NCBI GenBank assembly: GCA_005887945.1 | Contig: VBOL01000065.1 | Coordinates: forward strand, 1 to 37,082 | DNA length: 37,082 nucleotides | Reading direction: 5' to 3' | From: Nitrospirota bacterium | Lineage (GTDB): Bacteria; Nitrospirota; Nitrospiria; Nitrospirales; Nitrospiraceae | Shown here: one piece after another, positions 1 through 37,082 of the stretch | Position numbering within the stretch: the stretch's first letter is position 1 | Layout of the letters: every line of letters begins with the position of its first letter | Notes under the pieces: model-generated | The model's input: the letters and a program-made list of their open reading frames with translations, nothing else | Told to the model about the DNA's origin: nothing | The model's database searches: none | Translations under genes and position numbers: made by a program

Positions 1-216
1 CATTTCGGTCTCATGGTCCGTGACGAGAAACAAATCAAGGAAGTGCGGAAGAAGCTCATCAACAAGTACAAACTTACGCTGGTGCCCGGCTTTCGTTGCG
101 ACTTCCGCGATCCCTGGGGGAACCGCATTCAGGTAGGAGATCTCAGCGATGAATCGCTCGTCTGGCTCCTCCCCTACCAGGAAGTCCAGAAGGCCGGTAT
201 CACGTTCGGAAGGTGA
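1..216 (+). CDS. VOC (glyoxalase/bleomycin-resistance) family protein, 5' truncated by window edge
   Basis: Open frame from base 1 to the stop at 214-216; C-terminal 'DPWGNRIQVGDL' is typical of VOC proteins. Confidence 0.7.
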   Translation, partial: HFGLMVRDEKQIKEVRKKLINKYKLTLVPGFRCDFRDPWGNRIQVGDLSDESLVWLLPYQEVQKAGITFGR

Positions 217-220
217 ACTC

Positions 221-667
221 ATGAAGGCTCATTATCTCGGCCACGTGGTGTTCTATGTGAAGAACCTACAACAGTCTCTGGCGTTCTATCGCGACCTGCT
301 GGGCTTCAAGGAAATCGGGCGGGTCTTCGATGGTACGGCAGCAGCCTTGACCTCCGGCCGAACCCATCATGAGCTGTTGCTTATCCAGGTCGGTGATGCC
401 CCTGGGCCGCCACAGGGCCGTCGCCGCGGGCTCTATCATATCGGTATCAAAGTCGGCAATAATTTGGATGAACTGCGGGCCGCCAAGCGAGAACTGGAGC
501 GATCGGCTGTCACGATCGACGGCATGAGTGATCACACCGTGAGTCAAAGCCTCTACCTGCGCGATCCTGACGACAACGAAGTCGAACTGTACGTGGATGC
601 GGATGAGTCGGTGTGGAAAAACAATCCTGCTGCCGTCCTCGCACCGATCAAGCTGTTACATTTATAA
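221..667 (+). CDS. VOC family protein / glyoxalase-like dioxygenase
   Basis: Internal ATG at 221; 'LGHVVFYVKNLQQSLAFYRDLLGFKE' and 'LYLRDPDDNEVELYVD' motifs. Confidence 0.85.
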   Translation: MKAHYLGHVVFYVKNLQQSLAFYRDLLGFKEIGRVFDGTAAALTSGRTHHELLLIQVGDAPGPPQGRRRGLYHIGIKVGNNLDELRAAKRELERSAVTIDGMSDHTVSQSLYLRDPDDNEVELYVDADESVWKNNPAAVLAPIKLLHL

Positions 668-688
668 CTTACAAAAGGAGCACTGTTC

Positions 689-925
689 ATGGAGAAACCA
701 CGCATTGCAGCCAAGCAGCCGGCAGTGCTTTCGTTGGACCCGGGAACCTACTATTGGTGTCAATGTGGACGCTCGAGGGACCAACCGTTCTGTGACGGGT
801 CCCACCAAGGAACCGGGATCGAGCCGGTCGAGTTTTCATTAAATGAAAAGAAAGAAATCGCCTTGTGCCAGTGCAAGCAGACCAAGACTCCGCCGTTCTG
901 CGACGGCACGCACCAGACGCTCTGA
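689..925 (+). CDS. Tandem CDGSH iron-sulfur domain protein
   Basis: Two motifs, CQCGRSRDQPFCDGSH and CQCKQTKTPPFCDGTH. Confidence 0.92.
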   Translation: MEKPRIAAKQPAVLSLDPGTYYWCQCGRSRDQPFCDGSHQGTGIEPVEFSLNEKKEIALCQCKQTKTPPFCDGTHQTL

Positions 926-1065
926 TTTCGTTGGAAGGCTTGCATACCTTCCGATATGTTCCGCAGCGGTAAGGCACAGAGACCAATTGTGCGTATCGGA
1001 TCGTGTTCGCTGTTCAATTGGCAGATCTGCCATATCCCGCCGCTTGACTGGAGAGGAGATGCACC

Positions 1066-1707
1066 ATGAAGATCGCAGTGATCGGCGCGACGGGGTTTGT
1101 CGGATCGGCCATTTTGCAGGAAGCGTTGCAGCGAGGCCATGAGGTCACGGCCATCGTACGGCATCCGGAGAAGGTAAAGCCGCATCCGAAGCTTCGTCCG
1201 CACAAAGCAGATGTCCAGAAAGGAAACGAGGTGACCCGGTCGGTTGCTGGTCATGATGCGGTGATCAGTGCTTTCAATCCTGGATGGACCAATCCCAACA
1301 TATATGACCTGCAGGTCAAGGGCACGCGAGCCATTATTGACGGTGTGAAGAAAGCGGGCGTCAAGCGACTGCTGTTCGTCGGGGGAGCAGGCAGCTTGGA
1401 AGTAAAGCCGGGCGTCCAGTCAGTGAATCTCCCAGAGTTCCCTGCGGAATATAAGCAAGGGGCTCTCGCGACACGTGAAGCCCTGGACCTGCTCCGCAAA
1501 GAACCAAGCTTGGAATGGTCCTTCCTTTCTCCTTCAGCCAATCTTTTCCCGGGTCAGCGAACCGGGAAATTCCGCTTGGGAACGGACCAGCTGCTCGCGG
1601 ATGCCAAGGGAGAAAACCGCATCTCGGTCGAGGACTATGCGACGGCGATGATCGACGAGGTGGAGAAGCCGAAGCATATTCGCCGGTGCTTTACCGTGGG
1701 TTATTGA
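1066..1707 (+). CDS. NAD(P)-dependent oxidoreductase (NmrA/SDR-like, NAD(P)H-binding)
   Basis: N-terminal MKIAVIGATGFVGSAILQEAL Rossmann motif. Confidence 0.85.
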   Translation: MKIAVIGATGFVGSAILQEALQRGHEVTAIVRHPEKVKPHPKLRPHKADVQKGNEVTRSVAGHDAVISAFNPGWTNPNIYDLQVKGTRAIIDGVKKAGVKRLLFVGGAGSLEVKPGVQSVNLPEFPAEYKQGALATREALDLLRKEPSLEWSFLSPSANLFPGQRTGKFRLGTDQLLADAKGENRISVEDYATAMIDEVEKPKHIRRCFTVGY

Positions 1708-1822
1708 GTTGGCATGATTGGACGCACTAGCACAATAACCATTGCTTCGTCGCACATGGATGCCATCGAAAGAACGGTTCGAATTCACGGCGCAGGGCGT
1801 CACTGACCGAGAAGAGTTTCCT

Positions 1823-2497
1823 ATGCCGCCTTCAGGCATCGTCTTTCTCTTCGACGTGGATAACACGCTGCTGGACAACGATCGGGTGACGGAAGACTTG
1901 CAGCGTTATCTTGAGCGCGAAGTCGGCCGCGAGCGTCAGGAACGATACTGGACGATCTTCGAACAGTTGCGGGTCGAGTTGGGATATGCGGATTATTTAG
2001 GGGCTCTTCAACGGTATCGCACTGAGTACCCCCGTGATCCTCATCTGTTGACGGTCTCTCATTTCATGATCAATTATCCATTCGCCGACCGGTTGTACCC
2101 GAACGCGCTCGAGGTGATCGAACAGGTCAAGCAGTGGGGGACGGTCGTGATCCTCTCGGACGGTGATGTGGTCTTCCAGCCGAGAAAAGTCGAACGATCC
2201 GGATTATTCGAAACCGTTGGCGGGAACGTCTTGATTTATATTCACAAAGACCAGGAGCTGGACGACGTGGAGCAGCGCTACCCAGCTGAGCATTACGTGT
2301 TAATCGACGACAAACTGCGTATTCTCTCGGCCGTGAAAACCGCCTGGGCCTCGCGAGTCACAACCGTGTTTCCTCGCCAGGGCCACTATGCCATGGACCG
2401 GCAGGTACTGGCTCGTTTTCCACCGGCGGACGTGACCATCACCAGCATCGGAGACTTGCTCAACCATGATCTCTCGACACTACAAATAGGGCGGTGA
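1823..2497 (+). CDS. HAD family hydrolase
   Basis: FLFDVDNTLLDND motif I, VVILSDGD motif II, VLIDDK motif; preferred start is the internal ATG at 1823. Confidence 0.8.
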   Translation: MPPSGIVFLFDVDNTLLDNDRVTEDLQRYLEREVGRERQERYWTIFEQLRVELGYADYLGALQRYRTEYPRDPHLLTVSHFMINYPFADRLYPNALEVIEQVKQWGTVVILSDGDVVFQPRKVERSGLFETVGGNVLIYIHKDQELDDVEQRYPAEHYVLIDDKLRILSAVKTAWASRVTTVFPRQGHYAMDRQVLARFPPADVTITSIGDLLNHDLSTLQIGR

Positions 2498-2501
2498 AAC
2501 C

Positions 2502-2927
2502 ATGAAACGAACAGCTTCAGCGGTATGGCAGGGCGATTTAAAGGGCGGCAAAGGGACAGTGTCTACAGAGAGTGCAGTGCTGGCGCAGACGCAGTATTCG
2601 TTTGCGACGAGATTTGAGAACGGGAAGGGCACGAATCCTGAAGAACTGATTGCCGCGGCGCATGCGGGCTGCTTCACGATGGCGCTGTCGGGACAGCTTG
2701 GAAGCGCCGGACTGATACCCGACAAACTGGAGACAACGGCAACGGTGAGTTTTGAAAAACTCGAAGCGGGCTGGACGGTGACGCAAATCCATCTCGACGT
2801 GAAGGGCAAGGTTCCCAAAGCGGACCAAGCCGCCTGGGAGAAGGCGACCGCCGCCGCCAAGGCCGGCTGCCCCATTTCGCGGTTACTGAACACGACGATC
2901 ACGATGGAGGCGAAGTTAGAAGGATAA
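2502..2927 (+). CDS. OsmC family peroxiredoxin
   Basis: GTNPEELIAAAHAGCFTMALS and AKAGCPISRLL motifs. Confidence 0.9.
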   Translation: MKRTASAVWQGDLKGGKGTVSTESAVLAQTQYSFATRFENGKGTNPEELIAAAHAGCFTMALSGQLGSAGLIPDKLETTATVSFEKLEAGWTVTQIHLDVKGKVPKADQAAWEKATAAAKAGCPISRLLNTTITMEAKLEG

Positions 2928-2949
2928 CGTCTCGAACAGAAGGACAACC

Positions 2950-3336
2950 ATGGCGACCAAGCTCAAGATTTCCAGCGCCTCAAAGGCAAAGAAGTATTTC
3001 CAGGACAAGATGGCCTTTACGACAGGTCCGGTCGAACTAGAGCGCTGGTTCAAACAGGGAGAGCCGGTGAACATCGTGGATGTGCGTGCGGCCGAAGATT
3101 ATGCAGAGGGGCATATCCCTGGCGCACTCAATCTGCCGAAGGACCAGTGGGACAACGCTAAGGTCGTGAAGGCGCGTCTCCACAAAAACAAGATCAATGT
3201 GCTGTACTGCTATTCACACGTCTGCCACCTGGCCGCGACCGCGGCGGTTCTATTTGCGAGCAAGGGCTACCCCGTGATGGAACTCGAGGGCGGCTGGCGT
3301 TGGTGGCAGAGTGATGGATTTGAGATAGAGAAGTAA
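2950..3336 (+). CDS. Rhodanese-like domain protein
   Basis: VDVRAAEDYAEGHIPGALNLP, YCYSHVCHLA active-site loop. Confidence 0.88.
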   Translation: MATKLKISSASKAKKYFQDKMAFTTGPVELERWFKQGEPVNIVDVRAAEDYAEGHIPGALNLPKDQWDNAKVVKARLHKNKINVLYCYSHVCHLAATAAVLFASKGYPVMELEGGWRWWQSDGFEIEK

Positions 3337-3359
3337 GACCGCGCGAGGAAGTCATCCCA

Positions 3360-4283
3360 ATGAGGGCGATACGGTTGCATCAGGTTGGTGGATCGGAATC
3401 ACTTCTCTATGAGGAGGCGCCGAAACCCAGTCCGAAGGATAATCAAGTGCTCGTTCAGGTCTATGCCACAGCGATCACGCCAACGGAGTTCGCGTGGTAT
3501 CCCACATTCCATACTCCTGACGGCGGCACCAGACAGTTTCCCATTATTCTCGGCCACGAGTTCTCCGGTGTCGTCGACGCGATAGGACCGGCTTGCACGG
3601 GTGTCCAGGTCGGGGATCCCGTCTATGGATTGAGCGATTGGTTCATCGACGGTGCCCAGGCGGAATATTGCCTGACCGTTCCCGCCCACATCGCGCCGAA
3701 GCCCGTCGCGCTTGACCATGCTCAGGCGGCTGCAGCACCGATCTCAGCCCTGACCGCCTGGCAGGCACTCATCAATCGCGCAAAGCTTTCGGAAGGGAAA
3801 CGGGTGTTGGTCCATGGTGCAGCCGGTGGAGTCGGCAGCTTCGCCGTGCAGTTGGCCCGTCATAAGAAAGCACATGTGATCGCCACGGCGTCAGCGGCGA
3901 ATGCCGACTTTGTCACGGCGCTCGGTGCCGACGAAGTCATTGATTACCGGACAACGCCGTTTGAGACGGTCGTCCGAGACGTTGATGTGGTGATTGATAC
4001 TGTAGGAGCAGACACGAGAGACCGCTCATGGGGGGTCCTCAGAAAGGGCGGTCAGTTGGTGACCATTGCGGCTGATGCCGAACGGTTCAGCCAGCCGCGA
4101 GTGCGCGACGCCTTCTTCATCGTCGAACCAAACCGGGTTCAGTTAATCGAAATCTCACGTTTGATCGATGCCGGCCTCATTCGACCGATTGTGGGTACCG
4201 TCTTCACTATGGGTGACGTTCGGCAGGCCTACGAACAGAAACCTGTGCGCGGCAAGAATGTGCTGCGCATGGCTGCGCTATGA
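3360..4283 (+). CDS. NADP-dependent quinone oxidoreductase / zinc-type alcohol dehydrogenase family
   Basis: GHEFSGVVDAIG, VHGAAGGVGSFAVQLAR motifs. Confidence 0.9.
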   Translation: MRAIRLHQVGGSESLLYEEAPKPSPKDNQVLVQVYATAITPTEFAWYPTFHTPDGGTRQFPIILGHEFSGVVDAIGPACTGVQVGDPVYGLSDWFIDGAQAEYCLTVPAHIAPKPVALDHAQAAAAPISALTAWQALINRAKLSEGKRVLVHGAAGGVGSFAVQLARHKKAHVIATASAANADFVTALGADEVIDYRTTPFETVVRDVDVVIDTVGADTRDRSWGVLRKGGQLVTIAADAERFSQPRVRDAFFIVEPNRVQLIEISRLIDAGLIRPIVGTVFTMGDVRQAYEQKPVRGKNVLRMAAL

Positions 4284-4319
4284 TGTACGCGACCAAATAA
4301 GCGAGAAAGGAACACTCCG

Positions 4320-4769
4320 ATGATGACGATTGCATCCTCTACCCGCACAGTAGTGAAACAGGCATTAAAATGGACGGCCTTGGCCGGAGTAGTTGTAGTT
4401 ATGGGACAGGCGACCGTGTTAGCAGAAGACAGCGTGTCGGTGCTGATGAAGCAGCCTCTGACCGACATGGCCGGGAAAGTGGCCACAGTGCTGAGCTTGG
4501 ACTATGCGCCGGGAGCCGCATCCGACCCACACGTCCATCCAGGCTCAGTGTTCGCCTATGTCCTGGAGGGAGCGGTGGTGACGCAGGTAGAAGGTGAGCA
4601 GCCCATGACGTATACCAAAGGTGAGCATTGGTATGAGTCTCCCAAGAAGCCGCATCTGGTGTCCAGAAATGCGAGCCTGACGGAGCCGGCCAAATTGTTG
4701 GTCTTGCTTCTGTCGCAGGAAGGCGAAGCGCTGAAGGTGCCGGTGAACGCACCAGACAGCGGTAAATGA
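4320..4769 (+). CDS. Cupin domain protein with N-terminal signal peptide
   Basis: Hydrophobic leader; DPHVHPGSVFAYVLEGAVVTQVEGE cupin motif. Confidence 0.85.
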   Translation: MMTIASSTRTVVKQALKWTALAGVVVVMGQATVLAEDSVSVLMKQPLTDMAGKVATVLSLDYAPGAASDPHVHPGSVFAYVLEGAVVTQVEGEQPMTYTKGEHWYESPKKPHLVSRNASLTEPAKLLVLLLSQEGEALKVPVNAPDSGK

Positions 4770-4808
4770 TTCTCTTATAGGTCTTCCAGATTGAAGAGAC
4801 CGTTTGAA

Positions 4809-4880
4809 GGAGCGGAGGCGATTTCGCACACCGCGATCACTACGAACTCTTTCGAGGCCTTGCCAAGCGCCTGCCCGTTG
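4809..4880 (+). pseudogene. Fragment of a GAF-domain (FhlA-like) regulator gene, frameshifted
   Basis: About 70 bp closely similar to 8569-8643 inside the intact regulator gene; encodes EAIS-HRDHYELFRGLAKRLP after correcting a 1-nt deletion. Confidence 0.65.
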
Positions 4881-5033
4881 CCCTCAATTGGAAATTGCCT
4901 TTCCGAGCAGTTTATCACGGCATGTTACACGGATCAGCATAACACCACCTCCGTGAAAGAGGTCAGGTCCGTCTAACGGACTACGAACGCCTGCCGGGCC
5001 CCAGTTGAGGGCATGAATATAAGAATAGACATA

Positions 5034-5095
5034 GGGACGTTCTGAACGGTTGCAGCGGCTGCTCGATTCACGCATCAAGAAAACCAGAATGTCCC
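5034..5095. repeat. REP-like hairpin, possibly a REP/RAYT remnant
   Basis: GGGACGTTCTG (5034-5044) pairs with CAGAATGTCCC (5085-5095), one mismatch. Confidence 0.55.
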
Positions 5096-5110
5096 CTTAG
5101 GTTTCCCATT

Positions 5111-5155
5111 TGGAGTGGGGCCCGGAGGGCGTAGCGGAAAATGTACCCCACTCCA
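5111..5155. repeat. Hairpin with perfect 10-bp stem, REP-like or terminator
   Basis: TGGAGTGGGG (5111-5120) / CCCCACTCCA (5146-5155); lies just past the stop of the minus-strand globin gene. Confidence 0.6.
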
Positions 5156-5163
5156 GGCCATTG

Positions 5164-5583
5164 TTAGATGTCTGTCGAATTGAACAGCCTGATTCTTTCC
5201 GCTGGAATCCACAATCGAGCTAGTAAATACTCTTTAAATGACGCCTCATATGGCTGAACAGAAATGGCACGTTGCATACAGAGCATCCAAGCGTCTCGCT
5301 CGTCATTTCCAATTGGGAATTGCCGATGAAAATCAGGGAGGTTGACTCCGCCGTAATGCTCGATATACAGCCTGGGGCCGCCTAGCAATCCGCAAAGAAA
5401 GAACGTTAATTTCTTGCGCGACTCGGTTAAATCCTCGGGATGCATGTTCCTAATAACACTGGCTTCCGGAAAGTCATCCATGTTTGAGTAGAACGCATCG
5501 ACTAGATTCGTTATCCCTGTAAGTTCTCCAGCTGCACGATATGAGTTCATACCATTACCGTATCTGTATTCGTTCATTTGCAT
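5164..5583 (-). CDS. Group II truncated haemoglobin-like protein
   Basis: LVDAFYSNMDDFPEASVIRNMHPEDLTESRKKLTFFLCGLLGGPRLYIEHYGG...FPIGNDERDAWMLCMQRAI matches the trHbII pattern. Confidence 0.8.
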   Translation of the reverse strand: MQMNEYRYGNGMNSYRAAGELTGITNLVDAFYSNMDDFPEASVIRNMHPEDLTESRKKLTFFLCGLLGGPRLYIEHYGGVNLPDFHRQFPIGNDERDAWMLCMQRAISVQPYEASFKEYLLARLWIPAERIRLFNSTDI

Positions 5584-5668
5584 ATGAATCCTGTGCGAGC
5601 TTGATGAAGAAAACTAACTATAAATAGACTGATCCGTGTAAGAATGCTCCTTAAGCTTCTTCCAAAAA

Positions 5669-5959
5669 TCATTTTGCACGAGATGAAGAGGGCCGAGCAG
5701 CGGGGGTGGTTGAGCGAGAGGTGAAAACGATGGGATTAATTGGTTTGTCGTCCATCTGCGCGGCGATGTTGCCAAAAATGCGTTTGGCCGTTCCGAGAGT
5801 CGATGGCAGGTTGTCTGCCTGTCTTTGGAGATCGATCGCAATCAAGTGTCGAGAAATTTTACCGCCGGAATTGCGCGCGATTGCACGTGTCGTCTCCGTA
5901 ACGACAGTGGAGAAAGCGGCGACTATCTCGGTCAGTAAGGCGGCATCGGATTTGGTCAT
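5669..5959 (-). CDS. Small hypothetical protein
   Basis: Open frame with Shine-Dalgarno-like taggag 5 nt before the ATG; no recognised domain. Confidence 0.5.
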   Translation of the reverse strand: MTKSDAALLTEIVAAFSTVVTETTRAIARNSGGKISRHLIAIDLQRQADNLPSTLGTAKRIFGNIAAQMDDKPINPIVFTSRSTTPAARPSSSRAK

Positions 5960-5987
5960 AATTTCTCCTAACTCTTAAGTAGGCTAC

Positions 5988-6025
5988 GGGGTCCTGTTGT
6001 TCAGTGGCGGCCTATCCCAACAATC
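5988..6025 (-). repeat. Upstream direct repeat, copy 1
   Basis: Minus strand TTGGGATAGGCCGCCACTGAACAACAGGACCCC; near copy at 8022-8060. Confidence 0.7.
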
Positions 6026-6058
6026 TTTTTATTTCTCATTACGGTCTCCTTTGTTTTT

Positions 6059-7990
6059 TTATCCCCAGACTTCCGCGGTTTCCGAATCGAAAAATGCAAC
6101 GGCCAAGTTGGGAGATTTTTTACGGGCCTGAATCATTCGTTCTGCGCGATAAATGATCGCCTGGTTCGCTTTGGACTCTGGGTCACCGAATAGTCCGACA
6201 AATAAATGCTGCACCTTCCCCTTTTCGATGAGCTTTAGAAAGTGCTCATCGTTTGATGCAAGCGAATGGCCGAATATGAATAGAGCGCCCCCAATGCTCT
6301 GAAAGCTTCGATATGCCTTCGCCAGATAATCGCTATGGCGTATGCGCTCAATTTTCTCGGAGCTAGTACCTTCAGCAACGAACAAAGGAAAATAGTCTCT
6401 GCCAAGGGCATCCCGAATTTGTTCAATGAGTCGGACTCCGGTATTGACCCAAGTGTATTTCTGAATTTCAGTACCTGTGTCAAACACATGAAGTGCTCCG
6501 TGCAGATACCAAACATTTTGATCATGGCTCTGCCCAGGTTCCCACGTAACGTAATCAGTTTCGTAGTCATAATCTGGCTTTCGAAAGCCATCGTCGGATG
6601 AAGGGTTTTGGTCACCTTCTGTGTGCATTAACGCCCAATACAGAAGGAGATCGTAGTTGAGCGTGTATATAAGATCGAAATGCCCTAGGAATTTTCGGCA
6701 AGAAGCGTATTCATCCTCGGTGACATTGCCTGGGTGTTCAGGGTGACTTGACGCGATCGTCTTAACAAGGACCTCCCGGAGACCCTCGGCGTCTCTCAGC
6801 ATCGCGTCTCGGATAGGTGCGGGAGCAAGTGGGTATGCAGACAGGAGCTTTACCGCATCCCGTAGAGTCTTAATCACTTTTTCAAAGTCTGATGTGCCAA
6901 GGGCATCAAATGCATTGCGAGCAGAGGGCGATAGCATAGTGAAATCGGCGCGCTCGAAGAGCTTCCCATACACAAATATGTCGGGCCGACAGGCAATGCT
7001 AAATCCGTTGCCCAGCATCGCATGACGTTTTGAGTATGGCTCTGATTTCTTAATTGCTTGCCTGAAGGTGAGTAAAGTCATGATCGTGAGCGCTAGCGTT
7101 GCGGTTGACCTGCTCGCGCATGGGGGCGAAGCCCGGTGGAGCGGGCCGGGTCGAATCGCTGGTTGGCCATTTGGGATGAGCATCTTTCTGAAATCGGCAA
7201 TCTTGTGAGCCTTCACAACAAAACCAAGGTTGTTTGGAATCTTGGACAAGCTGATAGGGATATGAGCTAGCGGAATTTCGATTGTTTGGATTTCTCCCTC
7301 CGCGACATGCTGGGGGCCCGCAAACAAGACGCCAAGAAGAATAATACGGTCACTGCCGAGGTTAAGTCTTCCTTTTGCATCAAGGTATCCACCTTGGTCG
7401 AAAATGAGGACGGGACTTCCGCTGGACCCGGGGAAGCAAGCGCAGTCGATTACAAATATTGGGAGGCCGTTATAGTCGTACTTCGGGTTCGTCGCTGTAA
7501 TACCTCGCCTAACGATCGGCATGTTGTTCTTTTCATCCCAAATGCCGTTCGGGTAGCCGATCATCGTAATGTTTTCGAGACCGGAAAGATCGGCAAGCTT
7601 TTCGGCTGTAGGCAGCAAATCTTCCCCAATCGGTGGGGCAAAGAATTTGATCCCTTTTGCCTCAGCTTGATGATAAAGGGGTGCAATAGGAAAAACTGCT
7701 AAGTCAACACTTTCCTCTGTGTGCTTCCGCCATAGGCTTTCAAAGTTGTCGAGAACGACCCGTTCAGTTGATCCGAGAATTGGTTCGCCCTGCTCGTTGC
7801 TCTTGGTCAGTACGAAAGTACCGACCTTGGAGTCTTTGATTACGTGTTTATTGGTGACAGTAACGGGCACATTTGTTTTTTCATCCACCTTGAACGAAAA
7901 AAAGAACCCGGTCCCGGTAGACGCGCGATTGTTACTTAGCGCGCATTCGAGCTGGACAGTCGTGTGCATTAGAGTTTCGGCGAGAGTCAT
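6059..7990 (-). CDS. Trypsin-like serine protease fused to a SIR2-like/DUF4917-type domain
   Basis: N-terminal half: VTNKHVIKD, VDLAVFPI, CFPGSSGSPVLI (His-Asp-Ser). C-terminal half: LGNGFSIAC, IYTLNYDLLLYW, WYLHGALHVF, LFIFGHSLASNDEHF. Confidence 0.8.
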   Translation of the reverse strand: MTLAETLMHTTVQLECALSNNRASTGTGFFFSFKVDEKTNVPVTVTNKHVIKDSKVGTFVLTKSNEQGEPILGSTERVVLDNFESLWRKHTEESVDLAVFPIAPLYHQAEAKGIKFFAPPIGEDLLPTAEKLADLSGLENITMIGYPNGIWDEKNNMPIVRRGITATNPKYDYNGLPIFVIDCACFPGSSGSPVLIFDQGGYLDAKGRLNLGSDRIILLGVLFAGPQHVAEGEIQTIEIPLAHIPISLSKIPNNLGFVVKAHKIADFRKMLIPNGQPAIRPGPLHRASPPCASRSTATLALTIMTLLTFRQAIKKSEPYSKRHAMLGNGFSIACRPDIFVYGKLFERADFTMLSPSARNAFDALGTSDFEKVIKTLRDAVKLLSAYPLAPAPIRDAMLRDAEGLREVLVKTIASSHPEHPGNVTEDEYASCRKFLGHFDLIYTLNYDLLLYWALMHTEGDQNPSSDDGFRKPDYDYETDYVTWEPGQSHDQNVWYLHGALHVFDTGTEIQKYTWVNTGVRLIEQIRDALGRDYFPLFVAEGTSSEKIERIRHSDYLAKAYRSFQSIGGALFIFGHSLASNDEHFLKLIEKGKVQHLFVGLFGDPESKANQAIIYRAERMIQARKKSPNLAVAFFDSETAEVWG

Positions 7991-8021
7991 GTGCTATCAA
8001 ATGGCTAGCTAATCAGTGAGC

Positions 8022-8060
8022 GGGGGGCCATGTTATTAAGTAGCGGCCTATCCCAATAGC
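8022..8060 (-). repeat. Upstream direct repeat, copy 2
   Basis: Minus strand TTGGGATAGGCCGCTACTTAATAACATGGCCCCCC; near copy at 5988-6025. Confidence 0.7.
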
Positions 8061-8081
8061 CTGCATGCCAGATTTTCGAGC

Positions 8082-8110
8082 ATTGTCATGAACTTTTGAA
8101 CATGTGTCAA
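8082..8110 (-). promoter_or_regulatory. Candidate sigma70 promoter of the protease/SIR2-like gene
   Basis: Minus strand TTGACA - 17 nt - GACAAT; spacer carries direct repeat GTTCA-AAA-GTTCA. Confidence 0.45.
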
Positions 8111-8164
8111 TGCGACATTCCAGGATAAGACCGACGGCACGGCAGCGGACTTTCCCCAGTTCGC

Positions 8165-8278
8165 TCTCAGGGGGGCAGCCAGACTGTCCTTCACTGCGCG
8201 CATTGAGGCAGCACATTCTGATCGTGCGGCCTCAGCGAGTAAGAAGGATGGACTGGCTGCCCCCCTATACTTCTGAGA
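8165..8278. repeat. Long structured hairpin element, unit A
   Basis: GGGGGGCAGCCAG (8170-8182) / CTGGCTGCCCCCC (8253-8265) plus TCCTTC/GAAGGA and TCTCAG/CTGAGA; core ACTGCGCGCATTGAGGCAGCACATTCTGATCGTGCGGCCTCAGCGAG. Confidence 0.85.
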
Positions 8279-8364
8279 TCTCTCGCTACCTCTTTAGGGA
8301 TGGGGGCTGATTGCTCTTCCACTGCGCGCGTTGCGCGTATTTCTTCGAACTCTCTTCATCCATC

Positions 8365-8476
8365 TTCAAGGGAGTGGCCAAGGTTGCCCTCAACTGCGCG
8401 CATCGAACGAGCACATTCTTATCGTGCGCGTTCTGCGAGCAAAGAGGGCATCTGGCCGCTCCCTCCTCCCTCTTGA
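8365..8476. repeat. Long structured hairpin element, unit B
   Basis: AGGGAGTGGCCA / TGGCCGCTCCCT and TGCCCTC/GAGGGCA; core ACTGCGCGCATCGAACGAGCACATTCTTATCGTGCGCGTTCTGCGAG. Confidence 0.85.
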
Positions 8477-8504
8477 GCCGTCACGGGCCGATAGGCCATA
8501 CTGA

Positions 8505-11096
8505 GTGTCTATGGATAGGCACTCCTCATCCCCCTGTGAGACGCTGGCGGAGCGGTACCAAGCTCTGCTGGAGGTCGCAGAGGCAATCTCCGCACACCGC
8601 GATCTCCACGAGCTCTTTCGAGACCTCGCTCAGCGCCTTCCCCGAGTGGTCCATGTGAACTTTGTGGCTCTGTCTTTACACGATCCTGTTCGAAACACGA
8701 TGCGACTGCACGCCATTCAGGCGAACGTGCCGGCTGATCTCGTGGGCGGGCATGAGGGGCCGGTCGAAGAGAGCCCCGCCGGATTGGTGTGGCAGACGCA
8801 GGAACCCATCATAGTGCCGAATCTTGCCGAAGAACGTCGCTGGCCGAAAGTCACTCAACACATGAGTGAGGACGGCGTGAACTCGTTTTGCTTCGTTCCT
8901 CTGACCACCGCCGTGCGGCGGTTGGGTGCAATGGGATTTTTGAGCTTGCAGAAAGAGGCCTATGGTGAAACGGACCTGGAATTTCTCCAGCAAGTCGCTA
9001 AACAAATCGCTGTGGCGGTGGACAATGTCCTCCATCATCAAGACTTGATCCATGGACAGGACCGTTTACGTCTCCTGCTGGAGGTATCCGAATCCATTGC
9101 ATCACACCGCGACCTTGAAGAGCTGTTTCGTGATCTCGCTCAACGGCTCCCTCAGATCGTCCCGTTCGATTACATCAACGCAGTCTTGCATGAGCCCGCG
9201 CGCGATGTCATGCGCCTGTGGCTCTTGGTGACCACGACACCCAGCGCGATCAGTCCCGGTCTGGAGCTATCCGTCGATGAGTCTCCCGGGGGATTGGTGT
9301 GGGAAACCCAACAGCCTTTAACCGTGAACGATATCACGCAAGAGCAACGTTTTCCGAAGCTAATGGCCATGCTGCGCGAGAACGGCGTCCAATCCTTCGG
9401 TGTGGTTCCTCTCACAACGGCGCAGCGTCGTCTAGGGGCGATGGGATTTGGGAGCTATCAGCGGAGAACCTATCAGGAGGCAGAGATCAACTTCATGCAG
9501 CAGGTGGCGAATCAGGTCGCTGTTGCCGTGGACAATGTATTGCACGCGGCGAGCGCCCAATCTGCCCAGCAGCAGCTGAAGTACGAACGAGATCGGCTAC
9601 GCCTGGTGCTGGAGATCAACAACGCCGTCGTGTCGCACCTCGAATTGAGAGAACTCCTGAAAGCGATCTCCGGCTGCCTTGGACGTGTGATCCCTCACGA
9701 TCTCGCGTGGTTTTGTCTCTATGATCCCGCTACTCACCAGTTGCAGACTCACGCGCTGGACTTCCCTAGCCATCAAGACTTTGCCGAAGCGGGAGATCCC
9801 ATTCCGTTGGAAGGAACCCCGGAAGGGTTGGCGTTCACTACTCAGCAGCCAGTTCTGATCAGAAATCTCAGCCTCACCGAGTTTCCCGCGGAGATCATCA
9901 AGCGAGGGGCCGCCGCAGGTCTGAAATCCGGTTGCGCCGTTCCTCTGATCTCGCACGGGCGAGCACTGGGCACCCTGAGCGTCGTCAGTACACATGCGGA
10001 GGCTTTCAGCGACGACGATGCAAAATTGTTCAGCTGGATCGGCGCACAGGTTGCGCTCGCCGCTGCGAATTCAATGGCCTATCAGGAAATCTCATCGCTG
10101 AGGGACAAGCTGGCGAAGGAAAAGCTGTACCTGGAGGAGGAAATCCAGACGGAGTATAACTTCGAGGAAATCGTCGGTGACAGCCGGGCGCTCAAACTGC
10201 TCCTCAAAGAGATCCAGACTGTGGCTGCGACTGATTCGACTGTCCTGATTTTGGGCGAAACAGGTAGTGGGAAGGAACTCGTTGCGCGGGCGCTTCACAA
10301 TAGCAGCGGTCGGCGAGAGCGAACATTCGTCAAGCTCAATTGCGCCGCGATTCCGACGGGGTTATTGGAAAGCGAGCTCTTTGGACATGAAAAAGGCGCG
10401 TTCACCGGCGCGATTGCCACCAAGATCGGCCGGTTTGAGTTGGCCGACCGCGGGACGATCTTCCTCGATGAGGTGGGGGAAATTCCGTTGGAATTACAAG
10501 TAAAGTTGCTCCGAGTGCTCCAAGAGCAGGAGTTCGAACGCCTGGGCAGCACCAGGACGATTCATGTCAATGTCCGCGTCATCGCCGCGACCAACCGTGA
10601 TCTTGGTCGGATGGTGGAGGAACAGGAGTTTCGCAGCGATCTGTATTATAGGCTCAGGGTTTTCCCGATTACCGTCCCTCCCTTGCGCGATCGCCCAGAA
10701 GATATTCCCTTGTTAGTTCGACACTTTGCTCAGAAATTCGCCCAACGGATGAAGAAGCGCATCGAAACGATCCCGTCGGAGGCCATGAAAGCGCTCCAAG
10801 CCTATCCCTGGCCCGGCAACGTGCGGGAGCTGGAGAATTTCATAGAGCGAGCGGTGATTCTTACCCAAGGACCAGATCTATTTGTGTCGCTCGCCGAATT
10901 AAAGCGGACGCCGAGTCACACAACGAACTCCAAGCCCACGACTCTCGAACAAGCCGAACGCGAACATATTCTCAAGGCACTTCGCGAGTCGGAATGGATC
11001 ATTGGTGGTCCTGCAGGTGCCGCTGCCAGGCTCGGGATGAAGCGAACAACCCTGCAATCCAAGATGCAGAAGCTCAACATTTCACGACCACGATAG
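8505..11096 (+). CDS. Sigma54-dependent Fis-family transcriptional activator with three GAF domains (FhlA-like)
   Basis: Three GAF-like repeats, then GETGSGKELVARALH, GAFTGA, FLDEVGEIPLELQVKLLRVLQE, C-terminal HTH. Confidence 0.93.
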   Translation: MSMDRHSSSPCETLAERYQALLEVAEAISAHRDLHELFRDLAQRLPRVVHVNFVALSLHDPVRNTMRLHAIQANVPADLVGGHEGPVEESPAGLVWQTQEPIIVPNLAEERRWPKVTQHMSEDGVNSFCFVPLTTAVRRLGAMGFLSLQKEAYGETDLEFLQQVAKQIAVAVDNVLHHQDLIHGQDRLRLLLEVSESIASHRDLEELFRDLAQRLPQIVPFDYINAVLHEPARDVMRLWLLVTTTPSAISPGLELSVDESPGGLVWETQQPLTVNDITQEQRFPKLMAMLRENGVQSFGVVPLTTAQRRLGAMGFGSYQRRTYQEAEINFMQQVANQVAVAVDNVLHAASAQSAQQQLKYERDRLRLVLEINNAVVSHLELRELLKAISGCLGRVIPHDLAWFCLYDPATHQLQTHALDFPSHQDFAEAGDPIPLEGTPEGLAFTTQQPVLIRNLSLTEFPAEIIKRGAAAGLKSGCAVPLISHGRALGTLSVVSTHAEAFSDDDAKLFSWIGAQVALAAANSMAYQEISSLRDKLAKEKLYLEEEIQTEYNFEEIVGDSRALKLLLKEIQTVAATDSTVLILGETGSGKELVARALHNSSGRRERTFVKLNCAAIPTGLLESELFGHEKGAFTGAIATKIGRFELADRGTIFLDEVGEIPLELQVKLLRVLQEQEFERLGSTRTIHVNVRVIAATNRDLGRMVEEQEFRSDLYYRLRVFPITVPPLRDRPEDIPLLVRHFAQKFAQRMKKRIETIPSEAMKALQAYPWPGNVRELENFIERAVILTQGPDLFVSLAELKRTPSHTTNSKPTTLEQAEREHILKALRESEWIIGGPAGAAARLGMKRTTLQSKMQKLNISRPR

Positions 11097-11318
11097 CCCC
11101 GCCGATCATTCGGCATCTGCCGGGATTTCGGCAGCCTCATCCCGTCACAGCCATCTCGTTCGTCTCCACGTATCAGCCTCGTTGAGCCAGATCCTCACGG
11201 TTTTTCCACGGGTTTGCATTTTGTCGAAACAGTCAGCTTCTGTGGAACGATCATTGCCATGGCTCAAGAGCGTACCAAGACACGTACATCTCACTTCACT
11301 CAGCTCACGAGGGCAGGC

Positions 11319-12275
11319 ATGAACGAAACCCTTCATTTTTTGACGCAGCACGGAACTATCGTGCTCTTCGTCGCTGTGTTTGCAGAACAGATCGGACTCC
11401 CAGTCCCTGCGCTCCTGTTTCTCGTCGCCGCCGGGGCATTGGTGGGTACCGGTCAAATGGCGTTAGGTGTCGCGGTCGGGGCAGCGATACTTGCAGCCTT
11501 ATTGGGTGATCAGTTGTGGTACGAACTCGGCCGTCGCCGCGGTCGTCAAGTGTTGAACTGGCTCTGTCGGATCTCGCTCGAGCCGACTTCCTGCCTCCGT
11601 CGAACTGAAGACTTCTTCACCCGTTATGGCGCGCGTTCGCTGGTCGTCGCTAAGTTCGCCCCGGGTCTGAGCACGATTGCCCCACCCCTTGCCGGGATCG
11701 TGGGACTTCGAGTGCCGCAGTACCTCTTGTACAACGGCTTGGGGACAGTTCTCTGGGTGAGCTTCGGCATTGGGCTTGGCTATGCGTTCAGTGACCAGCT
11801 TGAGCAGGCGACATCCGTGGTCGCCTATCTTGGGCCGACGATGGCGCTGATTCTGCTCGGAGGTGTGGCCTGTTATATCGTCTATAAGGCGCTGCACCGC
11901 TATCGCGTGAGGCGTCTTGTACCGAAGCTATCAATTCAGCAAGTCACGGAGAAAATTGCGGCAGGGGAAGACACAGTCTTCATTGATCTGCGTCCCCACG
12001 GCGCTCGTCGAGAAGTTCCGGGCATTCCAGGCTCACTCTCGCTGTCAGTGGAAGAAGTGACCGCTGGGCATCGTGATATTCCCCGAGATTGTGATGTGAT
12101 CCTCTATTGCGCATGCCCACAGGATGCAGCAAGCATGCAGGCAGCATGGACGCTTCGCGAAAAAGGTCTGGCACGCGTATGGCCACTGGCCGGAGGAATC
12201 GAGGCCTGGCACGCGTTCAACTGTGAAGCGGGAGTTGATGTAAGCGTTTCTGAGGGTCGCACGGTCCCAGCCTGA
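11319..12275 (+). CDS. DedA/VTT family membrane protein fused to C-terminal rhodanese domain
   Basis: N-terminal EQIGLPVPALLFLVAAGAL and KFAPGLSTIAPPLAGIVG; C-terminal VFIDLRPHGARREVPGIPGS...CACPQDAAS. Confidence 0.85.
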   Translation: MNETLHFLTQHGTIVLFVAVFAEQIGLPVPALLFLVAAGALVGTGQMALGVAVGAAILAALLGDQLWYELGRRRGRQVLNWLCRISLEPTSCLRRTEDFFTRYGARSLVVAKFAPGLSTIAPPLAGIVGLRVPQYLLYNGLGTVLWVSFGIGLGYAFSDQLEQATSVVAYLGPTMALILLGGVACYIVYKALHRYRVRRLVPKLSIQQVTEKIAAGEDTVFIDLRPHGARREVPGIPGSLSLSVEEVTAGHRDIPRDCDVILYCACPQDAASMQAAWTLREKGLARVWPLAGGIEAWHAFNCEAGVDVSVSEGRTVPA

Positions 12276-12308
12276 TTGTCAGACAGAGATAACACCAAGG
12301 AGATTACG

Positions 12309-13295
12309 ATGGAATCGAAGATCCCGAGTTCGGAACAAGCCTATTGGGGGTTGCGCGCCATGAAAACCGTCGCTCTGGCGGATGGAACGCTCGACGATGC
12401 GGAACTGCATCTGCTGGCGTCGGTTCAACAGATCTTCGGCACCACACATGCGCCGGAACAACTTTCGCCTATCACGCCGGCGGATCTGGCCCGGGGATTT
12501 CCGGATCCGCAGCTCCGCCAGCAACTGGTGCAGGGATTAATCGTGATGTCCCTCATTGACGGGAGAGCCAACGCCCAGGAGACAGAGCTGGTCGAGCAAT
12601 TCGCGCAGGCGCTGGAGCTCAGTGCTCCCGAGGTGAAGGACCTGCGGCATGTCCTGAAGGGAGAGATGTTGCAGTTGCGCCTTGATCTGGCGCGCCGATT
12701 CTGGCTGAGAGACAAAGTCAAAGATATCTGGAACACGGAGGGCCTCCGAGGCATTTACAAGTTTATGCGCGGGATGATCGGAAAGTATGAGGATACGGCG
12801 CTCGCGGCCCGCTACCAAGCCTTGGAGCATTATCCCGCCGGTTCGCTGGGGCGTGCCTATTGGGAGTACTGCCGAGCGAACGGCTTCGCGCTGCCGGGAG
12901 AGAAGGACGGTGCAGCGGAACCGATTCTATTTCACGATTGCGCGCATGTGTTATCCGGCTACGGAACGGAGCCGGAAGGAGAAGTCCAAGTCGCCTGTTT
13001 CAGCGCAGGCTTCCAGCGGCGCGACCCGTGGCTCTTTGTCTTCTTCGTCTTGCTGCAATTCCACGTGGGCATCCGTATGACGCCGATCACCAAGGCCAGA
13101 ACGGGATTTTTCGACCCGGCGAAGGCGTTGGTCGCGATTCGGCGGGGGGCCGCCATGAACGTGGATCTGAACAACGGCTGGGACTACTGGCCGGTCATGG
13201 GGGAGCAGGTCGAAGAACTCCGCAGGCGCTACAACATCCTCCCGTCGGAAACATTCGAACCGGCAATTCGGCAAGCAGTCGGGAATGTCGCATGA
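12309..13295 (+). CDS. TerB-like N-terminal region plus Coq4-like C-terminal domain
   Basis: N-terminal ALADGTLDDAELHLL / SLIDGRANAQETELV (TerB style); C-terminal LFHDCAHVLSGYGTEPEGEVQVACFSAG (Coq4-like HD..H..E). Confidence 0.65.
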   Translation: MESKIPSSEQAYWGLRAMKTVALADGTLDDAELHLLASVQQIFGTTHAPEQLSPITPADLARGFPDPQLRQQLVQGLIVMSLIDGRANAQETELVEQFAQALELSAPEVKDLRHVLKGEMLQLRLDLARRFWLRDKVKDIWNTEGLRGIYKFMRGMIGKYEDTALAARYQALEHYPAGSLGRAYWEYCRANGFALPGEKDGAAEPILFHDCAHVLSGYGTEPEGEVQVACFSAGFQRRDPWLFVFFVLLQFHVGIRMTPITKARTGFFDPAKALVAIRRGAAMNVDLNNGWDYWPVMGEQVEELRRRYNILPSETFEPAIRQAVGNVA

Positions 13296-13606
13296 CAAAA
13301 GAATTGCATTTCAAGGCTGAGAAGGCTTCGTTGCTGTTAAGCCTCGTGATGAATGGCGTGAAGTACACAGGTGGTTCGCTGAGGGAGGTATCGATGGGTA
13401 CAGCGCTTGCGGTGACACAACAACAATCGATTGAGGCGGCGGCTCGAAGCAGGGCAAGAATCCACAGCACGGATCGTTGTCCGCGATGCGGCGGACTCAT
13501 GGTCGCCGAGTGGTGCCAGGATCTGTCGGACTACTCCGCCCAACAACGCTGCGTGCAATGCGGAGAGCTGATCGATCCGGTAATCTTGGAAAATCGCCGA
13601 CTGTAA
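13292..13606 (+). CDS. Small zinc-ribbon-like protein
   Basis: CPRCGG...RCVQCGEL; ATG at 13292 overlaps the previous stop; internal start possible at 13394. Confidence 0.55.
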   Translation: MTKELHFKAEKASLLLSLVMNGVKYTGGSLREVSMGTALAVTQQQSIEAAARSRARIHSTDRCPRCGGLMVAEWCQDLSDYSAQQRCVQCGELIDPVILENRRL

Positions 13607-13608
13607 TT

Positions 13609-13632
13609 TGGCTAGACCTTCGGTCTAGGCCA
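13609..13632 (+). terminator. Hairpin with UUCG tetraloop, possible terminator
   Basis: TAGACC-TTCG-GTCTA stem just after the stop at 13606; no clear U tract. Confidence 0.4.
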
Positions 13633-13780
13633 GAAGTGAGAGCACACACTGCATGAGAACGCTTCAGGGATCGTGAGCCGCAGCCGTTGAGCTGTTGTAT
13701 GAGTTTACAGAAGTAAGAAATGCGGGTAAGGCGCGGGCGTGTAATTCTAACTTTTATATATTCAGCAAAGGAGAAAACCT

Positions 13781-14503
13781 ATGACATCGGCGAATCGCTA
13801 TTTGACATCCTGGGAGGGTTACTGGAGTACCGCGACTGGCGCACCGGGCGAAATTTTTTGGGATGCCGATCCCCCTCATGCGGCCCAGCAAGACTTGGTA
13901 CTATTCCAAGACTATGTGGACCCACAGCTGCCGTTGATTGACCTGGGGTGTGGCAACGGAACGCAAACGCGCTTTCTTGCGGATCGTTTTGCAAGGGTGA
14001 TTGGCACTGAAATTTCTCCCACAGTGGTTGCTATTGCCCAAACGAAGAATGCCGCTCCCAACGTCTCGTACCGTATTCTTGATGTTCTTTGTCCTGGTGA
14101 CGCCCAAGCCCTCCACGAGGAAATTGGTGACGCCAATGTCTACATGCGGACGGTGTTGCATCAACTTTCGCCCGCGGATCACGCGACGGCGATACAGAGT
14201 ATAGAGGGGCTACTTGGGATACGAGGGATACTATATCTTATCGAACTTTCATCGGCTGCTGAACCCTACTTTACCCAACTGATTAAACAGTATGGGCCGC
14301 CCCCCGGCCTTGCACGGGTATTCCAGCATGAGATTACGCCAGGCATGTTGAATGAAAATGACATAGAAGTTCTGTTTCCAACGGATCGTTTTACGCTTCT
14401 TAGGACCGGCACGAGTCATATTTACACCGTGCATACACTTCCGACAGATGAAGTGGTGATAGTACCGGCATTCTACGCCATCCTTCGGCGACGGCAAAGC
14501 TAA
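13781..14503 (+). CDS. Class I SAM-dependent methyltransferase
   Basis: LIDLGCGNGTQTRFLA motif I; RBS aaaggag upstream. Confidence 0.85.
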   Translation: MTSANRYLTSWEGYWSTATGAPGEIFWDADPPHAAQQDLVLFQDYVDPQLPLIDLGCGNGTQTRFLADRFARVIGTEISPTVVAIAQTKNAAPNVSYRILDVLCPGDAQALHEEIGDANVYMRTVLHQLSPADHATAIQSIEGLLGIRGILYLIELSSAAEPYFTQLIKQYGPPPGLARVFQHEITPGMLNENDIEVLFPTDRFTLLRTGTSHIYTVHTLPTDEVVIVPAFYAILRRRQS

Positions 14504-14748
14504 GCCTAGTTGTGGCTTACTGGGAACCGATGTGAATTCCGGCCAGATAAAGTGGCGTTGGTTGTTCCGGTAAAAAAGTAGAGTGAGTAAATGAGAAGCG
14601 TTGCCCACCAATCGAAACTTTGAGGCCTAAGAGCCAGTTGGAATCCGACGCTCGCAAAGCTCGCGCGGCTCACCCGCGCCGATCTGTGTGTAAACGATCT
14701 ACCGTCCGTGACCTGCCCCCCTTCAACTGCTCCAAAGCACTGCAGATT

Positions 14749-14914
14749 TTCGCCACCTTGATCCAACTGCTCGGCGATTTTGACGCTATCAAGGCGGCGC
14801 TGCACGATGCCTTCGCCCGTAGCGATAGAGCTATGGGCACTTCAGGGCGTGTCGGCCAATCCGCGGGCGTGGTTCGTGTCGATCGGCCAGCTAGCCGAGC
14901 ATTCACGAAAACTC
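14749..14914 (+). pseudogene. ECF sigma factor remnant, frameshifted
   Basis: LLGDFDAIKAALHDAFA in one frame followed by VAIELWALQGVSANPRAWFVSIGQLAEHSRKL in the next, resembling GDFD..E.A..DAFA.A...W...G.P.NP.AWL. Confidence 0.55.
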
Positions 14915-15142
14915 GCTTGTGTTAAGAAAGAAGTCAGGCAGCCCACTCGGTGGTCGGTTCTTTCAGCTCCTGCCGATGGTTCGGCGTGTGCCGGGATATC
15001 GGCAGAACACCATCGTCAGTAAGACGTGTCTACCATACGGTGCTTGAAGTCTTTACCAAAATAACAATGGGTTATAAAAAACAACCAGCTCATGACTGCT
15101 GGAATGCCGCTTGCCATTCCATATGGGCGAGGTAAAAAATCC

Positions 15143-15439
15143 ATGCTGAAAATTACAACACTAACGAATGCAGAATCGATCATCCTCAGGCTTGAAGGAC
15201 GTCTGGCAGGACCTTGGGTGCAGGAGCTGGAACGGTGTTGGGGCTCTACCGTCGGCACGACGACGAACCTCCCTCTGTCTGTAGACCTGTCAGCCGTGAC
15301 CTATGTTGATTCGGATGGGAAGAATCTGCTGAAGAAGCTCCATCAACAGGGGGCCAAGCTTGTCGCCTCCGGTTGTCTTACAAGCTGTATCGTAAGTGAT
15401 ATTGCGCAAGTTGCTCGAAAGGGCGAACGTACGAAGTGA
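15143..15439 (+). CDS. STAS-domain protein
   Basis: MLKITTLTNAESIILRLEGRLAGPWVQELE...LSVDLSAVTYVDSDGKNLL. Confidence 0.8.
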   Translation: MLKITTLTNAESIILRLEGRLAGPWVQELERCWGSTVGTTTNLPLSVDLSAVTYVDSDGKNLLKKLHQQGAKLVASGCLTSCIVSDIAQVARKGERTK

Positions 15440-15464
15440 CCGGATGATTCCCGAAGGACGATTG

Positions 15465-16679
15465 ATGACAAACATGAAAACACAGAAGCGACGTAACAGA
15501 CTCGTCTACAGCATGTTCAGTCTCCTCCTCGTCCTCGGCCTGACCGGCCTACTGGGTTGCAAAAAAGAGGCGGCCTCCACGCCGGCTCGTCCCATCCCGG
15601 AGGTGCCGGTGGTCACGGTGTCGCCTGGCACGATGCCGGACGAACCGGAGTTCATCGGTCAGACCGAAGCGTCGCGACCGGTCGAAATCCGTTCCCAGGT
15701 GACGGGTATCCTCAAAGAGAGGTTTTTTGCCGAGGAGCGCGACGTCAAGCAGGGCGACCGGCTCTATCAGATCGATCCGATTCCGTTCAAAGCGGCCATG
15801 AGCAGCGCCAATGCCAAGGTGGCTCAGGCAGAGGCAAGGCTGGTGCAGGCCAAGCAAAATTTTGCTCGCGTAAAACCGCTGTTGGCGGAACAGGCGGTCA
15901 GCCAAAAAGATGTTGATGATGCGGTGGCGGAGGAATTGGCTGCCAAGGCGGCGCTTGAGGGGGCCAAGGGCGATCAGGTGAAGGCCAAGTTCGATCTCGA
16001 CAACACGCTCATCACTGCGCCTATCAGCGGTCGGATTGAGCGGAGTCGGCTCTACGAAGGGCGCCTCATCTCCGCGCAGACCGATCTACTGACCACGATC
16101 CACCAGTTAGATCCCATGTATGTGAACGCGAGCGCCCCGGAAACGTTTGTCCTCAAACGCCTCCGGGAGCGCGCGACTAATCGGATCCAAGGCGCGACAC
16201 TCTACGAACTGCGGGGTGTCATCACATTTACGGACGGCAGCACCTATTCCCATGAAGGCAAGTTTGATTTGCTCGAAGTCGGCGTGCGCTCGGCCACCGG
16301 TACCAGGGACTTTCGCGTGACTTTCCCTAATCCGGATAGCGTCCTGTTCCCAGGACAGTTCGTGAAAATCCGCATTTTGGGCGCCGTGAGAACCGGCGTC
16401 ATCCTGGTCCCCCAGAGCGCCGTCCAGCAGGGACCCAAGGGACCCATCGTCTTTGTCGTCGGGGCTGACAATAAGGTGGAGATCCGCCCTGTTCGGGCCA
16501 CGTCCTGGCGCGGCAGTCAGTGGTCCATCGAAGATGGGTTACGCGAGGGAGAGCGGGTGATCATCGCGGGATTCCACATGATCGCGCCTGGCGCGCCGGT
16601 GAAAACCGTTCCGTATAATCAATCCGACCCAGCCGCTTCCGGCCAGCCGGCAGATGCGAAGCCGGAGCAGGCAAAATGA
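15465..16679 (+). CDS. RND efflux periplasmic adaptor subunit (MexA/AcrA family)
   Basis: Lipoprotein-like N-terminus LTGLLGCKKE; VEIRSQVTGILKERFF, APISGRIERSRLYEGRLIS motifs. Confidence 0.93.
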   Translation: MTNMKTQKRRNRLVYSMFSLLLVLGLTGLLGCKKEAASTPARPIPEVPVVTVSPGTMPDEPEFIGQTEASRPVEIRSQVTGILKERFFAEERDVKQGDRLYQIDPIPFKAAMSSANAKVAQAEARLVQAKQNFARVKPLLAEQAVSQKDVDDAVAEELAAKAALEGAKGDQVKAKFDLDNTLITAPISGRIERSRLYEGRLISAQTDLLTTIHQLDPMYVNASAPETFVLKRLRERATNRIQGATLYELRGVITFTDGSTYSHEGKFDLLEVGVRSATGTRDFRVTFPNPDSVLFPGQFVKIRILGAVRTGVILVPQSAVQQGPKGPIVFVVGADNKVEIRPVRATSWRGSQWSIEDGLREGERVIIAGFHMIAPGAPVKTVPYNQSDPAASGQPADAKPEQAK

Positions 16680-19600
16680 TCCCGCACTTTTTTATCGATC
16701 GCCCGATCTTCGCTTCGGTCCTGTCCATCGTGATTGTTGTCCTGGGGTTGGTCGCCTTACAAGGCCTGCCCATCGCCCAGTTTCCGGAAATCACGCCGCC
16801 CGTCGTCCAGATCGAGGCCGACTATCCCGGCGCGAGCGCGGAAGTAATCGCAGATTCAGTCGCGCGCCCGATCGAAGTGCAGCTTCCCGGCATCGACAAC
16901 CTCCTCTACTACGATTCCACCAGCACCAATGACGGGCACATGACCATCAAGCTCACATTCGAGATTGGTACGAATGTGGACATCGCGCAGGTACAGACCC
17001 AGAACCGCCAGAAGCTGGCGGAGCCCCAGTTGCCGCCCGAAGTTGTCCGCCAAGGCATTTCGGTCAAGAAAGTGTCGCCCGACCTGCTGGCGGTCGTCGC
17101 GCTCAGTTCCAGCGATCCCACGAAAGATACCGTCTTTATCTCCAACTATGCGCTCCTCAACGTGATCGATAATCTCAAACGATTGCGTGGCGTCGGAGAC
17201 GCGGTGGTCTTCGGCGGACAGAATTACTCGATGCGCCTGATCCTGGACCCGATCAGGATGGCGCAACTCAGCCTCACGCCCACCGACATTGCCAATGTTG
17301 TCCGTGAACAAAATCGGGACTTTCCAGCTGGGACGATCGGGCGAGAACCGGCGCCAAGAGGTACCGAACTGACGATCCCGGTGATCACGCAAGGCCGTCT
17401 CACGGACGTGAAGGATTTCGAGGAGATGATCGTTCGGGCGCTCCCAGACGGTTCGATGATCCGCTTAAAAGATGTAGCCAAGATCGAGCTGGGCGCTCAA
17501 TCCTATAGTCTCGAGGGCCGGTGGAATGGCAAACCCAATGTGTTTCTCTTGACCTTCCTGTCGCCAGGCGCCAATGCCCTCGACACGGTGAAGCGAGTTC
17601 GGAAGGAAATGGACGCAGTATCGAAGAGCTTTCCCCACGGGGTTTCTTACGATATTCCGTACGATACGACGAGATTTATCGAAGTGTCCATCAAAGAAGT
17701 GGTCAAAACCCTGGCGCAAGCGATGGTGCTGGTCATCCTCGTCGTGTATTTGTTCCTCCAAAGTTGGCGCGCGACGCTGATCCCAGGCGTGGCCGTGCCG
17801 GTTTCCCTCATCGGTACTTTTGCCGGCATGCAGGCACTAGGCTTTTCGATCAACACCCTCACCCTCTTTGGTATGGTCCTTGCCATAGGGATGGTGGTCG
17901 ATGACGCCATCGTGGTGGTGGAGAACGTCGAGCGTCACATAGGAGAGGGACTTTCGCCGAAGGATGCCGCCAAGAAGGCGATGGATGAGGTAAGTGGACC
18001 GGTGATCGCAATCGTGCTTGTTCTCTGCGCCGTGTTCGTGCCGGTGGGTTTCTTGGGCGGCATCACGGGCGAGCTATACAAGCAATTTGCTATCACCATC
18101 GCCATCTCCGTCATCATCTCCGGGATGGTTGCCCTCACCCTGAGTCCAGCCCTCTGTTCCCTGGTGCTGAAGCCAGGCCATAGCCAGCGTAGAGGTTTTT
18201 TCGGTGTCTTCAATCGATTCTTCGGTTGGACGCAGGCTCGCTATACGACCGTCGTGGGGACAATCCTCAACCGCTCGGTCTTATCCTTGGTGCTCTTTGG
18301 CATCATCGGCCTCTTCGCCGTCGGGTTATTCAGGACGATTCCCTCCAGCTTCTTGCCGGAGGAAGATCAGGGCTACTTCATCACGATCGTACAGCTGCCA
18401 GATGGTGCGTCTAAGCAACGGACCGATGTGGTGCTGAGTAAAATTGAAAACTACTTTCTTTCAGTTCCCGCTATCCATTCGACCGATGCGTTGGCCGGCC
18501 AGAACTTCGTCTTCGGCACCAGAGGGCCGAACGCGGCGACGATGTTTCTGCCCTTGCATCACTGGGACAAACGAGAGGGACCGCAGAACCACGTGAAGGC
18601 CCTGATCGGCGCCGCGTATGGAGAGTTCGCGAAAATTCCTGAGGCGCTAATTTTGGCCTTTAACGCCCCGTCTATCCGAGGACTCGGCGCCACGGGCGGG
18701 TTTTCCCTCCAGCTTCAGGATCCTAGCAGCGGGGATTTCAACAAGTTTGCCGGCGTGGCCCAAGAGTTTCTCGCCAAAGCCAGACAGCAACCGGCGATCG
18801 GAGCGATCGGCTCCAGCTTTCGCGTGAGCGCGCCGCGAATCTTTGCCCATGTGGACCGAGAACGAGCCAAATCGTTGGGCGTGCCGATCTCCGAAGTGTT
18901 CGACACGCTGCAGGCCTATTTTGGCAATCTCTACATCAATGACTTTCTCAAATTCGGCCGTGTCTATCGGGTGCAAACGGAGGCCGAGCCGCAATTTCGA
19001 TCTACGCCTGAGGACGTCGCCAAGATCTACGTACGTGCCGTGAATGGACAGAAATCCACCATGATTCCGCTCGATACAGTGGTGACGACGGAATTCACCA
19101 GTGGACCGGATCCGGTCACCCACTTCAACGGATACAACACGGCCCTGGTCTTGGGAGCAGCGGCTCCGGGGTACAGTTCCGGGCAGGTACTCGATGCTCT
19201 GGCTCAGGTGGCCAAGGAGGTGTTGGTTCCCCAAGGATACGGAATCGATTGGAGCGGGATCTCCTACCAGGAACGCATGGTCGGGCAGCAATCGCTTTTT
19301 GCCTTTGCCTTCGGCTTGCTGATGGTGTTTCTTGTGTTGGCCGCGCAGTATGAGAGTTGGGCCGTGCCTTTTGCCGTGCTCCTCGCCGTGCCTTTTGGTA
19401 TTTTCGGAGCCTTGTCCGCCGTGTGGGTGATGGGAATGTCCAACGACATCTACTTCCAAATCGGATTGGTCACGCTGATCGGACTCTCCGCAAAAAACGC
19501 AATTCTGATCGTCGAGTTCGCCAACAAACGCTATGAAGCCGGACACTCCTTGGTCGATGCCGCGATGGAAGCCGCCAGAATTCGGTTCCGGCCGATCGTG

Positions 19601-19846
19601 ATGACCTCGATGGCCTTTATTCTGGGCGTCGTGCCGTTGGTCCTCGCAACCGGTGCGGGCGCAGCCAGTCGCAATTCCATCGGAACCGGCGTCTTCGGCG
19701 GCATGCTTGCCGCCACCTTCTTGGCCATCTTCTTCGTGCCGCTCTTTTTTGTGCTGATTCGGAAACTGAGTCGGCGTGGCACTGGTCAAGCGGCTCCCCC
19801 TCCTGGGACAAGCTCGGTTCCGTTAGAGATAGAAGGAGGAGAGTGA
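16676..19846 (+). CDS. RND efflux transporter permease (AcrB/MexB, HAE1 family)
   Basis: 1056 aa; FFIDRPIFASVLSIVIVVLG, GMVLAIGMVVDDAIVVVENVER, GLSAKNAILIVEFA. Confidence 0.96.
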   Translation: MIPHFFIDRPIFASVLSIVIVVLGLVALQGLPIAQFPEITPPVVQIEADYPGASAEVIADSVARPIEVQLPGIDNLLYYDSTSTNDGHMTIKLTFEIGTNVDIAQVQTQNRQKLAEPQLPPEVVRQGISVKKVSPDLLAVVALSSSDPTKDTVFISNYALLNVIDNLKRLRGVGDAVVFGGQNYSMRLILDPIRMAQLSLTPTDIANVVREQNRDFPAGTIGREPAPRGTELTIPVITQGRLTDVKDFEEMIVRALPDGSMIRLKDVAKIELGAQSYSLEGRWNGKPNVFLLTFLSPGANALDTVKRVRKEMDAVSKSFPHGVSYDIPYDTTRFIEVSIKEVVKTLAQAMVLVILVVYLFLQSWRATLIPGVAVPVSLIGTFAGMQALGFSINTLTLFGMVLAIGMVVDDAIVVVENVERHIGEGLSPKDAAKKAMDEVSGPVIAIVLVLCAVFVPVGFLGGITGELYKQFAITIAISVIISGMVALTLSPALCSLVLKPGHSQRRGFFGVFNRFFGWTQARYTTVVGTILNRSVLSLVLFGIIGLFAVGLFRTIPSSFLPEEDQGYFITIVQLPDGASKQRTDVVLSKIENYFLSVPAIHSTDALAGQNFVFGTRGPNAATMFLPLHHWDKREGPQNHVKALIGAAYGEFAKIPEALILAFNAPSIRGLGATGGFSLQLQDPSSGDFNKFAGVAQEFLAKARQQPAIGAIGSSFRVSAPRIFAHVDRERAKSLGVPISEVFDTLQAYFGNLYINDFLKFGRVYRVQTEAEPQFRSTPEDVAKIYVRAVNGQKSTMIPLDTVVTTEFTSGPDPVTHFNGYNTALVLGAAAPGYSSGQVLDALAQVAKEVLVPQGYGIDWSGISYQERMVGQQSLFAFAFGLLMVFLVLAAQYESWAVPFAVLLAVPFGIFGALSAVWVMGMSNDIYFQIGLVTLIGLSAKNAILIVEFANKRYEAGHSLVDAAMEAARIRFRPIVMTSMAFILGVVPLVLATGAGAASRNSIGTGVFGGMLAATFLAIFFVPLFFVLIRKLSRRGTGQAAPPPGTSSVPLEIEGGE

Positions 19847-19847
19847 C

Positions 19848-21284
19848 ATGCGCAGCCTCATCCTCGCAGCCTTTTCGATGCTCCTGCTCTCTTGCGCTAT
19901 GGGGCCCGACTATTCTCGCCCAGACATTCCCACCTCCGACTCCTTTCGCATGGCCGGGGAAGGGAAAGACTTACCATCCCTCGCCAATGTACCTTGGTGG
20001 GAACTCTATCACGACGAGGAGCTCCAAAAGTTGATCCGTATTGCGCTGGAGGAGAACAAGGATCTCAAGCGGGCTGTCGCGACAGTTGATGAGTTCGCAG
20101 CTCGGCTGCTCGTCGCCAAAACCGACTTTGCCCCTCAGATGAACGCAACGGCCAACGCGCCGGTCTTCGGCAACACGAAGAATGTTGCCTTCCCCGGGTT
20201 TCCCAACCCGTTCAATTACTATGTGCAGGGGAATCTCGCCTGGGAAATTGATGTCTGGGGACGTATCCGCCGCTCCAATGAGGCGGCTCTCGGCGAATTA
20301 TTAGCTCGCGAAGAGAACCGACGAGCCCTCATCCTGCAACTCGTGGGCGGGGTAGCCCAGGCCTATTTTGATCTTCGGCAGTTCGACATGCAGTTGGAGA
20401 TCGCCCAGCGCACGCTGGAGGCATGGGAAGAATCGGTGAGAATCGGCCAGGCGCGGCTACGACAGGGAGTGATCAACAGGCTGGATGTTGACCAGTTCGA
20501 GGCGGAGCGGGAAAATGCCGTGGCTCGCATCGCAGAGCTGAAGCGTCAGATGGTTCAGAAAGAGAACGAGCTCAGCGTGCTGCTGGGGAGAAATCCCAGG
20601 CAAATCTCCAGGGGGCGGTCGCTCACTGAACAGGTGATGCCACCTGTGGTGCCGGCTGGCCTTCCCTCCGAACTGCTCCAGCGGCGTCCCGATGTGGTTC
20701 AGGCGGAGCAAGGTCTAGCGGCAGCGACCGCCAGGATCGGCATGGCCACGGCAGACCGGTTTCCCAAGCTCAGCATCACCGGCATTCTGGGTATAGCCAG
20801 TCCACAGTTGTCCAGGCTGGTGGCCAACGAGACCTTTTTCGGTGTTGCAGGCCCAAGCTTGGCCGGACCATTATTCAATGCGCAGATTTTGGGCTTCCAA
20901 CAGAAAGCGGTTGAAGCTCAAGCCAGGCAGGTCTTGGCTCAATACGAGCAGACGATCCTCGTCGCGTTCAGGGAAGTTGAAGACGCTTTGGTGGGTGTTA
21001 GCACTGCCCGTGAGCAGGCCGACGCACAGGAGAGGCAGGTCAATGCTCTGCGGTCGGCCTTGCACCTCGCCAATCTGCGATACAAAGGCGGACTCGCGAA
21101 CTATTTGGATGTCCTCATCGCACAGCGGAGTCTCTTCGAGGCGGAATTGTCACTCGCCGCCACCCGTCGCCTCCATCTGGTGTCGGTCGTCCAGCTCTAT
21201 AAGGCCTTAGGTGGTGGCTGGTCGCCGGACGAAGCGGGTCGCGAGCGCCCAGGTTCGTCTGTGCCACCAGGAGGCCCGGGATGA
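19848..21284 (+). CDS. RND efflux outer membrane factor (NodT/OprM family)
   Basis: LLLSCAMGPDYSRP lipobox; ELLQRRPDVVQAEQGLAAATARIGMATADRFPKLSITG. Confidence 0.94.
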   Translation: MRSLILAAFSMLLLSCAMGPDYSRPDIPTSDSFRMAGEGKDLPSLANVPWWELYHDEELQKLIRIALEENKDLKRAVATVDEFAARLLVAKTDFAPQMNATANAPVFGNTKNVAFPGFPNPFNYYVQGNLAWEIDVWGRIRRSNEAALGELLAREENRRALILQLVGGVAQAYFDLRQFDMQLEIAQRTLEAWEESVRIGQARLRQGVINRLDVDQFEAERENAVARIAELKRQMVQKENELSVLLGRNPRQISRGRSLTEQVMPPVVPAGLPSELLQRRPDVVQAEQGLAAATARIGMATADRFPKLSITGILGIASPQLSRLVANETFFGVAGPSLAGPLFNAQILGFQQKAVEAQARQVLAQYEQTILVAFREVEDALVGVSTAREQADAQERQVNALRSALHLANLRYKGGLANYLDVLIAQRSLFEAELSLAATRRLHLVSVVQLYKALGGGWSPDEAGRERPGSSVPPGGPG

Positions 21285-21347
21285 GGTGATGCAGGGCAGG
21301 TAGTTCCCACCGACGGTCGATTCACGACCTTCACGAAGGAGGCAGCC

Positions 21348-21560
21348 ATGCCGAAACGCACGATACAGAAAGAGGACACACCGCGAATGAAGCGCATCAT
21401 CTTCGGAAAAGGAGCATCTGCTTCTCGCGGGCCATCGCAGGGTGAGATCGAGCGGCGCGCCTACCAGATTTTCCTCGAACGCGGCGGTACCGACGGCCAT
21501 GCCGACGAGGATTGGCTGCAGGCAGAATATGAGCTTCGACGAGAGAAAGGACAAGCGTAA
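21348..21560 (+). CDS. DUF2934 domain protein
   Basis: EIERRAYQIFLERGGTDGHADEDWLQAEYEL. Confidence 0.8.
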   Translation: MPKRTIQKEDTPRMKRIIFGKGASASRGPSQGEIERRAYQIFLERGGTDGHADEDWLQAEYELRREKGQA

Positions 21561-21566
21561 GAGACG

Positions 21567-22163
21567 ATGATGGAAAAACCGGCAGACGCGCAGCATCCCA
21601 TTCATGACCTGTTCAAGCGTCGATGGAGCCCGCGCGCCTTTTCTGACCAGCCGGTAGAAGCGGAGAAACTCCGCATTCTCTTCGAGGCCGCCCGGTGGGC
21701 ACCATCTTCCAACAACGAGCAGCCGTGGCGGTTCATCGTCGCGAATAAGGACCATGAGACCGAGTGGAACCGGCTCCTCGCTTGCCTGGTGGAAGGCAAT
21801 CGCACATGGGCCTCCCGCGCGCCGGTCCTGATTCTGTCCGTGGCGAGCCTGAACTTTGAGGATGATTCCAAACCGAATCGGCATGCTTTTCACGACACCG
21901 GCATGGCGGTCGAGAATCTGGTGCTCCAAGCCACGGCGCTCGGACTTGCGGCGCATCAGATGGCGGGCTTTGATGTGGAGAAGGAGCGCGCCGACCTCAA
22001 GATCCCGTCGGGCTACGAGCCGGTTGCGATGATCGCGGTGGGCTATCCGGGGGAGCTCGCGTCCCTTTCCGACCGCCTACGCGAACGAGAACTGCAGCTA
22101 CGAAACCGCCGGCCCATTTCAGAGTGGACGTTTTCCGGGCAGTGGGGAACCCCCCTGCGGTAG
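21567..22163 (+). CDS. Nitroreductase family protein
   Basis: RRWSPRAFSDQPV...ARWAPSSNNEQPWRFIV. Confidence 0.9.
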   Translation: MMEKPADAQHPIHDLFKRRWSPRAFSDQPVEAEKLRILFEAARWAPSSNNEQPWRFIVANKDHETEWNRLLACLVEGNRTWASRAPVLILSVASLNFEDDSKPNRHAFHDTGMAVENLVLQATALGLAAHQMAGFDVEKERADLKIPSGYEPVAMIAVGYPGELASLSDRLRERELQLRNRRPISEWTFSGQWGTPLR

Positions 22164-22187
22164 CAGTGTCATAAAGGAGTCAAGCAG

Positions 22188-22919
22188 ATGGGGTCGTTGA
22201 GCGGAAAAGTGGCGATTGTGACCGGGGCTTCCAATGGAATCGGCCGAGCGATCGCGGAGCGATTGGCCGAAGATGGCGCCATTGTCGTGGTGAACTACAA
22301 CCACAGCGATGAGAAGGCCAAGCAGGTGGTCACGGGCATTCAGGCCAAGGGTGGGAAGGCAGTCACCGTCCAATCTGACATGAGCCAGGTCACATAGGCG
22401 CGCCGCCTTGTAATCGAGACGGTGGAACAATTTGGCGGGCTCGACATCCTCGTCAACAATGCCGGGCTGTTTATGCCTAGGCCACTCCTGGAGACAACCG
22501 AGGCTGACTTCGATCAGATCATCGCCTTGAACGCCAAGGGTCCCTACTTCGCGATGCAGGAAGCGGCCAATGTGCTCAAAGAGGGTGGCCGCATTGTGAA
22601 CATTTCGACCGATGGAACCCATTTGAGTTTTCCCGGTGCGACGGCCTATCTTGGGAGCAAAGGCGCACTGGAACAGTACACGAAAGGACTGGCGCAGGAA
22701 CTCGCTCCACGAGGCATTACCGTCAATACGGTCTCACCAGGTTTTACCGAAACGGGCATGATGACAGACCAGTTCCGCCAGATTGGCATACAGATGTCGC
22801 CGTTGAGGCGGCTTGGTCTCCCCAAGGATATTGCCGACGTGGTGGCGTTCGTCGTCAGTGAAGAGGCGCGGTGGTTGACGGGCCAAAATATTCACGCCGG
22901 CGGCGGTATTGTCATGTAG
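22188..22919 (+). pseudogene. SDR family oxidoreductase interrupted by one in-frame TAG
   Basis: [21 protein letters not shown], stop TAG at 22395-22397, then ARRLVIETVEQFGGLDILVNNAG continues in the same frame to 22919. Confidence 0.85.
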
Positions 22920-22929
22920 GAGGGAACGG

Positions 22930-23325
22930 ATGGGACGGCAGAATATTTCCACTGGTGGTCCCTGGGAAGGCAAGCTCGGCTATTCGCGGGCGGTACGGGT
23001 CGGAGCCTCTATATACGTATCTGGCTCGACGGCCATGACGGCATCAGGTCTCGTTGGCAAGGGGGATCCCTATGCACAGACGATTCAGACGTTGAAGAAG
23101 ATTGAAGCGGCAATCCAGCAGGCTGGTGCCTCGCTTGCCGATGTGGTACGAACGCGCATATACGTGGTGAACATTGATCAATGGGAGGAAGTCGGCCGGG
23201 CCCATGGTGAAGTGTTCGGGACCATTCGGCCTGCGACGACGATGGTGGAAGTGCAACGGCTGATCGATCCGGACATGTTGGTCGAGATCGAGGCCGATGC
23301 CATTCTGACCCAGGAAAAATCTTAG
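22930..23325 (+). CDS. RidA/YjgF family protein
   Basis: [19 protein letters not shown]...[17 protein letters not shown]...EVEIEADAI pattern. Confidence 0.9.
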
Positions 23326-23335
23326 GGGCAGGCGT

Positions 23336-23998
23336 ATGGGTTCTCAAATAGATCGACAGGCATCAGAAATCAGGCATCTGTCCAAGACGGATCCGGTCAT
23401 GAAGCGATTAATTCGGGACATCGGACCCTACCGCTTGACGCCGCGGATGCGTCGGTCGCCGTTTGAATCGTTGGCACGAGCGATTGCCTATCAACAACTG
23501 CATGAGAAAGCGGCGGAGAGTATTTTGCGCCGGTTCGTGGCCTTGTTTCCGACAGGACGGTTCCCTCAACCAGACGATCTGCTCGCGATGAACACGCAGG
23601 CGATTCGTGGGGCTGGCTTTTCACAAGCCAAGGTTGTGGCGCTTCGCGATCTGGCTGCCAAGACGCTCGATGGTACGGTGCCGACAGGCGCCATCGTTCG
23701 GAAGCTCGACGACGAGGCGATCATCGAGCGGCTCATTGCGGTCCGTGGGATTGGCCGTTGGACGGTCGAAATGCCGCTGATCTTCCAACTGGGGCGGCCG
23801 GACGTCCTGCCAGTTGACGACTTCGGTGTACGCAACGGGTTTCGCATCGCCTATGGTCGGCGTTCGATGCCAATGCCGAAAGAGGTGCTACGATTCGGGG
23901 AGCGCTGGAAGCCCTACCGTACCGCTGCAGCCTGGTATCTCTGGCGGGCGGCCGATCGCGCGAAGGAAGCCAAGAAGGTTTCAGGCGTCGACGCATAA
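23336..23998 (+). CDS. DNA-3-methyladenine glycosylase II-like (HhH-GPD)
   Basis: AIAYQQLHEKAAESI, LIAVRGIGRWTVEMPLIFQLGRPDVLPVDDFGVRNG. Confidence 0.92.
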   Translation: MGSQIDRQASEIRHLSKTDPVMKRLIRDIGPYRLTPRMRRSPFESLARAIAYQQLHEKAAESILRRFVALFPTGRFPQPDDLLAMNTQAIRGAGFSQAKVVALRDLAAKTLDGTVPTGAIVRKLDDEAIIERLIAVRGIGRWTVEMPLIFQLGRPDVLPVDDFGVRNGFRIAYGRRSMPMPKEVLRFGERWKPYRTAAAWYLWRAADRAKEAKKVSGVDA

Positions 23999-24008
23999 AG
24001 GTTGCGCC

Positions 24009-24890
24009 ATGGCCGATGAGAAAAAACGACTCGACTCCAATGTCGCAGGCAACTTTTTTGTCGATGCGACCTGCATCAACTGCGATACCTGCCGACAGTT
24101 GGCGCCGACGAGTTTCGAGGAAGTCGGTGATTTTTCCGCGGTCACCCAACAGCCGACCGATGAGGGGCTTATGCATCAGGCCTATCAAGCGCTCCTCGCC
24201 TGCCCGGTCGGCTCGATCGGCACCGAGCACAACGACAAGTTACGGATGAAGGAAGCCATGGTGAGCTTTCCGCTCCAACTTGAAGACGAGGTGTCTTACT
24301 GCGGCTTTAATTCGGAGAAGTCGTTCGGTGCGAATAGCTTCTTCATCGAACATCCGGACGGTAACTGGCTCGTCGATTCACCGCGCTATCTCAAACATCT
24401 CGTCGAGGCCTTCGAACAAAAGGGCGGCATCGCGTACATCTTCCTCACGCATAAAGACGATGTGGCCGATGCAGAGAAGTATGCCGCGCACTTCGGCGCG
24501 AAACGGATGATTCATCGGGCGGATGTCGAAGCGGTTCCGGGTGCGGAATGGATCATTGAGGGGGCTGACACGATACAAGTCATGCCGCAGTTTCAGATCA
24601 TCCCTGTGCCGGGCCACACTGCAGGCAGCATGGCCCTTCTCTACAAGAACCGGTTCCTCTTCACGGGAGATCATCTCTGGTGGGACTCCGCGCAGAAGAT
24701 GCTCGGTGCCCCGCAACAGTTGGTTTGGAGGAAGCATGTATTGGTAGACTCCATCCAGAAACTCCTCGACTACCGCTTCGAATGGGTGCTGGCCGGGCAT
24801 GGGGATCGGATGCGCTTGCCGGCTGACCAGATGCGCACACAGCTGCAAGCGCTAGTCGAGCGTCGCCAGACCACTAGGGTGTTGCCCTAG
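24009..24890 (+). CDS. Ferredoxin (4Fe-4S) domain fused to MBL-fold hydrolase
   Basis: N-terminal DATCINCDTCRQLAPTSFEE...ACPVGSIG; C-terminal FLTHKDDVADAEKY, PVPGHTAGSMALLY, FTGDHLWW. Confidence 0.85.
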   Translation: MADEKKRLDSNVAGNFFVDATCINCDTCRQLAPTSFEEVGDFSAVTQQPTDEGLMHQAYQALLACPVGSIGTEHNDKLRMKEAMVSFPLQLEDEVSYCGFNSEKSFGANSFFIEHPDGNWLVDSPRYLKHLVEAFEQKGGIAYIFLTHKDDVADAEKYAAHFGAKRMIHRADVEAVPGAEWIIEGADTIQVMPQFQIIPVPGHTAGSMALLYKNRFLFTGDHLWWDSAQKMLGAPQQLVWRKHVLVDSIQKLLDYRFEWVLAGHGDRMRLPADQMRTQLQALVERRQTTRVLP

Positions 24891-25185
24891 CCCGCATTAT
24901 TCATGAGCACTTCTGCTGCAATCGCCGAACCGCTGCTCCGACAGGCCTTCGGTCGGCGGGCTCGTCGCTTAATCCCTCGACATACTTCCTCAAGTACGCC
25001 TTGGTCCCTCGCGCCTCCGCGCATCGATCTCGCAACGCGGCTCTGCGATTTCGCTACGAACCGTCGTGGGAAAAGAGGCCGTCACCGTGAGACGATGGAG
25101 CCGTTGACATGCCGCGGACTTCTCGCTAGGGTCCAGCGCGAACAGGATTAGAAGTCACACCATTTCGGGTGGTTGGTCGAAGTCG

Positions 25186-25878
25186 GTGCATATGAGCAAC
25201 GACGAGTTTGACTTTAATATCGACCGAATCAGGTCACCTTTTTCAAAGGCACAGATCATCGCGTCGCTGGAGAAGTATGCCCAACTACATAACGTCGATA
25301 CCTTTGGTATGCGAGAGTACGATGCATGGAGCAGAAAGTTGGCCCATTCTGAGACCATCCGGGTCAGGTTTGGCACGTGGGGTAAAGCCCTTCAGGCTGC
25401 TGGCTGTCGAGCGGAACGCGGTGGCAAACTTGATCCGAAGACCATGGTTAAAGCATTTCGTGACTGTTGGCGTGAACACAAGTCAGTGCCTACGCTTCGC
25501 CAACTCGAAGAATTTCTTGATCATCACAAATACCCGTTTCGTATCAAGACCTACGCGAAAGTGTTCGGCGGCATTGGTCGCTTGGCCAGACGAATCGTGC
25601 AAGTGCAAGAGGGGGAACTACAGGAAGCGGACCTGTATTGCCCGCGAAAGATCGAGCCGCGACGCGATCGCACCGTTTTTCTAAGGGTCCGCATGGATGT
25701 GCTCAAACGGGACGGCTTTCGCTGCGTGAAATGCGGGGCGAGTGCAGCCGCGGACAAGTCTGTTCGTCTCGAAGTAGATCATATCGTTCCTGTTGTTCGG
25801 GATGGCCGTTCAACGATGGAAAATTTGCAGACACTGTGTTGGCTCTGTAACCAAGGCAAGATAGACAATGACAATTGA
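25186..25878 (+). CDS. HNH endonuclease with homing-endonuclease-associated repeats
   Basis: N-terminal repeats (RFGTWGKALQAAG, VFGGIGRLARRI); C-terminal RDGFRCVKCGAS...LEVDHIVPVVRDGRSTMENLQTLCWLCNQGK. Confidence 0.85.
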   Translation: MHMSNDEFDFNIDRIRSPFSKAQIIASLEKYAQLHNVDTFGMREYDAWSRKLAHSETIRVRFGTWGKALQAAGCRAERGGKLDPKTMVKAFRDCWREHKSVPTLRQLEEFLDHHKYPFRIKTYAKVFGGIGRLARRIVQVQEGELQEADLYCPRKIEPRRDRTVFLRVRMDVLKRDGFRCVKCGASAAADKSVRLEVDHIVPVVRDGRSTMENLQTLCWLCNQGKIDNDN

Positions 25879-26017
25879 AGCGATGTCGAGCCATAAGTAT
25901 GGTGGGGGCAGAAGAGTCCCGGCCCTGGTATCCCCTTGACCTGTGCGGTATGATGAGCATGTATATGCGAGCGAATGGCTGACGGCGTATAGCCGGTGGC
26001 CGAGTCAGAGATCTTGA

Positions 26018-26136
26018 GGATGTTCAAAAAGGTCTTCTGGCAAGGCCGCAGCGAGCGAAGGGGTGAGGCGTACTGTTTCTGTACGTCGAGCCTCGGAGCG
26101 AAGCGAGAACGCAGCCAGAAGCCTTTTTCAACATCC
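26018..26136. repeat. 119-bp hairpin element immediately upstream of ssrA
   Basis: GGATGTTCAAAAAGGTCTTCTGGC (26018-26041) / GCCAGAAGCCTTTTTCAACATCC (26114-26136). Confidence 0.9.
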
Positions 26137-26144
26137 GACCGAAA

Positions 26145-26491
26145 GGGGGCGACCGGTTTCGACGGGGATACTGAAGTCACTGTCGCATGTCGAGCTCTCG
26201 GGGTCTCGTAAATCCTCCGGGAAAATGCAACTGCCAATCAAGAACTGGCACTCGCGGCTTAAGCCGTGACGTCTCTCCACCTGAGGCCCGCGGGGGTGGG
26301 CGAGGCGCGATGCAGCGGGCTGGTCCACGGCTGGTGCTCAGCGGCTGAGGACGAGAACTTCCTGGGCTAGCGGCCAGTCTAAGCCTGCCGATGGGCGTGG
26401 GTGGCTGCGAAATCTAAACGATCGGCTACACATGTAGACGCAGTGCACTGACGATCTTCGGACAGGGGTTCAACTCCCCTCGCCTCCACCA
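26145..26491 (+). ncRNA. ssrA: tmRNA
   Basis: 5' GGGGGCGACCGGTTTCGACGGGGAT, 3' GGGGTTCAACTCCCCTCGCCTCCACCA; tag ORF GCA..TAA at 26227-26262 = ATANQELALAA. Confidence 0.96.
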
Positions 26492-26499
26492 TTCGACTT

Positions 26500-26532
26500 A
26501 CGGGGAACGGGATGTGGTAACCCGTTCCCCGT
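26500..26532 (+). terminator. Probable tmRNA terminator hairpin
   Basis: ACGGGGAACGGG / CCCGTTCCCCGT perfect 12-bp stem; no strong U tract. Confidence 0.6.
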
Positions 26533-26766
26533 TCGCTCATGACAGGCCACTTGAAGTCACGCATGTTTCGCTGGCGAGTTGAATGGTGCCCCGAGCCGCG
26601 TCGAAAAGCTCAATCACGAATAGTTCCGTCTCCCCTCTTTCTTGCCATATGGTGTTCCCACCTCTACCCTAGATTTGTCCTCTTCCTTTTCGGTACCCTG
26701 ATAGGTCTGCTATGCGTGGTCAGACGGTTTTCTTCCGCTACGCGCTGAATTTGGAGTGACACGAGC

Positions 26767-27699
26767 ATGTGGGCTCGACGGATGGCTCACGTAGTGTTGA
26801 TTGGTCTCTTGTTGTCGGGGTTGTCGTTGGGCAACGGCCTAGCCCTTGCCAGCGAGCAGGTCTCAGCCAAACCAGAGCCAGTCCAGGTCAAGCCTGAACC
26901 GGTTCCCGCGAAGCCGGCTGAGAAGACTCGACATCCTGCAAACAGGAGTCAGGTCCCAAAGCCAACGGCTCTGCCCCAACCCCCGGCCACGATTACCGGC
27001 AAGGATGGCGCGCCCATGGTGTTGGTGCCCGCCGGGGAGTTCACGATGGGGAGCGAGCAGGGCGATGACGACGAGCAGCCGGTCCATCGTGTCGGCCTCG
27101 ACAATTTTTATCTGGACACGTTCGAAGTGACGAATGGGCGGTTTGCGAAGTTTGTTGCGGCGATTCAGAGTGAACCGCCGTGGGGCTTCGCGGACCAGGA
27201 GACGCCCGTGATCCACGCGGAGCAGCCGGTGCGCTGGGTGAACTGGCTGGAGGCACTGGGCTATTGTCTGTGGGCGGGGAAGCGCTTGCCGACCGAAGCG
27301 GAGTGGGAGAAAGCCGCGCGGGGGACGGATGGCCGAACCTACCCCTGGGGCAATGATCCGCCGACGGCAGCCCATGCGGTCTTTGGATTGACGGAAGGGG
27401 CAGAGACGGTATCGCCCATCGGCAATCGCAACTCGGGGAGCAGCCCCTATGGCGTCCACGACCTGGCCGGCAATCTCTATGAATGGGTGACCGACTGGTA
27501 CGACGACGCGTTCTACACGCAGAATTCTCCGAGCAATCCTCGTGGACCGGTCGAGGGCACGGCGAAGGTGCAGCGGGGCGGGTCGTACATCAATAGCCCC
27601 TACCGGCTCCGGTCCGCTTTTCGGACGAAAGGCGATCCCACCGAGCATGATCCCCACGTCGGCTTTCGCTGTGCCCAAGATGTGCCGGCCCTGCCATAG
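26767..27699 (+). CDS. Formylglycine-generating-enzyme (SUMF1) family protein, secreted
   Basis: Signal peptide; MVLVPAGEFTMGSEQGDDDEQPVH...RLPTEAEWEKAARG...RGGSY. Confidence 0.92.
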   Translation: MWARRMAHVVLIGLLLSGLSLGNGLALASEQVSAKPEPVQVKPEPVPAKPAEKTRHPANRSQVPKPTALPQPPATITGKDGAPMVLVPAGEFTMGSEQGDDDEQPVHRVGLDNFYLDTFEVTNGRFAKFVAAIQSEPPWGFADQETPVIHAEQPVRWVNWLEALGYCLWAGKRLPTEAEWEKAARGTDGRTYPWGNDPPTAAHAVFGLTEGAETVSPIGNRNSGSSPYGVHDLAGNLYEWVTDWYDDAFYTQNSPSNPRGPVEGTAKVQRGGSYINSPYRLRSAFRTKGDPTEHDPHVGFRCAQDVPALP

Positions 27700-27707
27700 G
27701 CGGGCCT

Positions 27708-27970
27708 AGCGTTTCGGGCTGTTGGCCGGGCTCCCGGCGATGAGGGGATAGACCACGCCGCCGATGGCGCCGCCACTCACGGACGTACCGTTGGGCTGTC
27801 TTTGTCGGCTTTGCGGGTTCAGCCGTTGTGACGGGGCCCGCCTTCGCCATGGTTTTGTAGAGACCGAGCTTGTCGCCAAGGAGCACCATGTTGGCGCTCA
27901 TCGCGGTCCCAATGTCACCGACTGCCTTGCCCATGAATGCGTTCAACTTGCCCCGGACTGACCGCCATGA
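27708..27970 (-). pseudogene. Remnant of a methyltransferase N-terminal (dimerisation) region
   Basis: Minus strand KLNAFMGKAVGDIGTAMSANMVLLGDKLGLYKTMAKAGPVTTAEPAKPTKTAQRYVREW then frame loss. Confidence 0.6.
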
Positions 27971-28093
27971 TGCAACCTCCCTTAGAGTAATTCGGCGCAT
28001 ACTTTGCCAGTTGCTCGCGACTGTCAAGCTGGAACGAATGGAGTAGAATACCGCTGTGAAGACGATCTCGAAGGGGCGAAGGAGGCATCAAGC

Positions 28094-28912
28094 ATGAAAG
28101 AATATCGCGTCAAGCCGGACTCACAACTCAGCTTGGATACGTGTGACCCCGACGACACCGGTGAGTACAAGAAAACGGATCAAGACAAAGAAAAGGCGAA
28201 GGCTGTCACAGATCAGTTGATCGGCAGGCTTGAGGAGCTGCAGGAGCGCCTCTATGCCAATGGCAACCGCGCGGTGCTCATCGTGTTGCAGGGAATGGAT
28301 TCCAGCGGCAAGGACGGGACGATCAAGCACGTCATGTCTGGTGTGAATCCGCAGGGCTGCAGAGTGGCGACCTTCAAGGCCCCTTCCAATAGCGAACTCG
28401 CCCATGACTTTCTCTGGCGCGTCCATCACGAGGTGCCGGCCAAAGGACAGATCGGGATCTTCAACCGGTCGCACTACGAAGACGTGCTTATCACGCGGGT
28501 CCACAAGATGATCTCAGCCAAAGTGGCGGCCCGACGATTAAACCAGATCAAAGAGTTTGAAGAATTGCTGGCTGAGAACGGGACCACCATCCTCAAATTC
28601 TTTCTGCACATCTCCAAAAAAGAGCAGAAAGCGCGGTTGGAGGCGCGCATCCGCGATCCAGAGAAACGTTGGAAGTTCAGCGAAGGGGATTTGGAAGAAC
28701 GGAAGCTCTGGCCCGACTACATGGCGGCGTTTGAAGAGGTACTTTCCGCCACCAGCATGGAGTATGCGCCCTGGTATATCGTACCCGCCAATCGGAAATG
28801 GTATCGAAATCTCGTGATCGCCGATCGTGTTGTTGAAGCGTTGGAAGACATGAAACTGAAGACACCGCCCGCTCCCGCAGGGGTCAACTTCGATACGTTG
28901 AAGATTGTGTAA
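28094..28912 (+). CDS. Polyphosphate kinase 2 family protein
   Basis: VLIVLQGMDSSGKDGTIKHVMSGVNPQG Walker A; FNRSHYEDVLITRVH. Confidence 0.94.
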   Translation: MKEYRVKPDSQLSLDTCDPDDTGEYKKTDQDKEKAKAVTDQLIGRLEELQERLYANGNRAVLIVLQGMDSSGKDGTIKHVMSGVNPQGCRVATFKAPSNSELAHDFLWRVHHEVPAKGQIGIFNRSHYEDVLITRVHKMISAKVAARRLNQIKEFEELLAENGTTILKFFLHISKKEQKARLEARIRDPEKRWKFSEGDLEERKLWPDYMAAFEEVLSATSMEYAPWYIVPANRKWYRNLVIADRVVEALEDMKLKTPPAPAGVNFDTLKIV

Positions 28913-29188
28913 CGAGTCAGTAGCCGCAAGAGTTGCGGACATGAAGCTAGACACACCCTGTGAGGTGATGTGTCCTGTCCAAAAATACCTTAACCCGCGC
29001 TAAGGTTTGCAGCCGTGCTTCCCCCATATCAATCACCATGCCATGTATCATGACCGATTCAGCGCTTCAGCGACTTAGACTCCTCCCTCGTTGGAAATAC
29101 GATCCGCCTTCAGACCCATTTCATATTGGAAGAGGCTGTTTCTTGACACCTCGGGCAGGGCTATATTAGCATGCGCCTCTGGATCGAT

Positions 29189-29263
29189 AGGCGCGTAGCT
29201 CAGGGGGAGAGCGCTACCTTGACACGGTAGAGGTCGACGGTTCAAGACCGTCCGCGCCTACCA
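29189..29263 (+). tRNA. tRNA-Val(GAC)
   Basis: AGGCGCG...CGCGCCT acceptor stem, TTGACAC anticodon loop, GACGG TTCAAGA CCGTC T-arm, encoded CCA. Confidence 0.95.
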
Positions 29264-29271
29264 GCTGGCTG

Positions 29272-29318
29272 AGGGCATCTGCTTGCCTCTCGCAGGCAGG
29301 GTGCCTTTGTTGTTTCTT
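29272..29318 (+). terminator. Putative terminator/leader hairpin between tRNA-Val and thrS
   Basis: GGCATCTGCTTGC CTCTC GCAGGCAGGGTGCC followed by TTTGTTGTTT. Confidence 0.45.
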
Positions 29319-29343
29319 GTGCTTGGTCGATTTGATGCATGTT

Positions 29344-31209
29344 ATGAAAATTACACTTAAAAATGGCAGCAGTCGTGATGTTCCCGCCGGCCAGTCCGTT
29401 GGGTCTGTTCTGTCGGCTCTCGGCCTGACGATCAGCCCGGATATCCTTGCGGCAAAGGTGAATGGCCAGACCGTAGATCTCTCGAGCGCCTTGGCGGAAG
29501 ATGCTGAGGTGATTCCACTTCAATTCGACAGTGCAGAAGGCCGGGAGGTCTACCGTCACAGCAGCACTCATATTATGGCGCAGGCCGTCAAAGAGGTCTT
29601 CCCCACGGCACAGCTGACGATCGGCCCAGCCCTCGAGGATGGGTTCTTCTATGACTTTGCCTTTGAGCGCCCATTTACCCCGGAAGATCTCGAGAAAATT
29701 GAAGCGCGAGCGAAAGACATCATCAAACGAGCCCTTCCCGTGAAACGGGCAGAATTGTCGAAGCAAGACGCGATAAAGTTTTTCCAGGAGCGAGGGGAAA
29801 CCTACAAAGTTGAGTTGATTCAAGGACTATCAGATGGGCAGGCCATCTCAGTCTACAGCCAGGGAGAGTTCACCGACCTCTGCCGCGGCCCGCATCTCCC
29901 GACGACAGGTCATGTCGGGGTATTCAAGCTCCTGAACACGGCCGGGGCTTACTGGCGCGGCGACGAACGCAATCCCATGCTGCAGCGGATCTATGGGACC
30001 TCCTTCCCGACTCAGACGGAACTCGACGCGCATCTCGCGCGCTTGGAAGAGATTAAGCGACGAGACCACCGAAAGGTCGGTAAGGAACTCGACTTGATCT
30101 CCATCCAGGATGACATCGGCCCCGGCTTGGTCCTCTGGCATCCAAAGGGCGCGACGATCCGGCTGTTGATCGAGAACTTTTGGCGCGACCAGCATATTCA
30201 AAACGGCTACGAACTGGTGTACTCCCCTCACGTCGCCCGGTTAGACCTCTGGAAAACCAGCGGCCACGTCGACTATTACCGCGACAATATGTTCGCTTCC
30301 ATGAAGGTTGAAAATAGCGAGTACCAGCTCAAGCCGATGAATTGCCCGTTCCACATCATGATCTACAAGTCGCATCTGCGCAGTTACCGAGACCTCCCCA
30401 TCCGCTACGGCGAACTGGGGACCGTCTACCGGTACGAACGGACAGGCGTCCTCCATGGTCTGCTGCGGGTTCGCGGCTTCACACAGGACGACGCGCACCT
30501 GTTCTGCCGGGTGGATCAGATTGAAAGTGAAGTCAGCCAGGTCTTAGATTTCACGTTCTTTATTTTGGGAAGCTTCGGGTTCACCGAGTTTGAAGTGTAC
30601 CTCTCGACCAAGCCGGAAAAGTCCGTCGGCTCGGAAGAACGGTGGGCCCAAGCCACGAGCGCACTCGAAGCAGCATTGAAGGGACGAGGAGTCGCCTACC
30701 AAATCGATCCGGGCGAAGGCGTCTTCTACGGACCCAAGATCGACATCAAAATCAAAGATGCCTTGGGACGATCCTGGCAATGTTCGACCATTCAAGCGAT
30801 CATGATCCATCGGGCTCTGATGGGATCGATCGAACGGTTCTTTGGCATTCTGATTGAACATTTCGGCGGCGCCTTCCCAACCTGGCTCGCCCCGGTTCAA
30901 GCGACGGTCATGTCCATTACGGATAACCAACGGCCCTACGTCGCCGACGTCGTGACCCAGCTAAAGGCTGCGGGGTTCCGCGCTGAGGCAGACCTTCGGA
31001 ATGAAAAAATTGGGCTCAAAATTCGAGAAGCGGAGAAGGCGAAGGTTCCATTTATGTTTGTGGTTGGCGACCGAGAAGTGCAGAGTGGGACTCTGGCCAT
31101 ACGGGGCCGGAGCGGAGCCAACCTCGGCAGCATGACCGTCGCGGGAGCGCTCGACCTGCTCCGCGCGGACCTCAAGCCGGCAGGGCAGCAACATTCACTA
31201 ACACAATAA
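29344..31209 (+). CDS. thrS: Threonyl-tRNA synthetase
   Basis: TGS domain start, YRHSSTHIMAQAV, MNCPFHIMIYKS, RVRGFTQDDAHLFCR. Confidence 0.98.
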   Translation: MKITLKNGSSRDVPAGQSVGSVLSALGLTISPDILAAKVNGQTVDLSSALAEDAEVIPLQFDSAEGREVYRHSSTHIMAQAVKEVFPTAQLTIGPALEDGFFYDFAFERPFTPEDLEKIEARAKDIIKRALPVKRAELSKQDAIKFFQERGETYKVELIQGLSDGQAISVYSQGEFTDLCRGPHLPTTGHVGVFKLLNTAGAYWRGDERNPMLQRIYGTSFPTQTELDAHLARLEEIKRRDHRKVGKELDLISIQDDIGPGLVLWHPKGATIRLLIENFWRDQHIQNGYELVYSPHVARLDLWKTSGHVDYYRDNMFASMKVENSEYQLKPMNCPFHIMIYKSHLRSYRDLPIRYGELGTVYRYERTGVLHGLLRVRGFTQDDAHLFCRVDQIESEVSQVLDFTFFILGSFGFTEFEVYLSTKPEKSVGSEERWAQATSALEAALKGRGVAYQIDPGEGVFYGPKIDIKIKDALGRSWQCSTIQAIMIHRALMGSIERFFGILIEHFGGAFPTWLAPVQATVMSITDNQRPYVADVVTQLKAAGFRAEADLRNEKIGLKIREAEKAKVPFMFVVGDREVQSGTLAIRGRSGANLGSMTVAGALDLLRADLKPAGQQHSLTQ

Positions 31210-31219
31210 GAGGTGTCTT

Positions 31220-31726
31220 ATCGTCCCCAAACTACGAGTTAACCGGGAAATCAGGGTGCGCGAAGTGCGGGTGATCGGTCCGGAGAGCGAACAGCTCGGC
31301 ATTCTCCTCACGGCAGATGCGTTCAAACAGGCACAAGAGAACGGCTACGACCTTGTCGAGGTCGCGCCCACGTCAGTGCCTCCCGTGTGCCGCATTATGG
31401 ACTACGGGAAATACAAGTTCGAGTTGAGTAAAAAGGACCACCAGAACCGGCGGCATCAAAAGTCGACGCAGGTGAAGGAAATTAAGTTGCGCCCTCGGAC
31501 GGATAAGCATGACTTGGAGATCAAGATTCGACAGATTAAGGGCTTTCTGGCCGATGGTAACAAGACCAAAGTCCTCTTGACGTACCGCGGTCGCGAGATG
31601 GCGAATCAGGAGATGGGCCGGACACTCATGAATACGGTCATCGCAGAGTTGGGAGAGACAGGCACCATCGAGTATGCCCCTCGCATGGAAGGGCGGAGTT
31701 TGATCATGATCGTTGCGCCGAAGTAA
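31220..31726 (+). CDS. infC: Translation initiation factor IF-3, probable ATC start
   Basis: In-frame LRVNREIRVREVRVIGPESEQLGI...CRIMDYGKYKFE; no ATG upstream; SD GAGGTG at 31210-31215. Confidence 0.9.
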   Translation: MVPKLRVNREIRVREVRVIGPESEQLGILLTADAFKQAQENGYDLVEVAPTSVPPVCRIMDYGKYKFELSKKDHQNRRHQKSTQVKEIKLRPRTDKHDLEIKIRQIKGFLADGNKTKVLLTYRGREMANQEMGRTLMNTVIAELGETGTIEYAPRMEGRSLIMIVAPK

Positions 31727-31768
31727 GACGGTCGGCCCGCACGCTACTAACCAAAGGAATTACCGATC

Positions 31769-31969
31769 ATGAAAAGGAAAATGAAAACGCATAGTGGAGC
31801 CAAAAAACGGTTTACCCGTACCGGCTCTGGGAAATTGGTCTGGCGAAAGGCGGGAAAACGCCATATCCTCACCAGCAAGACGCAGGATCGGAAGCGCCGA
31901 TTAAGCGGCACAGTTCTCGTGGATAAGACCAAGATTCAGGCGCTAGATCGCTTATTGCCCTACAAGTAA
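31769..31969 (+). CDS. rpmI: 50S ribosomal protein L35
   Basis: MKTHSGAKKRFTRTGSGKLVWRKAGKRHILTSKT. Confidence 0.97.
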   Translation: MKRKMKTHSGAKKRFTRTGSGKLVWRKAGKRHILTSKTQDRKRRLSGTVLVDKTKIQALDRLLPYK

Positions 31970-32012
31970 ATTAGAATATACGAATCGCGTTAACCAAAAG
32001 GAGTACTGACTC

Positions 32013-32381
32013 ATGCCTCGCGCAAAAGGTGGTCCCAAAACAAGACATCGACGAAAGAAGCGGCTGAAACTGGCCAAAGGACAGTATGGAGGGAAGAGCC
32101 GGCTGTTCCGTACCGCAACAGAATCAGTCGATAAGGGTCAGGCATATGCCTATACCGGACGGAAAAATCGGAAACGGGATTTCCGCGTGTTGTGGATTGC
32201 GCGCATCAACGCGGCAGTTCGGGCGCATGGACTGACCTATGGCCGGTTTATCAACGCCCTGAAGAAGGCCAATATCCTCTTGGACCGGAAGGTCTTATCC
32301 GATATGGCGATCAAGGATGCCACGGGGTTTGAGCAGCTGGTCGGTCTTGCCAAACAGCACCTCGCCCCTGCCGGGGCGTAA
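32013..32381 (+). CDS. rplT: 50S ribosomal protein L20
   Basis: [23 protein letters not shown]...[19 protein letters not shown]. Confidence 0.98.
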
Positions 32382-32466
32382 GCGCGCTCGCCTGCCGAGA
32401 ATTTCCTTCGAAGAATTGGTTGGGACGTGAAGTGGGTCTTGAGGAATGCGCTGGCTGGCGTACGTC

Positions 32467-34185
32467 TCAAGACCGGTCGGCTAGTTCAGTCAGATCGATT
32501 TCAAACGCGACAGCCGGGACACCGATCTGCCATCGTTCGAGAACTTCCGGGTGCAGTTCCCCAATCACACCGACCTGTTTCCCGCCAGACACGATACCCC
32601 CCACTCGTCCAGCGAGAAATGAAGGATGCTGGATCGGTTCCAGGCTGTACGCTTGGTTCACATAATAAAACAGCGTGTCCAGGCAGGAGTGGGCCTCTGA
32701 AAAATGTGCATCGGCATGGGCAATCATCCCGCCGAGCACTGTCACGGTGCGTGACCCTAGGGGCTGCGTGAGATCGTGACGTGCCACTTCGCCGGCCTCG
32801 AACATCCGATGGGGATAAAATGCCCGGTTCGATGCAGCTTCCACGCGAAGCAATGACGGAAGCATCCATTGTCGAAGCGCGGAGAAGTTCTGGGACATCA
32901 CATTGTCCACCTCGACAAGTTGCCCCCACTCGGTCCCTTGTAATCGCATCGCATCACGCAGGTCCTGGGGAGAACCGAGAATGTTGGAAATGATTTCTTG
33001 AAAACCCATGCCAACCATGAGGGCCCTGAGACGGTCGGAGACTTCCTCGATGCGCGACAATCCACCGACCGTGAATTGCGAAGGCATCACCGGCGAAAAG
33101 TCTCCGTATCCACGGCTGATCGCGACATCTTCGACGACGTCCATCGCGTGCATCAGGTCCTGCCGATAGAGCGGAAGCGTCACCGTCACCTTTCCACCTC
33201 TGGTTGTCACCTCATAGCCGTAGGCCGTTAGAGCCTTCGCCACTTCCTGGGCGCCTAACGCCTGCCCAAGGGCCTGCTCGATCGTGCTCACGGGAAGCGT
33301 CCGTGACTTCCCGATATCCTGCGGAGTCCAGACTGCCTTGCCGAGAGCAGTCTTATAGGGATACCGTACTTCAATCGGCTCAATGACCGCGCCACGATCT
33401 GCCAGATTGGCTGCGAGAATGTTGAGGGTCAGGACGACCATCGAGAGGTCAGTGCCAGTCACCTCGACGAATAAGGCATCGTCGCCCACCCGCACTTCTC
33501 CGACTTCACGGCTATTGATAATCGGCGGGAAGGAGAGTGCCTGACGCTTCGCATCGCGGAGGACGGGCAGGCGATCCTGACCGGCGAGAATCCCGCCGAA
33601 CTCTAGCCCTTTGGGATGGACAAGCAGCATCTCTCCGAGCGTCATGACCGTATCCATACCCAGCGGCGTGAAAGTGACTTCATCCGGTTTCACCAAGTCA
33701 TAGGTAACAGGAAACTCGATCGCCGCGAGCCGATAGAGTCCGATTGACACGGTCCGGCGTTTGCGGCCGAACATCTCGGCGAGTTTTTCTTGCGTCTGAA
33801 TCAGCTGAGCGAGGCCCTCCTGGGTCACGCGGTAGCCGGTCGAAGTACAGGCCGCCACGTAGGGCCTGATCTCCTCCAGGCCAGGAACCACGTTCAATCG
33901 CTTTGCCGATTTCGACGGGGTCGTCAGAAAGTTGTACTTCGCGAGGGAACCCTGCCGCTTCACCCGAATCTGCCGGGCGATTCCTTCGCAGCACCAGAGA
34001 TCAGGACGATTGCTATCTTGCAGCTCAATTCGCAGTTCGCCGGTGTCGGGATTCTGCTCCTTCAACTCACCCTTCACCAGCATCAACGACTCTTCGAGTT
34101 GCTCCATGGTGATCGGTTGGGGAGCCTCTCCTGGCGCTGCAAGCAATCCCTCAAGATCCTGTTTAGAAATAGTAATCGTGGGCAT
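32467..34185 (-). CDS. pheT: Phenylalanyl-tRNA synthetase beta subunit, archaeal-type (572 aa)
   Basis: MPTITISKQDLEGLL start; LQDSNRPDLWCCEGIARQIR; PSFLAGRVGGIVSGGKQVGVIGELHPEVLERW; lacks the bacterial N-terminal tRNA-binding domain. Confidence 0.92.
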   Translation of the reverse strand: MPTITISKQDLEGLLAAPGEAPQPITMEQLEESLMLVKGELKEQNPDTGELRIELQDSNRPDLWCCEGIARQIRVKRQGSLAKYNFLTTPSKSAKRLNVVPGLEEIRPYVAACTSTGYRVTQEGLAQLIQTQEKLAEMFGRKRRTVSIGLYRLAAIEFPVTYDLVKPDEVTFTPLGMDTVMTLGEMLLVHPKGLEFGGILAGQDRLPVLRDAKRQALSFPPIINSREVGEVRVGDDALFVEVTGTDLSMVVLTLNILAANLADRGAVIEPIEVRYPYKTALGKAVWTPQDIGKSRTLPVSTIEQALGQALGAQEVAKALTAYGYEVTTRGGKVTVTLPLYRQDLMHAMDVVEDVAISRGYGDFSPVMPSQFTVGGLSRIEEVSDRLRALMVGMGFQEIISNILGSPQDLRDAMRLQGTEWGQLVEVDNVMSQNFSALRQWMLPSLLRVEAASNRAFYPHRMFEAGEVARHDLTQPLGSRTVTVLGGMIAHADAHFSEAHSCLDTLFYYVNQAYSLEPIQHPSFLAGRVGGIVSGGKQVGVIGELHPEVLERWQIGVPAVAFEIDLTELADRS

Positions 34186-34192
34186 GTGAAAC

Positions 34193-35755
34193 CTAGAAGG
34201 CCCCTCTAGTTGAGCGAATCAGATCAAGATTGTCGGTGAACAACTCACGAATATCGTGAATGCCGAGCGCCACCATCGCCATGCGATCGAGCCCCAACCC
34301 CCACGCGATCACCGGAACGGTCACGCCCAGCGGACGGGTGACTTCAGACCGGAACAACCCGGCTCCGCCAAGCTCCATCCATCCGAGCTTCGGATGGCGC
34401 ACGTGCAGCTCGACCGACGGTTCGGTAAAAGGAAAGTAGGCCGGGAGAAATTTGACTTCCTTGGCTTGCGCCACTTCACGGGCAAAGAGATTCAGCAGGC
34501 CGAGCAACGTGCGAAAGTTGATGTCTTCGCCGAGTACGATCCCTTCTACCTGGAAGAAATCGGTCGCGTGCGTCGCATCCACTTGATCGTAGCGGAAACA
34601 ACGGGCGATGGAAAAATACTTTCCCGGCACCGCAGGTTGTGTCGCCAATGTATGGGCCGAGACGGCCGTCCCCTGGCTCCGCAAGACCAGCCGGCGCGAG
34701 CGCTCCGCATTGAAGGGATAGTTCCAACCGGTTGAACCGGTTTCACCGCCATTCTGGTGTGCTTGCTTGACCCGGGACAAGAACGGTTCCGCAATCAAGG
34801 AGGCATGAGTCGGTTCTTTGACAAAGTAGACGTCATGGATGTCACGTGCCGGATGGAACTGCGGCATGAAGAGGGCATCCATGTTCCAGAATTCGGTCTC
34901 CACGAGCGAGCCCCGCATTTCCTGGAATCCCATGCTCACGAGTTTTGTCTTCACCGTATCGAGAAACTCGCGATAGGGATGCCGTTTGCCCGGCGCAATC
35001 CGTGGTGCGCGAAGACTGATCGTGTACTTACGGAAGCGCTTCGTCCGCCAGCTCCCATCTTTCAACAGTTCGGGCGTCAGCTGGGAGACCTCTTCCGCGG
35101 TCCCTTGCCGAGAGAGCTGCTGGGCGGCCTCGATACCGGTTACGGAAAGCTTGAGCGCTCTGGCCACCCGATCATCAATGCGGAAGGGTTCCCGTGCATT
35201 CCCGCGTTTGACGGCGTGATCTTGAATGACCTGCCGTTGTGCCTCGGGAAACGCCTGCAGCTCACGAGGCGCCCCATGAAGCTGTTGCAGCAATCCCCGC
35301 ATCGCTTCCGCGGTCTGGCTCGGTCGGCCGGTCGACTCGATACAACCGCCTTGAATGATGAGGAGCGCGCCCTCTTTCTTGAGCCGTCCTATCGCACCGC
35401 TCACCTCCGCCGGTTCGAGTCCCTCCCGGGATTGAATGTCCTGAATGGTCAGGCGCTTGCCGGTTTTGGCCGCATCGCGAGCAGCAGACAGCACCCGTTC
35501 GATCGGCGAGTACTTTTCAAAATAGAGTTCGCCGATTTTTGTGAGCGAGACATTGGGCGTCACGGTCTCGGTATCGACCGCGATCAACGACTTGGCGAGC
35601 AACCATTCGACCGCCATGCTCAACTGCGAGGGCTCTAACCCGGTGGACTGCGCCAACTGATCCGTCTGGACCACTGCGGAGGGATTCGCTTCAAAGGTCG
35701 ACAGGACTTTGACTTCGAGAGGATGAAGGCTATCGATGAGGGAAGAAATGTCCAC
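34193..35755 (-). CDS. pheS: Phenylalanyl-tRNA synthetase alpha subunit, archaeal-type (520 aa)
   Basis: SLHPLEVKVLSTF winged-helix N-terminus; YFSIARCFRYDQVDATHATDFFQVEGIVLGEDINFRTLLGLL. Confidence 0.93.
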   Translation of the reverse strand: MDISSLIDSLHPLEVKVLSTFEANPSAVVQTDQLAQSTGLEPSQLSMAVEWLLAKSLIAVDTETVTPNVSLTKIGELYFEKYSPIERVLSAARDAAKTGKRLTIQDIQSREGLEPAEVSGAIGRLKKEGALLIIQGGCIESTGRPSQTAEAMRGLLQQLHGAPRELQAFPEAQRQVIQDHAVKRGNAREPFRIDDRVARALKLSVTGIEAAQQLSRQGTAEEVSQLTPELLKDGSWRTKRFRKYTISLRAPRIAPGKRHPYREFLDTVKTKLVSMGFQEMRGSLVETEFWNMDALFMPQFHPARDIHDVYFVKEPTHASLIAEPFLSRVKQAHQNGGETGSTGWNYPFNAERSRRLVLRSQGTAVSAHTLATQPAVPGKYFSIARCFRYDQVDATHATDFFQVEGIVLGEDINFRTLLGLLNLFAREVAQAKEVKFLPAYFPFTEPSVELHVRHPKLGWMELGGAGLFRSEVTRPLGVTVPVIAWGLGLDRMAMVALGIHDIRELFTDNLDLIRSTRGAF

Positions 35756-35764
35756 CCTCGAGAC

Positions 35765-36469
35765 CTATCGGTGAGCCGAGACGCGTTGCGGCGTCGTGGA
35801 AGGAGGTTGGCCGGCTGCGCGTAGCGCAGCGATCGTCGTGGCATAATCCCGACTTGAGAAAATGGCCGACCCGGCGACCAATACATCAGCTCCCGCGGCC
35901 AGTACCTGAGCCGCATTGTCGATCTTGACACCGCCGTCCACTTCGAGCAATGCGCGACTTCCGGCCCGATCGATCATGGTACGAGCAGAGGAAGTCTTCT
36001 GAAGACAGGAGGTGATAAAATTTTGGCCGCCGAAGCCAGGATTGACTGACATGATCAGGACCACATCGACATCGGGGAGAATTTCCTCGATCGTACTGAG
36101 CGAGGTGGCCGGATTTAGGGTCACCCCGGCCTTGACGCCGTGTTCCTTGATCAATTGAACCGTGCGATGGAGATGCGTACAGGCTTCCACGTGAACCGTG
36201 AGATAATCCGCTCCAGCTTCGGCGAACTCGGCGATAAAGGCATCGGCGTTTGTGATCATGAGGTGGACGTCGAGCGGCATCTTGGTGACTTTTCTGAGCG
36301 CCGCCACAATCGGTGGGCCGATGGTCAAATTCGGCACGAAATGCCCGTCCATAACATCGATATGAAGGAAATCGGCCCCCGCGCGTTCCACGGCTGCAAC
36401 TTCGTCGGCTAGTCGGGCAAAGTCAGCAGCTAAAATCGAGGGTGCAATAAGAATGGGGCGTGCCATCAC
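35765..36469 (-). CDS. rpe: Ribulose-phosphate 3-epimerase
   Basis: IAPSILAADFARLADEV, LHIDVMDGHFVPNLTIGPP, VLIMSVNPGFGGQ. Confidence 0.97.
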   Translation of the reverse strand: MMARPILIAPSILAADFARLADEVAAVERAGADFLHIDVMDGHFVPNLTIGPPIVAALRKVTKMPLDVHLMITNADAFIAEFAEAGADYLTVHVEACTHLHRTVQLIKEHGVKAGVTLNPATSLSTIEEILPDVDVVLIMSVNPGFGGQNFITSCLQKTSSARTMIDRAGSRALLEVDGGVKIDNAAQVLAAGADVLVAGSAIFSSRDYATTIAALRAAGQPPSTTPQRVSAHR

Positions 36470-37082
36470 AAAACCTTCCTCAGTCGTGCGGCGTAGAATC
36501 CATCCATCGAGAACCGGTTACCGACTGTCGAGAGAGCACCTTGTTCGGTGACGAACTTCTGTGCCGCAGGCGGAAGCCAGGGGACGACGGACTCACGCTT
36601 GAACTCCGCATGGACACGACAGAATCGCTCGATGACGTCTTCGTTTTCTTCCGGTTCTGTCGAGCACGTACTATAGACCAGCACCCCGCCGAGCCGCAAG
36701 CATGGGGCGACCGATTCGAGGATCTGACACTGGAGTGCCTGATGTCGAGGGAGCGCCTGCTCACCTTTCCGCCACTTTGCTTCCGGATGTCGCCGTAACA
36801 CACCGAGCCCGCTGCAGGGCGCGTCCACCAGAATTCGATCAATACATGGTTCGCCCAATCTGGCCTTGTTCACGGATGGAGACCCTGCTGTCTCGATCAT
36901 GGGAACCCATTCAAGTGGCTGTCGAATATCTCCGACGATCGGCACGACAATCCGGACCCCGAGTCGACGACAATTGCTTCGCAGGAGATCTAAACGGTCG
37001 CCCTTGCGATCGACGGCGTAGATGGTTCCCTTGTTATGCATCAGATCGGCCAAATGAGTCGATTTCCCTCCCGGCGCCGCGC
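36466..37082 (-). CDS. rsmB: 16S rRNA m5C methyltransferase RsmB/Sun family, truncated at window edge
   Basis: AAPGGKSTHLADLMHNKGTIYAVD, ILVDAPCSGLGVLRRHPEAKW, VYSTCSTEPEENEDVI. Confidence 0.93.
   Translation of the reverse strand, partial: AAPGGKSTHLADLMHNKGTIYAVDRKGDRLDLLRSNCRRLGVRIVVPIVGDIRQPLEWVPMIETAGSPSVNKARLGEPCIDRILVDAPCSGLGVLRRHPEAKWRKGEQALPRHQALQCQILESVAPCLRLGGVLVYSTCSTEPEENEDVIERFCRVHAEFKRESVVPWLPPAAQKFVTEQGALSTVGNRFSMDGFYAARLRKVL

What the first reader, a model, noticed from the sequence alone, without database searches (positions are those of the whole stretch)
6059..7990. Trypsin-like protease joined to a SIR2/DUF4917-like domain: candidate defence or stress effector
One 643-aa minus-strand ORF carries a complete-looking His/Asp/Ser protease (VTNKHVIKD, VDLAVF, CFPGSSGSP). 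It continues in frame into a domain with SIR2-like landmarks (LGNGFSIAC, TLNYD, LHG, FGHSL..D). SIR2-like NADases and trypsin-like modules both occur in known antiphage systems. Finding both in one protein, beside a hairpin array and an unknown small ORF, makes this the best novel-system candidate here. A defence role is inference; nothing was tested.
Basis: partly seen in the sequence, partly recalled or inferred. Interest (0 to 1): 0.78.

Follow-up and report, generated by a model that had tools for sequence, protein, structure and literature searches.

The report
Two fused solo defence-candidate gene cassettes
A 643-residue bacterial ORF joins a trypsin-like protease to a SIR2-like domain, but the two halves are separate, already catalogued single-gene candidate phage-defence proteins elsewhere, and here they run together most likely because one stop codon at the end of a mobile gene cassette was lost.

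Summary
The ORF is real (6059-7990, minus strand, 643 aa) and both domain calls are right. Residues 1-275 are a trypsin-like protease (PADLOC PDC-S45; HtrA-type fold; H49/D96/S190 invariant). Residues 304-643 are a complete DUF4917 protein (PADLOC PDC-S21; best fold match the SIR2 subunit of antiphage SIR2-HerA). The reading as a purpose-built protease-SIR2 system is not supported. The closest protease relatives (88-89% aa identity, Chlorobaculum and betaproteobacterial MAGs) are standalone 275-aa cassette-type genes whose TAA stop lies in an attC-like core, GGCTAAC. The window has GGCCAAC, so the ORF reads through an 84-nt, 69% GC spacer to the native DUF4917 start, Met304. Across 53 loci with protease and 49 with DUF4917 homologues, only the window has both. 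DUF4917 alone often sits beside type I RM, retron Eco8/ABC-3C or restriction genes, so a defence role for the halves is plausible but untested. Most likely this is a fused cassette pair of two known candidate families. Whether one polypeptide is made, or the base is an assembly error, is open. The neighbouring hairpin array is a genome-wide REP-like repeat.

The parts
7166..7990 (-). Trypsin-like serine protease half (residues 1-275; triad H49, D96, S190), a PDC-S45 / phrog_7688 family gene
   Evidence: standalone 275-aa homologues in L005 and L006
7163..7165 (-). CAA codon (Gln276) where the relatives have the TAA stop
7162..7168 (-). GGCCAAC, counterpart of the attC R''-like core GGCTAAC of the relatives
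   Evidence: inference from relatives
7082..7165 (-). 84-nt spacer (residues 276-303, QPAIRPGPLHRASPPCASRSTATLALTI), 69% GC against 49% on both sides; degenerate cassette end
   Evidence: not detected as an intact attC by motif scans
6062..7081 (-). Complete DUF4917 protein, SIR2-like fold (Met304 to Gly643; N445, D447, H497 conserved), a PDC-S21 / phrog_30889 family gene
8003..8009 (-). GCTAGCC, counterpart of the R' core GTTAGCC at which homology upstream of the protease begins in L005 and L006
8024..8056 (-). 33-nt repeat upstream of the protease ORF; copy 1 of a flanking pair
   Evidence: only two copies in the genome
5988..6020 (-). 33-nt repeat downstream of DUF4917; copy 2 of the flanking pair
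8082..8110 (-). Possible sigma-70-type promoter TTGACA-17-GACAAT upstream of the ATG
   Evidence: number of sites found is not above chance

Best explanation
The ORF is a fused pair of originally independent, horizontally transferred single-gene units: a trypsin-like protease of a gene-cassette type (PDC-S45 family) followed by a DUF4917 SIR2-like protein (PDC-S21 family). The protease cassette ended with a TAA stop inside its attC R''-like core; a T-to-C change made this CAA, and the stop-free spacer lets translation run in frame to the native start of DUF4917. Each half most likely keeps its own function: the DUF4917 half as an NAD+-consuming effector that stops phage growth by NAD+ depletion, as other SIR2 defence enzymes do (inferred from fold, conserved residues and neighbourhoods), and the protease half by cleaving an unknown target (inferred). 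The main effect of the fusion would be to couple translation of the second gene, which has no evident ribosome-binding site, to the first (inferred). Shown here: domains, predicted folds, the relatives' stop and boundaries, absence of the fusion in every other locus examined. Inferred: direction of the change, NADase activity, defence role.
For: Relatives L005 and L006 have standalone 275-aa genes ending IPNG-TAA, with TAA inside GGCTAAC followed by a strong attC-like stem; upstream homology begins at GTTAGCC while sequences beyond diverge. L048 (G317) has a group II intron just after the corresponding stem, and that genome encodes a true integron integrase (463.9 bits, over cut-off); L049 has an attC-like site GGCTAAC..GTTAGGT upstream of the gene. 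PDC-S21 starts exactly at Met304 and relatives start there too. Only the window carries both among 53 protease and 49 DUF4917 loci. The spacer is 69% GC against 49%, with a 0.64 chance of no stop in 28 codons. The protease is under strong purifying selection, dN/dS about 0.04. DUF4917's best fold match is SIR2 of SIR2-HerA, 4.8e-9. DUF4917 sits next to hsdS, hsdR, hsdM/S/R, retron Eco8 and ABC-3C, HaeIII. Fused cassettes are a described phenomenon (PMC4670013).
Against: The window's own spacer is not recognisable as an intact attC, and the assembly holds no integron integrase over the cut-off (the two best hits read as XerD/XerC-type by inspection). No intermediate (both cassettes adjacent, stop intact) was found. 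One MAG only: the critical base could be an assembly or sequencing error. dS is near saturation, so the change could be old and the fusion maintained.
Confidence: 0.72

Rival explanations
1. A functional two-domain defence protein: the protease senses or is triggered by infection and controls the SIR2-like NADase, for instance by cleaving the linker.
For: Both halves intact with conserved catalytic residues; 643-aa frame fully open; Pro/Ala/Ser/Thr-rich linker; both families are defence candidates.
Against: Fusion and even adjacency absent from every other locus examined; linker corresponds to a non-coding cassette end; TAA present in the two nearest relatives.
Confidence: 0.1
2. Sequencing, assembly or strain-mixture error: the real genome has TAA and two separate genes.
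For: Single fragmented MAG (366 contigs), single-base difference from relatives at a stop codon.
Against: The spacer differs from relatives at many positions, so CAA is not an isolated oddity; no other stop or frameshift in 1.9 kb.
Confidence: 0.12
3. Not defence: cargo genes of mobile elements with stress, competition or other roles.
For: Several neighbourhoods show no defence genes, e.g. pTTS12; the protease often lies near resolvase-type recombinases; no experimental test found in the literature searched.
Against: Repeated adjacency of DUF4917 to RM, retron and ABC-3C genes; SIR2 antiphage fold; carriage in viral/prophage contigs.
Confidence: 0.3

Closest known systems
PADLOC PDC-S45 (phrog_7688, Trypsin_2)
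   Same: Residues 2-272 match almost the full model; triad conserved
   Different: Family members examined are standalone (about 275-300 aa); here the stop is lost
PADLOC PDC-S21 (phrog_30889, DUF4917)
   Same: Residues 304-642 match the full model from position 1; conserved SIR2-like motifs
   Different: Family members examined are standalone; here preceded in frame by a protease
SIR2 subunit of SIR2-HerA and DSR2 (antiphage NADases)
   Same: Fold (Foldseek 4.8e-9 for SIR2-HerA; DSR2 weaker at 2.8e-3) and TxNYD / LHG landmarks
   Different: Only 11-15% identity; no HerA partner or DSR2 C-terminal sensor; NADase activity untested
Fused integron gene cassettes (e.g. blaGES-1/aacA4, PMC4670013)
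   Same: Two cassette ORFs joined after degeneration of the first attC
   Different: There both coding regions are retained and co-transcribed as one cassette; here a stop change gives one continuous ORF, with no integron integrase found in the assembly

Membership tests
PDC-S45 protease | Full-length match to the PADLOC model | tested here: met
   5.5e-108, model 15-284 of 293
PDC-S45 protease | His/Asp/Ser triad in a chymotrypsin-like fold | tested here: met
   H49, D96, S190 invariant in 11 sequences; HtrA/Deg fold hits
PDC-S21 / DUF4917 | Full-length match to the PADLOC and Pfam models | tested here: met
   2.1e-124, model 1-334 of 336; PF16263 1.1e-83
SIR2-type NADase | SIR2 (Rossmann-type) fold | tested here: met
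   pLDDT 88.5; best PDB hits all SIR2
SIR2-type NADase | Conserved catalytic/NAD-site residues | tested here: met
   NGFS, T443/N445/D447, L496-H497-G498 invariant in 24 sequences; their role is inferred from the SIR2 family
SIR2-type NADase | NAD+ hydrolysis | not testable with these tools
   needs an enzyme assay
SIR2-HerA system | Adjacent herA gene | tested here: not met
   Neighbours in the window are a 96-aa ORF, a globin, a cupin and a sigma-54 regulator
Integron gene cassette | attC with R''/R' cores bounding the unit | tested here: inconclusive
   Visible in relatives, degenerate in the window
Integron gene cassette | Integron integrase in the genome | tested here: not met
   No TIGR02249 hit over cut-off in the assembly; best hits XerD/XerC-type by inspection; MAG incomplete, and cassettes without integrase are known
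Protease-SIR2 fused system | Same fusion in independent genomes | tested here: not met
   None among the other protease and DUF4917 loci fetched

The most novel reading that the evidence does not exclude
The stop loss created a working two-enzyme defence protein in which the protease controls or releases a SIR2-like NADase, an example of gene cassettes assembling a new immune architecture by a single base change.
Probability: 0.1. Interest if true: 0.65.

Novelty: new member of a known kind. Interest (0 to 1): 0.3.

Why it matters
It adds support (SIR2 antiphage fold, conserved catalytic residues, RM/retron neighbours) to DUF4917/PDC-S21 as a solo SIR2-like defence gene that can be tested directly, and shows that a PDC-S45 protease travels as a cassette-like unit between phyla. 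It also warns against reading a fused ORF in one MAG as a designed multi-domain system.

Tried and rejected
Searches with the whole protein or its halves in genome contigs, 61 relatives, 396 genomes of the phylum, viral contigs, plasmids and phages: no second fusion. Rfam for anything attC-like in the window: nothing. Two home-made attC scans did not find intact sites in the window and have little power. Integron integrase in own genome: none over cut-off. Protein against PDB by sequence: no useful hit. 33-nt flanking repeat as a genome-wide attC family: only two copies. Literature on DUF4917: one paper that mentions it in passing; PDC-S45 named in one paper, on S. meliloti prophages (PMC12429752).

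Full report
Observation. ORF 6059-7990(-) is real: 643 codons, ATG to TAA. It lies in a low-GC stretch (about 48% against 55-60% around) on the strand opposite to the flanking genes at 4320-4769 and 8505-11096. Pfam and PADLOC place two families side by side: Trypsin_2/PDC-S45 (2-272) and DUF4917/PDC-S21 (304-642). PHROGs also treats them as two families, 7688 and 30889.

Folds. AlphaFold2 on 11 and 24 sequences gave confident models (pLDDT 83.3 and 88.5). Foldseek returns HtrA/Deg-type proteases for the first half (1.3e-9) and, for the second, the SIR2 subunit of the antiphage SIR2-HerA complex first (4.8e-9), then sirtuins, with DSR2 weaker. The protease triad H49/D96/S190 is invariant. In DUF4917, N445, D447 and H497 (TxNYD, LHG) and the NGFS and GH motifs are invariant in 24 sequences. 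Reading these as an NAD site is inference from the SIR2 family.

Why the two halves are joined. The nearest protease genes, in a Chlorobaculum MAG (L005) and a betaproteobacterial MAG (L006), are 88-89% identical in protein and stop after residue 275. Their TAA is part of GGCTAAC, followed by a long stem. Homology upstream begins at GTTAGCC, just before the ATG, while the sequence beyond differs. These are the expected limits of a gene cassette, R'' and R' of attC. In L048 (same family as the window's genome) a group II intron follows the corresponding stem and the genome encodes an integron integrase; L049 has an attC-like site before the gene. In the window the same position reads GGCCAAC: TAA has become CAA. 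The next 84 nt are 69% GC, lack a stop (chance 0.64 at that composition) and end at the ATG of DUF4917, which is the native start in relatives and position 1 of PDC-S21.

Is the fusion a system? Profiles of both families run over all fetched loci found 53 with the protease and 49 with DUF4917; the only ones with both are copies of the window. Some loci are overlapping cuts of one genome, so the independent number is lower, and many hold only 1.5-5 kb on each side. Plasmids with one family are not the plasmids with the other. The fusion is thus a single case in one MAG. The protease half has dN/dS about 0.04 against its relatives, so the gene has been functional over its history; this says nothing about the time since fusion.

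Defence link. DUF4917 genes lie beside hsdS in a congener (hsdS read by eye from the translated sequence), behind hsdR on a Methylobacter plasmid, before hsdM/hsdS/hsdR on pRL11, between retron Eco8 and an ABC-three-component system on a Klebsiella plasmid and near a HaeIII gene; others show none. This is a hand-picked sample without a background rate. The protease is found in viral/prophage contigs, on an Acinetobacter plasmid with a restriction endonuclease about 4 kb away, and as PDC-S45 in S. meliloti prophages (PMC12429752).

Mechanism and limits. The likeliest reading is two solo genes, one an NAD+-consuming SIR2-like effector, the other a protease with unknown target, joined by a cassette-end mutation that may couple translation. 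Fused cassettes have precedent (PMC4670013). Not shown: NADase activity, phage protection, translation of the fusion, correctness of the CAA base. The window's own cassette ends are too degenerate to call by motif, and no integron integrase over the cut-off is present in the assembly.

Noticed in passing
8160-8460: The 'hairpin array' is a REP-like palindromic repeat with 57 matches in the genome, on many contigs; not tied to this gene.
   Followed up: partly
4825-4876 and 8591-8642: 52-nt direct repeats (85%) flank the low-GC island; the right copy lies in the GAF region of the sigma-54 regulator at 8505-11096, and the left copy looks like a remnant of a similar gene.
   Followed up: partly
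5164-5583: Bacterial globin gene (PF01152, 1.2e-22) in the same low-GC island, same strand.
   Followed up: no
5669-5959: 96-aa ORF with no family match, between DUF4917 and the globin gene, preceded by the 33-nt repeat.
   Followed up: no
L052 (C332) and L051 (C114): Second copies of both families elsewhere in the genome look decayed: the protease copy is frameshifted, the DUF4917 copy has an internal TAG.
   Followed up: partly
L049:7369-8598: In G192 the protease homologue has lost its normal C-terminal frame and runs on to 409 aa, another read-through in a cassette-like context.
   Followed up: partly
L048:5985-7900: Group II intron with a 447-aa ORF right after the protease gene, at the cassette-end stem.
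   Followed up: partly
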